Positions 1 to 64,000 of a stretch of DNA of 64,000 nucleotides are shown piece by piece. Both the position numbers and the translations under genes were made by a program. The stretch comes from Polynucleobacter arcticus (GTDB taxonomy: Bacteria > Pseudomonadota > Gammaproteobacteria > Burkholderiales > Burkholderiaceae). Position 1 is the first letter of the stretch, and each line of letters starts with the position of its first letter. The stretch lies in the NCBI RefSeq assembly GCF_013307205.1, contig NZ_CP028940.1, forward strand, positions 851,702 through 915,701. The letters run 5' to 3'. Below the pieces are notes generated by a model. The model was not told the origin of the DNA and did no database searches. It worked only from the letters and a program-made list of their open reading frames with translations.

Positions 1-1177
1 CTTGTGCCAAGCAGTTAGAAAGCAGAATACGGTGATGCGCTATAGCCTCCGGCCGATCACTCATCGGCTCACGCACTGCGATGAAATCAATTGGAATGAT
101 TTCCGTGCCCTGATGAAAGAGCTGGAAGTAAGAGTGCTGAGCATTACTGCCAGCACTACCAAACACGACTGGAGAAGAGTGTTTGACAGGATTGCCATTG
201 CGGTCCACGCTCTTACCATTGCTCTCCATATCCAGCTGCTGCAACCACTTCGGAAACCAATCTAAGGCATCTGCATAGGGGATGGCAGCATAGGCTTTGA
301 TATTGTGTTTTTCTTGCTGATAGAGCAAGGAGAGTGCCATGATGACAGGCAAATTGTCTTCGAGAGGTGCATTCTTAAAGTGCAGATCCATTGCTTCTGC
401 ACCAGCTAAAAACTGCTTGAAGGTCTCAAAACCGTATTGCAGAGCAATCGGTAGGCCGACTGCTGACCAAACCGAATAGCGTCCACCGACCCAATCCCAA
501 AAAGGATAAATATTATTTTCCTCAACACCAAATTCTTTAGCGGCCGGGATATTAGCAGTCACTGCATATAGAGCATGAGCAACTTGACTCTTAGTACAAC
601 CACTATCTTTTAGCCAAGCAACGACTGCCTTGGCATTCATGGAGGTCTCAAGGGTGGTGAATGACTTCGAGACCACAATCACGCGAGTGCTGTGTGGCTG
701 TGCACGGGCCAAGATACGCGCTAACTCGGCAGTGTCAATATTTGCCAAAAAATGCATTCGCATACCGCGGCTCTGAATACTGGGTACATGGGCTAAGGCT
801 TCAATTGCCAGGCGGGGGCCAAAATCTGAGCCACCAATACCAATGTGAATCACATCCGTGACGCCAACCCACTTATTACAAAGTGCCTCTATACGATGCC
901 AGACCTCTGCTACTGCAGGCATCACATCAGCACCATTAATCAATACAGGAGTCTTAGTGAGATTGCGTAATGCGGAATGTAGGGCGGGGCGATCTTCACT
1001 ATTGTTGATGTGCTTACCAGCAAACATATCTTCAATAAATTGCTCCAAGCCACTTTGGCGAGCGCGAGTAAATAACTTCTTCCAGGCATCGTCACTAATA
1101 CCTTGATAGGCAGTATCGAGAACCACATCGATAGCGGAATGAAGATTTTGGGATGCTAAATAGGGTTGCAAAGACAT
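1..1177 (-). CDS. pgi: Glucose-6-phosphate isomerase (3' end missing)
   Basis: This enzyme interconverts glucose 6-phosphate and fructose 6-phosphate in the cytoplasm. About 392 codons are visible from the ATG at 1177, and the C-terminal part lies beyond the window edge. The translation carries the family's GIGGSDFGP sugar-phosphate loop and the signature PFWDWVGGRYSVWSAVGLP. No frameshift is seen, so the truncation comes only from the window border. The ribosome site is weak and the start was chosen because the family normally begins just before this point. The neighbour at 1318 is divergent, so any promoters share the 140 bp between them. Confidence 0.95.
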   Translation of the reverse strand, partial: MSLQPYLASQNLHSAIDVVLDTAYQGISDDAWKKLFTRARQSGLEQFIEDMFAGKHINNSEDRPALHSALRNLTKTPVLINGADVMPAVAEVWHRIEALCNKWVGVTDVIHIGIGGSDFGPRLAIEALAHVPSIQSRGMRMHFLANIDTAELARILARAQPHSTRVIVVSKSFTTLETSMNAKAVVAWLKDSGCTKSQVAHALYAVTANIPAAKEFGVEENNIYPFWDWVGGRYSVWSAVGLPIALQYGFETFKQFLAGAEAMDLHFKNAPLEDNLPVIMALSLLYQQEKHNIKAYAAIPYADALDWFPKWLQQLDMESNGKSVDRNGNPVKHSSPVVFGSAGSNAQHSYFQLFHQGTEIIPIDFIAVREPMSDRPEAIAHHRILLSNCLAQ

Positions 1178-1317
1178 TTCTAGATTTTATCAATAAGGGC
1201 ATCAATATCCCCTTAAAACACCGAAAATGTTACGATTTGAGTAACAGAAGGGCTTTGGCGAGGGCAAAAGTCATTACAAAATTGAGACATATCTGAAATC
1301 AGGTCAGGAATAGCCGA

Positions 1318-2454
1318 ATGGAGCAGGTGGATTGCGTAGTAGTGGGCGCCGGAGTGGTTGGTTTGGCAGTGGCTCGCGAGATGGCCTTGCAAGGCCGTGA
1401 GACTATATTGCTCGAGCGAGAAGCTGCCTTTGGCACTATCAGCAGCGCTCGCAATAGTGAGGTGATTCATGCGGGGATTTATTACCCAAAAGACTCCCTT
1501 AAAGCCAAGCTCTGCGTAGCAGGTAATCGCCTTCTATATGAATACTGCCGTAGTCATCAAGTGAGTACGAAAGCTTACGGCAAGCTTATTGTTGCTGCAG
1601 ATGCTGGCCAGCTGGATGATCTTCAAGCCATTTTGTATAAAGCCCAAAATAATCAAGTTCCCGATATTAAGATGATTTCAGGGGCGCAAGCTAAGGCCTT
1701 GGAGCCACAGTTGCAATGTGAGGCAGCAGTACTCTCTGGCTCTACCGGCGTAGTCGATAGTCATGGTTTCATGCTGTCGCTATTGGGCGGCTTTGAAGAT
1801 GCTGGCGGCATGGTTGCCTATCAATCTCCATTACTCAGCGCTAAACCCATTGGCAATGATGCTGAAGGTGGCTTTGAGCTCACTATCGGGGGTGCTGATG
1901 GCATGACCATTCAGACTAAATTGTTGATTAATTGTGCGGGACTGAGTGCGCCAGCGCTAGCGCAAAAAATTGAAGGTCTCTCGAAAGATCTAATACCCAA
2001 AGCCTATTTTGCAAAAGGAAACTATTTCTCCTTATCCGGAAAATCCCCATTTAGCCATTTGATTTATCCCATCCCTGAGCCAGGCGGATTGGGTGTGCAC
2101 TTGACCCTAGATATGGGTGGTCAAGCCAAGTTTGGCCCAGATGTTGAGTGGCTCGATATTGACGAAGAAAGCCAGATTAACTACACGGTGGATCAAGAGC
2201 GGGGAGATAGCTTTTATGCAGCCGTCAGAAAATACTGGCCCGGATTGAAGGACGGCAGCTTACAGGCCGACTACTCGGGCGTGAGAGCCAAAATCGTGCC
2301 ACCAAATGCCCCAGCAGGAGACTTTTACTTTGAAGGGCCCCAACAACATCATCTTCAAGGCTTATTTAACCTCTATGGTTTTGAGTCCCCAGGCCTCACC
2401 TCTAGTTTGGCGATTGCGCAGCATTTAGAGGCGCAAATCAAAAGTTCTCTATAA
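1318..2454 (+). CDS. lhgO: FAD-dependent oxidoreductase, L-2-hydroxyglutarate oxidase-like
   Basis: This 378-residue protein belongs to the D-amino-acid-oxidase-fold FAD enzymes. The N-terminus has a dinucleotide-binding loop, VVGAGVVGLAVARE, at about residues 8-21. It is followed by NSEVIHAGIYYP at about 46-57, which is typical of the LhgO/L-2-hydroxyglutarate dehydrogenase group. Members oxidise L-2-hydroxyglutarate to 2-oxoglutarate and pass electrons to quinone. The C-terminal GFESPGLTSSLAIA segment matches the family's FAD-contacting end. The fold assignment is firm. The exact substrate is inferred from motif resemblance, and related FAD hydroxyacid oxidases are possible. Confidence 0.75.
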   Translation: MEQVDCVVVGAGVVGLAVAREMALQGRETILLEREAAFGTISSARNSEVIHAGIYYPKDSLKAKLCVAGNRLLYEYCRSHQVSTKAYGKLIVAADAGQLDDLQAILYKAQNNQVPDIKMISGAQAKALEPQLQCEAAVLSGSTGVVDSHGFMLSLLGGFEDAGGMVAYQSPLLSAKPIGNDAEGGFELTIGGADGMTIQTKLLINCAGLSAPALAQKIEGLSKDLIPKAYFAKGNYFSLSGKSPFSHLIYPIPEPGGLGVHLTLDMGGQAKFGPDVEWLDIDEESQINYTVDQERGDSFYAAVRKYWPGLKDGSLQADYSGVRAKIVPPNAPAGDFYFEGPQQHHLQGLFNLYGFESPGLTSSLAIAQHLEAQIKSSL

Positions 2455-2473
2455 TCTAGGACTCAAATCGCAA

Positions 2474-2520
2474 GGAAGAGTGGCAGAGCGGTTGAATGCA
2501 CCAGTCTTGAAAACTGGTGC
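2474..2520 (+). pseudogene. 5' half of a tRNA-Ser(UGA), truncated
   Basis: The sequence starts like a normal tRNA-Ser: acceptor 5' strand GGAAGAG, D arm, and an anticodon arm with loop CTTGAAA (anticodon UGA). It follows the tRNA pattern to the end of the anticodon stem and then stops. No variable arm, T arm (no TTCGAA) or acceptor 3' strand occurs before the intact tRNA-Ser at 2625. The anticodon arm is extended to a perfect 8-bp stem, GCACCAGT with ACTGGTGC. It cannot fold as a functional tRNA. It may be a remnant of the ancestral tRNA-Ser or a small transcribed hairpin. Confidence 0.75.
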
Positions 2521-2536
2521 TGATGCTTGTAAACAA

Positions 2537-2589
2537 AGGGCTGGCGGGGAGGGTGTGCTGTTTTTGTGCTTCGGCTCCCCTGAAGCCCT
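2537..2589 (+). other. Stable hairpin between tRNA-Ser fragment and tRNA-Ser
   Basis: AGGGCT (2537-2542) pairs with AGCCCT (2584-2589), and inside it GGGGAG (2546-2551) pairs with CTCCCC (2575-2580). The internal loop is small and the terminal loop about 23 nt. A T6 run follows at about 2611-2616. No ORF is convincing here. It could be a processing or termination structure for transcripts starting at the tRNA fragment. Confidence 0.45.
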
Positions 2590-2624
2590 ACAATCTACAG
2601 GCTTGCAGGGTTTTTTGTAGCAAC

Positions 2625-2712
2625 GGAAGAGTGGCAGAGTGGTCGATTGCAATAGTCTTGAAAACTATCGTTCCGAGAGGAACCGTGAGTTCGAATCTCA
2701 CCTCTTCCGCCA
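2625..2712 (+). tRNA. tRNA-Ser(UGA)
   Basis: The complete cloverleaf is visible. Acceptor GGAAGAG pairs with CTCTTCC. The D arm is GCA...TGC. The anticodon stem ATAGT/ACTAT encloses loop CTTGAAA with anticodon UGA. The long class II variable arm is GTTCC GAGA GGAAC. The T arm is GTGAG TTCGAAT CTCAC, followed by discriminator G and an encoded CCA. Its last 14 bases form the left attachment core of the integrated element. Its D, anticodon and variable regions differ from the truncated copy 100 bp upstream. Confidence 0.96.
2699..2712 (+). repeat. attL core (tRNA-Ser 3' end)
   Basis: The 14-bp sequence CACCTCTTCCGCCA is the end of the T arm, the acceptor 3' strand and CCA of tRNA-Ser. An identical copy stands at 7649-7662. 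Integration therefore leaves the tRNA gene whole. Confidence 0.85.
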
Positions 2713-2727
2713 AGATGTCAAGTAAAT

Positions 2728-2753
2728 AGAGCCTATAAGGCTCTTTTTCTTTT
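2728..2753 (+). terminator. Terminator after tRNA-Ser, element side
   Basis: AGAGCCT and AGGCTCT form a 7-bp stem with a 3-nt loop, followed by a T-rich run. It ends tRNA-Ser transcription after the element has displaced the original downstream terminator. It would also insulate the element from the tRNA promoter. Confidence 0.7.
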
Positions 2754-2755
2754 TA

Positions 2756-2776
2756 TTCCCTCAGTTGTTCCCTCAA
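2756..2776 (+). repeat. Candidate left integrase arm-type sites
   Basis: Two direct copies of TTCCCTCA (2756 and 2768) are spaced 12 bp. The same 21-bp arrangement, with two mismatches, occurs at 7450-7470 beside the integrase start. Paired direct repeats inside both ends of an element are what tyrosine integrases use as arm-type binding sites. The role is inferred. Confidence 0.5.
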
Positions 2777-2865
2777 TTGATTTGACAACATAAAGATGGT
2801 CTTGTCATTTGACATCTCCTGATAACCAGAAATACCCCCCATACCCCCCAGTTCTAGGTAATGAT

Positions 2866-3114
2866 TTAGTGGGATTGAGATTCCTCATCCACGAGTTGAA
2901 TTAGCTTTGCGGGTTTGATTTTGAGGGCTTTTGATATCTTGAAGATGATGGATATAGTTGGTTGGTTATGTCCAAGCTCAATAAGGCTTATGTAATTCCT
3001 CTGAATTTCAGCCTCAAGCCCCAATTCCTCCTGAGATAAATCGGCCTTGAGCCTTAAGTTTCTAAGCACTCTCCCAAAGGCTAAATTTAAAGGTGATCTT
3101 TTTGTTCCCAACAT
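2866..3114 (-). CDS. XRE-family (Cro/CI-type) DNA-binding regulator
   Basis: This 82-residue protein is almost entirely one helix-turn-helix domain, about residues 14-73, including LSQEELGLEAEIQRNYISLI. Such small proteins act as repressors or immunity-type switches in mobile elements. It is transcribed divergently from the membrane-protein gene at 3182, with 67 bp between, so it plausibly controls that cargo unit and itself. No clear operator repeat was seen in the gap. The family call is secure and the target is inferred. Confidence 0.8.
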   Translation of the reverse strand: MLGTKRSPLNLAFGRVLRNLRLKADLSQEELGLEAEIQRNYISLIELGHNQPTISIIFKISKALKIKPAKLIQLVDEESQSH

Positions 3115-3181
3115 ATAGGGAAACTTTGCTGGATAAGCTAGACTGTGTCTTCACCATATATTGTAAATTTATTGAGACTCC

Positions 3182-3625
3182 ATGATTTCAAGCATAAGAG
3201 ATTTGCCTGTATTCAGGCTAATGAAGGGGTGGCGAATCCAGCTTGCCTTGGTAGCGGTACTTGGGTACTTCTTCATTTCAAAAAATGGTTTTCTCTTGGC
3301 TTATCTAAAAATAATTGGATGGGTTTTCTTTGGGGTTGCCCTAGTGTTAGCCATTTTTACATCTGGATTTATAGACAAAGTATGTCGTCGAAAGTTTTCA
3401 ATTTCATATAAGTTCAGAACTTGGATTGGATTCCCACTCTTTTTCTTGTTTTTTTATTTGGTTGAAAATGGATCTGACTATGTTCTGAGAAATTACTCTG
3501 GGTATCCAGTCTATGTTTTGTATCCCTGTACTTATCCACCATCACTTGGTGATCAGGAGAGGGAGGCAAAAGCTTTTTGGAGGCTTAAGCCATTTCAGGA
3601 TTTTGATTGTGGCTCTGATGATTAA
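3182..3625 (+). CDS. Hypothetical membrane protein, element cargo
   Basis: I do not recognise this 147-residue protein. Hydrophobic stretches at about residues 19-33, 38-62 and 82-96 suggest three membrane segments. A hydrophilic C-terminal tail of about 45 residues contains several Tyr and Pro residues, two Cys and an acidic end. The ATG at 3182 gives the frame with sensible membrane topology. A shorter overlapping frame from 3145 lacks it. It lies divergent from the XRE regulator and upstream of a lipoprotein gene, so the two may be a co-regulated envelope cargo pair, for example for entry exclusion. That role is speculation. Confidence 0.6.
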   Translation: MISSIRDLPVFRLMKGWRIQLALVAVLGYFFISKNGFLLAYLKIIGWVFFGVALVLAIFTSGFIDKVCRRKFSISYKFRTWIGFPLFFLFFYLVENGSDYVLRNYSGYPVYVLYPCTYPPSLGDQEREAKAFWRLKPFQDFDCGSDD

Positions 3626-3703
3626 GTTGACCTATATTCTGACCCAAATAGTTTTTTAGATAGATTGGGATTATTTTAATTTCTATAAATATGGAGGGTA
3701 CAA

Positions 3704-4081
3704 GTGAAGAAACTTTTACTTTTTCTAATGGTAATAACAGGTCTTTTGACTGGGTGCGCGACTAGAGAAAAATATGTAAATAAGCTTAATACTCTTGTGG
3801 GTAAGCAAGAAAGCCAGCTAGTTTCAATGTGGGGTATGCCTACAAGCATGTATGAGGCTGATGGCCTTAGATACTTAACTTATACCCGATCTGAAACAGT
3901 CTATATTGCTGGCACCCCAGCAAAGACCACTACAACCTATTACCTCGGTAAGCCCATCCCATTTCAAACTGTTGGCACCTCGGACTATAGCTATACCAAA
4001 GACTGCACCACAACTTTTACAGTCATAAACAAAGTCATATCCAGCTTCCGAATTCAAGGCAATGACTGCCTCTCAGATTAA
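3704..4081 (+). CDS. Small lipoprotein, element cargo
   Basis: This 125-residue protein starts at a GTG at 3704, preceded by GGAGGG at a proper distance. The N-terminus is a lipoprotein signal, MKKLLLFLMVITGLLTGCA, with lipobox LTGC, so the mature protein would begin at Cys18 and be lipid-anchored. The mature part has the VGKQESQLVSMWGMPTSMYE pattern seen in small SmpA/OmlA-like lipoproteins, followed by a Thr/Tyr-rich region and a C-terminal CTTTF...NDC pair of cysteines. Its function is unknown. It follows the membrane-protein gene in the same orientation. Confidence 0.65.
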   Translation: MKKLLLFLMVITGLLTGCATREKYVNKLNTLVGKQESQLVSMWGMPTSMYEADGLRYLTYTRSETVYIAGTPAKTTTTYYLGKPIPFQTVGTSDYSYTKDCTTTFTVINKVISSFRIQGNDCLSD

Positions 4082-4102
4082 AAGCTAAAACTCCATACAT
4101 GT

Positions 4103-4588
4103 TTATTCGGTAACTAATATTTCTCCCTCCTTATCTGAGGGTAGCTTTTCATCTCCCCTGATAAGTATTTGATACCTATTGCCACGCTTAATCGCTGATG
4201 GATGCTTTCTTCCCTTTGGGATTAGGAATCGAATATAGCCAAAACCTTTTAGGCGACTTATTGCCTTGGTGACTGATGGTCGCTGAATTCCCAAATGACT
4301 GGCTAATGTGGACTGATTAGGAAAGCAGATACCTTTCGGGCTGGTATAGCAACAAAGCGCGCCCAACACTCGTAAATCATTCCTTGATAGTCTTGTATCT
4401 GAAATAGCTCTGGAGGGCATAAGACTAAATGCAAGCGGAAATGGGGTGAAATTCCAAAGAAAATTTGAGTCAGGCCACCCTATCGGATACACCCATGGGG
4501 GAGGGGGCAAGGCCTCTTTCTTTGATGTTCGGGATTCGATCCTAATGAGCTTAGGCTTTTTAGGTAGTTTGAATTGAACTTCTTTCAT
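4103..4588 (-). CDS. Winged-helix protein, probable replication partner
   Basis: This 161-residue protein has a basic, proline-rich N-terminus and a winged helix-turn-helix domain at about residues 66-120 (CFPNQSTLASHLGIQRPSV, then AISRLKGFGYIRF). A basic wing, KGRKHPSAIKRGNRYQI, follows. This type of domain occurs in plasmid and phage replication initiators and in some regulators. Its start overlaps the end of the upstream iteron-bearing gene by 4 bp, which implies translational coupling and a shared task. I infer a replication or copy-control role. Catalytic motifs for primase or helicase are absent. Confidence 0.65.
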   Translation of the reverse strand: MKEVQFKLPKKPKLIRIESRTSKKEALPPPPWVYPIGWPDSNFLWNFTPFPLAFSLMPSRAISDTRLSRNDLRVLGALCCYTSPKGICFPNQSTLASHLGIQRPSVTKAISRLKGFGYIRFLIPKGRKHPSAIKRGNRYQILIRGDEKLPSDKEGEILVTE

Positions 4589-5304
4589 TTAAGCATTCCC
4601 TTGATCCGTAATCCAATATCAGTAGTGTTCTCACTCTTGTCACAAGTGATCCTTAGGCGGGCAATTAACTCTCTTACCAAGGCAGCATTTTCATACCAGT
4701 ACGCACCATATTTTTCCTCTAGCTTGGCATTAGTTAAATTAGACTCACCACTGGTTTGACTCTCCTTAAGAGGGGGTGGCATTGCTACTCTATTCTCTTC
4801 ATCTGTTTCATTAAATTCTTCTTTAGTTGTAGTTGTATATAGTTCCTTAGTAGTTAGGGTGTTCTGTAGGACAGGGGTTAAGCGAACTGTAGGACAGGGG
4901 TTAGTGCCTTTTAGAACACCCGTAGGGTTGTGTTCTAGGACAGGGGTAGGGGTGCTCTGTAGGACAGGGGTAAGAGTGGTTGAATCCGCATTACCTTTGT
5001 TTGATCTACTCTTAATTGCCTTAGACAAGGCTGACCCTTTATGAACTAAAAAGATGGTTGTGCACCCTGGATTTCCACCTAGCGAGTTACCAACTCTAGA
5101 GATATATTGATCCTCCTCTAACTCCCTAAGTATCTTTTGCGCATAGCGTTCTTTTATCCCTGATAGCTCTGCAATCCTATCAACACTGGGATTACATCTC
5201 CATGTCTTATTGTTTGCATGATTGGCTAGAACCCATAGAACCATCTTATGAATTGGCTTTCTAAATCCAACCATGTGCCCGACAATTACCACTGGAAACT
5301 TCAT
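4585..5304 (-). CDS. Replication initiator-like protein with intragenic iterons
   Basis: From the ATG at 5304 this is 239 residues, with AAGGA upstream. An extension to 5448 would overlap the AlpA gene and lacks support. Residues about 10-90 form a winged-helix domain of the phage O/plasmid Rep type (KTWRCNPSVDRIAELSGI, then ILRELEEDQYISRVG). Residues about 110-155 are low complexity, with TPVLQ, TPVLE and TGVLK repeats encoded by DNA iterons. A polar, acidic C-terminal third follows. Order and content recall lambda O, where the initiator binds iterons inside its own gene. It sits between the AlpA regulator and a second winged-helix protein. No helicase domain is present, so host DnaB would be needed. 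Confidence 0.65.
   Translation of the reverse strand: MKFPVVIVGHMVGFRKPIHKMVLWVLANHANNKTWRCNPSVDRIAELSGIKERYAQKILRELEEDQYISRVGNSLGGNPGCTTIFLVHKGSALSKAIKSRSNKGNADSTTLTPVLQSTPTPVLEHNPTGVLKGTNPCPTVRLTPVLQNTLTTKELYTTTTKEEFNETDEENRVAMPPPLKESQTSGESNLTNAKLEEKYGAYWYENAALVRELIARLRITCDKSENTTDIGLRIKGMLK
4780..4860. other. AT-rich tract beside iterons (candidate unwinding region)
   Basis: Immediately downstream of the iterons in the gene's sense direction lies an AT-rich stretch. It has strong purine bias on the coding strand around residues KEEFNETDEENR. This copies the lambda ori order of iterons then AT-rich region. The unwinding role is inferred from position and composition only. Confidence 0.4.
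4864..4971 (-). repeat. Iteron ladder: four clear copies plus one degenerate
   Basis: On the coding (minus) strand the unit is ACCCCTGTCCTACAG. Exact copies lie at 4957-4971, 4887-4901 and 4864-4878. A shortened copy ends at 4947 and a degenerate copy lies at about 4909-4923. Copy ends are 22-24 bp apart, close to two helical turns. The copy at 4887-4901 is identical in DNA but read in another frame (CPTVRL instead of TPVLQ). The DNA rather than the peptide is therefore conserved, which is why I call these protein-binding iterons. Confidence 0.7.
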
Positions 5305-5308
5305 CTCA

Positions 5309-5521
5309 TTAATCCTTAGCGAGAGATGATTTTTCAAGAATCCAATTATCGATGTCACTCTCAAGCCATACCCTGAGTGTTGTCGATAATCTAATAGCCT
5401 TCGGGAATCTCCCAGTCGCCTCCCATGCCAAGATGGTGCTTTTACCAAGCCCTGTTTGATTTGCTACATGATCAAGTCTTACAAATCTAGGTTGATTATT
5501 TAGCGTGCTTTCAATCATCAT
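5309..5521 (-). CDS. AlpA-like excisionase/regulator
   Basis: This 70-residue protein matches the AlpA/MerR-like short DNA-binding family: RLDHVANQTGLGKSTILAWE forms the helix-turn-helix, and FPKAIRLSTTLRVWLESDIDNWI the wing with its conserved Trp. AlpA proteins activate integrase or act as recombination directionality factors in P4-like elements. There are tandem ATGs at 5521 and 5518, and the second has better spacing from the AAGGA site. It ends 4 bp before the replication-like gene at 5304, so the genes 5521 to 4103 probably form one leftward operon. Confidence 0.8.
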   Translation of the reverse strand: MMIESTLNNQPRFVRLDHVANQTGLGKSTILAWEATGRFPKAIRLSTTLRVWLESDIDNWILEKSSLAKD

Positions 5522-5593
5522 TTAGTCCTTATAAGTAACGGCAATTCCGTACTTACATTTCAGACTAAATTACATATTTGATCTAGACGGGGG

Positions 5594-5609
5594 TGCTAGC
5601 TGGCAGACA
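5594..5609. repeat. 16-bp direct repeat, copy 1
   Basis: TGCTAGCTGGCAGACA overlaps the stop codon of the coiled-coil gene. An identical copy in the same orientation lies at 7543-7558, between the integrase start and attR. Together they frame the coiled-coil and integrase genes. Confidence 0.6.
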
Positions 5610-6150
5610 GCATTTCCTTAAATTCAGTCACCCAATCCTTTAGAGCTCCAAGTGTCCATGGCTTTTTAGTATCGGGAAATTTACTTTGAAGTCTTAAAAG
5701 TAGTCTAGCTGGGCTAATACTTGCCTGACCATTTTTACTCATAGCTAAATATTCTGCTTGAGCTATTTTTTTGTTAGTCGCATAGGGAGCATTTTTCTGT
5801 TTCGCGCCCTCCTTAGAGGAGTTGATCGCAGAATCTTGAGCTTTTTTAGCCGCCTTTATTAGCCTGTTGTTTGAATTGAGTAGGGTGGTGTTGTCAGACT
5901 CCATTACCTTCAATTTAAGAGTAAGTATTGCAAGCTGATCTATCAACTGATCGGCAGTTAGATTTTGCTTCGATAGATCTTTTTTCATCTTCGAGATGGC
6001 TTGAGCTCTTTTCTTCTCTGACACTTGCGACTCTCTAGGATCACCATCATTAACCTTAAATGAGAATCCTCTAGCCCCGTCAAGGGCGACCTTATATTCT
6101 CTAGCCCATAGATTTTTTAGAGCGGTTGCTTTTGACACTATTTTCTTCAT
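5596..6150 (-). CDS. Hypothetical coiled-coil protein
   Basis: This 184-residue, Lys- and Ala-rich protein is not recognised. Residues about 45-115 are strongly helical with heptad-like Leu/Ile spacing (LTADQLIDQLAILTLKLKVM), suggesting a coiled coil. The last 45 residues look like a compact domain with W and F positions (KKPWTLGALKDWVTEF). It lies between the integrase and the AlpA gene in the same orientation. A 16-bp repeat shared with the region near the right end covers its stop codon. It might be an accessory DNA-binding or partition-like factor, but nothing here proves that. Confidence 0.55.
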   Translation of the reverse strand: MKKIVSKATALKNLWAREYKVALDGARGFSFKVNDGDPRESQVSEKKRAQAISKMKKDLSKQNLTADQLIDQLAILTLKLKVMESDNTTLLNSNNRLIKAAKKAQDSAINSSKEGAKQKNAPYATNKKIAQAEYLAMSKNGQASISPARLLLRLQSKFPDTKKPWTLGALKDWVTEFKEMLSAS

Positions 6151-6239
6151 GTGATTCCACTTTCACCCCACGATTAGAGTGCGCACCGAGGGATGTGGGT
6201 ATCCTTTTCGCCCCGTCGGGCTAGGTGCGCAAGATAAGT

Positions 6240-7439
6240 CTATGCTGTTTTTAAAGCCACTACATTTGTTGTTGATCCTTGAGCGCAATAATCCGACCAG
6301 TCCTCCATCAATGAGAGTCTTTTAGCAAGTAGATCTCCTCTCCTATATGCGGCCTCAACTCGATTCTGAATGGTGTGTGCAAGAGCCTTCTCAGCCAATT
6401 CAGTAGGGTAGTCCGTTAGTTCTGATACCCAGTCCCTAAAAGAGGATCTAAACCCGTGAACTGTAGTGTCGAATCCCATCCTTTTGGCAACTGAGTACAT
6501 CGCCATATTGCTGAGTGCTTTTCCCTCGATTGAGAATAGGTACGGACTATCAGGATCAAGATATTTACCAATTTCAATTAATTCCAATGTCCTTGTTGTC
6601 AAAGGCACTCTATGTTCTTTTCCCGCTTTCATTCGCTCGCCCGAAATAGTCCACACACCATCTTGAACTTCACTTCTCTTAGCTCCAATAACTTCACCAG
6701 TACGCGCGCAAGTCAGGATGGCAAATTCAAGGGCGATAGCACTAATGCCTTCCCGCTCTCTTAGCTGGCTAATGAATGTTGGTACTTGGCTGAAATGAAG
6801 TGCTTTGAAGTGCTTTGTCTTATTTGTCTTTTTGGGCTTTGGGAGAATGGTGTCGAGATGCGCCCTCCATTGGGCTGGATTAATGCCTTCTCTGAGCTTT
6901 CTAGTGGTGGCTGATGCAAGTATCCATTCAAGCCTACCTCTAAGTCTAGAGGCAGTTTCCGTCTTGTTAAGCCAAATTGGTTGAAGGATCTTGAGTATGT
7001 CCTCGGTTGTGATTTCATTGAGGGGTTTATCTCCAATTACTGGATTTGCAAACTCTTCAATCGTGTAAGTCCATTGATCACCATGTTTAGAGTTTTTCCA
7101 TTCGGGCGACTTTAGCTCAATACAAGATTTAGCAAAATCCTTAAACTTAGTTTGCTCTTTTAAAGAATCCTTCTTTAAGGCTCTTTTATCCTCTATTGGA
7201 TTCACCCCTTGGGCGAGTTTAATTCTCGCCTCCATAGCCCCTTTACGGGCTTCTGAAAGAGATATAAAGGGAAATACTCCCAATGACATATCTTGTCGCT
7301 TTCCAAGCTTCATGTATCTGAATATCCAATACTTCTTTGAAGGCGACTTTACCCAGAGATGGAGTCCAGATCCGCTATCGAAATATCGACCCGTCTTGGT
7401 TATTTTTTGTGCAAAGTTAAAGCTAAGAGTTATATTCAT
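6240..7439 (-). CDS. int: Tyrosine-type site-specific integrase (P4 family)
   Basis: This 399-residue recombinase would catalyse integration at the tRNA-Ser 3' end. An N-terminal DUF4102-like arm-binding domain (residues about 1-90, with GSGLHLWVKSPSKKYWIFRY) is followed by a core-binding domain and the catalytic domain. Catalytic residues are visible: Arg246 in CARTGE, His328 and Arg331 in HGFR, His355 in LAHT and nucleophile Tyr365 in AAYRRGD. Its length is normal for P4-type integrases. It is the gene nearest attR and reads inward, away from the right end. It appears intact, so the element may still be mobile. Confidence 0.93.
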   Translation of the reverse strand: MNITLSFNFAQKITKTGRYFDSGSGLHLWVKSPSKKYWIFRYMKLGKRQDMSLGVFPFISLSEARKGAMEARIKLAQGVNPIEDKRALKKDSLKEQTKFKDFAKSCIELKSPEWKNSKHGDQWTYTIEEFANPVIGDKPLNEITTEDILKILQPIWLNKTETASRLRGRLEWILASATTRKLREGINPAQWRAHLDTILPKPKKTNKTKHFKALHFSQVPTFISQLREREGISAIALEFAILTCARTGEVIGAKRSEVQDGVWTISGERMKAGKEHRVPLTTRTLELIEIGKYLDPDSPYLFSIEGKALSNMAMYSVAKRMGFDTTVHGFRSSFRDWVSELTDYPTELAEKALAHTIQNRVEAAYRRGDLLAKRLSLMEDWSDYCAQGSTTNVVALKTA

Positions 7440-7449
7440 GGCTATATCG

Positions 7450-7470
7450 TTCCATCATTTGTTCCCTCAA
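7450..7470 (+). repeat. Candidate right integrase arm-type sites
   Basis: TTCCATCA (7450) and TTCCCTCA (7462) are spaced 12 bp, just upstream of the integrase start. The 21-bp segment matches 2756-2776 at 19 positions. Binding here could also repress the integrase promoter. The role is inferred. Confidence 0.5.
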
Positions 7471-7542
7471 AACATCTATATAAGATGTAAGAAGGTATTG
7501 ATATGAAATGTATCGCCTAAGAATTGATTGGGCTAGGCTGGT

Positions 7543-7558
7543 TGCTAGCTGGCAGACA
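7543..7558. repeat. 16-bp direct repeat, copy 2
   Basis: This is identical to 5594-5609. It lies in the roughly 200-bp non-coding stretch between the integrase and attR, where I see no gene. That stretch otherwise holds only the arm-site candidates and the attR core. Confidence 0.6.
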
Positions 7559-7648
7559 ATATAGTTATCAGAAACAGCAACAAAGTTGATTCTTAAGGTT
7601 TCTTGGCTATAACTAGGGTTGCTTAGGCAGTACATGCCCTCTACTAGA

Positions 7649-7662
7649 CACCTCTTCCGCCA
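7649..7662 (+). repeat. attR core
   Basis: CACCTCTTCCGCCA is a stand-alone copy of the last 14 bases of tRNA-Ser, with no T arm before it. This is the displaced chromosomal end of the attachment site. It marks the right boundary of the element. Confidence 0.85.
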
Positions 7663-7673
7663 TATACGACAGC

Positions 7674-7704
7674 AGAGCCCCTAACCATGGGGCTCTTTGT
7701 TTTT
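7674..7704 (+). terminator. Original tRNA-Ser terminator, displaced
   Basis: AGAGCCCC pairs with GGGGCTCT across a 7-nt loop, followed by a T-rich tail. It stands 12 bp after attR, where the tRNA terminator would have been before integration. The remaining sequence to 7757 has no visible gene. Confidence 0.75.
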
Positions 7705-7757
7705 GGGGCTCTTCTACCCACCTCTCTACCCACCCTTTAATCTTGGCTTTATGGTCC

Positions 7758-8420
7758 CTAGTGAATTTTCTTGGCATCTTTTATCAATTGATAGTGTTGG
7801 TTTTGTCTTTCGAGGATAGCGAAGAAAAGTCGTAGCGTATTAAAGGCATCATCATCCGCTCGGTGGGGTGTGCCGTCAAAATGAAGCTTAAAGCTAGCAA
7901 GCGCAGATGACAGTCCGCCACTTGGTTTCTTTCCTATTGCCAGCATATGCAAGGTGTACCAAGTTTTTACATCAATCCATCTGCGCCCAAAATAGGGAAA
8001 ATGAACGCCTCGATTTTTGAACTCAAGCTTCAACTCTGTTGAATCGCCACCACCCCAGCTAATCGGGTTGATGAAGCACTGGTGAACTTCGATCAACTCG
8101 CCGATTTCTTTGGCGAACTGTTCATGAGGCACGGCATTTTTGAGGATGTCTTCATTAGAGATGCTGGTCAAACTGGTAATGAATTCGAAGATGGGCTCTT
8201 GCGGATCTAAATACCATTTGTACTTAGCAATACTGTTATTTTTGTAATTTAAATAACTTCCAATCGCAACTCCCGCCTGAATGATCTTGGGATGTGCGGT
8301 TGTATTATCTTGCGCATTATTCAGTTCAAGATCTAACGAAAAATAACACTGTTTTTGATTCATTTTTTCTACATTGAGTTGGCGAGTTTGTAATTTAGGT
8401 TGTAGCAGTGTAGTAGTCAA
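7758..8420 (-). CDS. DnaQ-like 3'-5' exonuclease
   Basis: This is a DEDD-superfamily exonuclease domain. Motif I is SLDLELNN (Asp and Glu) near the N-terminus, and motif III is HRADDDAFNTLRLF near the C-terminus, with the His-x-x-Asp-Asp pattern of the DEDDh group. The TTG at 8420 has GAGGA five bases upstream and gives 220 residues. The ATG at 8363 gives 201 residues but has no ribosome site. Members trim single-stranded DNA or RNA. The gene is monocistronic and lies just outside the integrated element. The physiological substrate cannot be told from sequence. Confidence 0.7.
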   Translation of the reverse strand: MTTTLLQPKLQTRQLNVEKMNQKQCYFSLDLELNNAQDNTTAHPKIIQAGVAIGSYLNYKNNSIAKYKWYLDPQEPIFEFITSLTSISNEDILKNAVPHEQFAKEIGELIEVHQCFINPISWGGGDSTELKLEFKNRGVHFPYFGRRWIDVKTWYTLHMLAIGKKPSGGLSSALASFKLHFDGTPHRADDDAFNTLRLFFAILERQNQHYQLIKDAKKIH

Positions 8421-8533
8421 CTACATCCTCAATGCCTTGTAGGACGGCATGGTTAATTGATTCAATACAATCCTTACCTTAAGAAGAGATTCATCTTCTT
8501 AATTCCAATGTAAAAATTTATTAAATAGTGCAT

Positions 8534-9301
8534 ATGAAAATTCATATTTTGAGTGACCTTCACTTAGAGTTTGCCGCTTTCAATCCCGAGCCAACTGATG
8601 CGGATGTTGTGGTTCTAGCTGGAGATATTAATGTCCGCTCTAGTGGTGTTGAACGGGCGCGTGAGACTTTTCCAGATCGAGAAATTATCTATGTTGCCGG
8701 TAACCATGAGTTTTATGGATCTCAACGACTTGAGCTTATTTCGAAGTTACAAGAGCAATGCGCTCTCTATGAAATTCATTTTTTAGATGATCGAGCAATT
8801 CAGTTGCAAAGTGCTAATGATAAAAAACCCGTCCGTTTTTTAGGTGCCACCTTATGGACTGATTTCTTATTGTTTGACGATGAGTTGAGAGAAAAATGCA
8901 TCATGTATGGCGAAATGTATTTAAATGATTTCAGGAGAATCGGTGATGGACGAATTGGCTTCTCGCCACAAAAGTCGATCCAATTGCATGAGCAGTCACT
9001 CTTTTTTCTTAGGGGAGAGTTGGATGTTCCTTTCGATGGTGAGACTGTAGTTATCACCCATCATCTTCCTTCAATGCATTCTGTTGCAGAGCGTTATAAA
9101 CCTGATTTTTTGTCAGCGTGTTTTGCATCAGAGTTATCGCATTTATTTGGAAAGATGTCGCTTTGGATTCATGGTCATACCCATGACTCTTGTGATTATG
9201 AAATGAACGGCACTAGAGTGGTGTGCAATCCTCGCGGCTATGTTCGCTCTAGCCATGCGGAAAACCCACAGTTCAATCCCTCATTGATCGTTGAGGTCTG
9301 A
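8534..9301 (+). CDS. Calcineurin-like metallophosphoesterase
   Basis: The 255-residue protein has the full set of binuclear metal motifs: SDLHLEF (D-x-H), AGDIN (GD), GNHEFYG (GNHE), the HH pair in VITHHLP, and HGHTH near the C-terminus. Such enzymes hydrolyse phosphoesters of nucleotides, cyclic nucleotides or nucleic acids. The ATG at 8534 starts directly with the first beta strand and motif. A GTG six bases upstream is the alternative, and neither has a strong ribosome site. It is followed 130 bp later by hipB with its own operator region. The substrate is unknown. Confidence 0.85.
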   Translation: MKIHILSDLHLEFAAFNPEPTDADVVVLAGDINVRSSGVERARETFPDREIIYVAGNHEFYGSQRLELISKLQEQCALYEIHFLDDRAIQLQSANDKKPVRFLGATLWTDFLLFDDELREKCIMYGEMYLNDFRRIGDGRIGFSPQKSIQLHEQSLFFLRGELDVPFDGETVVITHHLPSMHSVAERYKPDFLSACFASELSHLFGKMSLWIHGHTHDSCDYEMNGTRVVCNPRGYVRSSHAENPQFNPSLIVEV

Positions 9302-9343
9302 ACGACTAAAAGGGTCGGTGTCGGTAAGCTTTCACTGTTATTT

Positions 9344-9413
9344 ACAATTTATAAGTTGTTATGTAAATATACAACCCATATATTGTTATTGTGCGTTACA
9401 ATTTAAAAGTTGT
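9344..9413 (+). promoter_or_regulatory. Three HipB-type operators and hipBA promoter
   Basis: Three 16-bp sites fit ACAA-N8-TTGT: 9344-9359, 9371-9386 and 9398-9413. Their spacing is exactly 27 bp. A candidate promoter, TTGTTA (9356-9361), 17 bp, then TATATT (9379-9384), has its -35 box overlapping site 1 and its -10 box in site 2. HipB would therefore block its own transcription, as known for hipBA autoregulation. The pattern is seen directly and the binding protein is inferred. Confidence 0.7.
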
Positions 9414-9432
9414 ATTCATAGCGAGGCTGCAG

Positions 9433-9705
9433 ATGATTTATCAAATTCAAACCCTAGAGACCTTGAAGCTATTTATTAGGGCTTTCCGAAAGCAAAAGGG
9501 GGTTACTCAGGCCGATATGGCGCAAAAGCTCGGAATTAGTCAGCAAGCTTATGCACGTTTTGAGGGCAATCCGCAATTAGCCACTCTTGAAAGATTGTTT
9601 CTGGTCTTGCGGATCCTGGATGTCAACATATCACTGGAACAGATCATTAAAAACTCAAAAGAAGCAAAAACCAACATGAAATCTGGGTCCAAGGAGATTT
9701 GGTAG
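9433..9705 (+). CDS. hipB: HipB-type antitoxin, XRE family
   Basis: From the ATG at 9433, with GAGG upstream, this is 90 residues. It holds one XRE helix-turn-helix (residues about 21-45, GVTQADMAQKLGISQQAYAR), a helical dimerisation part and a flexible basic tail that ends in Trp, as in E. coli HipB. HipB binds operator DNA and HipA and neutralises the toxin. It is followed 2 bp later by hipA. Three regularly spaced operator-like palindromes precede it. A longer start at 9391 would run through the third operator and is less likely. Confidence 0.85.
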   Translation: MIYQIQTLETLKLFIRAFRKQKGVTQADMAQKLGISQQAYARFEGNPQLATLERLFLVLRILDVNISLEQIIKNSKEAKTNMKSGSKEIW

Positions 9706-9707
9706 TC

Positions 9708-11048
9708 ATGGCAGCTCGCTCAAAATCAAGAGGCCTAACCATTTGGATGAATGGTGTTCAAGTGGGCACTTGGCAAATCACAAGACAACTTGAAAGCTTC
9801 TCCTATTCTAATGAATGGATTTTGCGGGCAGAAGCAAGACCCTTATCGCTATCCCTTCCTTTCTTGCCAGGTAATGTGGCGCATCAAGGCGATCCTGTTA
9901 ATTATTATTTTGATAACTTATTGCCTGATAGTGACGTGATTCGTAGGAGGTTAGCGAGTCGCTATCAGGTAAAAAGTTTGGGCGCCTTTGACTTGTTATC
10001 TCAGCTTGGTCGCGATTGTGTTGGGGCTATACAGCTCCTGCCCGATGGTGAGTTGCCAGCAGAAATTTATCAAATTCAAGGTCGAGTATTGAGCAATGAG
10101 GAGATTGCAGATCACCTTCGTCGCGTCTCGTCGGATTCGGTTTTCAGGCAAGCAGAGCAAAGCAACGATTTAAGACTATCCATAGCGGGTGCGCAAGAAA
10201 AAACTGCGCTACTTAAGCGCGATGGACGTTGGCTCTTGCCTCAAGGTAGCACTCCAACTACACATATTTTGAAATTACCCTTGGGTTTGGTTGGTCATAT
10301 GCGAGCTGACATGCGCACATCGGTTGAGAATGAGTGGCTCTGCTCTAAAATTATGGCTGCATATGGTATTCCAACTGCTTCCTGTGAAATTAATTCTTTT
10401 GAGGATCAAAAAGTATTGACCATTGAGCGCTTTGACCGGAGATTAGCTGCTGATGGGCAATGGATTATGCGTCTCCCTCAGGAGGATTTTTGTCAGGCAA
10501 TGGGCATATCGCCAATGAGTAAATATCAAGCAGATGGAGGTCCAAGTATCACATCTGCAATGAAGTTATTGCTGGGCTCAGTAAACGCAGAACAAGACCG
10601 ACTACATTTTTTCAAAACGCAAATTATTTTTTGGATCTTAGCTGCAACTGATGGACATGGAAAAAACTTTAGCATTGCGCATCTGCCGGGCTCTCAATAT
10701 CAAGCAACTCCAATTTATGACGTGTTATCGGCGCACCCAGTAATAGGTTTTGGGGCAAATCAAATCGCACCCCAAAAAGCGAAGCTAGCAATGGCTGTTC
10801 GTGGGTCGACCAATCACTATCTACTAGATAAAATTCACTATAGACACTGGGTAGCTCAGTCTCAGCAGACAGGTCTTGGTCCTGATGTAGCGCGGCAATT
10901 AATTGGCGAAGTTATTGAGATGACTGGGTTTGTCATCAATCAAGTAAGGTCGAGCATTACAGGGCCATTTCCAATGGATGTGGCTGAGTCAATTTTTATG
11001 GGAATGGAACAGAAGGTTCAAATGTTAGCCTCCCAATTTTCAACCTAA
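9708..11048 (+). CDS. hipA: HipA serine/threonine kinase toxin
   Basis: This 446-residue protein has full E. coli HipA-like length. An N-terminal couple domain (about 1-110) is followed by the kinase domain. LSIAGAQEKTALL holds Ser158, corresponding to the autophosphorylated Ser of E. coli HipA. The catalytic loop ATDGHGKNFSI supplies Asp315 and Asn320, and YDV supplies the metal-binding Asp338. HipA phosphorylates glutamyl-tRNA synthetase in E. coli and triggers the stringent response and persistence. The ATG at 9708 follows AAGGAG by 11 bp. All catalytic residues are present, so the toxin looks active. Confidence 0.92.
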   Translation: MAARSKSRGLTIWMNGVQVGTWQITRQLESFSYSNEWILRAEARPLSLSLPFLPGNVAHQGDPVNYYFDNLLPDSDVIRRRLASRYQVKSLGAFDLLSQLGRDCVGAIQLLPDGELPAEIYQIQGRVLSNEEIADHLRRVSSDSVFRQAEQSNDLRLSIAGAQEKTALLKRDGRWLLPQGSTPTTHILKLPLGLVGHMRADMRTSVENEWLCSKIMAAYGIPTASCEINSFEDQKVLTIERFDRRLAADGQWIMRLPQEDFCQAMGISPMSKYQADGGPSITSAMKLLLGSVNAEQDRLHFFKTQIIFWILAATDGHGKNFSIAHLPGSQYQATPIYDVLSAHPVIGFGANQIAPQKAKLAMAVRGSTNHYLLDKIHYRHWVAQSQQTGLGPDVARQLIGEVIEMTGFVINQVRSSITGPFPMDVAESIFMGMEQKVQMLASQFST

Positions 11049-11054
11049 AAAATA

Positions 11055-11085
11055 AAAACCCCAGCAATCTCTTGCTGGGGTTTTG
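11055..11085. terminator. Bidirectional terminator after hipA
   Basis: AACCCCAGCAA and TTGCTGGGGTT form a strong GC-rich stem with A-rich sequence before and T-rich sequence after. It can serve both hipA and the convergent gene ending at 11116. Confidence 0.8.
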
Positions 11086-11115
11086 TCTTTCTAGTAGCTA
11101 GAAAAGATTAGCGCA

Positions 11116-11697
11116 TTACTTCTTAGCAGCTGGTGCACTAACTACAGCAGCAATCGCTTCTGTGTAAACCACTTTAACTTGGTCGTTCACAGCAATATCT
11201 TTCATCAAGTCAGGATTCTGAACTTTAACTTTGAAGATGTTTCCTTGAGGGCCTTTTAAAGAAACAACGTTCTTTACTGTATCAATTGCCTCAATGCTGG
11301 CAGTTGCAGTAACAGTGTTGGTAGTGATCATGCCTGGCTTATCGCCTTGTGGGGCAGTAGTAGTGCTAGTAGTAACTTGCTCACTAGTTGTACCTGGGTT
11401 TTTCACTTTTACCAATTCAACAGCTACGGCTAATTCATAGACCACGTCAAAACGGTCGCCAACTTTAATTTCAGCAAAGTTTTTAACTTCTGGTCCAGCA
11501 ACAATAGTAGATTCGCCATCTTGGTTTTTGAGGGTGATTGCGCGAGTTGCAGCATCGATCTTGATGACTTCACCGTCATAAATGAGGGCAGATTCTTGAG
11601 CGGCTACAGCGGCAATAGGTGCCTTTGGTTTATTGAGATAGAAGTAGGCGCCGGCTGCGATGGCAGCAATGACGATAACAATGAATAATTTTTTCAT
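11116..11697 (-). CDS. Exported or membrane-anchored protein with a duplicated domain
   Basis: This 193-residue protein starts at the ATG at 11697, with AAGGA upstream. One N-terminal hydrophobic segment (about residues 4-20) acts as a signal or anchor. The rest consists of two similar halves: residues about 40-95 (AITLKNQDGE ... VGDRFDVVYELAVAVELV) and about 135-190 (VVSLKGPQGN ... VNDQVKVVYTEAIAAVV). They are separated by a Thr/Ser-rich linker. The repeated pattern suggests two small beta-barrel periplasmic modules. I do not know its function. It converges on hipA and shares its terminator. Confidence 0.65.
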   Translation of the reverse strand: MKKLFIVIVIAAIAAGAYFYLNKPKAPIAAVAAQESALIYDGEVIKIDAATRAITLKNQDGESTIVAGPEVKNFAEIKVGDRFDVVYELAVAVELVKVKNPGTTSEQVTTSTTTAPQGDKPGMITTNTVTATASIEAIDTVKNVVSLKGPQGNIFKVKVQNPDLMKDIAVNDQVKVVYTEAIAAVVSAPAAKK

Positions 11698-11932
11698 GAT
11701 GGTATTAATCCTTAGTGTGTTGAAGCACAGCACCGTAAAACGGTAATGCGCGAATAATAAAATACTTTTTAACAGTATTAAAAGATATTGTACTCATGCT
11801 ATTAATCAGAATGAATTTTTAGCCACATAGGTGAGATTTCTGGTCAATACCCGACTATTTCACTTATTTATTGATTCTCACTGTCATATAGAGAGCGCAT
11901 ACTATAAATAAGGTTACAGAAAAGAGGTTTGT

Positions 11933-12316
11933 ATGCTGCCGAAGTTCATCACAATGTCTTTTTTGATGGGATTTACGGTTTCTGTCGGCGCGATAACGCC
12001 GCAAGACTTATTAAAGTCTTATGAAGCGCAGTCAGGCAAGGCTTCACCTAACCGCGGCGACCAATTTTTTAATGCCAGGCATGGTAAGGAGTGGAGCTGT
12101 TCATCTTGTCATGACAACCCCCCCATTCATGATACTAAGCACATTGTGACTGGTAAGGTGATTAAGCCACTTGCCCCTAGCGCTAATCCCGCACGCTTTA
12201 CTGACCAAGCCATAGCGGATAAATGGTTTAAGCGTAATTGCAATGATGTGCTCGGAAGAGAATGTACCGCGCAAGAAAAGGCAGACGTTCTCTCGTGGTT
12301 AATGACAACTAAATGA
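11933..12316 (+). CDS. SHP-type monohaem cytochrome c (DUF1924)
   Basis: This 127-residue periplasmic cytochrome has a signal peptide (about 1-20) and one haem site, CSSCH, at about residues 55-59. The C-terminal RNCNDVLGREC matches the SHP (sphaeroides haem protein) family. There an Asn is the displaceable sixth haem ligand and two Cys may form a disulfide. SHP proteins bind oxygen and related small ligands. The gene overlaps the diheme cytochrome gene by 4 bp and heads a three-gene redox operon. Family membership is well supported and the electron acceptor is unknown. Confidence 0.8.
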   Translation: MLPKFITMSFLMGFTVSVGAITPQDLLKSYEAQSGKASPNRGDQFFNARHGKEWSCSSCHDNPPIHDTKHIVTGKVIKPLAPSANPARFTDQAIADKWFKRNCNDVLGRECTAQEKADVLSWLMTTK

Positions 12317-12789
12317 GTTCTATGAAAAACAACAAAACTACCTTAATTTTTGCTGTCTTGATCTTGACCTCTTCAAATACCTTTGCAGCCAAAATGGCGA
12401 TGCCGGCGAACGCACTAGCTTCCTACGAATCTGAATGTGCAAGCTGTCATATGGCTTACCCACCAGCACTCTTAGGTGAGCAGAGCTGGAAGAATGTAAT
12501 GTCTGGGTTAAATAAGCACTTTGGTACTGATGCTAGTGTGGATCCTAAAATCCAAACTGAGATTACAAGCTGGTTATTGAAAAACGCCGCCACACGTCAA
12601 AAGTACAGTGAGATTGCCCCTGATGACCGCATCACAAAAACTACTTGGTTTATTCGTGAGCATGATGAGGTGAGGCCCGATATATGGAAGAGGGCGGGTG
12701 TCAAGAGTCCTTCAAACTGTGGCGCATGTCACAGCGATGCCGCTAAAGGCACCTTTAGCGAAAATAATATTCAGATTCCATCGAAATGA
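12313..12789 (+). CDS. Diheme cytochrome c (DHC type)
   Basis: The protein has 158 residues with a signal peptide (ALIFAVLILTSSNTFAA-like core; the mature form begins near residue 25). It has two haem motifs, CASCH at about residues 40-44 and CGACH at about 139-143. DHC proteins are the known electron donors of SHP. Overlap with both neighbours (ATGA at each junction) shows a tightly coupled operon. A second Met three codons downstream is an alternative start. Confidence 0.82.
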   Translation: MSSMKNNKTTLIFAVLILTSSNTFAAKMAMPANALASYESECASCHMAYPPALLGEQSWKNVMSGLNKHFGTDASVDPKIQTEITSWLLKNAATRQKYSEIAPDDRITKTTWFIREHDEVRPDIWKRAGVKSPSNCGACHSDAAKGTFSENNIQIPSK

Positions 12790-13460
12790 GGCATTCAATG
12801 CATGATTCAGTTGGTGCAACTGGGAGGCTAAGGGAAAAGATATTGGTGTGGGATATGCCGGTACGGATATTTCATTGGCTACTAGTCATTTGTTTTGCAG
12901 GAGCTTGGCTCACTTCTGAAAGCGAACGCTTGCAGATGATTCATTATGCATTTGGCTACACCGCCTGTCTGCTGGTATTGCTCCGTTTGGTGTGGGGTGT
13001 GATCGGAACACGTTACGCTCGCTTTAGCCAATTTCTCAAAAGTCCTCAGGCGGTACTAGTGCACTTTATGGCAATGTTACGAAGACATCCCCATCACGAT
13101 GTTGGTCATAACCCCGCTGGCGGTTTAGTGATGGTTGCACTCATGTTACTAATTCTTCTGATTGGTTTGACTGGCTATTTATCCGTAAAGGATTTTTTAG
13201 GTAACTTTTCAAGCGAGGCCCATGAGATCGTCTCTAATTTGGCTATGGCGGTGGTCATTCTGCATATTCTTGCAGCTATTGTCATGAGCTTATTGGAGAG
13301 GCAAAACCTGGTGAAATCGATGGTTACTGGAAAAAAATACGGTATGCCAGAGCAGGCAATTCGATATCCACAATATTGGTTGGGCGTGCTGATATTACTC
13401 GGCTCCCTATATTTTTTCTTCTTGATCCTGAGTGGCTCTTTGCCTGCGCTGACACAGTAA
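12786..13460 (+). CDS. Cytochrome b561-type membrane subunit
   Basis: This 224-residue membrane protein has about four to five transmembrane helices. Conserved histidines suit haem b binding: RIFHWLLVICFAG, MIHYAFGY, HEIVSNLAM and VVILHILAA. It fits the cytochrome b/b6 domain family found with SHP and DHC. There it passes quinol electrons across the membrane to the diheme cytochrome. It is the last gene of the redox operon. A sensor kinase follows 37 bp later. Confidence 0.82.
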   Translation: MRHSMHDSVGATGRLREKILVWDMPVRIFHWLLVICFAGAWLTSESERLQMIHYAFGYTACLLVLLRLVWGVIGTRYARFSQFLKSPQAVLVHFMAMLRRHPHHDVGHNPAGGLVMVALMLLILLIGLTGYLSVKDFLGNFSSEAHEIVSNLAMAVVILHILAAIVMSLLERQNLVKSMVTGKKYGMPEQAIRYPQYWLGVLILLGSLYFFFLILSGSLPALTQ

Positions 13461-13497
13461 AAAACCGTGGGCTAACTAGCGTTGTACGATAGATAGC

Positions 13498-14940
13498 ATG
13501 AAGCTCCTGCTTTCCCTATATTTCTTTGTTCTCGCCACGATTCAGCTTGGGTTGTTTATTGGCGTTTATCACTATTATCGATCTCAAATTACTGTAAGAC
13601 CTAGTCCGTACTGGATGGGCTCATTAATCGTGAGTGTTTTCGCCTTGACTACCTTTGGCGCTGGAATCATCACTCTTGAAGATGTCTCCAAGCCAGAATT
13701 TAATTTCACGGTAGCCAATACGCTCTTTTATATTGCTGCTATTTTGCAATTGCTGTTTTGTAGGTCTCTTAATAAACCAGTCAGTAAACGGGTGCAATAC
13801 GTCTTTTTGCTTTCCGCACTTATTTTCGGCCTAGTATTTGAGTGGATGCGTATTCACAGCACATTTGAAAGTCGAACTTCGCTTATTTGCTTAGTCACGG
13901 GATTCTTTTTCATTTTGCAAATTGTTCAACTGCGTATTAAAAGAGCTACCGCACCTTCAAAGCAATTAATCTATTTGCAATACGCTACTAGTGCGGAATT
14001 ATTTTTTGCTATTGGCCGGCTATCTTTGGTGCTTGCATCCGGTTTGACTATTCGCGAGGTTGAGCAGATTCCTCAATTGCTGATTCTGCTCACAATCACC
14101 CAGATCGTCATGAACACCCTGGCCTATATCGCCATTGGCGCTTATTGGTCTGAGCGCATTGCTAGGTCGAATGTTCAATCACAAATTGAGAATGAAGAAA
14201 TCAAGTCACTCTTGATGGAGCGCGAGAACTTAATCTCTAATTTGCTCAAAGCCAATAAGACTGCCGCAACAGGCGCTTTATCTGCCTCAATTGCCCATGA
14301 GTTAAATCAGCCCCTAGGAGCATCCCAACTGAATATTCAGTTTCTGCAGAAGAAGCTGCTTGAAGGCAATTTAACTGTCGAACAAAATCAAGAGATACTT
14401 GCTGCATTACTTGCCGATAACCAGCGAGCTGCCAGCATCATCCAATCCCTTCGCTCTATTTTCTCGAGTGGCAAGATCGGTTTAAGATCAGTTGAGATTG
14501 GCGGCTTGATTGAATCTGTTCTCGAGATTACCACTCCAGAAATTCAAGCTAAAAACATTCAAGTGGTTCTGAAGCTGTCATCAACGGCATTGGTCAACGC
14601 TAATCAGAGCGAAATGGAGCAAGTCTTTCTGAATTTAATGAATAACGCCATTCAAGCTTTGGTTGCTTCCAATAAGGTGCCGCGAATTCTTCAAATTGAA
14701 AGCCATGATTTTCCAGGGGGTTTAGAGCTGCGGGTGACTGATAACGGTCTTGGCATACCAGCTGAGATCAGACTCCATCTATTTGAGTTGCTCGCGGGTA
14801 GCGATAAAAAGTCGAGTATGGGATTAGGCTTGTGGCTTTGTCGGCATATTGTGCGACGTCATGGCGGGCGCATTGACTATCAAGATGCCCCTGGTGGAGG
14901 CGCCCAATTTATCGTTTTTCTGCCTAAGGCATCGCTATAA
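13498..14940 (+). CDS. Membrane sensor histidine kinase, orphan
   Basis: The 480-residue protein has about seven hydrophobic segments in residues 1-215. A helical linker and a HisKA domain with SASIAHELNQP (His267) follow, then a HATPase domain with N box NNAIQAL (about 382), G1 DNGLGIP (about 415) and G2 GLGLWL. Kinase chemistry is therefore complete. The 7TM-like input domain has no recognised ligand. No response regulator lies next to it. The kinase directly follows the SHP cytochrome operon and may be transcribed with it, so redox or oxygen sensing is plausible but not shown. Confidence 0.82.
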   Translation: MKLLLSLYFFVLATIQLGLFIGVYHYYRSQITVRPSPYWMGSLIVSVFALTTFGAGIITLEDVSKPEFNFTVANTLFYIAAILQLLFCRSLNKPVSKRVQYVFLLSALIFGLVFEWMRIHSTFESRTSLICLVTGFFFILQIVQLRIKRATAPSKQLIYLQYATSAELFFAIGRLSLVLASGLTIREVEQIPQLLILLTITQIVMNTLAYIAIGAYWSERIARSNVQSQIENEEIKSLLMERENLISNLLKANKTAATGALSASIAHELNQPLGASQLNIQFLQKKLLEGNLTVEQNQEILAALLADNQRAASIIQSLRSIFSSGKIGLRSVEIGGLIESVLEITTPEIQAKNIQVVLKLSSTALVNANQSEMEQVFLNLMNNAIQALVASNKVPRILQIESHDFPGGLELRVTDNGLGIPAEIRLHLFELLAGSDKKSSMGLGLWLCRHIVRRHGGRIDYQDAPGGGAQFIVFLPKASL

Positions 14941-15031
14941 ATTAGCCCTTGGGCTAATTGCCCAATACGCCACCTCTCTTATCATTAAGAAAGTTACTTT
15001 TAATCCTTTTGATCAATTTCTAGGTCTTTAT

Positions 15032-17134
15032 ATGAAAACCCAACTCACGCTCATCGCGCTCTCTATTGCCCTGATTTCTGGTAGCCCAGCTATTGCTGCT
15101 GGTGGGGGTGGGTTGGTTGCTGATCCTGGTGCAATGCAGGGCAAGCACTTTGACTCTAAGGGCAAGGCACCCTCAAGATTTACAGTAGAACTCCAAAATG
15201 GTTTGCGAAAATCTTTGCCATTTGAAGATAAGCGTGACTTTGAAGAGTCTAAGAGGGGATTTATTGCAGCGCCAAGCTATAAAACCATCATGGCTGATGC
15301 CGGTAATGTCGCTTGGGACATGGGGAGTTATGATTTTCTGCTGCAAGGTAAAGACTTCGATAGCGTTCATCCATCATTACAACGCCAAGCGATTCTCAAT
15401 ATGGGCTATGGCCTTTATGAAGTCGTGCCAGGAAAGATCTATCAAGTACGCGGCTTTGATTTATCCAATATCAGTTTTGTTAAAACGAATACGGGTTGGA
15501 TTGTCTTTGATCCCTTGACCTCTAAAGAAACTGCTAGAGCAGCTCTGCAGTTGGTGAATGAGAAGCTAGGTAAACGCCCAGTAGTAGCAGTGGTGTATTC
15601 CCATTCTCATGCCGATCACTTTGGCGGTGTCCGCGGGGTAGTAGAGGAGGCGGATGTGAAGAGTGGCAAGGTCAAGATTATTGCCCCGGCTGGCTTTATG
15701 GATCACGCCGTGGCAGAAAACGTATACGCTGGTAATGCCATGACACGTCGTTTGTATTTCCAGTATGGCGTTTTGTTACCACGCAGTCCATTTGGTCACG
15801 TAGACCAGTCGATCGGCAAAAATACGGCAGCAGGTAATCTAGGTCTGATAGAGCCAACCATTCTCATTAATGAGCCATTTGAAAAAATGACAGTAGATGG
15901 CGTTGAGATGGAGTTCCAGAACACACCTGGTACTGAAGCTCCCGCCGAGATGAATACTTATTTCCCACAGATGAAAGCATTCTGGGCTGCTGAAAATATT
16001 ACCGGCACCATCCATAACATCTACACCTTGCGCGGTGCGTTAGTGCGTGATGCTTTGGCGTGGTCTAAGAATATTAACAATGCCTTATATAGTTATGGCA
16101 CTGAAGCGCAGGTCATGTTTGCTTCGCATTCCTGGCCGCGCTGGGGCAATGATCGCGTGCAGGAAGTCATGCGTACACAGCGTGATAGCTACGCCCACTT
16201 GAATAACGAAGTTCTCCATTTGGCAAATAATGGTGTGACGATTAATGAAGTACATAATGTCTATAAGCAACCAGAGAGCTTGAGATCTCAATGGGCAGCC
16301 CATAGCTACCATGGCTCAGAGGAGCACAACAGCCGCGCCGTAATTAATCGTTACCTAGGTTACTGGGATGCTAACCCCGCCACCTTGATTCCTTTATCAC
16401 CTAAAGATTCTGCGCCGCTTTATGTTGAGATGATGGGTGGTGCTGGCAAGATCATGGCAAAGGGCAAGCAACTCTATCAGCAGGGTAAATACCGTGAAGC
16501 GATGGAGATTGTGAATAAGTTGGTTTATGCAGAGCCGGACAATACTGCAGCCAAGGACTTATTGGCAGATATCTTTGAGCAAATAGGCTATCAAAAAGAA
16601 AGCCCGAGCGTGCGCAATAGTTTCTTGGGTGCTGCCTATGAATTGCGACATGGTATGCCTTCGGGGGCCTCTCCGAAGACAAATGGTCCTGACATGATTC
16701 GGGCAATGACAACCGAGCTTTGGTTGAACGCATTAGCCATCAGCATGGATAGTAAAAAAGCTGCCGGGATGAAGTTCATCATCAATCTGTGTACGCCAGA
16801 TAATAGTGAAAAGTTCGTTGTGGAGATGAGTAATTCTGCGCTGTCTAATATCAAAGGTTATCAGGATAAAAATCCAAACCTGACAATCACCGTGAATCGT
16901 AGCGACTTAGAAAAAGTCATGGGTGGTCAAACCACGTTTGAAAAATTATTAGCTGAAGGCAAGGCCAAGTTCGAAGGTGATCGCAAGGTATTTGAGCAAC
17001 TGCGCAGCACGATGACCACCTTTACTCCAGATTTTGAGTTGATGCCAGGTACGAAATCTAAAAAAGCGCCACTTACCAAACCAAACAAGGATCCATTCGA
17101 GGCGCCTCCTATCGCCAATTCGGATGGCGCTTAA
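15032..17134 (+). CDS. Alkylsulfatase (SdsA1/BDS1 type, metallo-beta-lactamase fold)
   Basis: This 700-residue secreted enzyme has a Sec signal peptide ending near SPAIA. The metallo-beta-lactamase domain carries the zinc motif SHSHADHFGG at about residues 190-199 and further metal ligands such as ENVYAGNAM. An alkylsulfatase dimerisation domain follows, and the C-terminal 120 residues form an SCP2-like sterol-carrier fold. The enzyme hydrolyses primary alkyl sulfates such as dodecyl sulfate to alcohol and sulfate. The ATG at 15032 was chosen because it starts the signal peptide. It stands alone and ends at its own terminator. Confidence 0.9.
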   Translation: MKTQLTLIALSIALISGSPAIAAGGGGLVADPGAMQGKHFDSKGKAPSRFTVELQNGLRKSLPFEDKRDFEESKRGFIAAPSYKTIMADAGNVAWDMGSYDFLLQGKDFDSVHPSLQRQAILNMGYGLYEVVPGKIYQVRGFDLSNISFVKTNTGWIVFDPLTSKETARAALQLVNEKLGKRPVVAVVYSHSHADHFGGVRGVVEEADVKSGKVKIIAPAGFMDHAVAENVYAGNAMTRRLYFQYGVLLPRSPFGHVDQSIGKNTAAGNLGLIEPTILINEPFEKMTVDGVEMEFQNTPGTEAPAEMNTYFPQMKAFWAAENITGTIHNIYTLRGALVRDALAWSKNINNALYSYGTEAQVMFASHSWPRWGNDRVQEVMRTQRDSYAHLNNEVLHLANNGVTINEVHNVYKQPESLRSQWAAHSYHGSEEHNSRAVINRYLGYWDANPATLIPLSPKDSAPLYVEMMGGAGKIMAKGKQLYQQGKYREAMEIVNKLVYAEPDNTAAKDLLADIFEQIGYQKESPSVRNSFLGAAYELRHGMPSGASPKTNGPDMIRAMTTELWLNALAISMDSKKAAGMKFIINLCTPDNSEKFVVEMSNSALSNIKGYQDKNPNLTITVNRSDLEKVMGGQTTFEKLLAEGKAKFEGDRKVFEQLRSTMTTFTPDFELMPGTKSKKAPLTKPNKDPFEAPPIANSDGA

Positions 17135-17164
17135 TCCAAGCCGTATAACACTCAGCATTAACAA

Positions 17165-17192
17165 AATGGGCCCTAAGGGGCCCATGTCTTTT
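17165..17192. terminator. Terminator between alkylsulfatase and CoA-transferase genes
   Basis: ATGGGCCC and GGGCCCAT form a strong stem with a short loop, followed by a brief T-rich run. It lies between two convergent genes and may serve both. Confidence 0.7.
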
Positions 17193-17212
17193 CCAAGGAA
17201 GAGATGAATCAC

Positions 17213-18427
17213 TCAGGCTGTAAAAGCACCGCCCGCCTCAAGTGCTTTGAGTTCATCGCCAGCAATGCCTAACTCTTGAAGGAGTTCATTGGTGTGTTCG
17301 CCCAAAAGTGGGGGATGTCTGCTTACTTTTTGAGGGGTGCCCATCAACTTGACTGCAAACCCAATATTAGGAACCTTGCCTTCAATCGGGTGATCAATCT
17401 CCATGCGCATTTGGCGATGCTTGCCATGTTCACTATCAAACGCTTGGGGGTAGGTGTTAATCGGCCCTGCTGGAATGCCGTCAGCCAGCAGTAGATCTAC
17501 CCATTCTTCACTGGTTTTGGTGATGAAGGTCTTTTCAAGCTCAGCCGCCAGAATCAGGCGATTGGCTAAGCGCAAAGGATTGGTTTTAAACAGGGGGTCC
17601 TCAAATAATTCTGGTCGACCAATCTTGTCGCAAAGCAGTTTCCAGAGTTTCTGATTGGTAGCCCCCATCACAAAGTAGCCATCAGAAGCTTTCATAGCCT
17701 GGTAGGGCGCACTCATGTGGTTAGCTGTACCGAGCTTGTAGGGCTCAACACCAGTGCCCCAGTACTGCGCTGTATCCCAGATGGAGAATGCCAATGCGGA
17801 ATCAAAGAGGGAGGCATCAATAAATTGCCCCTCTCCGGATTTAGTCTTACCAATATGGGCAGACAAAATACCGTAGACAGCGAACAGGGCACAACCAATG
17901 TCGGCAACAGGGACTCCCGCTTTTACTGGTGGACCATCCGGATAGCCTGTGACACTCATGACGCCAGACATGGCTTGTGCCATGAGGTCAAAGCCAGGAC
18001 GATCAGCCCAAGGGCCAGTTTGCCCAAATCCCGAAATGCTGGCATAGACTAATCCTGGGTTGATGTCCTTGAGCGAGGGGTAATCGATGCCCAGTTTTTT
18101 CATGACACCGGGGCGATAGTTTTCAACCAAGATGTCAGCTGTCTTCACTAATTCAAAGAATACTTTTTTGCCCGCTTCGGTTTTGAGATTGAGCGTCACG
18201 CTGCGCTTATTGCGATTCATATTCAGAAAGCCCATGCTATCTGAGCCTTTCATCTTGAATCCCATTGCGCCACGGGTTTGATCTCCAGTACCCGGAGGCT
18301 CTATTTTGATGACATCAGCGCCTAAGTCAGCAAGCAGCATGCAGCAGTAGGGACCTGCCATAACTTGACTCACGTCAAGAACTCGAACGCCAGCCAGAGG
18401 TAAAGGCTTACTGATAGGTGTTTTCAT
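17213..18427 (-). CDS. CaiB/BaiF family CoA-transferase
   Basis: This 404-residue class III CoA-transferase moves CoA between carboxylic acids. Family hallmarks are visible: the N-terminal [29 protein letters not shown], the central [15 protein letters not shown], and [10 protein letters not shown] with the nucleophile-type Asp region. Length is normal. It is divergent from a Bug-type binding protein gene, and an enoyl-CoA hydratase follows that gene. This suggests uptake and CoA activation of an organic acid. The substrate cannot be read from sequence. Confidence 0.88.
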
Positions 18428-18508
18428 CTATGTCTCAAGTGTTTTTATATGTTTATATTTAAAAATCGAATGAATAGCAGTCAATATAAAACAAAAAATG
18501 GAGACCGT

Positions 18509-19507
18509 ATGATCAATCAATCCCCCAAAAGGATTTTGCGTAGATTCGCTTTCTTGGCTTTGGGTATGTGCAGTGTCTGGCCATTGGCTGCCCATGCACA
18601 GCAGCCTTTTCCAGTAAAACCTATTCGTCTCATAGTGGGCTTTGCTCCTGGTGGCGGTACCGACATCGTTGCACGTGCCATTGCACCCAAGATGGGTGAG
18701 ATCTTGGGTCAAAGCGTGATCATTGAAAATAAGTCTGGTGCTGCTGGAACGATTGGTGCAGATTTGGTTGCCAAATCCAATCCCGATGGATACACGCTCT
18801 TAATGGGGCACTCCAACTCCAATGCGATTTCTCCCTTTGTACTGAAGAATGTTCCTTATAACCCGGCCACAGATTTCACCCCGATTACTTATTTAGGATA
18901 TGTGCCTAATGTACTGGTGGTGAAATCATCCCTGCCAGTGAACACAGTAGCGCAATTGGTCTCCTTGGCAAAACAGAACCCAGGTCAAATGACCTATGGC
19001 TCGTCTGGTATTGGTAGTACTCAGCATCTCGCGGGCGCTTTGTTCTCCAAAATAGCTGGTGTAGAAATGAATCACGTTCCGTATAAGGGTAGCGGCCAAG
19101 CGATTGTGGATTTACTAGGCGGTCAAATCACTATGAACTTTGATACTTTGCCACCCAATTTGCAACAAATTCGGCAGGGGAATTTAAAGGCCTTGGCGAT
19201 TTCTACTCCCAAGCGTTTAGCCTTATTGCCGAATGTGCCGACGTTTAATGAAGTGGGCATTGTGGGTTTTGATGTTACCAATTGGTACTCGGTCATGGGA
19301 CCAAAAGGCATGGATCCTGCGGTCATTAACAGGATCGATCAAGCAGTCAAGGCGGCTGCTAATGACCCAGAGATTAAGAAAACATTGGATGCCCAAGGTT
19401 TACAGCCAGAAGGACCCACAACACCGGCAGCTTTCAGTCTGTTCTTAACTGGGGAGTTAGCAAAGTATCAGCGCTTAGTTAAGAGCTTAAACATTAAAGC
19501 TGAATAA
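18509..19507 (+). CDS. Bug-family periplasmic solute-binding protein (TctC-like)
   Basis: This 332-residue protein belongs to the tripartite tricarboxylate transporter receptor family, which is greatly expanded in Burkholderiales. A signal peptide ends at AHAQQ. The ligand-binding pattern [20 protein letters not shown] and the later [17 protein letters not shown] are typical. The ATG at 18509 follows GGAG by about 6 bp. No TctA/TctB membrane genes are adjacent, which is common for Bug proteins. It is divergent from the CoA-transferase gene, so the two may share a control region. Confidence 0.9.
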
Positions 19508-19544
19508 TCTAGCAATTAACTCATTTCCGTTATAGTGTTTATAT

Positions 19545-19570
19545 ACCCTCTCTCTTACATGGGAGAGGGT
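19545..19570 (+). promoter_or_regulatory. Hairpin enclosing the ribosome site of the next gene
   Basis: ACCCTCTC (19545-19552) pairs with GAGAGGGT (19563-19570). The GAGAGGG strand is also the ribosome-binding site for the ATG at 19579. No T-tract follows closely, so it is not a typical terminator. It could dampen translation of the hydratase. Confidence 0.45.
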
Positions 19571-19578
19571 TTCATTTC

Positions 19579-20382
19579 ATGACATCAGATCAACATCTTC
19601 CTCCAGATCGCCTCGCTGAAGTTCGCTTAGAACTACGCAATGGCATTGCCTACATTACCTTTGATCATGTTGCTGCTCGCAATGCGATGACAGTCAAGAT
19701 GTATCAAAGCTTGCAAACGATTTGTGAAGACTTGACCAAGAGTTCTGCAGCACGTGTAGCTATTTTGCGCGGCGCTGGTGGCAAATCATTTATTTCTGGA
19801 AGTGATATTGCGCAGTTCTCCAGCTTTACGACGGGCGATGATGGTATTCGTTATGAAGAGGGTATTGATCAATATTTATCACCTCTAGCAACAATGCCCA
19901 TTCCGACAATTGCAGTCATTGACGGCATGGCCATCGGTGGAGGTCTTGCGATAGCCAGTTGTTGCGATTTCAGAATTGCCACACCCGATGCCCGTTTCGG
20001 AGTGCCGATAGCCAAAACATTGGGCAATTGCTTATCTGCAGGAAACGTAGCTTGGCTTGTTGCTCATCTCGGAATAAATATCGTCAAGCGCATGCTGTTA
20101 TTAGCTGAGTTAGTTTCCGTACCTGAATTGCTACAACAAGGCTATCTCTTGGCTACTTATGCTGCCGATGATCTCGAGAGCCAGGCCAATCAATTGGCTG
20201 AGCGCTTGATGAAGCTAGCTCCCATCACACAAAAGTCGAGTAAGCAAACCCTGACGCGGATCATTCAACATCACTTACCGGATTGCAGCGATCTGATTCG
20301 GGAATGCTATGGCAGTGATGATTTTAAGAATGGTGTTGCTGCATTTCTAGATGGCAAGCCACCCATTTGGACTGGAAAGTAA
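19579..20382 (+). CDS. Enoyl-CoA hydratase/isomerase family protein
   Basis: This 267-residue crotonase-fold protein has the first oxyanion-hole segment GGKSFISGSDIAQF and the second, GMAIGGGLAIASCCDFRIA. Glu residues typical of hydratases are not obvious at both positions, so an isomerase or lyase role is possible. Its position after the Bug protein and near a CaiB transferase suggests degradation of a CoA-activated acid. Start and length are normal for the family. It is about 70 bp from the Bug gene and may be cotranscribed, with translation possibly limited by the leader hairpin. Confidence 0.85.
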   Translation: MTSDQHLPPDRLAEVRLELRNGIAYITFDHVAARNAMTVKMYQSLQTICEDLTKSSAARVAILRGAGGKSFISGSDIAQFSSFTTGDDGIRYEEGIDQYLSPLATMPIPTIAVIDGMAIGGGLAIASCCDFRIATPDARFGVPIAKTLGNCLSAGNVAWLVAHLGINIVKRMLLLAELVSVPELLQQGYLLATYAADDLESQANQLAERLMKLAPITQKSSKQTLTRIIQHHLPDCSDLIRECYGSDDFKNGVAAFLDGKPPIWTGK

Positions 20383-20446
20383 TTTCAGCTCTTCAGTTCT
20401 GATCTGCGATCGATTAGGGCGCCTACAAAAATATCTACAAGGGCAT

Positions 20447-21637
20447 CTACAAGAACAACTCTTGTAAGTTATTCAGATAGCGCAGACCTTGTTCTGTGGC
20501 CTTCAGTTTGCTAGGATTTAAGTCTAACAAACCTTTTTTGCTGGCCTCTTCTAAGCCCTTTGAGACCGTATTCAGGGGTAAGCCCGTGCGTTCGCTAAAA
20601 GTCACTGTATCTACTCCGTCCGTTAGGCGAAGTGTATTGAGCATGAACTCAAAAGGAAGATCTTTGGCAGAAATCTCTCTTGCCTCAATCAAGGCATTGC
20701 CTTTGGTTTCCATGGCCTGCATGTAAGTTTCTGGATGACGCTCTCGTACTTGACGGGTAATTTTGTCGGGAAAGGAGATCTTGCCATGGGCGCCAGCACC
20801 GATGCCAATGTAATCACCAAAACGCCAGTAGTTCAAATTGTGTTTGCACTCTTGACCTTTCTTGGCATACGCTGACACTTCATAACGTCGATAACCTGCC
20901 GCCTCTAACAAGGCCAAGTTTTGTTCAAAGATCGCATCGATTTCATCTTCGCTGGGGAGCTTGGGTGGAAAGCTTGCAAAGTACGTATTTGGTTCAAGTG
21001 TCAGGTTATAGAAAGACAGGTGTGGCGTCTGAAATGAGAGGGCGGTTTCAATATCGGCCTTGGCAGCATCTAGACTTTGGTTTGGTAAGCCAAACATCAA
21101 ATCGAGATTGACAGACTTAAAGTGTTGTAGCGCAATCGCAATAGCGCGCTTGGCTTCTTCACCGTTATGAATGCGCCCCAACGCCTTCAGTTGCGCGTCT
21201 TGGAAACTCTGAATTCCTAAAGAGACGCGATTGATTCCGGCCTGAGCAAAGCCAGCAAATTTTTCTGTCTCGACTGAGCCTGGATTGGCCTCCATCGTGA
21301 TCTCACAATTAGGCTCTAAGTTCAAGCGCGCCCGAACGGCCGATAGTAGTTCATTCATGCCCGTGGCTGAAAGTAAGCTAGGGGTGCCGCCGCCAATGAA
21401 GATGCTGTGCACTTGCCGCCCCCATATTCGAGGCAACTCTGTTTCTAAATCAGTAATCAGTGCCTGAATATATCTATCCTCATCAAACCCTTGCTTGCCT
21501 TCTTTGACTTGATGAGAATTGAAGTCACAGTAAGGACATTTCTTTTCGCACCAAGGAAAATGAATATACAGAGATAGCGGAGGTAGGGCGGTCAGCTTTG
21601 TTTGGGTAGCCAAACCCGGCGTCAGTGTATTAAGCAC
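20447..21637 (-). CDS. hemW: Radical SAM protein HemW (haem chaperone)
   Basis: The protein has the radical SAM cluster motif CEKKCPYCD near the N-terminus. FIGGGTPSLL and the later GIQSFQDAQLKALGRIH follow, typical of HemN/HemW proteins. It lacks the extra Cys of true HemN coproporphyrinogen dehydrogenases (the motif reads CPYCDFNSH), which favours HemW, a haem-binding chaperone. I prefer the GTG at 21637, overlapping rdgB by 8 bp. A GTG at 21679 would overlap more. It is the last gene of the leftward group rph-rdgB-hemW. Confidence 0.9.
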   Translation of the reverse strand: MLNTLTPGLATQTKLTALPPLSLYIHFPWCEKKCPYCDFNSHQVKEGKQGFDEDRYIQALITDLETELPRIWGRQVHSIFIGGGTPSLLSATGMNELLSAVRARLNLEPNCEITMEANPGSVETEKFAGFAQAGINRVSLGIQSFQDAQLKALGRIHNGEEAKRAIAIALQHFKSVNLDLMFGLPNQSLDAAKADIETALSFQTPHLSFYNLTLEPNTYFASFPPKLPSEDEIDAIFEQNLALLEAAGYRRYEVSAYAKKGQECKHNLNYWRFGDYIGIGAGAHGKISFPDKITRQVRERHPETYMQAMETKGNALIEAREISAKDLPFEFMLNTLRLTDGVDTVTFSERTGLPLNTVSKGLEEASKKGLLDLNPSKLKATEQGLRYLNNLQELFL

Positions 21638-22220
21638 GGCTTTGCAACTGGGTAATGAGTTCACGTAAGGCTTGACCACGATGGCTAATGCGGTTTTTCT
21701 CAGGGGGCTCTAATTGGGCGGCAGTCTTACCGAGTTCTGGCAGAAAGAAGTAAGGGTCATAACCAAAGCCATGATCGCCTTGAGCTTCGTTAATCACTTG
21801 ACCATACCAACGGGTTTGCACAATGAGTGGCTCTGGATCATGAGCGCTATTGACCATGACCAGCGCGCAAACATAGTGTGCGCCGCGATCCGTTTTTCCC
21901 TGTAACGCCGCAATCAATTTTTGATTATTGGCTGCATTATCGCCATCAAGCCCTGCATAGCGAGCTGAGTACACTCCCGGGGCGCCATCTAAGGCATGGG
22001 CGCAAATCCCGGAGTCATCAGCCAGCGCAGGTAAGCCGCTAGCAGCACTAGCGTGACGCGCTTTGGCGAGGGCATTCTCGACAAAAGTGCAGTGCGGCTC
22101 TTCTGCTGCCGGAATACTTAAGTCACCTTGAGGGATTACCTGAAAGTGAAACGGCGCCAAGAGTTCCTGAAATTCACGAAGCTTGCCGGCATTGTTAGAG
22201 GCGAGTACAAGCTTTTGCAC
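21630..22220 (-). CDS. rdgB: RdgB/HAM1 dITP/XTP pyrophosphatase
   Basis: This 196-residue house-cleaning enzyme hydrolyses non-canonical purine nucleotides (ITP, dITP, XTP) to monophosphates. The N-terminal VLASNNAGKLREF and the central ADDSGICAHALDGAPGVYSA are diagnostic. The C-terminal GFGYDPYFFLPE and SHRGQAL complete the signature. Length is normal. It lies 17 bp after rph and overlaps hemW, consistent with one leftward operon. Confidence 0.95.
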   Translation of the reverse strand: MQKLVLASNNAGKLREFQELLAPFHFQVIPQGDLSIPAAEEPHCTFVENALAKARHASAASGLPALADDSGICAHALDGAPGVYSARYAGLDGDNAANNQKLIAALQGKTDRGAHYVCALVMVNSAHDPEPLIVQTRWYGQVINEAQGDHGFGYDPYFFLPELGKTAAQLEPPEKNRISHRGQALRELITQLQSRA

Positions 22221-22237
22221 AATTAAACCTTTGCCGT

Positions 22238-22969
22238 TTACTTCAATGCTTCTTTTTGCAGTTGAATGAGATCGCGAATACCTTCTTGCGCTAAATCGAG
22301 CAAGGCATTTAATTCAGGGCGGGTGAACGCAGGGCCTTCGGCAGTACCTTGTACTTCGATCATGCCGCCTTTACCTGTCATGACGACATTCATATCGGTA
22401 TCGCAAGAAGAGTCTTCAGGGTAATCTAAATCGAGTACGGGTACGCCCTGGTAAATGCCCACCGAGATTGCGGCAACGCTATCAATGATCGGATCAGACT
22501 TGAGTACGCCACTAGCTAGGAGAGTATTGATGGCATCACGTGCTGCAACATAAGCGCCAGTAATGGCAGCAGTTCTAGTTCCGCCATCGGCTTGTAAGAC
22601 ATCACAATCTAAATGAATCGTTCTTTCGCCCAGCACTTTTAAATCAAAGACGCTACGCATGGCACGGCCGATTAAACGCTGGATCTCTTGTGTACGCCCA
22701 GATTGTTTGCCACGAGCAGCCTCACGATCACTGCGAGTATGGGTGGCACGGGGGAGCATGCCGTATTCCGCGGTGACCCAACCTTCGCCAGAGCCCTTTT
22801 TATGAGGAGGCACCTTTTCTAGGATGCTGGCAGTACATAGCACCTTGGTGTCGCCAAAGGCAATGAGGACCGAGCCTTCCGCATGCTTAGTAAAGGCACG
22901 GCTGATGCTGACTGGGCGCAATTGGGTGGGGGTGCGGCCACTTGGGCGAGTGATGTTGGGCTGAGTCAT
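22238..22969 (-). CDS. rph: Ribonuclease PH
   Basis: The 243-residue phosphorolytic exoribonuclease trims tRNA 3' ends. Motifs include [13 protein letters not shown] at the start, [19 protein letters not shown], and the catalytic [20 protein letters not shown]. Length is complete, unlike the frameshifted rph of some E. coli K-12 strains. It starts only 32 bp from the divergent yicC, so promoters must overlap the coding sequences. Confidence 0.96.
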
Positions 22970-23001
22970 GGTGTGTGGTCCTAAAGATCTACAATGTGCC
23001 T

Positions 23002-23931
23002 ATGATATCGAGCATGACTGGTTATGGCAGCGCTTCTCGCCAAGTCTCCCTGGGAGCTGGCGTAGTTGCTGATCTGCAAGTGGAATGTCGGACTGTCAAT
23101 AGCCGCTTTCTGGATTTAGGCTTTCGTCTACCGGACGAGTGTCGTGGGGCTGAGCCTGCCTTACGAGAAATGGCGACCCAAAGCCTTTCTCGAGGCAAAG
23201 TGGAGTTTCGGGCTGCTTGGCGAGTCAATGCTGGCGCTGGCGCTAGTGCAAAGGCAAACCCCCATGCTTTAGGTGCCTTAAACAAAGACCGCTTAGACGC
23301 CTTGTATACCCTTCAAGAACATGCTCAAGCAGCCTTTCCGAGTGCAGAAGCACTACGAATTGCCGACATTTTGCGTTGGCCCGGTATTGTTTCTGAGCCT
23401 AGGGGTGAGGAGGAGGGCTGGATTGCTGCCACCGTGGAGGCGGGGCGCGCTGCTTTGGCGGCCTTGATGGAAAGCCGTCATGCTGAAGGCAAGGCCCTGA
23501 CTACCGTTTTGACCAATATCACCACCAAGATGCGGGAGATTGTTCAGGTGATTGAACCCAAGGTACCGGTCTATGTTGCCCAGTACCAGGACAAGCTGAC
23601 AGAACGCCTGGCTGAAGCCTTAGCTAGTCAGGAACAGTCCAAGGGCGGTACTGAGCTGATGGAGCGTATTCGTCAAGAGGTTGTGCTCTACGCAGTTCGT
23701 ATCGATGTGGCAGAGGAATTTGCTCGTTTGAAGACCCATCTGCAGGTGGTAGACACGGCACTAGCGGGTAAAGGTCCAGTAGGTAAGCGCCTAGATTTCT
23801 TGATGCAGGAATTGAACCGTGAAGCCAATACCTTAAGTTCTAAGTCTGTTTCAGAAGAATGTACACAAGCAGCTCTAGAGCTCAAGCTCTTGATCGAGCA
23901 GATGCGCGAACAAGTACAAAATTTAGAGTAA
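23002..23931 (+). CDS. yicC: YicC family endoribonuclease-like protein
   Basis: This 309-residue protein begins MISSMTGYGSAS, the family hallmark, and ends with the conserved C-terminal block GKRLDFLMQELNREANTL...CTQAALELKLLIEQMREQVQN. YicC proteins are RNA-cleaving factors reported to affect small-RNA turnover. The ATG at 23002 matches the usual family start. An upstream Met at 22975 is not needed. gmk follows 20 bp later, so the genes are likely cotranscribed. Confidence 0.92.
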   Translation: MISSMTGYGSASRQVSLGAGVVADLQVECRTVNSRFLDLGFRLPDECRGAEPALREMATQSLSRGKVEFRAAWRVNAGAGASAKANPHALGALNKDRLDALYTLQEHAQAAFPSAEALRIADILRWPGIVSEPRGEEEGWIAATVEAGRAALAALMESRHAEGKALTTVLTNITTKMREIVQVIEPKVPVYVAQYQDKLTERLAEALASQEQSKGGTELMERIRQEVVLYAVRIDVAEEFARLKTHLQVVDTALAGKGPVGKRLDFLMQELNREANTLSSKSVSEECTQAALELKLLIEQMREQVQNLE

Positions 23932-23951
23932 TTGTTCTTTCGATAAATCCT

Positions 23952-24602
23952 ATGGCTAGCCCAAAACTGAAACCCAATCTTTCTCCTGCTTATCAAGGCA
24001 GCATGCTGATGATCGTTGCCCCATCTGGTGCCGGTAAATCGTCTCTAGTGAATGCCTTATTGCAAGAGGACACAGCGCTCAAGCTATCTCTGTCAACTAC
24101 CACGCGTTCACCCCGGCCTGGTGAAGTCGATGGCAAGGACTATCGTTTTATTGCCAGAGAAGAATTTATTGCCGAGCGTGACCAAGGACATTTTTTAGAG
24201 CACGCCGAGGTACACGGCAATTTTTATGGCACCTCCAAGGCCTGGATCGAAGCACAGATGAAAACTGGGCGCGATGTGATGCTCGAGATTGACTGGCAGG
24301 GCGCACAGCAGATTCGTCTAATGATTCCTGAAGTACAGTGGATATTCATCTTCCCACCATCGTTTGAGGCACTAGAGGAGCGTTTGCGCAAGCGAGGGCA
24401 GGACGATGAGGCCACGATTCAGAGAAGGTTGGCTGCGGCGCACCTCGAGCTCCAGCATGCTCATGAAGCGGATTTCATTGTGATCAATGATGATTTTGAG
24501 CAGGCATTGATTGATTTACGCCAGGTAGTTGCAGCTAGCCGCCTGCGTTCAGGACCGATTATGGCCCGCAACCCTGCGCTTTTAAGGCGCCTTGGGGTCT
24601 AA
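23952..24602 (+). CDS. gmk: Guanylate kinase
   Basis: This 216-residue enzyme phosphorylates GMP to GDP. The P-loop APSGAGKSS lies at about residues 24-32. The GMP-binding signature [17 protein letters not shown] follows, then [13 protein letters not shown] and [11 protein letters not shown]. The start at 23952 gives normal length. The order gmk-rpoZ-spoT is conserved in proteobacteria and links guanine nucleotide synthesis with (p)ppGpp metabolism. Confidence 0.96.
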
Positions 24603-24646
24603 TCAGTTATCCTATAGGTACTAAAGTTAAATTAAGTGAGTTCAGC

Positions 24647-24850
24647 ATGGCCCGTATTACTGTAGAAGATTGTCTAAAAACTATCCCCAATCGTTTTGAG
24701 CTGGTATTGGCTGCGACTTATCGCGCACGTCAATTAGTTCAAGGTCACTCCCCACGTGTCGAAGCTAGAGATAAAGCAACGGTTGTTGCGTTGCGTGAAG
24801 TTGCTGCTGGCGTAACTGACCGTGATATGTTGACCAAAGTACCTTTGTAA
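24647..24850 (+). CDS. rpoZ: RNA polymerase omega subunit
   Basis: The 67-residue protein starts [28 protein letters not shown], split here as [10 protein letters not shown] and [10 protein letters not shown], with RARQL following. This is the omega signature. Omega aids RNA polymerase assembly and forms part of a ppGpp site. It is followed 15 bp later by spoT. Confidence 0.95.
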
Positions 24851-24865
24851 TTCAGGGGTTCCGTT

Positions 24866-27211
24866 GTGGAGCTCCCCTTAGGAGACCTAAGCACATCGGA
24901 ATCCACAGGTCGTGTCTCGCCTGAAGAGTCTGGAAAAACTAGTAAGTCCTCGATTATTGCCACCCTGTTGGCGCAATCGAGTCGACATTTGTTTGGCCCT
25001 ACCTCATCCCCCAAGCTCCCGCTAAAGCATCAAGTTATTTCCATTGAAGGGCTTGTCTCCAAGTTAGGCTATCTCAAGCCGGACGAGATAACTCTCATTA
25101 AGAAAGCTTTCCACTTTTCTGATGCTGCCCATTTGGGTCAGTATCGACATAGTGGTGAGCCCTACATTACCCATCCCGTTGCAGTAGCTGAGCTCTGCGC
25201 TACTTGGCGCCTAGATGCGTCCTCCATCATGGCTGCGCTATTGCATGACGTGATTGAAGACACTGGCTGCACACAGGCAGACTTAGTCGGTAAGTTCGGT
25301 AGCAAAGTAGCGGAGTTAGTTGAGGGTTTAACTAAGCTCGATAAGCTAGAGTTCCAAAGTCATGCAGAAGCCCAGGCGGAGAGCTTTCGCAAAATGTTTA
25401 TGGCGATGGCACGCGATGTCCGAGTCATTCTGGTCAAGCTCGCAGACCGAACTCACAATATGCGTACGCTAGATGCGGTGCCGATGGAAAAGCGTCGTCG
25501 GGTTGCCGCTGAGACTATCGAAATCTACGCGCCCATTGCACACCGTCTTGGTTTAAATGTGATTTACCGCGATCTGCAAGATTTGAGTTTCCGTTTCTCA
25601 ATGCCGATGCGCTTCAGGGTGATCGAGGGCGCAGTCAAGCGGGCGCGTGGTAATCGCAAAGAGATGGTTGAAAAGATTTTGCAGACCACTCGCATGGCGT
25701 TTGCAAAAGCCAATCTCGATGTCGATCTACAGGGCCGAGAAAAAACGCTTTTTAGTATCTATAACAAAATGCGCAGTAAGCATTTAAGCTTTTCTCAAGT
25801 ACTCGATGTATATGCCTTTAGGGTAACTGTTAGCTCGATTGACGAATGCTACCGTGCGCTCGGTTTATTGCATTCGCTTTACAAGCCGATGCCAGGTAAG
25901 TTTAAGGACTACATTGCGATCCCTAAATTCAATGGCTATCAATCTCTGCACACCACGCTGTTGGGTCCATCGGGCGTACCAGTGGAGTTTCAGATTCGCA
26001 CAAGTGATATGCATGCGGTTGCTGAGGCAGGTGTTGCAGCACATTGGGCCTACAAGGATGGTTCACCGGACATGAGTGAGGTGCAAAATCGCGCTCACCA
26101 GTGGCTACAGTCTTTGATCGATATTCAGGACAGTAGCGGCGACTCTCAAGAATTCTTAGAGCACGTCAAAATTGATTTGTTCCCTGATGCGGTTTACGTC
26201 TTTACTCCCAAGGGGCAAATCAGAGCATTGCCACGGGGTGCTACCGCGCTTGATTTTGCGTATTCGATTCATAGTGATCTGGGTAACACTTGCGTAGCCG
26301 TGAGGATTAACGGCATGCAACTGCCGCTACGCAGTGAATTAAAGAATGGCGACATTATTGAGGTGGTGATCTCTGCAAACTCTCAACCCAATCCTGGTTG
26401 GCTAGCTTTTGTCAGAACTGGTAAGGCCAGAGCTTCTATTCGTCACTCGCTCAAGACCAAGCACTATGCTGAGTCCTTGCAATTAGGCGAACGTCTCTTG
26501 GCAAGTGCTTTACGTCAGCAGGGCGTAGATGCAGGTCTCTTATCTCCTGAGGTTTGGGAAAAACTACTACATTGGACTGGTGACAAAACGCGCGAAGAAG
26601 GCTGCGTCAATATTGCATTAGGACGAAGATCACCGCAAGAGCTCGCCATTCGTCTGAAGATTTTGATCGACGATGAGGGCGGCACTGAGCAAATGCGTTT
26701 AGGTGCGACTGACTGGGTTTCTCCCCATCAAGAAATCGCCTCCAACCACCATCAGCGTCAGGCAATCTTGGTCGATGGTCGTGAAGGTAACTCTATCAGT
26801 TTTCAGACCTGCTGCCATCCAATTCCTGGTGACAACATCATCGGCTACCTTGGTAAGGGCGAAGGTTTACAGGTTCACACGAATGACTGCACGGTTGCCC
26901 TCAGAATGCTTTCAAAAGACAGTGATAAGTGGGTAGAGGTAGAGTGGGGTAAAGAAGTCAATCGTGAGTTTGAGGTCGATTTGGCAATCGATACCCGTCA
27001 AGGTAAAGGGGTTCTCGCCAGAGTTGCCAGTAGCGTGACTGCTGCAGATGCCAACATCATGAACGTCTCGATGAACGATCGTTACAAAGAAGATGCCGTT
27101 ACTATTCGCTTTACTGTCCAGGTATCAGACCGCCTACATCTTTCCAAGGTCATGCGCAGTTTGCGTGCCAATCAGGATGTGATGCGCGTGACCCGGGTTC
27201 GGGTCAGCTAA
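24866..27211 (+). CDS. spoT: Bifunctional (p)ppGpp synthetase/hydrolase
   Basis: This 781-residue RSH protein has the domain order hydrolase, synthetase, TGS, helical/zinc-finger region and ACT. The hydrolase HD site is intact (HSGEPYITHP, then LLHDVIEDTG with His127-Asp128), so it can degrade (p)ppGpp. The synthetase region has IYNKMRSKHLSF and EFQIRTSDMHAVAE. The TGS domain starts VYVFTPKGQIRALP. CCHPIPGD is in the zinc-finger part and ACT is at the end. The start is a GTG at 24866, 15 bp after rpoZ. With HipA nearby in the genome it would be the enzyme that removes stringent-response alarmone. Confidence 0.96.
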   Translation: MELPLGDLSTSESTGRVSPEESGKTSKSSIIATLLAQSSRHLFGPTSSPKLPLKHQVISIEGLVSKLGYLKPDEITLIKKAFHFSDAAHLGQYRHSGEPYITHPVAVAELCATWRLDASSIMAALLHDVIEDTGCTQADLVGKFGSKVAELVEGLTKLDKLEFQSHAEAQAESFRKMFMAMARDVRVILVKLADRTHNMRTLDAVPMEKRRRVAAETIEIYAPIAHRLGLNVIYRDLQDLSFRFSMPMRFRVIEGAVKRARGNRKEMVEKILQTTRMAFAKANLDVDLQGREKTLFSIYNKMRSKHLSFSQVLDVYAFRVTVSSIDECYRALGLLHSLYKPMPGKFKDYIAIPKFNGYQSLHTTLLGPSGVPVEFQIRTSDMHAVAEAGVAAHWAYKDGSPDMSEVQNRAHQWLQSLIDIQDSSGDSQEFLEHVKIDLFPDAVYVFTPKGQIRALPRGATALDFAYSIHSDLGNTCVAVRINGMQLPLRSELKNGDIIEVVISANSQPNPGWLAFVRTGKARASIRHSLKTKHYAESLQLGERLLASALRQQGVDAGLLSPEVWEKLLHWTGDKTREEGCVNIALGRRSPQELAIRLKILIDDEGGTEQMRLGATDWVSPHQEIASNHHQRQAILVDGREGNSISFQTCCHPIPGDNIIGYLGKGEGLQVHTNDCTVALRMLSKDSDKWVEVEWGKEVNREFEVDLAIDTRQGKGVLARVASSVTAADANIMNVSMNDRYKEDAVTIRFTVQVSDRLHLSKVMRSLRANQDVMRVTRVRVS

Positions 27212-27241
27212 ATCAGTCTAGCTCGCATTACTTGTTACTCA

Positions 27242-27742
27242 TCACTGGTACTGAACATCGAGGATTTCTATTTCAGTAGGTCCGGTGGGTGTTTGAATTT
27301 TGACGCAATCTCCTAAGCGCGCTTTAATTAAGGCTTTGGCAATGGGCGATACCCAACTGACATGCCCGCACTCTAAATCCACTTCATCAACCCCTACGAT
27401 CGTGATGCAAGTTTGCTTACCGATATCTGGACCTTCAAGACTTTCATAGGTCACCGTAGCCCCAAAAAAGACCTGTTCAGCGTCCGCATCTCCAGATTTT
27501 CGGGCTTGGTTATCCACTACAACAGCAAATTCGAGGCGCTGATTGAGGAAGCGAATCCGGCGATCAATCTCACGAAGCCGCTTTTTTCCGTAGATGTAAT
27601 CCCCATTTTCTGAGCGATCGCCATTAGAGGCTGCCCAGTGCACAACCTTGACAACCTCAGGCCGATCAAGGTTCAGGAGCTGTAAAAGCTCACTTTTAAT
27701 GCGCTCATGACCGGCGGGCGTGATGTAGTTCTTCTCTTCCAT
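27242..27742 (-). CDS. greB: Transcription elongation factor GreB
   Basis: From the ATG at 27742 this is 166 residues. An N-terminal coiled coil (YITPAGHERIKSELLQLLNL) is followed by a C-terminal FKBP-like domain (GATVTYESLEGPDIGKQ, SWVSPIAKALIKARLGD). The stretch NGDRSENGDYIYGKKRLREID is GreB-like, with acidic tip residues that stimulate transcript cleavage in backtracked polymerase. A longer reading frame up to 27838 would cross the tRNA-Arg and is rejected. It converges with spoT. Confidence 0.93.
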   Translation of the reverse strand: MEEKNYITPAGHERIKSELLQLLNLDRPEVVKVVHWAASNGDRSENGDYIYGKKRLREIDRRIRFLNQRLEFAVVVDNQARKSGDADAEQVFFGATVTYESLEGPDIGKQTCITIVGVDEVDLECGHVSWVSPIAKALIKARLGDCVKIQTPTGPTEIEILDVQYQ

Positions 27743-27760
27743 GGCATAATTATGGCTGTT

Positions 27761-27837
27761 GCGGCTGTAGCTCAGCTGGATAGAGTACTTGGCTACGAAC
27801 CAAGGGGTCGTGGGTTCAATTCCTGCCAGCCGCACCA
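27761..27837 (+). tRNA. tRNA-Arg(ACG)
   Basis: A 77-nt cloverleaf. Acceptor GCGGCTG pairs with CAGCCGC. The D arm contains AGCTGGAT. The anticodon stem CTTGG/CCAAG has loop CTACGAA (anticodon ACG, read as ICG after deamination). The T loop is TTCAATT and CCA is encoded. It is divergent from greB by 18 bp. Confidence 0.96.
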
Positions 27838-27845
27838 ACTCATAC

Positions 27846-27875
27846 AGGGCCTAGTCCAAAAACTAGGCCCTTTTT
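27846..27875 (+). terminator. tRNA-Arg terminator
   Basis: AGGGCCTAG and CTAGGCCCT form a 9-bp stem with an 8-nt loop, followed by a long T-rich tail. Confidence 0.85.
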
Positions 27876-27926
27876 CTTTTGTAGGCTTTTCACAATGCTT
27901 TCATCGGGATCCCTTATAGTTCGAAT

Positions 27927-29099
27927 ATGAGTATTTCAGACCCTAATTCCTCGACTTTGACAGCCCCAGTAGCGGTTTGGTCACAAGTGGATCAAAACCA
28001 CGCTCAAGTGACCTTGAGTGGTGCTGTGAATGTCTACTCCTTGGCAAGGGTATGGAGTGATGTACGCGTGAAGCAAGCTGCTTGGTTGGCTCAAGGTGGC
28101 GGCAATGCCCAATCTCTTCTCTTTGATGCCTCAAAGGTCACCTCGCTAGATGGTTCTGCATTCGCATTTTTGATTGATGTGGAAGAGGCTCAACAAGCAG
28201 CAGGCGGGCAATTTGAGATTCAAGGTTTAGATCCAAAGTATCAACCGCTCTTGAAAGAGTTTGCTCCGATCGGTAACTTGTTCCCGACACCCGCCATCAA
28301 GACCAAGAGAAGCTTTGTTGTCAGCACCGGAATGGCAACCCAAAATTTATTGGATGACGCTCGCGGACTCATTACTTTTGCAGGGCATCTCGCTTCTGAC
28401 CTTGTATGGTCCATCCGCAACATTAAGCAAGTACGCTGGGGTGATTTTGTGAATGCCGCCGTAGAGGCGGGAGTCGCAGCTCTGCCAATCGTCGGTCTTG
28501 TCGCATTCTTAATTGGCGTGATTTTGTCTTTTCAAGCCGCTATCGGCATGGAGCAATTTGGCGCAGTTTCCTTTGTAGGGCCACTTGCTGCATTGGGGAT
28601 TGTGCGGGAGATGGGTCCACTCATCACCGCCATCTTGCTGGCTGGTCGCTCATCTGCAGCATTCGCTGCAGAGATCGGCACGATGACCGTCAATAGTGAA
28701 GTAGATGCCTTGGTGACAGGGGGCTTAAGTCCAATTCGTTTTTTGGTAGTGCCGAGGGTGCTCGCTGGAATTTTAGTGATGCCAATTTTGACCTTATATG
28801 CCGACATCGTGAGTATCTTCGCGTCGATGTTGACTATGCAAATCTACGGCATTCCATTTATTAATTTCTATAACGGGATGTTGGCGGCGATCGGAATTGA
28901 GGATATCCTCTCCGGTCTCTTAAAGGCCACGCTATTTGGTGTGGTGGTATCAGCGGTAGGTTGCTTGCGTGGCATGCAGACGGGTACTGGCGCAGCTGCC
29001 GTGGGAATCTCTGCAACTCGTGCTGTAGTCAGCAGCATTGTCATGATCGTATTGGTAGATGGGATTTTTGCCTACATCTCCTACAGGACAGGCTTCTGA
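27927..29099 (+). CDS. mlaE: STAS-MlaE fusion permease of an Mce/Mla lipid transporter
   Basis: In this 390-residue protein, residues 1-110 form a STAS domain (VTLSGAVNVYSL, LDGSAFAFLIDVEE) and residues about 140-390 the MlaE permease with about five to six membrane helices (EMGPLITAILLAGRSSAAFAAE is the conserved block). In E. coli the STAS protein MlaB is a separate subunit; here both are one chain. It heads an operon with ATPase, MCE protein and lipoprotein, all overlapping by 1-4 bp. The complex moves phospholipids between inner and outer membranes. Confidence 0.9.
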   Translation: MSISDPNSSTLTAPVAVWSQVDQNHAQVTLSGAVNVYSLARVWSDVRVKQAAWLAQGGGNAQSLLFDASKVTSLDGSAFAFLIDVEEAQQAAGGQFEIQGLDPKYQPLLKEFAPIGNLFPTPAIKTKRSFVVSTGMATQNLLDDARGLITFAGHLASDLVWSIRNIKQVRWGDFVNAAVEAGVAALPIVGLVAFLIGVILSFQAAIGMEQFGAVSFVGPLAALGIVREMGPLITAILLAGRSSAAFAAEIGTMTVNSEVDALVTGGLSPIRFLVVPRVLAGILVMPILTLYADIVSIFASMLTMQIYGIPFINFYNGMLAAIGIEDILSGLLKATLFGVVVSAVGCLRGMQTGTGAAAVGISATRAVVSSIVMIVLVDGIFAYISYRTGF

Positions 29100-29866
29100 T
29101 GGATGCTCTCGATAATGCAATCGACGTCCAGAACCTCACCGTGGGTTATGGATCAAATGTGCTTTTACAAAATCTAGATTTCTCCGTAAAGAATGGAGAA
29201 ATCTTTGTTATTTTGGGTGGATCAGGCTGCGGTAAATCGAGCCTTCTAAAGAATTTATTTGGCCTCTATCAACCGCTCTCTGGTGATGTATTGATTGAAG
29301 GTCAAAACATCACTACTGCTCAGGGAGCTGACCGTCAAAAGATCATGACGAGTTTTGGAGTGATGTATCAGCAGGGTGCTTTGTTTGGTTCTATGAACTT
29401 GCTGGATAACGTGACACTCTTTATGGAAGAGTACACCAAGCTCACCCGTGATCAAATGAATTTATTAGCACGCTGCAAGCTAGATCTCGTAGGTTTGTTG
29501 CCCTACGAAACCTATATGCCTAGCGAAATTAGTGGCGGGATGCAAAAGCGCGCCGCCATTGCTAGAGCAATGGCTTTGGATCCAAAAATTTTATTTCTAG
29601 ATGAGCCGTCAGCCGGTCTAGATCCAATTACATCAGCTGATCTCGACAGCACGATTCTGGATCTCTCTAGAAATTTAGGCTTCACCTTTGTAATTGTGTC
29701 TCACGAGTTAGCAAGTATTTATTCCATCGCCGATAAAGTCATTATGTTAGATAAGGCCGCCAAGGGCATCATTGCCGAGGGTGATCCTAAGACATTAAGA
29801 GACACCAGTAAAGATCCTCGAGTACATCAATTCTTTAACCGCATCATGAGCAAGGACGCAGCATGA
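29099..29866 (+). CDS. mlaF: ABC transporter ATPase, MlaF type
   Basis: The 255-residue ATPase has Walker A GGSGCGKSSLL, signature EISGGMQKRAAIARA, Walker B ILFLDEPSAGLDP and a switch His in VSHEL. The ATG at 29099 overlaps the permease stop by one base (TGATG). It energises lipid transport by the neighbouring permease. GGMQKR in place of the usual GGQQQR is typical of MlaF/Mkl ATPases. Confidence 0.93.
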   Translation: MDALDNAIDVQNLTVGYGSNVLLQNLDFSVKNGEIFVILGGSGCGKSSLLKNLFGLYQPLSGDVLIEGQNITTAQGADRQKIMTSFGVMYQQGALFGSMNLLDNVTLFMEEYTKLTRDQMNLLARCKLDLVGLLPYETYMPSEISGGMQKRAAIARAMALDPKILFLDEPSAGLDPITSADLDSTILDLSRNLGFTFVIVSHELASIYSIADKVIMLDKAAKGIIAEGDPKTLRDTSKDPRVHQFFNRIMSKDAA

Positions 29867-30777
29867 GTAATAACTCCAATCCTAATTATTTTCGCTTAGG
29901 CATTTTTGTCTTAGCGGCAATTGGCACATTACTTGCCGTTGTGTTGATTTTTGGTTCGGGCCAGTTCTTTAAAAAGTCGTTCATGATCGAAACCTACCTC
30001 AAGCAATCTGTGACCGGTTTAGATGCTGGAGCGGCGGTACGCTTTCGGGGTGTCAAGATCGGTCAAGTAACCTCTATTGGTTTATCTGGTGATGTATATG
30101 AGAGCTCAGTACCGATGCCAGAGCGTCGTGAGTATGTGATCGTGCGAATGAAAATTTTTGGAGATCATGTGCAGTTAAGTCATTTAGAGACTTACTTAAA
30201 GGATAACTTGCGTGCCCGTATCAAATCGATGGGCATTACCGGTGTTAACTATGTGGAGCTAGATTTCTATTCAACGGCTACTCAATATTCTCCACTGCCG
30301 TATTCATGGGATCCGAAGTATCCAGTAGTGCCATCTATGCCGAATCAGGCAGATGAAATTATCTCTGGAATTCAGAAGCTCATCACTGGGTTGAATGGTC
30401 TAGATATAGATGGGACTCAAAAGAAATTTGATGCGCTACTGGGTAATCTTAATCAGTTGATGGCAGGTGATAGTAAAGATAGTGCCGGCTTAATCAATTC
30501 TGTAAAAGACCTGAATGTATTGCTAGATCGGATTGCAAAGTCAACTGACAAAGATCAACTCAATATCTTGATGCGTGAATTGGTTGCAACGATGGTTTCT
30601 CTTCGCCAGACCGTGACCAGCGTCCAGGGCGATACAACAGCCACCCTAGAAAACCTGCGCCAGGCCAGTGAGCAGCTAAATGAATTTACCCGTGTAGCTA
30701 GCCAATCTCCATCTACTTTAATTTGGGGTGAGCCACCCGCACGTATTACGCCCCCAATGAATGGAGCTCAAAAATGA
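29863..30777 (+). CDS. mlaD: MCE-domain lipid-binding protein, MlaD type
   Basis: This 304-residue protein has one N-terminal membrane anchor (about residues 10-30) and an MCE domain at about 42-125 (VTGLDAGAAVRFRGVKIGQV, GITGVNYVEL). A long helical C-terminal part of about 170 residues follows, rich in heptads. MCE rings form a hydrophobic tunnel for lipids. The extended C-terminus is longer than in E. coli MlaD (183 residues), closer to the PqiB/Mce style. It overlaps the ATPase gene and the lipoprotein gene by 4 bp each. Confidence 0.9.
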   Translation: MSNNSNPNYFRLGIFVLAAIGTLLAVVLIFGSGQFFKKSFMIETYLKQSVTGLDAGAAVRFRGVKIGQVTSIGLSGDVYESSVPMPERREYVIVRMKIFGDHVQLSHLETYLKDNLRARIKSMGITGVNYVELDFYSTATQYSPLPYSWDPKYPVVPSMPNQADEIISGIQKLITGLNGLDIDGTQKKFDALLGNLNQLMAGDSKDSAGLINSVKDLNVLLDRIAKSTDKDQLNILMRELVATMVSLRQTVTSVQGDTTATLENLRQASEQLNEFTRVASQSPSTLIWGEPPARITPPMNGAQK

Positions 30778-31424
30778 GAATCCAGACCATGAAAAACTTT
30801 ACTAAGTTCGCTACTATCTGCTTGATCATGACTGCCTTAAGTGCATGTTCTTTGCCGAAGAGACCTGCACTGGATACGGCTAGTTGGATGGTCGCCCCAG
30901 AGCGAACTGGAACTCCCTATAAGCCACGTACGGATCTTTGGCTGAAGATGGGCCCAGTGACAACAGCCTCACCATTTGACGGTAAATCCCTGGTCTATCG
31001 CTTAGGTGATCAACGCTACGAAAAAGATTTTTACAATATCTATTCTGCATTGCCAAATGAAATGATTGGTAGCGCTACTCGTCAGTGGCTCAATAGTGCT
31101 CAAGTCTTTTCGATGACGGTAGGACAGGGAAATAGCTTCTTCCCCTATTACATTTTGCAGACTTCTGTAGAAGAGTTTTATGGCGACTATCGTGTTCGTC
31201 CTGAAGCGGTTGTCACAGTAGAATTTTTCCTGACAGCCACTGATCCCAAAAAGTTGAACCCGGTGATTGGTAAGAATCGTTATACCAAGAGAGTTGCTCT
31301 TAAGGACAACACCCCTCAAGCATTGGTGTTAGGTCAACAAGAAGCCTTGGCACAAATTCTGAAGGAGTATGAGGTTGCGCTTTATCAATACGCAGGTAAT
31401 TTACCTAAACCTCTAGGGCAGTAG
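30774..31424 (+). CDS. PqiC/YmbA-like auxiliary lipoprotein
   Basis: This 216-residue protein has a lipoprotein signal with lipobox LSAC, so the mature form starts at Cys about residue 25. The mature domain fits the ABC-type transport auxiliary lipoprotein family (PqiC/YmbA), an outer-membrane partner of MCE systems. It replaces the soluble MlaC carrier at the end of this operon. The start at 30774 overlaps mlaD; a Met at 30789 is an alternative. The stop codon lies in the first unit of a 13-bp tandem repeat. Confidence 0.8.
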   Translation: MRIQTMKNFTKFATICLIMTALSACSLPKRPALDTASWMVAPERTGTPYKPRTDLWLKMGPVTTASPFDGKSLVYRLGDQRYEKDFYNIYSALPNEMIGSATRQWLNSAQVFSMTVGQGNSFFPYYILQTSVEEFYGDYRVRPEAVVTVEFFLTATDPKKLNPVIGKNRYTKRVALKDNTPQALVLGQQEALAQILKEYEVALYQYAGNLPKPLGQ

Positions 31425-31469
31425 TTATTTGCAGTAGTTATGCGTAGTAGTTACTCGCATTAGTTGTTC
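31418..31469 (+). repeat. Four degenerate 13-bp tandem repeats
   Basis: The units begin at 31418, 31431, 31444 and 31457. Each resembles GCAGTAGTTATTT, with increasing divergence rightwards. The first unit contains the stop of the lipoprotein gene. It looks like slippage-derived duplication, and I see no terminator in this gap. Confidence 0.6.
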
Positions 31470-31517
31470 TTTGTGGGCATTCTAAAATTACAGTACATAT
31501 AAAAAGATGGAGAAGAC

Positions 31518-32303
31518 ATGGATTTAGGACTCAAGGGCAAAGTAGCTTTAGTGATGGCATCAAGCCGAGGTTTAGGTCAGGCAATGGCCGTATCTTTGGC
31601 GCGTGAGGGTGTGAAGGTAGCGGTAACTGGGCGCAATGCTGAGGGCCTTAAAAAATCAGTAGAGTTGATAGAGGCGGCTGGTGGTAAGGCATTGGCTTTA
31701 AGTTGGGATTTGACAGATAGCTCGGTGATTGATGCTCTGGTTACTAAAGTGGAGCAAGAGTTGGGTCCAATTGATATCTTGATTAATAACACCGGTGGTC
31801 CTGCGCCAACGCCTGCAGCGGGGCAAGACCCAGCTCTCTGGCAAAAGAGTTTTAATGACATGGTGCTCTCTCTGATTAGTATTACCGATCGAGTTCTGCC
31901 AGGGATGCGTCAACGCCAGTGGGGCCGCATCATTACCAGTACTACCTCCGGCGCTATCGCCCCAATCAAGAATTTAGCTATTTCCAATACTTTGCGTGCA
32001 GCTCTTCTTGCCTGGTCAAAAACATTAGCTGCAGAAGTGGCTGCTGATGGTATTACTGTCAATGTCATCATGCCAGGCCGTGTAGCAACTGACCGCTTGC
32101 GCCAACTTGATGAGGCACGTGCTCAACGTGAAAACGTCAGCTATGACTCCGTTGTACAGGCCAGCTTGAAGCAAATCCCGATGGGCCGTTATGGCGACCC
32201 CCAAGAGTACGGTGATACAGCCGCATTTTTAGCTTCTCGTAATGCCTCCTACATCACGGGTTCAGTGATCCGGGTTGATGGTGGTCAGATTCAGGCAATT
32301 TAA
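31518..32303 (+). CDS. SDR family oxidoreductase
   Basis: This 261-residue short-chain dehydrogenase/reductase has the cofactor loop ASSRGLGQAMA near residue 14, NNTGG in place of the usual NNAG, and the C-terminal GSVIRVDGGQ. The catalytic Tyr of the classical YxxxK is not evident; the region reads SNTLRAALLAWSKTLAAE. This matches a subgroup of SDRs annotated as 3-oxoacyl-ACP reductase-like. It has a good ribosome site (GGAGAAG). It ends 5 bp before the ABC permease gene. The substrate is unknown. Confidence 0.85.
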   Translation: MDLGLKGKVALVMASSRGLGQAMAVSLAREGVKVAVTGRNAEGLKKSVELIEAAGGKALALSWDLTDSSVIDALVTKVEQELGPIDILINNTGGPAPTPAAGQDPALWQKSFNDMVLSLISITDRVLPGMRQRQWGRIITSTTSGAIAPIKNLAISNTLRAALLAWSKTLAAEVAADGITVNVIMPGRVATDRLRQLDEARAQRENVSYDSVVQASLKQIPMGRYGDPQEYGDTAAFLASRNASYITGSVIRVDGGQIQAI

Positions 32304-32308
32304 GCGCA

Positions 32309-34786
32309 GTGTTAGCCAGTTTTTTTCAGGGCATTAGACGGGATTTTCGGTCGAGTGAATTGGTAGCGCTGCTGTTTGCGCTTACCCTGTCGGTAGCGGC
32401 GCTATCGAGCGTGAGTTTTTTAGCTGACCGTATGCAGCGCGCTTTTTCGTTAGACGCTCGCCAGCTACTTGCGGCAGATTTACTCTTAGTGGCTGATCAG
32501 CTTTTACCTGAGCGTTTTATTCAGGAGGCGAAGGAGCGACAACTGAGCTTCGCCCAAACGGTTGTCTTTCCAAGCATGGCCACGGTAGGCTCGCAAAGTA
32601 AGCTTGCCTCGCTCAAGGCGGTGAGCAGCGCCTATCCCTTACGCGGATCCCTAAAGGTTTCCTCTGCTTTGTCAGATTTAACTCCGTCCACAGGTTCTGT
32701 ATGGGTTGATCCCGCAATGCTGAATGCGCTGCGCGCTACAGTGGGCGATCAGGTGCTCTTGGGTGATAAGACATTTGTAATCAGCGGTGTCCTTGAGCGT
32801 GAGTTAGATCGTGGCGCTGGATTTATGAACTTCGCTCCACGCGTCATGATGTCGCTTGATGATTTGTCCTCTACAGGGCTCATTGGCCTAGGCAGTCGCG
32901 TCACCTATCGCTTGCTGCTAGCGGGTGATGATCGTGCTATCTCTGGCTATGAGAAATGGGCTATGCAGCAGATCCGTTCTGATGGTGTGCGCGGATTGCG
33001 TATAGAGACCTTAGAAAATGCCCAGCCTACGATGCGCAAAACATTGGATCGGGCGGAGCGATTCTTGTCCTTAGTTGCTTTATTAACGGCAATGGTTGCT
33101 GCTGTGGCGATTGCTTTGTCGGCACGTCGTTATGTGCTTAAGCAAGCAGATGTTTGTGCCGTCATGAAATGCTTAGGTGCAAGTCAAAAAACGATTCTGA
33201 TTAATCAAGTCAAGCTTTTGACGAGTCTTGGCCTGTTGGCTGCCCTCATTGGCGCAGTAGTTGGGTATGGCGTACAGGAGGTGCTGATGCGCATCTTAGG
33301 TAGCTTGGTAATGGCGGATTTACCTGCCGTATCGCTTTGGCCTATGGTTTGGAGTATGTTGTTTTCATTTTTCTTGCTAGCGGGTTTTGCTGGTCCGCCG
33401 CTATTGAGTTTGGTCATGATTTCACCGGTGCGGCTCATTCGAAAAGAATTGGGCTTGGTGAATATCAAGGTGATTTGGGTCGCATTGCTTGGTTTGATTA
33501 CCTGCCTATCTCTGATTGCCCTGGCGGCAAGAGATCTAAAGCTGGCGTTTTGGGTTGCTACTAGCTTTGGCTTGGCCATCGCTCTCTTTGCAACCCTTTC
33601 TTGGTTATCCCTGCGTTTACTGAGATTCCTTTTTTCGAAACAAGGTTCTCAGAGTTTTGCGCTTCGCTTTGCTTTGACGGCTCAAGCGCGCCGCGCAGGG
33701 TTTGCCGTGATGCAAATTACTGCCTTAGGCGTTGCATTGATGGCGTTGCTGCTCATTCTGCTACTACGACAGGATTTGTTGGCCACATGGCAGGGTAATA
33801 TTCCGATGGATGCACCTAATCGCTTCATGATTAATATTCAGGAAGATCAAAAGCGAGATATATCCCAGTCACTTGCTGATGCAGGTATAGAAAATCCCAG
33901 CTTCAGTCCGATGGTGCGTGCACGTTTAATCGAGGTCAATGGAAAATCGATTGGACCTAATGATTATGTGGATGAGAATGCGCGCCGTTTAGTGGATCGA
34001 GAATTTAATCTCTCCTATACCGATCAATTACCTGAGGGCAATCGTATTACCGCAGGCAAATGGATTGCAGGAAGTGCGCCCCAGGTTTCAATAGAAATGG
34101 GTATTGCTAAGACCCTCAAACTTAAGCTTGGCGATCAAATGACGTTTGAGCTTGCCGGAGAGCGGGTGACTGCGCCAATTACGTCTTTACGTAAATTGGA
34201 CTGGAGTTCAATGAAAGTGAACTTCTTTGTCATCATGCCACCAGCAATGCTAGAAAATATGCCGCAATCTTGGATTACTTCCTACTACCAAGGTGCCGGA
34301 GTTGAGGGGCTGGACTACCAGCTAGCTCAAACCTATCCTAACCTCACCATTGTGGATGTCGCAACATCACTTCGCCAAATCCAAGATGTTTTAGATCGCC
34401 TATCTTCGGTACTAGGCCTGCTCTTTACGTTTACGATTGCTGCTGCTGTTCTCGTGCTGGTTGCTGCGATCGCCGCAACGCAAGATGAGCGCTTTCGAAG
34501 CGCGGCATTACTTAAAGCGGTCGGTGCATCACGCCATCTACTCGGTAAGATTGCCTTGGCTGAACTTCTGGTGATTGGAGTGCTTGCGGGAACCTTGGCT
34601 GGATTAGCGGCAGCAATGGCCGCTTGGGCGCTAGGCCACTTTGTTCTAGAGATTGAGTTTCGTGCGTTTGCACAGTCTTTAGTGATGGGTATTGCCTTTG
34701 GTATATCTGCTTGCCTCTTAGCAGGCTATCGTTTTCAGAGAAAAATTCAGACTGCTACTGCGATGGAATGTTTGCGAGAGAGCTAA
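32309..34786 (+). CDS. FtsX-family ABC transporter permease (YbbP-like)
   Basis: This 825-residue membrane protein starts at a GTG at 32309. Two FtsX-type modules and a large extracytoplasmic region between them are visible. Hydrophobic clusters lie at about residues 17-40, 250-275, 300-330, 345-370, 390-435, 465-485, 705-730, 750-780 and 790-815. It resembles YbbP/YbbA-type export permeases, which use a separate ATPase. No ATPase gene is adjacent, so the partner must be encoded elsewhere. Translation is probably coupled to the SDR gene. Substrates of this class include lipoproteins or hydrophobic compounds. Confidence 0.85.
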   Translation: MLASFFQGIRRDFRSSELVALLFALTLSVAALSSVSFLADRMQRAFSLDARQLLAADLLLVADQLLPERFIQEAKERQLSFAQTVVFPSMATVGSQSKLASLKAVSSAYPLRGSLKVSSALSDLTPSTGSVWVDPAMLNALRATVGDQVLLGDKTFVISGVLERELDRGAGFMNFAPRVMMSLDDLSSTGLIGLGSRVTYRLLLAGDDRAISGYEKWAMQQIRSDGVRGLRIETLENAQPTMRKTLDRAERFLSLVALLTAMVAAVAIALSARRYVLKQADVCAVMKCLGASQKTILINQVKLLTSLGLLAALIGAVVGYGVQEVLMRILGSLVMADLPAVSLWPMVWSMLFSFFLLAGFAGPPLLSLVMISPVRLIRKELGLVNIKVIWVALLGLITCLSLIALAARDLKLAFWVATSFGLAIALFATLSWLSLRLLRFLFSKQGSQSFALRFALTAQARRAGFAVMQITALGVALMALLLILLLRQDLLATWQGNIPMDAPNRFMINIQEDQKRDISQSLADAGIENPSFSPMVRARLIEVNGKSIGPNDYVDENARRLVDREFNLSYTDQLPEGNRITAGKWIAGSAPQVSIEMGIAKTLKLKLGDQMTFELAGERVTAPITSLRKLDWSSMKVNFFVIMPPAMLENMPQSWITSYYQGAGVEGLDYQLAQTYPNLTIVDVATSLRQIQDVLDRLSSVLGLLFTFTIAAAVLVLVAAIAATQDERFRSAALLKAVGASRHLLGKIALAELLVIGVLAGTLAGLAAAMAAWALGHFVLEIEFRAFAQSLVMGIAFGISACLLAGYRFQRKIQTATAMECLRES

Positions 34787-34832
34787 GGATAAGCAATCAG
34801 GGCCCAAGCATCTTTAGCTATTGACGCGACGC

Positions 34833-35372
34833 TTACTTGAGGGTCACCAGGCTCTTGGGTAATTCTACTAAGCGAGTTTTACCAAGGCGGTCTGGTAGGC
34901 CTTGGCGCAGCAGGGGGCTGACTCGATGCAAGTAGATGCTGAGTGGCCACAGAAATAAGGATACCGCCAAGAGCATTTCGATAATCTGCCATTTCTGTAA
35001 CTCGAAGAGCCATTGCAATACGACGCAGGGCACAACCCATAGTGACCCGAAGACGTAACGCCAGATTGCTTGGCGACGAGACAGATTAAAGCCGCCTGAG
35101 CTAATCATGCGTATTCTCCAAGTCTGCATCGCCAAGGTTTGCCCTGATTTAGTCCAGTACCAAACAAAGTAAACGCCAAGAATTACATAGAGGTATAAAA
35201 AGGTGAGCCAGCTTGGCAGCGAAACGCCAAACAAAAGGCCTAAGCCTAAATTCGGCAACAGGAAGGTGAGGGCGATCACGCCCAATAAAACCAATTGCTC
35301 GTACATGCCGCAGAACACGCGTCGCCAAAACTGTGGAGCGGGGAAGGTGTTTAATTCAGCGGGGGTAATCAC
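34833..35372 (-). CDS. RDD family membrane protein
   Basis: The 179-residue protein has about four hydrophobic segments. The RDD pattern is present as FWRRVFCGMYEQLVL near the N-terminus and WRIRMISSGGFNLSRRQAIWRYVFGS in the middle (residues about 85-110). RDD proteins are poorly characterised; some are linked to ion transport. It is the last gene of the leftward sigma-factor group and lies 21 bp after the DUF3106 gene. Confidence 0.82.
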   Translation of the reverse strand: MITPAELNTFPAPQFWRRVFCGMYEQLVLLGVIALTFLLPNLGLGLLFGVSLPSWLTFLYLYVILGVYFVWYWTKSGQTLAMQTWRIRMISSGGFNLSRRQAIWRYVFGSLWVVPCVVLQWLFELQKWQIIEMLLAVSLFLWPLSIYLHRVSPLLRQGLPDRLGKTRLVELPKSLVTLK

Positions 35373-35393
35373 GAATCAGGGCTTCTTTTGGTC

Positions 35394-36020
35394 TTAGGGG
35401 TTGCTGGTACTGCTATCCGAGTTTGAGCTCGAAGTTGGAGCATCTTGTGCAGGAGTGCTACTTGCTGGCAGGGTTGGTGCCAAATTCGATTTTTGTGTGA
35501 TCGGATGCTGTTGCAATGTAGGTGCACTAAGCGCAGTCGGTTTTTTCTTATTGACCTCTGCTTGCGCAAGCTTCTTCTTTTGCTCATCGCTGAGTTTTTG
35601 GTAAGCACTCCAGGCCTCTGCCTTTTTCTCTGCAGGGAACTTCAGACTGCTCAAATAGTTTTCTCGTGCTATGCGACGATCCTTTTGAGAGAGTTTGGAC
35701 CAGTCAGTCATACGAGATTGAAGGCGCTGTTGATCAAGCGCACTCATTTTCGGATAGAGGTTGGCGACCTGTATCCATTTCTTGCGACTGTCAGGCAGCA
35801 TATAGTCCCAATCACTTTCGAGAGGGGCCAAAATGGTTTGCTGCGCTGGTTTGAGGCCTTCCCAAGTACCATCGGGTTTTTTCTCGGGAATACTGACCGT
35901 TTTGCCTTGAGTGCCTGCGGATGTTTGCGCATGTGCACCAGCGCTCGGTAAAAAGCCAACTGTAGCTAACATCAGCATCATGCTGATAGCAACAGAAGAC
36001 GAGCGTAAGTTTTTTAGCAT
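35394..36020 (-). CDS. DUF3106 exported protein
   Basis: This 208-residue protein has an N-terminal signal (MMLMLATVGFLPSAGAHAQ) and repeated acidic/basic helical motifs of the DUF3106 kind: WEGLKPAQQTILAPLESDWD, ARENYLSSLKFPAEKKAEAW and YQKLSDEQKKKLAQ. A Ser/Thr/Pro-rich low-complexity tail ends the protein. The family is confined mainly to Burkholderiales and has no known function. It follows the DUF3619 gene, as is usual in this cluster. Confidence 0.8.
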   Translation of the reverse strand: MLKNLRSSSVAISMMLMLATVGFLPSAGAHAQTSAGTQGKTVSIPEKKPDGTWEGLKPAQQTILAPLESDWDYMLPDSRKKWIQVANLYPKMSALDQQRLQSRMTDWSKLSQKDRRIARENYLSSLKFPAEKKAEAWSAYQKLSDEQKKKLAQAEVNKKKPTALSAPTLQQHPITQKSNLAPTLPASSTPAQDAPTSSSNSDSSTSNP

Positions 36021-36046
36021 GCGCTAGTTAAGGCCGGGTATGAGAT

Positions 36047-36511
36047 TTAAGAAGGTGACTTAGCAGAATCGAGGCGATCGTCTGGATCAGCAAGTAGACC
36101 ATTTTTTAGGAAGCCCATAAAGCCACTATCAGCGTAAGCATCTGGCGGGACATCATCCGTTAAGAGGGCAACATCCAACTCAGCAATATCGTTAATGCGG
36201 GAATCCTGCTGCCATTGGGCGATACCGATTAAACCAAATACGAGGACCATTAGCGGTGCAATCCAGCCAACGTTATCCCAAAATGAGCGTGATCCTAAAG
36301 ACCAGTTACCGGCGACATTGGCCAAAACAGGCTGCTGAATACGGACCTTTTCCGGTTTTTGAAGAGAAAGGGCCGTCAGGCGAGCTGCATAAAGGCGATC
36401 TTTAATGCCTGCTGGCAAGAATTGTGATTCTTGACGAAGCAGGGCGGCAGTAGCCTGACCAAACTGGTCTGCTTCTGAGGGGCTTAAGAGGTCTTCATTT
36501 TTGCGGTTCAC
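36047..36511 (-). CDS. DUF3619 membrane protein, possible anti-sigma factor
   Basis: The 154-residue protein has a cytoplasmic N-terminal part of about 85 residues (LLSPSEADQFGQATAALLRQ), one membrane helix at about 88-105 (IAPLMVLVFGLIGIAQW) and a short acidic C-terminal tail. A single-pass protein whose gene overlaps an ECF sigma factor gene by 4 bp has the layout of an anti-sigma factor. That role is inferred from context and topology only. Confidence 0.75.
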   Translation of the reverse strand: MNRKNEDLLSPSEADQFGQATAALLRQESQFLPAGIKDRLYAARLTALSLQKPEKVRIQQPVLANVAGNWSLGSRSFWDNVGWIAPLMVLVFGLIGIAQWQQDSRINDIAELDVALLTDDVPPDAYADSGFMGFLKNGLLADPDDRLDSAKSPS

Positions 36512-37077
36512 AGCGTAATTCCTTTTAATTTCAATGCTTTAGCTAGAGCCTGGGTGGCTCTTGAGCAGTGGGTTTTAACGCTTCCCTCGCTACAACTCAT
36601 TGCAAGGGCAGTTTCACTAATACTCAGCTCATCCCAATAACGCATCAGGAAGGCTTCTCGTTGACGGGCAGGCAATTTTGATATTTCTGACTCCAGCGCC
36701 TGTAAAAGCTGACTTCTCTCGAGCTGATGCGCACCATCTTGGTGAATTTCACTGTCATCTGGCGCTGAAAGTGACTCTAAGGGGTCAAAATCATCGCTTT
36801 CATCGGATTTCTTACCCATGTTGGAAAATAGGGTCACCCAGGTGTTACGGACTTTTTGACGTCTAAACCAGTCGTGAATACGGTTTTGCAAAATTCTGGT
36901 GAACACTAAAGGTAGTTCGGCAGCGGGTCGATCGCCGTATTTTTCCGCTAACTTAATCATGGCGTCCTGAACAATATCGAGGGCAGCATCGTCATCTCGC
37001 ACGGCATAGACCGCCTGCTTGAATGCGCGCTGCTCAATACTGCTCAAAAAGTCAGAAAGTTCTTGGGGTGAAGCCAT
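36508..37077 (-). CDS. ECF-type RNA polymerase sigma factor
   Basis: This 189-residue sigma-70 family protein has region 2 at about residues 12-85 (DIVQDAMIKLAEKYG, then RILQNRIHDWFRRQKVR) and region 4 at about 125-180 (KLPARQREAFLMRYWDELSI, SEGSVKTHCSRATQALAKAL). An acidic Asp/Ser linker joins them. There is no region 1 or 3, as in ECF factors. It heads the leftward operon with DUF3619, DUF3106 and RDD genes. Its target promoters are unknown. Confidence 0.88.
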   Translation of the reverse strand: MASPQELSDFLSSIEQRAFKQAVYAVRDDDAALDIVQDAMIKLAEKYGDRPAAELPLVFTRILQNRIHDWFRRQKVRNTWVTLFSNMGKKSDESDDFDPLESLSAPDDSEIHQDGAHQLERSQLLQALESEISKLPARQREAFLMRYWDELSISETALAMSCSEGSVKTHCSRATQALAKALKLKGITL

Positions 37078-37106
37078 GCAGAAGATTAGACCTGAATCAG
37101 ATGGAA

Positions 37107-37134
37107 TTGGTTGATTTTAGGGGATTGCTATAGA
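37107..37134 (+). promoter_or_regulatory. Candidate ilvBNC promoter
   Basis: TTGGTT (37107-37112) and TATAGA (37129-37134) are separated by 16 bp. This leaves a roughly 130-nt leader before ilvB. I found no Ile/Val/Leu-rich leader peptide or terminator in that leader. Confidence 0.45.
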
Positions 37135-37271
37135 ATATAAGGCTTACTACCTAGAATCTCATTCAAGAAGTGGTTTTTTCCGGTAGCAGCGCCGTTCGAA
37201 CTCAGGCCACAAGCAGGAGACAGAACAGACCAAACAATTTTTTGCCGAAAATTGCAAAGGACGAAAGAAAA

Positions 37272-39059
37272 ATGAATACAAGCAGCGCCGAATTTTTAGC
37301 CTCGAAGGCTAATCAAGACACAACAAAACCCAATTCCGTAGAAGCTCCACCAGAAATGATCGGTGCAGAGATGCTTGTCAAAGCATTGCACAAAGAGGGT
37401 GTCGAATACGTCTGGGGTTACCCAGGTGGTTCTGTTCTCTTTATCTACGATGAAATTTTTAAGCAGGACAAGTTTGAGCACATTCTGGTCCGCCACGAAC
37501 AAGCAGCCGTTCATGCGGCCGATGGCTATGCTCGCGCAACCGGTAAGGTTGGCGTTGCCCTAGTTACCTCAGGCCCTGGCGTAACCAATGCGGTTACCGG
37601 AATTGCTACTGCTTATACCGACTCTATTCCACTGGTAGTTATCAGCGGTAACGTACCAACGTACGCCATTGGTGAAGATGCCTTCCAGGAGGCGGATACC
37701 GTTGGTATTACACGCCCAGTGGTGAAGCACAACTTCCTTGTAAAGGATGTGAAAGACCTGCCCTTAGTGATTAAGAAGGCTTTTCATATTGCGCAGACGG
37801 GTCGTCCAGGCCCAGTGTTGATCGATATCCCAAAAGATGTCTCAGCAGCCAAAGGTCCTTTTGTGTACCCAGAAACATTGGAGATGCGTTCCTATAACCC
37901 AGTGGTTAAAGGGCATAGTGGACAAATTCGTAAAGCGGTGTCTTTATTGCAAGAAGCCGAGCGTCCATTTATCTATACGGGTGGTGGCGTGATCCTGGCT
38001 GATGCTGCCCCAGAATTAAAAGAGTTTGCTGATTTGTTGGGTTATCCCGTTACCAACACCTTGATGGGTCTTGGTGGTTTCCCGGGTACTAGCCCCCAGT
38101 TTGTGGGCATGCTCGGAATGCACGGTACTTACGAAGCCAATATGGCGATGCAACACAGCGATGTGTTGATCGCAATTGGCGCACGTTTTGATGACCGAGT
38201 GATTGGCAACACTGCGCACTTTGCAGGTAATCCACGCAAGATCATTCATATTGATATTGATCCATCGGTGATTTCTAAGCGGGTGAAGGTAGATGTTCCC
38301 ATCGTTGGCAATCTTAAAGAAGTATTGCAAGAGATGACTGCTCAACTCAAGGCTTCTGGTCCTCGCAAGAATGATGCGCACCTGGCGGCATGGTGGGCGC
38401 AAATTAACGAATGGCGTAAAAAAGATTGCCTGAAGTACGACGAGGCATCGCAAATTGTCAAGCCACAGTATGTAGTTCAAAAGCTGTGGGAGCTGACTGG
38501 CGGTGATGCATTCATCACTTCTGACGTAGGTCAGCACCAAATGTGGGCTGCCCAGTTCTATAAGTTTGATAAGCCGCGCCGCTGGATTAACTCCGGTGGT
38601 CTTGGCACCATGGGTGTTGGCTTGCCTTACGCCATGGGTATCAAGAAAGCCTTCCCAGATAAAGATGTGTTCGCCATTACGGGTGAAGGCTCGATTCAGA
38701 TGTGTATTCAAGAACTATCCACTTGTAAGCAATACAACACACCAGTGAAAATCGTGTCTTTGAACAACCGATACCTCGGTATGGTTCGCCAATGGCAAGA
38801 GCTGACTTACAACAAGCGCTACTCCAGTTCTTATATGGATTCCTTGCCGGACTTTGTGAAGCTAGCGGAAGCCTTTGGTCACGTTGGCATGCGCATTGAG
38901 AAAAAGTCTGATGTGGAGGGCGCCCTCAAAGAGGCGATTCGTTTAAAAGATCGCACTGTGTTTATGGATTTCCAGACAGACCCAGAAGAAAATGTTTACC
39001 CGATGGTGCAAGCAGGTAAGGGGATTACTGAAATGCTTTTGGGTAAAGAGGAGCACTAA
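37272..39059 (+). CDS. ilvB: Acetolactate synthase, large (catalytic) subunit
   Basis: The 595-residue ThDP enzyme condenses pyruvate to acetolactate or acetohydroxybutyrate in branched-chain amino acid synthesis. The N-terminal domain has VWGYPGGSVLFIYD and the catalytic-Glu region VRHEQAAVHAADGYARATG. The C-terminal cofactor motif is GEGSIQMCIQELSTCKQYN. The ATG at 37272 follows AAGGA, and an upstream frame to 37170 adds residues unlike the family. The stop overlaps the ilvN start by one base. Confidence 0.96.
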   Translation: MNTSSAEFLASKANQDTTKPNSVEAPPEMIGAEMLVKALHKEGVEYVWGYPGGSVLFIYDEIFKQDKFEHILVRHEQAAVHAADGYARATGKVGVALVTSGPGVTNAVTGIATAYTDSIPLVVISGNVPTYAIGEDAFQEADTVGITRPVVKHNFLVKDVKDLPLVIKKAFHIAQTGRPGPVLIDIPKDVSAAKGPFVYPETLEMRSYNPVVKGHSGQIRKAVSLLQEAERPFIYTGGGVILADAAPELKEFADLLGYPVTNTLMGLGGFPGTSPQFVGMLGMHGTYEANMAMQHSDVLIAIGARFDDRVIGNTAHFAGNPRKIIHIDIDPSVISKRVKVDVPIVGNLKEVLQEMTAQLKASGPRKNDAHLAAWWAQINEWRKKDCLKYDEASQIVKPQYVVQKLWELTGGDAFITSDVGQHQMWAAQFYKFDKPRRWINSGGLGTMGVGLPYAMGIKKAFPDKDVFAITGEGSIQMCIQELSTCKQYNTPVKIVSLNNRYLGMVRQWQELTYNKRYSSSYMDSLPDFVKLAEAFGHVGMRIEKKSDVEGALKEAIRLKDRTVFMDFQTDPEENVYPMVQAGKGITEMLLGKEEH

Positions 39060-39550
39060 TGCGTCACATTATTTCAGTACTAATAGAAAACGAACCAGGA
39101 GCGCTGTCTCGTGTAGTGGGTTTGTTCTCTGCGCGTGGCTATAACATTGAGACTTTGAGCGTTGCACCTACTGAAGATTCATCACTATCCCGCATGACGA
39201 TCGTTACTATCGGCTCTGAGGATGTCATTGAGCAAATCACTAAACATCTCAATCGCTTGGTTGAAGTAGTCAAGGTGTTTGATTTGACTGAAGGCCCTCA
39301 TATTGAGCGTGAGCTCATGATGATTAAAGTGCGTGCGGTTGGTAAAGAGCGCGAAGAGCTTAAACGAACAACGGATATCTTCCGTGGTCGCATCATTGAT
39401 GTGACTGATAAGAGTTACACCATTGAATTAACTGGTGATGGCACCAAATTAGATGCCTTTATTGATTCGATTGATCGTGCATCGATTCTGGAAACTGTCC
39501 GCTCGGGTGGTTCTGGTATCGGGCGCGGCGAACGCATCCTGAAGGTTTAA
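39059..39550 (+). CDS. ilvN: Acetolactate synthase, small regulatory subunit
   Basis: The 163-residue protein has an N-terminal ACT domain (ISVLIENEPGALSRVVGLFS, then RGYNIETLSVAPTED) and the C-terminal domain ending GSGIGRGERILKV. It mediates valine feedback inhibition of the catalytic subunit. The ATG overlaps the ilvB stop, so translation is coupled and subunits stay balanced. Confidence 0.96.
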   Translation: MRHIISVLIENEPGALSRVVGLFSARGYNIETLSVAPTEDSSLSRMTIVTIGSEDVIEQITKHLNRLVEVVKVFDLTEGPHIERELMMIKVRAVGKEREELKRTTDIFRGRIIDVTDKSYTIELTGDGTKLDAFIDSIDRASILETVRSGGSGIGRGERILKV

Positions 39551-39559
39551 TTTTTTTAA

Positions 39560-40618
<1,059 letters not shown>

Positions 40619-40674
40619 GCAAGAACTCAGTAGTCAGAAATTAATAGCAGTAATTAAAAAGGCTCAGAACAAAG

Positions 40675-41322
40675 ATGATGTATCCACACCCCATTATTGC
40701 GAAAGAAGGTTGGCCGTATTTGGCATTAGTGGGGGCTCTGACTTTGCTGGTCCACTATTTTGGTGGTATTGGCTGGTCATGGCCGCTATGGATCATTTTC
40801 TTCTTTGTTCTGCAGTTTTTTCGAGATCCGCAGCGAATTGCTGCCTTAGGTCGTGATTTGGTTTTATCTCCTGCAGATGGTCGCATCGTCGTAGTAGAGG
40901 TAACTAACGATCCTTACGCTGGTCGTGAAGCGTTAAAAATTAGCGTGTTTATGAATGTCTTTAACGTTCATTCCAACCGCAGCGCAGTGAACGGCACGGT
41001 AAAAGAGATTCAGTATTTCCCGGGCAAGTTTGTTAATGCGGATTTAGATAAGGCATCAACTGAGAACGAGCGCAATGCCGTGGTGATTGATGCTAATGGT
41101 CAAATCGTGACTTTGGTTCAGGTTGCAGGCTTAATTGCTCGACGTATTCTTTGCTATATCCACGTTGGCGATCGTCTGAAAGCGGGTGAGCGTTATGGCT
41201 TTATTCGCTTCGGTTCCCGTGTCGATGTTTATTTGCCATTAACAGCTGAGCCCTTGGTTAGTGTCGGTGACAAAGTGTTTGCTACGAATACCGCATTAGC
41301 TCGTGTACCTGGCCTAGATTAA
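40675..41322 (+). CDS. psd: Phosphatidylserine decarboxylase (short form)
   Basis: The 215-residue proenzyme converts phosphatidylserine to phosphatidylethanolamine in the inner membrane. It has an N-terminal membrane segment, SPADGRIV, and the family's [14 protein letters not shown]. The self-cleavage site is Gly180-Ser181 in [12 protein letters not shown], where Ser becomes the pyruvoyl group. Length fits the short Psd class. It lies between ilvC and pssA, which makes its substrate. Confidence 0.93.
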
Positions 41323-41349
41323 TCAGACCGCTTTAACTAGGAAGATATT

Positions 41350-42213
41350 TTGACTTCATTTCGCCGTCGTGGCCGTATCGATCGCAGTCGCTTGGAGCGT
41401 ACTCGCACTGATCGCACTCAAAATGAGTGGGCCGAAGATCTCGGTGATGGGGTAGATTTTGAGGTAGAGGAGTTGCATGCGGATAAACCGCGTCACCGTA
41501 GTAAAGGTATTTATCTTCTCCCGAATGCATTTACTACTGCAGCTTTGTTCTGTGGTTTCTTTGCCATCGTTAATGCGATGAATCACCAGTTTGAAACAGC
41601 TGCTATTGCAATTTTTGCTTCGCTAGTATTAGATGGTATGGATGGTCGCGTTGCTCGCATGACTAATACTCAAAGTGCTTTTGGGGAGCAGTACGACTCT
41701 CTGGCTGATATGGTGTCATTTGGCGTAGCTCCAGCATTAGTTGCTTACGAGTGGGCTTTAAAAGACTTGGGTAAGTGGGGTTGGTTGGCTGCTTTCACTT
41801 ATTGTGCCGGTGCTGCTTTGCGCTTAGCTCGCTTTAATGTGAACACAACCGTTGTCGACAAGAAGTTCTTTCAGGGTTTACCAAGTCCAGCTGCTGGAGC
41901 GTTGATGGCTGGCTTCATTTGGCTGGCGGATGACAATAAGATTCCAGTACGCGATAGCGCTATTCCTTGGATTACTTTTTTCTTGGCGGTCTACGCTGGC
42001 TTAACAATGGTGTCCAATGCGCGCTTTTATAGCGGTAAGGCATTAGATGTGCGCTACCGAGTGCCCTTCGGCGTCATGGTTTTGATGATTCTGACCTTTG
42101 TGCTGATCTCCTCTAACCCACCATTGACCTTATTCGGCCTCTTCGTGGCGTACTCCATCTCTGGCTATGTTATATGGGCTTGGGAGCGTATGAGTGGGCG
42201 CCGTTTTAGCTAA
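41350..42213 (+). CDS. pssA: CDP-diacylglycerol-serine O-phosphatidyltransferase
   Basis: This 287-residue membrane enzyme makes phosphatidylserine. The CDP-alcohol phosphotransferase motif is complete: DGMDGRVAR, eight residues, then GEQYDSLAD with the spaced Gly and Asp residues. About six to eight helices follow. A hydrophilic, Arg-rich N-terminal extension of about 50 residues precedes the membrane part. The start is a TTG at 41350 with AGGAAG upstream. The gene pairs functionally with psd. Confidence 0.92.
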   Translation: MTSFRRRGRIDRSRLERTRTDRTQNEWAEDLGDGVDFEVEELHADKPRHRSKGIYLLPNAFTTAALFCGFFAIVNAMNHQFETAAIAIFASLVLDGMDGRVARMTNTQSAFGEQYDSLADMVSFGVAPALVAYEWALKDLGKWGWLAAFTYCAGAALRLARFNVNTTVVDKKFFQGLPSPAAGALMAGFIWLADDNKIPVRDSAIPWITFFLAVYAGLTMVSNARFYSGKALDVRYRVPFGVMVLMILTFVLISSNPPLTLFGLFVAYSISGYVIWAWERMSGRRFS

Positions 42214-42241
42214 TTTAGGATATTTAGGTTATATTTAATCC

Positions 42242-42328
42242 ATGTTGATGAATTTTTCTTTATCCAGCCTTCCCAGCGGGAAACTGCTTCTAGCACTAAG
42301 CCTACAGCTTGGGGCGGGTAAGGCCTGA
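42242..42328 (+). CDS. leuL: Leucine-rich leader peptide for leuA attenuation
   Basis: This 28-residue ORF (ATG 42242, TGA 42326-42328) contains nine leucines. Six are packed into codons 15-23: CTG CTT CTA GCA CTA AGC CTA CAG CTT. It is followed by an antiterminator segment, a GC-rich terminator and leuA, the standard layout of leu operon attenuation. The ribosome site is weak, and a second ATG at 42248 could be used. Leader function is inferred from codon content and the flanking RNA structures. Confidence 0.7.
   Translation: MLMNFSLSSLPSGKLLLALSLQLGAGKA
42307..42315 (+). promoter_or_regulatory. Antiterminator strand of the leuA attenuator
   Basis: GCTTGGGGC can pair over 8 bp with one bulged T to GCCCCAGC at 42369-42376, the 5' arm of the terminator. 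It lies at leader codons 22-25. A ribosome finishing the leader covers it, while one stalled at the earlier Leu run leaves it free. Confidence 0.55.
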
Positions 42329-42369
42329 GTTAATGAGATTAAAGTAATTCATTAGCCGCCAAATACCAG

Positions 42370-42400
42370 CCCCAGCAAATTGCTGGGGTTTTTGTTTTTA
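42370..42400 (+). terminator. Attenuator terminator before leuA
   Basis: CCCCAGCAA and TTGCTGGGG form a 9-bp stem with a tiny loop, followed by TTTTTGTTTTT. It lies between the leader peptide and leuA in the same transcript. It is enclosed by an outer pairing of CCGCCAAAT (42356-42364) with ATTTGGCGG (42410-42418). Confidence 0.8.
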
Positions 42401-42455
42401 AGATGGGTGATTTGGCGGTAAACCTAATTAAGTCATATTGAATCGGAGAGTAGTG

Positions 42456-44003
42456 ATGAGCGACAAAGTAATCATTTTTGATACCACCTTACGTGATGGC
42501 GAACAATCGCCTGGTGCTTCGATGACAAAGGATGAGAAGGTGCGCATTGCTCGTCAATTAGAGCGCCTAAAGGTGGATGTGATCGAGGCCGGTTTTGCCG
42601 CAAGCTCTGAGGGTGACTTTCAGGCTATTTCTGCAGTTGCCGCTGCGGTCAAAGATTCGATTGTTTGCTCACTTGCACGCGCTAATGACAAAGACATTAC
42701 TCGGGCTGCTGATGCATTAAAGGCTGCGAATGCCAAACGTATTCATGCATTCTTAGCTACCAGTCCTTTGCATATGGCTGTGAAGTTGCGCATGTCTCCT
42801 GAAGAGGTTTTGAAGCAGGCTAAACGGTCGATTCGGTTTGCTAGAAACTTGGCCGAGGACGTGGAGTTCTCTGCAGAAGATGGTTATCGCTCAGAAATGG
42901 ATTTCTTGTGCAGGGTAGTTGAGGGCGTTATTAATGAAGGCGCCACCACTATCAATATCCCTGACACCGTAGGCTATGCCACTCCAGAGTTATACGGCGA
43001 GTTTATTAAAACCTTACGTACGCGTGTACCCAATTCAGATAAAGCAGTATGGTCGGTGCACTGCCACAACGACTTGGGCATGGCGGTTGCTAACTCCTTG
43101 GCAGGCGTCAAGATTGGCGGAGCGCGTCAAATCGAGTGCACGATCAATGGCTTGGGTGAGCGCGCAGGCAATACAGCCTTGGAAGAAATTGTGATGGCCT
43201 TGCGTACCCGTAAGGATTACTTTGATATGGTGTGCGGTATTGATGCTACTCAGATTGTTCCAGCCTCTAAGTTAGTTTCTCAGATCACGGGATTTGTGGT
43301 TCAGCCTAATAAGGCAGTGGTTGGCGCGAATGCCTTTGCGCACACTTCAGGTATTCATCAGGATGGCATCTTGAAGAACCGCGATACCTATGAAATCATG
43401 CGTGCAGAAGATGTCGGTTGGGCGACTAACAAGATTGTCTTGGGTAAGTTATCTGGCCGCAATGCTTTCAAACAACGCTTACAAGAGTTAGGTATAGCGA
43501 TTGAGTCTGAAGCGGATTTTAATGAGGCCTTTGTTCGCTTTAAAACATTGGCCGATCAAAAATCGGAAATCTTTGATGAAGATATTATTGCCATCATGTC
43601 AGATTCTGCAGCAGCTGAAGAAGGCGAGTTTTATAAATTTATATCCTTGAGCCAGCACTCAGAAACGGGTGAGCGTCCAAAATCCAAAGTGACTTTTCGC
43701 ATTGGCGATAAAGAAGCGAGTTCAGAGGCCGAAGGTAACGGTCCAGTCGATGCGAGCTTAAATGCCATTGAAGCAATTGTGAAGAGTGGGGTGGAGCAGT
43801 TGCTTTACTCTGTCAATGCCATCACTTCGGGTACTCAATCGCAAGGTGAGGTGACTGTGCGTCTTGCTAAGGGGGGGCGTATCGTCAATGGAGTTGGAAC
43901 CGATCCAGACATCATCGCAGCCTCTGCTAAGGCTTACTTATCCGCCTTGAATAAGTTGCATGATCCCAGTCAAGCGAAGCTCAACGCACAGATGACGCCT
44001 TAA
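42456..44003 (+). CDS. leuA: 2-isopropylmalate synthase
   Basis: The 515-residue enzyme joins acetyl-CoA and 2-oxoisovalerate in the first step of leucine synthesis. The N-terminal [16 protein letters not shown] holds catalytic and metal residues, and [16 protein letters not shown] the His-x-His metal ligands. The C-terminal domain of about 130 residues provides leucine feedback control. The ATG at 42456 follows GGAGAG. Its leader encodes a leucine-rich peptide and attenuator. Confidence 0.96.
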
Positions 44004-44036
44004 GAAGTTCTCAGCGACATCTGCAATAGCATCTCT

Positions 44037-44630
44037 TTATTTATTGAGATCTGTGTTTTTATAGTACTTAGTGCCCTTGCCGGTGATTTCCGCGGCAAGG
44101 CCTGAGTCTGTGAGTTGATACATCAATACGCCAGGCGCTACTACAGTGGCGTCTTGATAAGCATCACCACTTTTTTCATACTTGGCCGCAGCGGTCACTT
44201 GACCCCCAAATGTCCAGCCAGAGTTCACAAAGTCATTCAATGCATCTTTAGTTTGAAATACAAAAATATTTTGGAAGGATTTAATTCCAAGACCCAGTCC
44301 AGCTTGGACTTCAGCCATGTTCATATAGATAGGCTTGGCTCCATCTTTAGCAATAACAACTCCACTGCCAGTGCCGCCACCAGCAATCAGAATCTTCATG
44401 CCAAAGTTGCTAAAGGTGGCATAGCCTACAGATCGATCAATCAACTCTTTGGCTTTAGGCTGTACTTGATAGAGTGCCTTTAGAGTGTCATCGCTCTTCT
44501 TTAATATTTCTTGACGCTGTTCGCTGACAGTTTTATCGGTGCCAAAGATATTTGAAAATTGTGCGGAGCTACTTAATGGAAATAGAGCTAATAGACCACA
44601 AGCTAATACTTGAATGATTTGGACTCGCAT
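44037..44630 (-). CDS. SYLF/Ysc84-domain lipid-binding exported protein
   Basis: The 197-residue protein has a signal peptide ending near SSSAQ and one SYLF domain: LIDRSVGYATFSNFGMKILI, GGGTGSGVVI, QAGLGLGIKSFQNIFVFQT. SYLF proteins bind phospholipids or phosphoinositides; bacterial roles are unclear. It converges on leuA, with 33 bp between their ends. Confidence 0.85.
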   Translation of the reverse strand: MRVQIIQVLACGLLALFPLSSSAQFSNIFGTDKTVSEQRQEILKKSDDTLKALYQVQPKAKELIDRSVGYATFSNFGMKILIAGGGTGSGVVIAKDGAKPIYMNMAEVQAGLGLGIKSFQNIFVFQTKDALNDFVNSGWTFGGQVTAAAKYEKSGDAYQDATVVAPGVLMYQLTDSGLAAEITGKGTKYYKNTDLNK

Positions 44631-44713
44631 TGATCTTCCTTTACCGTATTTCGATCATTAAATAATTCCCTCTTTATACTCCATTCAGACTTTTAGACTT
44701 CCAACTGCCCATC

Positions 44714-45919
44714 ATGCCCCTACTTATTCGTATCATCCTCCCTTTACTCATGCTTGCGTTAGCAGGTTGCAGTAGTTTGCAGCGCAAAGCGGCAGTTCCG
44801 TCTCAGCAGATGGGTCAGGCGCAAATCGCCGGCTTATCTGGTGTGAGATATCTGGTTGCTAGTCAATCTAGCATTGATCAAATGGCAGGTGATATTCAAG
44901 CTGGGTTTAAGGTGAGAGATGAAAAAACCTTAAATACCCCAGCGAACTATTTATCACTTTCTGGTGGCGGTGATGATGGCGCATACGGCGCTGGATTGCT
45001 GATAGGGTGGGCTGAGCGTGGTGATCGCCCCCAGTTTAATTTGGTCACCGGAATTAGTACGGGCGCTTTAATTGCGCCGTTTGCATTTATGGGGAAAGAA
45101 TATGACCCCGCTTTACGTGAGGTCTACACAAAATATGGCCCCCGAGATATTTTTATAGAGCGAGGATTGGTCTCAGGCATTTTGAGTGATGGCTTATCTG
45201 ACACCACGCCCCTTTTTCAATTGATTTCAAAATATATTGATCAAGACTTCTTGAGGAAGGTTGGAAATGAGTACACCAGTAAAAATCGCTGGCTATTAAT
45301 CGGCACAACCAATCTGGATGCTGGAGTGCCGGTAGTTTGGAATATGGGCAAGATTGCCAGCATTGGCACACCTGAAGCGCTCGATCTGTTTAGAAAAATC
45401 ATGCTGGCCTCCGCCTCCATACCTGGGGCATTTTCTCCGGTCATGTTTGACTTTGAGGTAGCCGGTCAAAGCTTTCACGAGATGCACGTGGACGGCGGGG
45501 CTATTACTCAGGTATTTCTGTATCCCAGCGCTTTATCTCAGCGCGCCCAAGACTTGAAGCTCAAACTACAAAAGCAGCGTAATGCTTACATTATCCGGAA
45601 TGCCCGTTTGGATCCTGAGTGGCGTGAGACGGAGCGGGGTACCCTGAGCATCATTCAGAGGGCGATCTCCAGCATGATTCAGACTCAAGGCATTGGCGAT
45701 CTCTATCGGATCTATCACACCACCCAGCTTGATGGAGTTGGCTTCAACTTGGCATTTATCGGATCAGACTTCAAATTTCCACATAAATCTGAGTTTGATA
45801 CTTCCTACATGCAGGCTCTTTTTGAATATGGTTACAAGCAGGGTTTGGGCGGCAAGGAGTGGCAGAAGTACCCCCCTGGCTACAGGCGGGGATTTGATGA
45901 GGAAGTGCCTAAAAAATAG
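44714..45919 (+). CDS. Patatin-like phospholipase, lipoprotein
   Basis: This 401-residue protein has a lipoprotein signal with lipobox LAGC (Cys19). The patatin fold shows the oxyanion loop SGGGDDGAYGAG at about residues 83-94, nucleophile Ser115 in GISTG and catalytic Asp260 in HVDGGA. The Ser-Asp dyad is intact, so it should hydrolyse lipid acyl esters, probably at the envelope. It is transcribed divergently from the SYLF gene; both act on lipids. Confidence 0.88.
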   Translation: MPLLIRIILPLLMLALAGCSSLQRKAAVPSQQMGQAQIAGLSGVRYLVASQSSIDQMAGDIQAGFKVRDEKTLNTPANYLSLSGGGDDGAYGAGLLIGWAERGDRPQFNLVTGISTGALIAPFAFMGKEYDPALREVYTKYGPRDIFIERGLVSGILSDGLSDTTPLFQLISKYIDQDFLRKVGNEYTSKNRWLLIGTTNLDAGVPVVWNMGKIASIGTPEALDLFRKIMLASASIPGAFSPVMFDFEVAGQSFHEMHVDGGAITQVFLYPSALSQRAQDLKLKLQKQRNAYIIRNARLDPEWRETERGTLSIIQRAISSMIQTQGIGDLYRIYHTTQLDGVGFNLAFIGSDFKFPHKSEFDTSYMQALFEYGYKQGLGGKEWQKYPPGYRRGFDEEVPKK

Positions 45920-46145
45920 GCAATATTCGTTATGTTGATCTGAATTTGTATATAAATCAGACCCTTGAAGTCACCTTTCTGCTTGTAGCTCTCCTGATCT
46001 GCAGAGTCCAAGGGTAGGGGATTGATCGTGGATCTGCTACAATTCGAGGGCTTTGATTTGTAAAGCTTTTTTGTTTTATTTGATTAATAAATGCACGACA
46101 CGAATTGGGTGAAAGCTCAGGTGTTCGCAAGTAAGGAGTATGAAA

Positions 46146-46415
46146 ATGGCAGTTGCTGATATTAAAACGGCGGAAATCGTCAAAGACAACGCGCGCAGCG
46201 CAAACGATACGGGTAGCCCTGAAGTGCAAGTTTCATTGCTCACAGCCCGCATCAATGAATTAACACCCCATTTCAAAGCTAACGCTAAAGATCATCACAG
46301 CCGTCGTGGTTTGTTGAAGATGGTTTCACGCCGCCGCCGCCTCTTGGATTACCTCAAGGGCAAGGATTTGGGTCGCTATCGCGCATTGATCGAGAAATTA
46401 GGTCTCCGTAAGTAA
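46146..46415 (+). CDS. rpsO: Ribosomal protein S15
   Basis: The 89-residue protein has the S15 signature [25 protein letters not shown] segment and [21 protein letters not shown]. It binds 16S rRNA early in small-subunit assembly. The ATG at 46146 gives the usual MAVADIK start. rpsO lies upstream of pnp, the conserved order. Confidence 0.96.
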
Positions 46416-46433
46416 TTCTTATTGGTATTGCAA

Positions 46434-46503
46434 TGCCATCTATCTTAGGGTTGTTTCGTCACAGAATCAGTCTTAAGCAGATGGCATGTTTTTTGGGCGC
46501 TTC
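46434..46503 (+). terminator. Candidate terminator between rpsO and pnp
   Basis: TGCCATCT (46434-46441) pairs with AGATGGCA (46489-46496), followed by TGTTTTTTG. The loop is long (47 nt) and may fold internally. It resembles the partial terminator between rpsO and pnp known in E. coli. Confidence 0.4.
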
Positions 46504-46529
46504 AAGATTATTTGTGTAGGGGATCGTGT

Positions 46530-46638
46530 CATTCCAATGAGTTTCTGAGTTTGCGAACTTAGTGTCTCCCTGGAATGGCATCCCTTGTAATCTTTAGACG
46601 CTCCAGTGTTGTCGTGACACTGCTTTATCCCACGACAA
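46530..46638 (+). promoter_or_regulatory. pnp leader stem-loops (candidate RNase III control)
   Basis: CATTCCA (46530-46536) pairs with TGGAATG (46571-46577), and TTGTCGTG (46609-46616) pairs with CACGACAA (46631-46638). In E. coli a pnp leader duplex is cut by RNase III and then used for autoregulation. The same role here is inferred. Confidence 0.4.
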
Positions 46639-46686
46639 GCGTGAAATCCATGTGGCTTTTACGTGAACAACTTGGAGAAGATCAGA

Positions 46687-48858
46687 ATGTCTATATTTAA
46701 TAAAGCAGTAAAAACGTTTCAATGGGGCAACCATCAAGTCACCATGGAAACTGGCGAGATTGCTCGTCAAGCTGGTGGTGCCGTTATCGTGAACATCGAT
46801 GACACTGTAGTAATGGGTACTGTAGTGGCTTCTAAGTCTGCTAAACCAGGCCAGTCATTTTTCCCATTAACGGTTGATTACCTCGAAAAAACTTATGCCG
46901 CAGGAAAGATTCCTGGAGGCTTCTTCCGCCGTGAAGGCCGCCCATCAGAAGGCGAGACCTTGATCTCCCGCTTGATCGATCGTCCGTTACGTCCTTTGTT
47001 CCCAGAAGGCTTCTTGAACGAAGTTCAAGTAGTGATTCATGTACTTTCTATCAACCCAGATGTTCCTTCTGATATTCCTGCATTGATCGCTGCTTCAGCG
47101 GCTTTGGCGGTTTCAGGTATTCCGTTTGCCGGTCCAGTTGGTGCTGCGCGTGTTGGCTATACCAACGGCCAATACCTCTTGAATCCAACTCGTACAGAGC
47201 AAGCTACTAGCGAGATGGACTTGATCGTGGCTGGTACGCAAGCTGCGGTATTGATGGTGGAGTCAGAAGCCAACCAGCTATCAGAAGAAATCATGTTGGG
47301 TGCAGTGGTATACGGCCACGACCAAATGCAAACCGCAATTAATGCAATCAATGAATTGGTAACCGAAGCTGGCAAGCCAGAGTGGGATTGGACTGCCGCT
47401 CCTAAAGATGAGCCATTCATTGCCAAGGTAACTGCATTGGCTGAAGCGCCATTGCGTGAGGCTTATCAGATTCGCCAAAAAGGTGCTCGTTCAGACAAGC
47501 TAAAAGAGACTACTAAAGCAGTCATGGCGAAGTTGGCTGAAGAGGGTGATGTTGATGCAGTTGCTGTTAACGACATCATGTTCGAAATCGAAGCCAAAAT
47601 TGTCCGTAGCCAGATTTTGAATGGCGAGCCACGTATTGATGGTCGCGATACACGCACTGTTCGTCCGATTGAAATTCGTAATGGCGTATTGCCACGTACA
47701 CACGGTTCAGCTTTGTTTACTCGTGGTGAAACACAGGCCCTCGTAGTAGCTACTTTAGGTACGGCGCGTGATGAGCAGATCATTGACGCACTCGAAGGCG
47801 AGTACCGTGATCGCTTCATGTTCCACTACAACATGCCTCCGTTCGCTACTGGTGAGACTGGTCGCGTAGGTAGCCCTAAGCGTCGTGAAATTGGTCACGG
47901 CCGTTTGGCTAAGCGCGCATTGATTCCAGTACTGCCAAGTGCAGAAGACTTTGCTTACAGCATTCGCGTAGTTTCAGAGATCACTGAGTCCAATGGTTCT
48001 TCATCCATGGCTTCCGTTTGCGGTGGCTGTTTGGCGATGATGGACGCTGGTGTTCCAGTGAAAGCGCACGTTGCTGGTGTTGCAATGGGCTTGATTTTGG
48101 ATGGCAATCGTTTTGCTGTGTTGACTGATATCTTGGGTGATGAAGATCACTTGGGCGATATGGACTTCAAAGTTGCTGGTACAGCTAATGGTATTACTGC
48201 TTTGCAAATGGACATCAAGGTTCAGGGTATTACTAAAGAAATTATGCAAGTGGCATTGGCCCAAGCTAAAGAGGGACGTTTGCACATTCTGAGCGAGATG
48301 CAAGCGGCAATGGGTTCAGTTCGCACTGAGTTGTCTGCACATGCTCCACGCATGGTTTCTTTCAAGATTCATCCAGACAAGATTCGCGAAGTGATCGGTA
48401 AAGGCGGCGCAACAATTCAAGCCTTGACTAAAGAAACCGGTTGCAGCATCGATATTAAAGATGACGGTACTGTAACAATTGCCTCTACTTCTGCAGAAGG
48501 TATGGCTGAAGCCAAGGCACGCATCGAAGGCATTACTGCTGAAGCTGAAGTAGGCAAGATCTATGAAGGCCCAGTTGTGAAGTTGCTCGAGTTTGGCGCT
48601 TTGGTAAATATTCTTCCAGGTAAAGATGGTCTCTTGCATATCTCTGAGATTTCGAATGAGCGTGTAAAAGAAGTTAAAGACTATTTGGCAGAAGGCCAAG
48701 TGGTCCGCGTGAAGTTGTTGGCTGCTGATGAGCGTGGTCGTTTACGCCTATCTCTCAAAGCTGCAATGGCTGATGAAGGTGGCACGATCGCTCCCTTAGC
48801 TGGTGCATCTGCTGATGCTCCTGCCGAAGCGGCGCCAGCAACTGATGAAACTGCTTAA
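46687..48858 (+). CDS. pnp: Polynucleotide phosphorylase
   Basis: This 723-residue 3'-5' phosphorolytic exoribonuclease is part of RNA decay. Two RNase PH domains ([16 protein letters not shown] in the first, [20 protein letters not shown] in the second) flank a helical linker. A KH domain ([17 protein letters not shown]) and an S1 domain ([20 protein letters not shown]) follow. The ATG at 46687 with GGAG upstream fits the family, while the Met at 46663 adds an unusual extension. Confidence 0.96.
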
Positions 48859-48893
48859 CTGATTAAGTCAATTAGTTAGCGAGCGGAGTTCAT

Positions 48894-49892
48894 ATGCGCG
48901 TAATGGAAATCAAAGAGTTTGGGGCACCAGAAATGTTGGTGCCTGCCACTCGCCCAGATCCAGTAGCTCCGGCTGCAGGAACGGGTGAGATTTTGATTAA
49001 GGTGATTGCTGCTGGGATTAATCGCCCAGATGTATTGCAGCGTAAAGGTCATTACCCTGTTCCAGCGGGCGCATCGGATATCCCTGGCCTTGAAGTTGCT
49101 GGGGAAATTGTTGGCGGTGATTTGAATCACGCTGACAATTTGTTTGGACTTAAAGTGGGCGACAAGGTTTGCGCGCTTGTGCAGGGTGGCGGTTATGCAG
49201 AATTGTGTACCGCTCCCATTGCTCAATGTTTGCCTTATCCAACAGGATTTACCGATCAAGAAGCGGCTGCTTTGCCAGAAACTTTCTATACCGTGTGGAG
49301 CAATGTCTTCATGCGTGGTGAGTTATCCGAAGGTGAAACCCTATTGGTCCAAGGCGGCTCTAGTGGTATCGGTGTTACAGCCATTTTGATTGCCAAGGCC
49401 TTAGGTCATACAGTATTTGTAACTGCTGGTACTGATGAGAAGTGCGCTGCTTGCGTCGCTTTAGGTGCTGATTTGGCGATTAACTACAAGACACAAGATT
49501 TTGCAGAAGAAGTGAAGAAGGTAACCAATGGTAAGGGCGTCAATGTCGTGCTTGATATGGTTACCGGTACTTACGTTCAAAAAGAAATCGATTGCTTAGC
49601 CGATGATGGTCGTATCGTGATTATTGCGATTATGGGTGGATCAAAAGCCGAAGTGAATACCGGGCAAATTTTGCGTCGTCGTCTAACAATTACGGGCTCT
49701 ACCTTACGTCCCCGTCCAGTGTCATTTAAGAAGCAAATTACTCAGCAGCTGCATGAGCGCATTTGGCCTCTGTTAAATGCGGGTAAATTAAAGCCGGTGA
49801 TTTATAAAACATTTACTTTGGACCAGGCTGCTGATGCCCATCGCTTGATGGAGTCTTCTGAGCATGTTGGCAAAATTGTGTTGACTGTTTAA
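48894..49892 (+). CDS. NAD(P)H-quinone oxidoreductase (zeta-crystallin/PIG3-like)
   Basis: The 332-residue medium-chain reductase lacks zinc ligands. It has the quinone-reductase N-terminus GINRPDVLQRKGHYPVPAGA, substrate region VCALVQGGGYAEL, and NADPH loop VQGGSSGIGVTAI. The PIG3 group reduces ortho-quinones with NADPH in one-electron steps. It sits between pnp and tpiA in the same direction. Confidence 0.88.
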   Translation: MRVMEIKEFGAPEMLVPATRPDPVAPAAGTGEILIKVIAAGINRPDVLQRKGHYPVPAGASDIPGLEVAGEIVGGDLNHADNLFGLKVGDKVCALVQGGGYAELCTAPIAQCLPYPTGFTDQEAAALPETFYTVWSNVFMRGELSEGETLLVQGGSSGIGVTAILIAKALGHTVFVTAGTDEKCAACVALGADLAINYKTQDFAEEVKKVTNGKGVNVVLDMVTGTYVQKEIDCLADDGRIVIIAIMGGSKAEVNTGQILRRRLTITGSTLRPRPVSFKKQITQQLHERIWPLLNAGKLKPVIYKTFTLDQAADAHRLMESSEHVGKIVLTV

Positions 49893-49909
49893 GTATTGAG
49901 CTAGATTTG

Positions 49910-50668
49910 ATGCGTCCACTCACAGTAATCGGCAATTGGAAAATGAACGGCAGTCTTGCGAGCAACGCAGACTGGGTGAAGACTGTTTGCCGTGGCATGG
50001 AGCAGGGAATGCCAGCAGGTCGTCAATATGCGGTTTGTGTACCAACCCCATATTTAGCGCAGTGTGGTGAATTAATTACTGAGTGCTCTCTTGCATTCTT
50101 AAGTATGGGCGCTCAAGATGCATCAGCTCATACCTCGGGTGCTTATACGGGTGAGGTTGCAGCTTCCATGCTCAAGGAGTTGGGTTGTGCTTACGTGATT
50201 GTGGGGCACTCGGAGCGTCGCCAGCATCATCAGGAAGTGGATGAGCAGGTTGCGGAGAAGGCCCTGCAAGTACTCGATAGTGGCATGACTCCAGTCATTT
50301 GTGTGGGTGAGTCGGCTGATGAGCGTAACTCGGGTCGCGAGATCGAGGTTGTCAGAGGTCAGATTTCAAAGCAGGTAGCGATTTTGCAAGACCGTTTGGC
50401 TGACTGTTTGATTGCTTATGAGCCCATTTGGGCTATTGGCACTGGCAAGGTAGCAAGCGCTCAGATGGCCCAGGATATGCACCGAGCGATTCGGTTGCAG
50501 TTGGCGGAGTTTGATGAAGATGTAGCTTCCCATGTGGGAATTTTGTATGGCGGCAGTGTTAAGCCTGATAATGCCGTTGAATTATTTGCAATGCCGGATA
50601 TTGATGGTGGATTGATTGGAGGTGCCTCCTTGAGCCCGCAGGATTTTCTCGCTATTTGTCAGGCCTAG
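49910..50668 (+). CDS. tpiA: Triosephosphate isomerase
   Basis: The 252-residue glycolytic enzyme has NWKMN with the active-site Lys, catalytic His in VIVGHSERR, catalytic Glu in AYEPIWAIGTG and the phosphate loop YGGSVKPDNA. The ATG at 49910 is favoured over the preceding TTG. It is followed 23 bp later by secG, a common arrangement. Confidence 0.96.
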   Translation: MRPLTVIGNWKMNGSLASNADWVKTVCRGMEQGMPAGRQYAVCVPTPYLAQCGELITECSLAFLSMGAQDASAHTSGAYTGEVAASMLKELGCAYVIVGHSERRQHHQEVDEQVAEKALQVLDSGMTPVICVGESADERNSGREIEVVRGQISKQVAILQDRLADCLIAYEPIWAIGTGKVASAQMAQDMHRAIRLQLAEFDEDVASHVGILYGGSVKPDNAVELFAMPDIDGGLIGGASLSPQDFLAICQA

Positions 50669-50691
50669 TTTTTTTATTTTGGAGATAAGCC

Positions 50692-51039
50692 ATGGAATGG
50701 TTTAAGACTTTACTGATCGTTTTACAGGTGATTTCAGCTTTGGCTGTGATCTTGCTCGTATTAATGCAACAGGGTAAGGGTGCCGATATGGGCGCTGCTT
50801 TTGGCTCTGGTTCCTCTGGTAGCCTTTTTGGCGCTAGCGGTTCTGCTAACTTCCTTTCCCATGCAACTGCGATCTTTGCTGCGGTCTTTTTTGTCTGTAC
50901 TTTGGGCATTACTTGGCTTGGTAATCAGAAGGAATCTAGTTCTGGAGTTCTATCCGGCACAGTAGCTCCTGTAGTAGCCCCAGTAGCTGCCCCAGTTGCT
51001 CCAGTTCAGGATCCGACTAAGCCAGCAGTTCCAAAGTAA
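50692..51039 (+). CDS. secG: Protein translocase subunit SecG
   Basis: The 115-residue protein has two hydrophobic helices (about 4-23 and 52-73) flanking the SecG signature LMQQGKGADMGAAFGSGSSG. It assists SecYEG translocation. An Ala/Pro/Val-rich C-terminal tail (about 88-115) is longer than in E. coli. A GGAGA ribosome site is clear. Confidence 0.94.
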   Translation: MEWFKTLLIVLQVISALAVILLVLMQQGKGADMGAAFGSGSSGSLFGASGSANFLSHATAIFAAVFFVCTLGITWLGNQKESSSGVLSGTVAPVVAPVAAPVAPVQDPTKPAVPK

Positions 51040-51061
51040 AAATAGGATTTTAAGCAGTTTT

Positions 51062-51083
51062 TACCCCCTCTTTTTTTGGGGTA
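51062..51083 (+). terminator. Weak terminator after secG
   Basis: TACCCC and GGGGTA pair with a T-rich loop. There is no T-tract after the stem, so function is uncertain. Confidence 0.3.
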
Positions 51084-51126
51084 GACCAGTGGTGCAATGC
51101 AGTAGAATTGATGAGTTTTGAAACAT

Positions 51127-51211
51127 GCCGACGTGGTGAAATTGGTAGACACGCTATCTTGAGGGGGTAGTGGCTTAGGCTGTGCGAGTTCGAGTCTCGC
51201 CGTCGGCACCA
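51127..51211 (+). tRNA. tRNA-Leu(GAG)
   Basis: An 85-nt class II tRNA. Acceptor GCCGACG pairs with CGTCGGC. The anticodon stem CTATC/GGTAG encloses TTGAGGG (anticodon GAG). The variable arm is TGGCTTAGGCTGT and the T loop TTCGAGT, with encoded CCA. The 106 bp to nuoA probably hold the nuo promoter, but no strong boxes stand out. Confidence 0.95.
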
Positions 51212-51317
51212 ATTGAGAGATTTATAGCGTTTTAATGCTTTAAATCAAGGTTTTATGTAGCGGAATAATTGAAAATCTCATTTTTAGGATTTATCAGACG
51301 AACGACTCAGGACCATT

Positions 51318-51677
51318 TTGAATCTCGCTAACTATTTTCCTGTTCTGCTTTTTATCCTTGTAGGTATTGGGGTTGGTTTAGTACCCATGTTCCTTGGAAA
51401 AATCCTGGCTCCTTCAAAGCCAGACGCTGAAAAACTGTCGCCATACGAGTGCGGTTTTGAGGCCTTTGAAGATGCGCGTATGAAATTCGACGTGCGTTAT
51501 TACCTTATTGCCATCCTGTTTATCTTATTTGACTTAGAGACTGCATTCCTGTTTCCATGGGGTGTGGCTTTGCGTGATATTGGTTGGTTCGGCTACGCCT
51601 CTATGGTGATTTTCCTCTTGGAATTCATCGTGGGTTTCGTATATATCTGGAAAAAGGGCGCTCTCGACTGGGAGTGA
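51318..51677 (+). CDS. nuoA: NADH-quinone oxidoreductase subunit A
   Basis: The 119-residue membrane subunit of complex I has three helices and the signature [20 protein letters not shown] with its acidic quinone-site loop. The start is a TTG at 51318. It is the first gene of the nuo operon. Confidence 0.95.
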
Positions 51678-51682
51678 TCGAT

Positions 51683-52165
51683 ATGGCACTAGAAGGCGTT
51701 CTCAAAGAAGGATTTGTTACCACAACTGCGGATCAGTTGATTAACTGGACCCGTAATGGTTCTTTATGGCCAATGACATTTGGCCTTGCTTGCTGCGCCG
51801 TGGAAATGATGCATGCGGGTGCGTCCCGTTATGACTTGGACCGTTTTGGTGTGGTATTCCGTCCATCTCCACGTCAGTCAGACTTGATGATTGTGGCAGG
51901 CACTTTGTGCAACAAGATGGCACCAGCGCTGCGTAAGGTTTACGACCAAATGCCAGAGCCACGTTGGGTAATTTCCATGGGTTCCTGTGCCAATGGTGGT
52001 GGCTATTACCATAACTCGTATTCAGTAGTTCGCGGTTGCGACCGCATCGTGCCTGTAGACATTTATGTTCCTGGCTGCCCTCCAACTGCAGAAGCTTTGA
52101 TCTACGGAATTATTCAGCTGCAATCTAAGATCGCGCGAACCAGCACGATTGCGCGGAAGGCTTAA
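51683..52165 (+). CDS. nuoB: NADH-quinone oxidoreductase subunit B
   Basis: The 160-residue peripheral subunit carries iron-sulfur cluster N2. The ligands are visible: the tandem Cys in [10 protein letters not shown], Cys in MGSCANGGG and Cys in [10 protein letters not shown]. The ATG at 51683 lies 5 bp after the nuoA stop. A longer frame from 51584 overlaps nuoA and is rejected. Confidence 0.96.
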
Positions 52166-52168
52166 ATC

Positions 52169-52768
52169 ATGTCAGATCGTTTAGCGCAGCTCGTCGCCAA
52201 TTTAGAAAAAGTACTCGGTAAGCGCGCAAACTCTATTCATTCCGCATTAGGTGAGGTTACTGTGGTTTTAAATGCAGATACTTATCTTGAGTCAGCCATG
52301 CTCTTGCGCGATGAGCCTTCATTGGCTTTTGAGCAATTGATTGACTTATGCGGCGTGGATTATCAAGATTTCCGAGACGGTGCTTGGACTGGACAGCGCT
52401 TTGCTGCTGTTACTCATCTCTTGTCTTTGGCGCATAACTGGCGTTTGCGTGTCCGCGTGTTTGCTCCAGAGGATGCCTATCCAGTTGTTGCTTCACTGAC
52501 TCCAGTTTGGGCGGCAGCGAATTGGTTTGAGCGTGAAGCATTTGACCTCTACGGTATTTTGTTTGATGGCCACGAAGATTTGCGTCGTATTTTGACTGAC
52601 TACGGTTTTATTGGTCATCCATTTAGAAAAGATTTCCCCATCACTGGAAACGTAGAAATGCGTTTCGACCCAGAGTTAAAGCGTGTGGTGTATCAGCCCG
52701 TGACGATCGAGGCCCGTGAAATCACACCACGCATCGTCCGCGAAGAGCAGTATGGAGGCCCGGTTTAA
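52169..52768 (+). CDS. nuoC: NADH-quinone oxidoreductase subunit C
   Basis: The 199-residue 30-kDa-type subunit has [20 protein letters not shown] and [20 protein letters not shown], the family signature. It is separate from NuoD, unlike the fused NuoCD of E. coli. It lies 3 bp after nuoB. Confidence 0.96.
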
Positions 52769-52771
52769 GTC

Positions 52772-54025
52772 ATGGCACAAATTAAGAACTACACCCTCAA
52801 TTTTGGTCCTCAGCATCCTGCGGCGCATGGCGTGTTACGTCTGGTGCTGGAGTTGGATGGCGAGGTCATTCAGCGCGCAGATCCCCATATTGGTTTATTG
52901 CATCGCGCGACAGAGAAATTAGCAGAGACACGTACTTGGATTCAGAACGTTCCTTATATGGATCGTTTGGACTATGTATCGATGATGGTAAATGAGCATG
53001 CTTATGTGATGGCAATTGAAAAATTGCTGCAAGTAGACGTGCCTTTGCGTGCCCAGTACATCCGCGTAATGTACGATGAGTTAACGCGTTTGCTCAACCA
53101 CCTCTTATGGATCGGTTGTCACGGTCTTGACGTTGGCGCAATGGCTGTGTTTTTGTATGCTTTCCGCGATCGTGAAGATATCTTTGATATGTATGAAGCG
53201 GTGTCTGGCGCGCGTATGCATGCAGCCTACTACCGTCCAGGTGGTGTCTATCGCGACCTACCAACGCAAATGGCACAGTACTCTCAGTCGAAGATTCGTA
53301 GCACTTCTTCAGTCAAGCGTTTAAATGAGGTCCGTAGCGGTACATTGCTGGATTTCATTGAAGAGTTTTCTGGGCGCTTTGATGGAAACGTCGACGAATA
53401 TTGCAATCTCTTAACAGATAATCGTATTTGGAAACAGCGCTTAGTGGGTATCGGTGTTGTGACGCCTGAGCGCGCTTTGCAGCTCGGCTTTACTGGCCCC
53501 ATGTTGCGCGGTTCTGGTATCGAGTGGGACTTGCGTAAGAAGCAGCCATACGAAACTTACGACAAATTGGATTTTGATATTCCAGTCGGCGTCAATGGCG
53601 ACTCTTACGATCGTTACTTGGTCCGTATGGAGGAGATGCGTCAATCGAATCGCATCATTAAGCAGTGCGTTGCGTGGCTCAAAGCAAATGACGGTCCTGT
53701 CATGAGTGATAACCATAAAGTGTCCCCACCAAATCGGGTAGACATGAAGACCAATATGGAAGAGTTGATTCACCACTTCAAACTCTTTACTGAGGGTATA
53801 CACGTTCCTGATGGTGAGGCTTATTCGGCTGTTGAGCATCCAAAAGGGGAGTTCGGTGTTTACTTAATCTCGGATGGCGCCAACAAGCCATACCGCATGA
53901 AGATTCGTGCAGCAGGATTTGTGCACCTTTCTGCTATGGATGAGATGTCACGCGGCCATATGTTGGCTGATGCGGTAACGATTATTGGTACCCAAGATAT
54001 TGTGTTCGGGGAGATTGACCGCTAA
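52772..54025 (+). CDS. nuoD: NADH-quinone oxidoreductase subunit D
   Basis: The 417-residue 49-kDa-type subunit lines the quinone pocket. The N-terminal [20 protein letters not shown] carries the conserved His and [14 protein letters not shown] follows. The C-terminus ends [12 protein letters not shown], as is typical. It starts 3 bp after nuoC. Confidence 0.97.
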
Positions 54026-54049
54026 TACAGCGCGCCAAGGGATAAATTC

Positions 54050-54556
54050 ATGACAACAACGTTACAACTATCTGACAACACGCTCGCAGACATTGCGCGC
54101 AATGTCGCGAAATACCCTCCAGAGCAAAAACAGTCTGCTGTGATGGCTGCTCTTATTGCCGCTCAAACCGAAGTAGGTTGGGTTTCACCAGAAGTGATTG
54201 CCACGGTTGCTCAAATTTTAGAAATGCCGACGATTGCTGTTGATGAAGTAGCGACTTTTTACAATATGTACGACACCAAGCCAATTGGTAAATACAAGTT
54301 AGTAATTTGTACAAATTTACCTTGCCAGCTCAATCATGGTGAAACTGCTGCAAGTCATTTAAAAGCAACGCTAGGCATTGGTTATAACGAGACAACCCCT
54401 TGCGGCACATTCACCTTAAAAGAGGGTGAGTGCATGGGTGCTTGCGGAGATTCTCCCGTGTTGCTGGTCAATAACAAGCGTATGTGCAGCTTCATGAGCA
54501 ATGAAAAAATTGATGCTCTATTGAATGAGCTACGTGCAGAAGGGAAAGCAGCATGA
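54050..54556 (+). CDS. nuoE: NADH-quinone oxidoreductase subunit E
   Basis: The 168-residue 24-kDa-type subunit binds [2Fe-2S] cluster N1a. The ligands are in CTNLPCQLN and [10 protein letters not shown]. It partners with NuoF in the NADH-oxidising module. It overlaps nuoF by 4 bp. Confidence 0.96.
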
Positions 54557-55851
54557 CCAGTTTGCACGATAGACATATTAAGCCCCTCATTCTTGCCGGA
54601 TTGAATGGTGAGAACTGGCGCTTAAAAGATTACGAAAGCCGTGGCGGTTATCAACAGTTGCGTCGCATTATCAATGACAACATTGCACCAGATGCCATCA
54701 TTGCTGAATTAAAAGCATCATCTTTGCGGGGCCGCGGAGGCGCAGGCTTCCCAACCGGATTGAAGTGGAGCTTCATGCCCCGCCAATTCCCGGGTCAAAA
54801 GTATTTAATTTGTAATAGCGATGAAGGTGAGCCTGGTACTTTTAAAGATCGCGACATCATGCGCTATAACCCGCATGCCTTGATTGAGGGCATGATCATT
54901 GGTGCCTACACTATGGGCATTAGCGTGGGTTACAACTATATTCACGGCGAAATTTGGGATGTCTATTCCCGTTTCGAGGAGGCGCTTGAAGAGGCTCGTG
55001 CTGTTGGATACCTTGGCGACAAGATTTTGGGCAGCGAGTTCAATTTCCAATTGCATGCCTCTCCAGGTTGGGGTGCTTATATTTGCGGTGAAGAAACTGC
55101 GCTCTTGGAATCCCTTGAAGGTAAGAAGGGTCAGCCTCGCTTTAAGCCACCATTCCCAGCGAGTTTCGGTTTGTATGGCAAGCCAACCACGATTAACAAT
55201 ACCGAAACCTTTGCAGCTGTGCCATTCATTATGGCTATCGGTGGCCCGGCATATTTAGAGTTGGGCAAGCCTAACAATGGTGGTACAAAGATTTTCTCCG
55301 TCTCTGGCGATGTGAACTATCCGGGTAACTATGAAATTCCATTGGGCACACCTTTTGCAGAGTTGCTAAAGCTGGCCGGTGGTATGCGTGATGGTATTTC
55401 CCTGAAGGCCGTGATTCCTGGTGGATCTTCAGCCCCAGTGATTCCCGGTGCTGAAATGATGACTCTGACAATGGATTACGACAGTATTGCAAAAGCAGGC
55501 TCGATGTTGGGATCTGGCGCAGTGATCGTGATGAATGAAACGCGTTGCATGGTGCGTGCATTAGAGCGCCTGTCTTATTTCTATCATGAAGAGTCATGTG
55601 GACAGTGCACGCCGTGTCGCGAAGGAACTGGCTGGTTGTGGCGCATCGTTAGCCGCATTGAGCGCGGCGAGGGGCGTCCAGAAGATTTAGATTTATTGAA
55701 CGACGTTGCAGTGAATATCCAAGGCCGCACCATTTGCGCTTTAGGTGATGCTGCTGCACTACCAGTTCGTGGCATGTTGAAGCATTACATGGATGAATTT
55801 GTGTATCACGTAGAACATAAGCGCTGCTTAGATTCTGCTAAACCTTTATAA
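54553..55851 (+). CDS. nuoF: NADH-quinone oxidoreductase subunit F
   Basis: The 432-residue 51-kDa-type subunit binds NADH, FMN and cluster N3. [16 protein letters not shown] is the nucleotide loop. [15 protein letters not shown] contacts [17 protein letters not shown] holds three N3 cysteines, with the fourth in [10 protein letters not shown]. Length is normal. Confidence 0.97.
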
Positions 55852-55882
55852 GACATTGAGCACGGGACATCTTAAAGTGAGC

Positions 55883-58198
55883 ATGGTTGAAATCGAATTA
55901 GATGGCAAGGCAGTAGAAGTTCCGCAAGGTTCGATGGTGATGCACGCCGCGACCAAGTTGGGCACTTACATCCCGCACTTCTGCTATCACAAGAAATTAT
56001 CTATTGCTGCCAACTGCCGCATGTGTTTAGTAGAAGTGGAGAAGGCACCGAAACCATTGCCAGCTTGTGCAACGCCAGTAACGCAAGGCATGAAGGTGTT
56101 CACGCATTCCGCTAAAGCAGTGGAAGCACAGCGTTCCGTGATGGAGTTTCTTCTGATCAACCATCCTTTGGATTGCCCAATTTGCGATCAAGGTGGTGAG
56201 TGCCAGTTACAAGATTTAGCGGTAGGTTATGGAAAATCGAATTCTCGCTATGAAGAAGATAAGCGGGTGGTTTTCCATAAGAATGTAGGCCCATTGATCT
56301 CTATGCAAGAGATGAGCCGTTGTATTCACTGTACCCGTTGTGTTCGCTTTGGCCAAGAAGTGGCTGGCGTCATGGAATTGGGTATGGTTAACCGCGGTGA
56401 GCATTCTGAGATCACGACATTTACTGGTCAAACGATTGATTCCGAGTTGTCTGGAAATATGATTGACTTATGTCCAGTGGGCGCTTTGACTAGTAAGCCA
56501 TTTCGCTATGCTGCGCGTACTTGGGAGTTAGGGCGTAAGCGTTCAGTAAGTCCGCACGATAGCTTGGGTGCTAATGCCACTGTTCAAACTAAAGCAAACA
56601 AAGTCATGCGTGTCGTTGCCTTGGATAACGAGGAAATTAATGAGTGTTGGATCAGTGATCGTGATCGCTTTTCCTATGAAGGCTTGAATAGTACCGATCG
56701 TGTCACCACGCCAATGGTCAAGCAGGGTGGTCAGTGGCTTGAGACTGATTGGGAGTCAGCCATGAATTATGTGGCCCACTCATTAAAGACAATCTCTGCT
56801 GAAAATGGCCCGGAAGCCATCGGAGCATTAGCGCATCCAATCTCCAGTACTGAAGAATTACATCTACTGCAAAAGCTAGTTCGTGGTTTAGGCTCCAATC
56901 AAGTTGAAACCCGTTTACGTCAAACCGATGTAACAGGCTCCGCATCTGCTCCTTGGCTAGGCATGCCGATTGCTCAAGTGAGTGGGTTAGATCGTGCATT
57001 GGTAATCGGAAGTTTCTTGCGCAAGGATCAGCCTCTCATAGCTCTGCGTATGCGTGCAGCAGCTAAACGTAATCTACAAGTTCTTCGTATTGATGCAGGT
57101 GGTGATGACTGGTTGATGCCTAGTGTGGGTATTGCAGCTTCTCCAGGTGCATGGCTTAACGCATTAAGCGAAGTTGCCCAAGCTGTAGCCAAAGCAAAAT
57201 CCACTTCTGTGCCATCAGGCACTATTAGTTTGCCGGTGACAGCTTCTGCGCAAAAGATTGCAGATAGCTTGCTTTCGGGTACAACTTCATCCGTATTACT
57301 TGGCTCTGCTACAGTCGCGCATCCCCATGCATCTGATTTGCATGTACTAGCTCAATTTATTGCAGAGCAAACTGGTGCTACCTTAGGCTTCTTGCCAGTC
57401 GGCGGCAATGCAGTTGGCGCTAGTTTGGTCAATGCCAATGGTGCGGGCGTTAATTCCATTCTCTCCGGCGATCGTCGTGCTGTGCTCTTGATGAATATCG
57501 AGCCTGATGCTGATTTGCCGAATGCGCTACAAGCACGCGCTGCATTGGCTAAGGCTAATACAGTGATCGCTTTAAGTGCTTTTAAGAGCCCTGATCTCTT
57601 GGAAGTGGCGGATGTCATTTTGCCGATTTCTACCTATACCGAAACCGTATCTACATTTGTAAACGCGGAAGGTCGCACTCAGACGATTCAGCCGGCCGTG
57701 AAACCCTTGGGTGATTCTCGTCCAGCATGGAAGGTTCTTCGTGTTCTTGGTGGTTTACTGAATTTAGATGGTTTCTTATTTAACTCACCAGAAGAAGTAT
57801 TAGGTGAGGCACTTTCAGAAAATGATCTTAACAAGTTGAGCAATCAATCTACTGCTGCTGGATTAGGAAATACCAACTTATCTCCAGCGAAGGGTTTAGA
57901 GCGCATTTCGGATGTCGGTATTTATGCTGGCGATCCAATCGTGCGTCGCTCATCAGCATTACAGCTAACACGTGATGCCAAGCGCAGTAATCAACTTGGT
58001 TTAGGTCAAGCACTCTTTAATGAGCTTGGCTTAAAAGAGGGCGATGCTGTGCGAGTCACCCAAGACGGTCACTCCATCGATTTACCAGCAACATTGGAGT
58101 CATACCTGGCTGCCGGGACTGTCAGAATTTCTGCGGGCACACATGCTAATGCTCAATTGGGACCAATGTTCGGCTCTGTAACTGTGAGTAAGGCATAA
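55883..58198 (+). CDS. nuoG: NADH-quinone oxidoreductase subunit G
   Basis: This is the 75-kDa-type subunit, 771 residues from the ATG at 55883; a TTG at 55856 would add nine. The N-terminal ferredoxin domain has [11 protein letters not shown]5/N4 ligands are in [30 protein letters not shown] and [12 protein letters not shown]. The E. coli-type N7 cysteines are absent: the region reads [11 protein letters not shown]. The molybdopterin-like C-terminal domain is degenerate, as in other complex I enzymes. Confidence 0.94.
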
Positions 58199-58206
58199 GG
58201 GACAAG

Positions 58207-59280
58207 ATGGATAATTTCTTGAACGCCATTACTACTCAGGGTGAGGCCATCTTTGGATCGTTATGGCCACTCGTTTGGGCTCTAGTACGTATTGTAATTA
58301 TCGTATTGCCGATGTTTGCTGCGGTTGCCTATATGACGCTCTGGGAGCGTAAGTTGATTGGCTGGATGCATATGCGCCTCGGCCCGAATCGTGTTGGCCC
58401 ATTGGGTTTATTGCAACCGATTGCTGATGCTTTGAAGTTGCTGATGAAGGAGATCATTGCTCCCACTCAAGCTAGTAAGGTTCTATATTTCATTGCGCCG
58501 GTCATGGTGATCATGCCCGCATTTGCTGCTTGGGCTGTGATTCCTTTTCAGGCAAAAATGGTCTTAGCTGATGTCAATGCCGGATTGCTGTATGTAATGG
58601 CAATATCCTCCATTGGCGTCTATGGCGTGATCTTGGCTGGCTGGTCTTCTAACTCCAAGTACCCATTCCTAGGCGCTATGCGCGCCTCAGCCCAGATGAT
58701 TTCTTACGAGATCGCAATGGGTTTTGCATTAGTCACGGTGTTGTTGACATCAGGCTCTTTGAATTTGAGCGCGATTGTTAGCTCCCAAGAGCAGGGCTAC
58801 TTTGCCAGCATGGGTTTGAACTTCCTTTCATGGAACTGGCTGCCATTGCTCCCCATGTTCATCATCTACTTTATCTCTGGCGTAGCTGAAACCAATCGTC
58901 ATCCTTTTGACGTGGTTGAGGGTGAATCCGAGATTGTTGCTGGCCACATGGTTGAATACTCGGGCATGGCATTTGCGATGTTCTTCTTGGCTGAATACGC
59001 CAATATGATTTTGATCGCAGCTTTGGCCTCCACATTGTTTTTGGGTGGTTGGTTGCCTATCGTTGATTTGCCCATCTTGCGCGATATCCCAGGTTTCTTC
59101 TGGTTGTTTGCTAAAACCTTCTTCCTTTTATCTTGCGTTATTTGGTTGCGCGCTACCTTACCCCGTTATCGATATGACCAAATTATGCGTCTAGGCTGGA
59201 AAATCTTTATTCCGATCTCCGTATTCTGGGTTGTTGTCGTTGGCGCATGGGTTATATCCCCATTGAATATTTGGAAATAA
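58207..59280 (+). CDS. nuoH: NADH-quinone oxidoreductase subunit H
   Basis: The 357-residue membrane subunit has about eight helices and forms the quinone entry. Conserved loops include [19 protein letters not shown] and [19 protein letters not shown] with its acidic cluster. It starts 8 bp after nuoG. Confidence 0.96.
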
Positions 59281-59291
59281 GTTGATCAATC

Positions 59292-59783
59292 ATGTTTAAG
59301 AAAATTTCCCAATTCCTTGATAGCTTGATGCTCAAAGATATTTTGGTCGGTATGTCCATTACCGGCCGCTATCTCTTCAAGCCAAAAATTACTGTTCAAT
59401 ATCCTGAAGAAAAGACTCCGCAGTCCGTTCGCTTCCGTGGTCTACACGCTCTGCGCCGTTATGAAAACGGGGAAGAGCGCTGTATTGGTTGCAAGTTGTG
59501 TGAAGCAGTTTGTCCAGCATATGCGATCACCATTGAAACAGCCGAGCGGGATGACGGTACACGTCGCACTAGCCGCTATGACATCGACTTAACAAAGTGT
59601 ATTTTTTGCGGCTTTTGCGAAGAGGCCTGCCCAGTAGACGCTATTGTTGAAACAAATATTTTTGAGTATTTCGGTGACAAGCGTGGTGATTTGTATTTCA
59701 CCAAAGAAATGCTTTTGGCTGTGGGCGACAAGTATGAAAAAGATATTGCCGCTAACCGCGCAGCTGATGCGCCTTATCGTTAA
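59292..59783 (+). CDS. nuoI: NADH-quinone oxidoreductase subunit I
   Basis: The 163-residue 23-kDa-type subunit has two [4Fe-4S] motifs: [12 protein letters not shown] and [12 protein letters not shown] (clusters N6a and N6b). They link NuoG to NuoB. The N-terminal helix packs on the membrane arm. Confidence 0.97.
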
Positions 59784-59804
59784 TCGAATCGAGCACAACG
59801 ACAT

Positions 59805-60452
59805 ATGACATTCGATACTTCTACACTCTTTGCGGCATTTTTCTATGCTTTTGCTGGCCTATTAGTGCTATCTGCATTGCGCGTGGTGACTGCGCGCAAT
59901 CCGGTGCATGCCGCACTGTTCCTGGTTTTGGCTTTCTTCTGCGCCTCTGGCTTGTGGATGCTGCTGAAAGCGGAGTTCTTAAGTTTGGCTTTGATTCTGG
60001 TTTATGTTGGCGCTGTGATGGTGCTTTTCTTGTTTGTAGTGATGATGCTAGATCTTGATATTGAGCATTTACGCCGAGATTTTAAGAAATACCTGCCGGT
60101 AGCGCTGTTAATGGGTGCAGTCATCGTATTGGAGTTGTCGATTGTATTGATCCGTAGCTTTATTGGTACCAGTACTCCAGTTCAGCCGATGCTCGAAGAA
60201 ATGACTGCAAGTAACACCAAAGCATTGGGTATGTTGATCTTTGTTGACTATGTTTATGCTTTCGAAGTTGCGGGCGTCATTCTGCTGGTTGCCATTATTG
60301 CTGCCGTTGCGTTGACTTTGCGTAATCGCAAAGACTCCAAGTCACAAAATATTCATGAGCAAGTCAATGTCAATTCTGCTGATCGTATGCGCATCGTGAA
60401 GATGGGCTCTGATATGGCTGCCAAGCAAGATTCTCGCGGGGAGAAGAAATGA
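59805..60452 (+). CDS. nuoJ: NADH-quinone oxidoreductase subunit J
   Basis: The 215-residue membrane subunit has five helices. The core signature [20 protein letters not shown] (third helix with pi-bulge) is clear. A hydrophilic C-terminal tail of about 45 residues follows. It overlaps nuoK by 4 bp. Confidence 0.95.
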
Positions 60453-60757
60453 CTATTACCCTGGCTCACTACTTAGTCCTTGGCGCAATTCTGTTTGCGA
60501 CCAGTGTGATTGGTATTTTCTTGAACCGTAAGAACATCATTGTGCTGTTAATGGCTATTGAACTAATGCTCCTTTCGGTGAACATGAACTTTATCGCTTT
60601 CTCTCATTATTTGGGGGATATGGCTGGTCAAGTATTTGTATTCTTTATTTTGACTGTGGCTGCTGCTGAGGCGGCAATCGGTCTGGCTATTTTGGTTGTT
60701 CTCTTCCGTAAGGTGGACACCATCAATGCTGAAGACCTTGACCACCTAAAAGGCTAG
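60449..60757 (+). CDS. nuoK: NADH-quinone oxidoreductase subunit K
   Basis: The 102-residue subunit has three helices with conserved membrane Glu residues in [14 protein letters not shown] and [12 protein letters not shown]. These belong to the proton path. It is 2 bp from nuoL. Confidence 0.96.
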
Positions 60758-60759
60758 TC

Positions 60760-62820
60760 ATGCAATTGACCTTAACTCTTCCTGTTCTCTGCGCAATTCC
60801 GTTGGCGCCTTTATTTGGCTCAGTCATTGCGGGATTCTTTGGAACTAAATTGGGTGGTAATCGAATTGGTAATGGCGCTTCCCAGTTTGTGACCATTCTT
60901 GGTGTCATGATTGCCTTCGTTTTGTCTTGCTTTGTATTAGTTCAGGTAATGGATGGTTTCTATTTCAACGGTACCGTATACCGCTGGATGCAGTTGGGTG
61001 AACTGAATCTGGATATTGGTTTTTTAATCGATCCGTTGACAGCCACCATGATGTGTGTGGTGACCTTTGTTTCTTTGATGGTGCACATCTATACCATTGG
61101 CTATATGAAGGGTGAAGAAGGTTATAACCGTTTCTTCTCCTACATCTCACTCTTTACCTTTGCCATGTTGATGTTGGTGATGAGTAATAACCTCTTGCAG
61201 CTCTTCTTCGGCTGGGAAGCAGTGGGTGTGGTTTCTTATTTGCTCATTGGCTTCTACTATGAGCGTCAGTCAGCTGTATTTGCCAATATGAAGGCTTTTT
61301 TAGTTAATCGTGTTGGTGACTTTGGCTTCATTCTAGGTATTGGGCTATTGTTAGCTGGCACTGGCTCCATGAACTACGATGTTATCTTTTCCCAGAACAC
61401 TGCCTTAGCTGCGCAAACATTACCTGGCACTAATTGGAATTTAGTCACTGTTGCTTGTATCTGCCTATTTATTGGTGCGATGGGTAAATCAGCTCAATTT
61501 CCTCTACATGTGTGGTTGCCCGATTCGATGGAGGGCCCAACCCCAATTTCTGCGTTGATTCATGCGGCGACGATGGTAACTGCTGGTATTTTCATGGTGT
61601 CGCGCATGTCACCTCTATTTGAGTTGTCTGATGTGGCATTGAGCTTCATCTTGGTAATTGGTTCAATTACGGCACTCTTTATGGGTTTCTTAGGCGTAGT
61701 CCAAACCGACATCAAACGGGTGATCGCTTACTCAACATTGTCACAGTTGGGTTATATGACGATTGCCTTGGGTGTTTCTGCTTATCCAATCGCCATCTTC
61801 CACCTCATGACACACGCATTCTTCAAGGCCCTCCTATTCCTTGCTGCAGGTAGCGTGATCTTGGGTATGCACCACGAGCAAGATATGCGCAAGATGGGTG
61901 GACTTTGGAAGTACATGCCAATTACCTGTCTCATGATGTTGTTGGGTAATTTGGCGTTAGTCGGTACCCCATTCTTCTCCGGCTTTTATTCAAAAGACTC
62001 GATCATCGAAGCGGTAGCCGCTAGCCATATTCCTGGTTCTGGTTTTGCCTACTTTGCCGTGATGGCTAGTGTTTTTGTAACGGCCTTGTATTCCTTCCGT
62101 TTGTATTTCTATGTGTTCCACGGTAAAGCCCGTTGGGGTCATGCAGATGCTCATGCGCATGATCACCATCATGATCACGCAGAGCAGGGTGATGATCATG
62201 CGCATCATGGTTTAGCTCCTGGGCAAAAACCACATGAGTCTCCATTTGTTGTGACTTTGCCTTTGATTCTGCTGGCAATTCCATCGGTGATCATTGGTTA
62301 CTATACGATTACACCGTTGTTGTTTGGCACCTACTTTGGCGATTCTATTTTTATTGATTTAGCTCGCCATCCAGTAATGAAAGAGCTAGAGGATGAATTC
62401 CATGGTCCTATTGCCATGGCGATGCATTCCTTGACATCACCTGTATTGCTGTTGGTAGTTCTGGGTGTCTTAACTGCTGCAATTGGCTACCTCTGGGCGC
62501 CGAAGTTGCCCGGAGTTGTTGCGCAGGCCTTTGCGCCTATCAAAAAGTTGCTTGATAACAAATACTATCTCGATGATTTAAACCAAGTGGTATTCGGCAA
62601 AGGCTTGTTGTGGATCGGCGGAGTCTTGTGGCATCGCGGTGATCAACAGGCTATTGACGGTTTCTTGGTTAACGGAAGTGCGCGTGCGGTAGGGCGTTTC
62701 TCCGCAGTTATTCGCCATTTGCAATCCGGCTATCTTTATCACTATGCATTTGCGATGATCGCAGGCTTAGCGTTGTTGTTAGCTTGGGTTTTGTACGCTT
62801 ACCTGCCTTTTGTTCGCTAG
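60760..62820 (+). CDS. nuoL: NADH-quinone oxidoreductase subunit L
   Basis: The 686-residue antiporter-like subunit has about 16 helices and the long lateral helix at the C-terminus. Typical segments are LFFGWEAVGVVSYLLIGFYY and LIHAATMVTAGIFMVSR. A His-rich insert at residues about 461-484 (10 His in 24 residues) sits in a loop before the C-terminal helices. The insert may bind divalent metal, but no function is known. Confidence 0.96.
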   Translation: MQLTLTLPVLCAIPLAPLFGSVIAGFFGTKLGGNRIGNGASQFVTILGVMIAFVLSCFVLVQVMDGFYFNGTVYRWMQLGELNLDIGFLIDPLTATMMCVVTFVSLMVHIYTIGYMKGEEGYNRFFSYISLFTFAMLMLVMSNNLLQLFFGWEAVGVVSYLLIGFYYERQSAVFANMKAFLVNRVGDFGFILGIGLLLAGTGSMNYDVIFSQNTALAAQTLPGTNWNLVTVACICLFIGAMGKSAQFPLHVWLPDSMEGPTPISALIHAATMVTAGIFMVSRMSPLFELSDVALSFILVIGSITALFMGFLGVVQTDIKRVIAYSTLSQLGYMTIALGVSAYPIAIFHLMTHAFFKALLFLAAGSVILGMHHEQDMRKMGGLWKYMPITCLMMLLGNLALVGTPFFSGFYSKDSIIEAVAASHIPGSGFAYFAVMASVFVTALYSFRLYFYVFHGKARWGHADAHAHDHHHDHAEQGDDHAHHGLAPGQKPHESPFVVTLPLILLAIPSVIIGYYTITPLLFGTYFGDSIFIDLARHPVMKELEDEFHGPIAMAMHSLTSPVLLLVVLGVLTAAIGYLWAPKLPGVVAQAFAPIKKLLDNKYYLDDLNQVVFGKGLLWIGGVLWHRGDQQAIDGFLVNGSARAVGRFSAVIRHLQSGYLYHYAFAMIAGLALLLAWVLYAYLPFVR

Positions 62821-62844
62821 GCCTTTGTTACTTAAGTAGCCATT

Positions 62845-64000
62845 ATGATTCTTTCCTTCTCCATCTGGATTCCCATTCTCTTTGGACTCATTATTTTGTT
62901 TTATGGGTCTGAAAAGCCTACCGCTGGTGTCCGCTGGTTGGCTCTCGTGGGCTCGGTACTTGGCTTCATTGCCACCTTGCCATTGGTAATTGAGTTTGAT
63001 ATTGCCAATCCTGGTATGCAGTTTGTAGAGAAGATGAGCTGGATTCCTCGTTACGATATCAACTACCACTTAGGTGTCGATGGCATCTCGGTTTGGTTCA
63101 TCGTCTTGACAGCATTCATTAATGTTTTGGTGGTGGTTGCAGCTTGGGAAGTCATTGATAAGAAGGTCTCCCAGTACATGGCGTCTTTTCTAATCCTTTC
63201 TGGATTAATGATCGGCGTATTTGCAGCTCTAGATGCTTTGCTGTTTTATGTGTTCTTTGAAGCGACCCTGATTCCTATGTACATCATCATCGGTGTATGG
63301 GGTGGTCATAACCGGATTTATGCTGCATTCAAGTTCTTTTTGTATACCTTGCTCGGTTCCTTATTAACCTTGATTGCCATGCTGTACCTGTACAACGTGA
63401 CAAATACCTTCGACATTTTGGCTTGGCACAACGCACGCCTAGACATCGTTGAGCAAGTTCTATTGTTCTTTGCCTTCTTTATGGCATTTGCTGTCAAGGT
63501 GCCCATGTGGCCTTTACATACTTGGTTGCCAGACGTTCACGTTGAAGCGCCAACGGGTGGATCGATAGTTCTTGCTGCCATCATGTTGAAGTTGGGTGCT
63601 TATGGTTTCTTACGCTTTTCATTGCCTATAGCTCCTGATGCAAGTCAGTTTCTAGGCCCATTTATTATTTTCCTGTCCTTGGTTGCCGTGATTTATGTTG
63701 GCGCAGTTGCTTTGGTTCAGAAAGATATGAAGAAGCTGGTAGCCTATTCATCTGTTGCGCATATGGGTTTTGTCACCCTAGGCTTCTTCCTCTTTAGCCC
63801 ATTGGGTATTGAGGGCGGTATTGTGCAGATGATTTCTCATGGCTTTGTAGCTGGCGCTATGTTCTTGTCAATTGGTGTGCTGTATGACCGCATGCATACT
63901 CGTCAAATCGCAGACTACGGCGGTGTTGTTCACCGTATGCCTGCCTTTACTGCTTTTGCCGTCTTGATGGCGATGGCCAACTGTGGCCTGCCTGCTACCT
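62845..64000 (+). CDS. nuoM: NADH-quinone oxidoreductase subunit M (truncated by window)
   Basis: The ATG at 62845 opens a frame that is open to the window end (385 codons). Antiporter-subunit motifs are present: LLFYVFFEATLIPMYIIIG with the conserved Glu, WPLHTWLPDVHVEAPTGGS and YSSVAHMGFVTLG. The rest of the gene, and presumably nuoN, lie beyond 64000. Confidence 0.95.
   Translation, partial: MILSFSIWIPILFGLIILFYGSEKPTAGVRWLALVGSVLGFIATLPLVIEFDIANPGMQFVEKMSWIPRYDINYHLGVDGISVWFIVLTAFINVLVVVAAWEVIDKKVSQYMASFLILSGLMIGVFAALDALLFYVFFEATLIPMYIIIGVWGGHNRIYAAFKFFLYTLLGSLLTLIAMLYLYNVTNTFDILAWHNARLDIVEQVLLFFAFFMAFAVKVPMWPLHTWLPDVHVEAPTGGSIVLAAIMLKLGAYGFLRFSLPIAPDASQFLGPFIIFLSLVAVIYVGAVALVQKDMKKLVAYSSVAHMGFVTLGFFLFSPLGIEGGIVQMISHGFVAGAMFLSIGVLYDRMHTRQIADYGGVVHRMPAFTAFAVLMAMANCGLPAT

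Follow-up and report, generated by a model that had tools for sequence, protein, structure and literature searches.

A putative lambda-O-like replication origin inside the HTH_36 initiator gene of an integrated 4950-bp element in Polynucleobacter arcticus

Results

An integrase/AlpA element at the 3′ end of a tRNA-Ser gene

The window, that is, the whole 64,000-nt stretch of the Polynucleobacter arcticus genome analysed here (contig NZ_CP028940.1, positions 851,702 to 915,701), carries at tRNA-Ser an integrase/AlpA element whose unit between the att cores measures 4950 bp. Besides an integrase, a 184-aa protein and AlpA, its genes encode a putative replication initiator together with a second HTH_36 protein, as well as an HTH_3 regulator and two proteins classed as cargo:

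2625 to 2712, plus strand: tRNA-Ser(tga), the integration site
2699 to 2712, plus strand: left att core CACCTCTTCCGCCA, at the 3′ end of tRNA-Ser
2866 to 3114, minus strand: HTH_3 repressor-like protein (PF01381, E=1.1e-12)
3182 to 3625, plus strand: cargo, probable membrane protein (no family above the cut-off; a 37% relative in the same place in G070)
3704 to 4081, plus strand: cargo, probable lipoprotein (phrog_3716, unknown function, E=3.2e-11)
4103 to 4588, minus strand: second HTH_36 protein, 161 aa (PF13730, E=6.2e-11)
4585 to 5304, minus strand: putative initiator gene, 239 aa (HTH_36 winged helix, predicted-disordered linker, helical C-terminus)
5309 to 5521, minus strand: AlpA-type excisionase/regulator (PF05930, E=2.6e-13)
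5596 to 6150, minus strand: 184-aa protein between integrase and AlpA (no Pfam family above the cut-off, no strong PHROG match)
6240 to 7439, minus strand: tyrosine integrase (PF00589, PF13356, PF22022)
7649 to 7662, plus strand: right att core CACCTCTTCCGCCA

Within the window the att core has just two copies, at 2699 and 7649. A search for empty sites in 61 genomes gave a match in 13, and the junctions inspected in three of these (G109, G010 and G096) were exact in all three: an intact tRNA-Ser(tga) ends in the core and continues with the window sequence after 7662, the core being followed by TATACGACAGCAG, which matches the window from 7663. Direct-repeat att cores together with empty sites in relatives identify this unit as an integrated element at a tRNA 3′ end. 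At 2474-2517 we also noticed a 44-nt 5′ half of the host tRNA-Ser(tga) that is identical to the sequence in the relative G096; after a further 107 nt comes the complete but different tRNA-Ser(tga) of the integration site. A similarity search of the genome itself found no other full copy, and the original gene was apparently disrupted, a foreign one taking its place.

The initiator gene and the second HTH_36 gene overlap, the stop of the former with the start of the latter. This downstream gene matches HTH_36 and not PF06992 and has 35 homologues; among 186 genomes of the genus it was found in two, G000 and G070. Neither packaging or mobilisation genes nor a primase were recognised among the eight element ORFs scanned, and no lambda-P homologue or other helicase loader was found in the element. 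The lipoprotein-like cargo gene (3704-4081) additionally gave a weak match to phrog_1119, a superinfection-exclusion family (E=0.0024). Two further repeats, one of 19 bp (GGGTGCTAGCTGGCAGACA, 95%, at 5591-5609 and 7540-7558) and one of 21 bp near both element ends (90%, at 2756-2776 and 7450-7470), are possible arm-type sites for the integrase or AlpA.

Iteron repeats within the initiator gene

Inside the initiator gene, the 15-mer ACCCCTGTCCTACAG occurs in three exact copies, one copy with two mismatches and one degenerate copy with six, at start-to-start steps of 24, 24, 22 and 23 bp:

4957 to 4971, minus strand: iteron 1, exact
4933 to 4947, minus strand: iteron 2, two mismatches
4909 to 4923, minus strand: degenerate copy, six mismatches
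4887 to 4901, minus strand: iteron 4, exact, out of frame with the other copies
4864 to 4878, minus strand: iteron 5, exact

An earlier note, made from the letters of this DNA, had listed three exact, one shortened and one degenerate repeat at steps of 22-24 bp, and all were recovered. The dyad CTGT-CCT-ACAG can be read off the sequence of every exact copy, and the flanking sequences differ between the copies. The copies at 4957, 4933, 4909 and 4864 share one frame and encode TPVLQ, TPVLE, TGVLK and TPVLQ, respectively; the exact copy at 4887 lies in a different frame from these four and encodes NPCPTV.

Three exact 15-mers, three exact 13-mers or four exact 11-mers arose in none of 2000 protein-preserving codon permutations, nor did they appear in any of 2000 resamplings drawn from the codon usage of the neighbouring element genes; four exact 9-mers were reached in 0/2000 permutations and 1/2000 resamplings. 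A search of the whole window for the 15-mer with up to three mismatches yielded five matches against a shuffle mean of 0.89, a count of five being reached in 1 of 100 shuffles, which alone is weak evidence against chance. In the 2.09-Mb genome, four of the five matches with at most two mismatches lie inside the initiator gene. The cluster within the gene is not due to chance, and the frame-shifted exact copy at 4887, taken with the failure of all 2000 codon permutations to yield three exact 15-mers, supports the claim of the earlier note that selection acts on the DNA.

The encoded protein and the adjoining AT-rich tract

The 239-aa protein matches HTH_36 (PF13730) at residues 17-68 (E=3.5e-13), N-terminal of the repeats as had been proposed, and is matched by PHROG replication-initiation families. 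Two of these, phrog_678 and phrog_345 (replication initiation, O-like), are common to its N-terminal part and that of lambda O, while phrog_391 matches both proteins mostly over different parts. Phage_rep_O (PF04492), which lambda O matches with E=5.7e-36, did not appear up to E=1 in the search that returned HTH_36; we file the protein as belonging to the lambda-O-like kind by function and layout and not to Phage_rep_O. An AlphaFold model built from eight sequences (mean pLDDT 59.6, pTM 0.37) shows a winged helix that extends to about residue 95 (pLDDT mostly 70-88 between residues 10 and 90), then a stretch with pLDDT <50 at residues 96-186, and a three-helix C-terminus with pLDDT 86-89 from residue 190. 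It is the low-confidence stretch, a linker predicted from the model to be disordered, that the iteron DNA encodes. Structural matches to the fold are mostly MarR- and CRP-type regulators.

Directly after the iterons on the coding strand, in the 60-nt windows at 4802-4861 and 4782-4841, lies the AT-rich, purine-biased tract already described in the earlier note:

4782 to 4861, minus strand: AT-rich purine-biased tract, candidate unwinding element (70-73% A+T and 60-70% purine in 60-nt windows)

The coding strand of 4782-4841 has 73% A+T and 70% purine. The tract is AT-rich, yet other parts of the element are more so, 91 of 4892 60-nt element windows being at least as AT-rich as its best window, and its position in this gene alone gave p 0.12. 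The 4950-bp element contains no perfect DnaA box. Between 4500 and 5700 the promoter scan found two promoter-like sites against a shuffle mean of 2.4, none of them within the repeat zone. Terminator-like sites numbered five against 1.1 in shuffles; four are overlapping versions of one stem at 4500-4521 on the plus strand, inside the second HTH_36 gene region.

Homologues of the initiator

In a database of 5.8 billion proteins the initiator has seven homologues, one of which (P0001) is 99% identical with three differences. Conservation of the iterons was assessed at the peptide level by back-translation of these seven proteins. The peptides of P0001-P0004 allow both end copies and the frame-shifted copy with no mismatch; the minimum numbers of mismatches at these three copies are 2, 0 and 1 in P0006 (52% identical) and 1, 1 and 2 in P0005, and P0007 (39% identical) keeps none. 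The frame offset of copy 4887 is kept in P0001-P0004 and P0006. As regards frame-independent conservation of the 15-mer, the check suggested with the original observation, the homologue peptides are compatible with conservation of the iterons as DNA, short of proof. P0001 is listed with a contig of 5039 nt, near the 4950 bp of the element. P0007 shares with the initiator the C-terminal tail but not the linker; at 3163 nt, its longest contig equals in length that of P0011, which is a homologue of the second HTH_36 protein.

No close DNA relative of the initiator was found in genome_contigs, viral_contigs, phages or plasmids, nor did a P0007-based search of viral_contigs return one. Scans with a pattern of two iteron cores gave 70 stretches in genome_contigs and 3 in viral_contigs; we treat these 73 loci as chance matches because the initiator profile found no relative among their ORFs. 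A stricter 26-base iteron pattern had no match in viral_contigs.

Embedded repeats in other HTH_36 genes

We tested 87 ORFs for repeats of their own, 33 of them found via the initiator or its alignment (the window gene included; HTH_36 membership not individually confirmed by Pfam) and 25 and 29 via the HTH_36 model, taking the reading frame of each from its search. Left out were genes already counted (L001-L003, L005, L011 and L017, which are the same genes as L006/L009, as well as L130-L133 and L135), the chance pattern match L004, and further hits to which the searches assigned no locus; the second ORFs of L031, L038 and L039, which carry repeats, are among these hits and stand outside the count. 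Of the 87 ORFs, 20 (8/33, 1/25 and 11/29 by set) contain a 13-mer of their own that is present, with at most one mismatch, three or more times within 350 bp, always 3′ of the match start, with copies in more than one frame in 15 of the 20 and recurring spacings of 21-25 bp. In 60 codon permutations each, 17 of the 20 were never equalled and the other three were equalled by 1, 1 and 3. For the 29 phylum ORFs, choosing the longest ORF or the frame of the search gave the same counts, 11 and 8. These counts are lower bounds because the finder gives only two copies for the positive control, lambda O, though its record annotates four iterons. The same finder detected no such repeats in the remaining 67 ORFs, many of which are weak matches and may be ordinary regulators.

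An AT-rich window adjoining the last repeat was commoner in the 20 ORFs than expected from position alone (Fisher p=3e-4), a value computed with sibling ORFs included, so that the ORFs are not independent. One of the 20, L160 (G151:C643), lies on a contig of the same genus that by eye looks phage-like; this HTH_36 gene has three repeats of its own in two frames, the last of them close to an AT-rich window (p 0.11 in the position test), and Phage_lambda_P (PF06992) directly downstream.

Concerted change of protein and repeats in three ICE-like loci

The HTH_36 genes of G098, G109 and G112 (L115-L117) are close relatives, each with four to six dyad repeats that lie inside the gene and occupy two or three frames; the G109 locus was read by eye as ICE-like, with VirB-, ParA-, ParB- and SSB-like genes around the HTH_36 gene. 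CGACAATTTGTCAC is present five times in G109 and CGAACAAAGTTCAC six times in G112, with one mismatched copy in each; in G098, four places show the G109-type iteron and the fifth an intermediate sequence. Between G109 and G112 five aligned iteron places change identically, across all three frames, with 40/70 identical columns in the iterons against 105/125 in the rest of the zone, and the presumed recognition-helix region differs as well (SDRSVQRS vs TDRAIQKN). In 90-column blocks, the short last block omitted, identity between G098 and G109 is 89-99% in the first 540 columns and 68-91% in the next 540; for G109 and G112 the values are 68-80% over the first 540, 77-86% at 540-720 and 97-100% at 720-1080. 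The simplest reading of these alignments is that binding domain and iterons were exchanged as one block against a conserved C-terminus. No AT tract follows the iterons in the trio (p 0.36-0.43). By analogy, the trio supports the view that the window protein reads its own repeats.

Exchangeable genes in the place of the initiator

The closest sister element, in G070, sits at a tRNA-Ser(gga) and shares with the window element its integrase (71% identity), AlpA (70%), HTH_3 protein (63%) and second HTH_36 protein (69%). Its neighbouring genes are the same, and the place of the initiator is held by a different gene of replication type, for a 319-aa AAA_25 protein. The repeat search of this sister element gave two-copy repeats only and no iteron cluster, which speaks for the iterons going with the initiator and not with the second HTH_36 protein. 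Between its AAA_25 and second HTH_36 genes (L161, 6350-6389) we observed an inverted repeat, TGTTGCATGTTGCAT/ATACAACATGCAACA, a possible site of this element's own replication or regulation.

Twenty further integrase regions (L165-L184; integrases 52-60% identical) appear as a one-genus family of integrase islands, mostly with an AlpA-like ORF and with very different genes in the slot. An AlpA-like ORF lies near the integrase in 13 of the 20 and none was labelled in six, L168 among them; in L179 a 28% AlpA match falls in a 246-aa ORF elsewhere and was left out of the count. The slot scan covered nine proteins, in or near the place of the initiator, from six of the 20 regions. Matches above the cut-off were D5_N/PriCT_2/DUF5906 (L168), AAA_25 (L173), DNA_pol_A (L166) and the relaxase family Mob_Pre (L180), those below it ORF2/G2P-like (L165) and ParB_N (L177); two of the remaining three proteins had no match and one a weak, unrelated match. 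Several of the other 14 regions have a slot ORF of about 770-800 aa. The slot thus holds exchangeable modules, several of them for replication, and its content offers the best contextual evidence for a replication-initiator role of the window gene.

Discussion

We propose that the window gene encodes an O-like initiator with the origin inside its own gene, which starts replication of the 4950-bp element after excision, and give this reading a probability of just under 0.8. The N-terminal winged helix would bind the dyad iterons (core CTGT-CCT-ACAG) within its own gene, the mid-gene DNA of which probably doubles as binding site of the encoded protein; the iteron DNA could tolerate such a function because the encoded linker is predicted to be disordered. 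Occupied iterons, which lie about two helical turns from one another, would then unwind the AT-rich tract beside them; a helicase would be brought in by the helical C-terminal domain, either directly or via a partner. Following excision by integrase and AlpA, the element would replicate from this embedded origin, the iteron zone being most likely the start point of its copying. Binding, unwinding, helicase recruitment and excision are steps that we infer, and use of the host DnaB is put equally conditionally because no lambda-P-type loader was found. The O-like layout and the replication role, both suggested in the earlier note, gain from the frame-indifferent repeats, the replication-type slot genes, the PHROGs in common with lambda O and the concerted change of the ICE iterons. 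Weighing against the reading are the failure to find a lambda-P homologue or another loader in the element or a Phage_rep_O match in the protein, the AT tract (neither the richest in A+T within the element nor significant in its position, and without a counterpart in the ICE trio), the lack of a perfect DnaA box, the 67 ORFs in which the finder detected no repeats, and P0007, which keeps no copy.

Dyad sites next to a helix-turn-helix protein are equally typical of regulators, and the fold matches are mostly of the MarR and CRP type, so the repeats might instead bind the protein as operator or copy-control (handcuffing) sites, with the origin elsewhere or none at all. We consider this unlikely: the sites lie mid-gene in the layout of lambda O, the promoter scan of 4500-5700 was no better than shuffles, and replication-type proteins hold the same place in several sister elements. 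It is rather improbable that the iterons are bound by the second HTH_36 protein (4103-4588) and not by the initiator, for even though the former is encoded beside them, G070 has a 69% identical copy of it and lacks the cluster, and the iterons of the ICE trio sit in a gene whose own recognition-helix region co-varies with them.

The lack of recognised packaging or mobilisation genes in the eight ORFs scanned would suit a decayed relic whose iterons are remnants of a once-active origin; integrase, AlpA and initiator are all intact ORFs, however, the 99% identical protein with its three differences is listed with a contig of 5039 nt, and the peptides of P0001-P0004 allow three perfect copies including the frame-shifted one, all of which makes a relic very improbable. 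Selection on the peptide or recent tandem duplication of coding sequence would explain why three of the four good copies share a frame and give TPVL[QE], but it has next to no chance of being right, being contradicted by the frame-shifted exact copy at 4887, by the different flanks of the copies and by the frame offset kept in P0001-P0004 and P0006.

If the embedded-origin reading is extended, such origins might be a general strategy of HTH_36 initiators in phages, ICEs and int/AlpA islands, with block-swapped specificities and, in this island, a non-P loader that is possibly the second HTH_36 protein. This generalisation is tentative and the odds are somewhat against it; if it were true, domain and sites would travel on one recombining unit and iteron specificities could therefore be swapped between unrelated elements. 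Because helix region and iterons differ together in the trio, a comparative approach could be used to test the protein-DNA code of such initiators. In the parts of the literature covered, mostly outside subscription journals, we found no account of HTH_36 genes in ICEs, or in islands of this type, that contain an origin. The findings would extend the lambda-type arrangement of an origin in the initiator gene beyond phages to a 5-kb chromosomal island and ICE-like loci, and they suggest that the origins of uncharacterised elements may be found from sequence alone, by searching the linker-coding part of HTH_36 genes for frame-indifferent repeats.

Comparison with known systems

The closest parallel is lambda O with ori-lambda, and with it the Stx phages P27 and 933W, where an N-terminal DNA-binding domain, mid-gene iterons and an adjoining AT-rich tract are arranged as here (PMC7466680). 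The iterons of lambda are likewise dyads in several frames, the four annotated ones occupying all three, and PHROG families are in common. The differences are that lambda O belongs to Phage_rep_O and the window protein to HTH_36, that the iteron sequences differ, that a P gene adjoins O and none adjoins the window gene, and that one is a phage and the other an element of 4.95 kb. L160 shares an HTH_36 initiator with its own repeats, but has a lambda-P homologue downstream and an unrelated iteron sequence; the genes of G098, G109 and G112 share embedded dyad repeats in an HTH_36 gene, but have ICE-like neighbours, a longer C-terminus and no AT tract after the iterons.

As a small integrated element with int, AlpA and a replication module, the island also resembles PICMI/P4-like satellites and Gram-negative PICIs, a likeness underlined by the D5_N/DUF5906 protein of the sister region L168. 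PICMI, as described in PMC10803314, carries int, alpA and a DUF3987/DUF5906 primase next to fis; it is primase-based and uses the fis site, whereas the window element uses tRNA-Ser and has no primase in its eight ORFs. In Gram-negative PICIs the origin lies, according to PMC6092414, immediately 3′ of the initiation gene and not inside it as proposed here, and phage satellites differ further in that no helper phage is known for the window element. SGI1, which is integrated too, has an iteron origin of its own, and its relatives have an alternative replication gene; its oriV is downstream of rep, hence outside the gene (PMC7433901), and its initiator is of the RepA_C family. The element would work in lambda style within a PICMI-like chassis.
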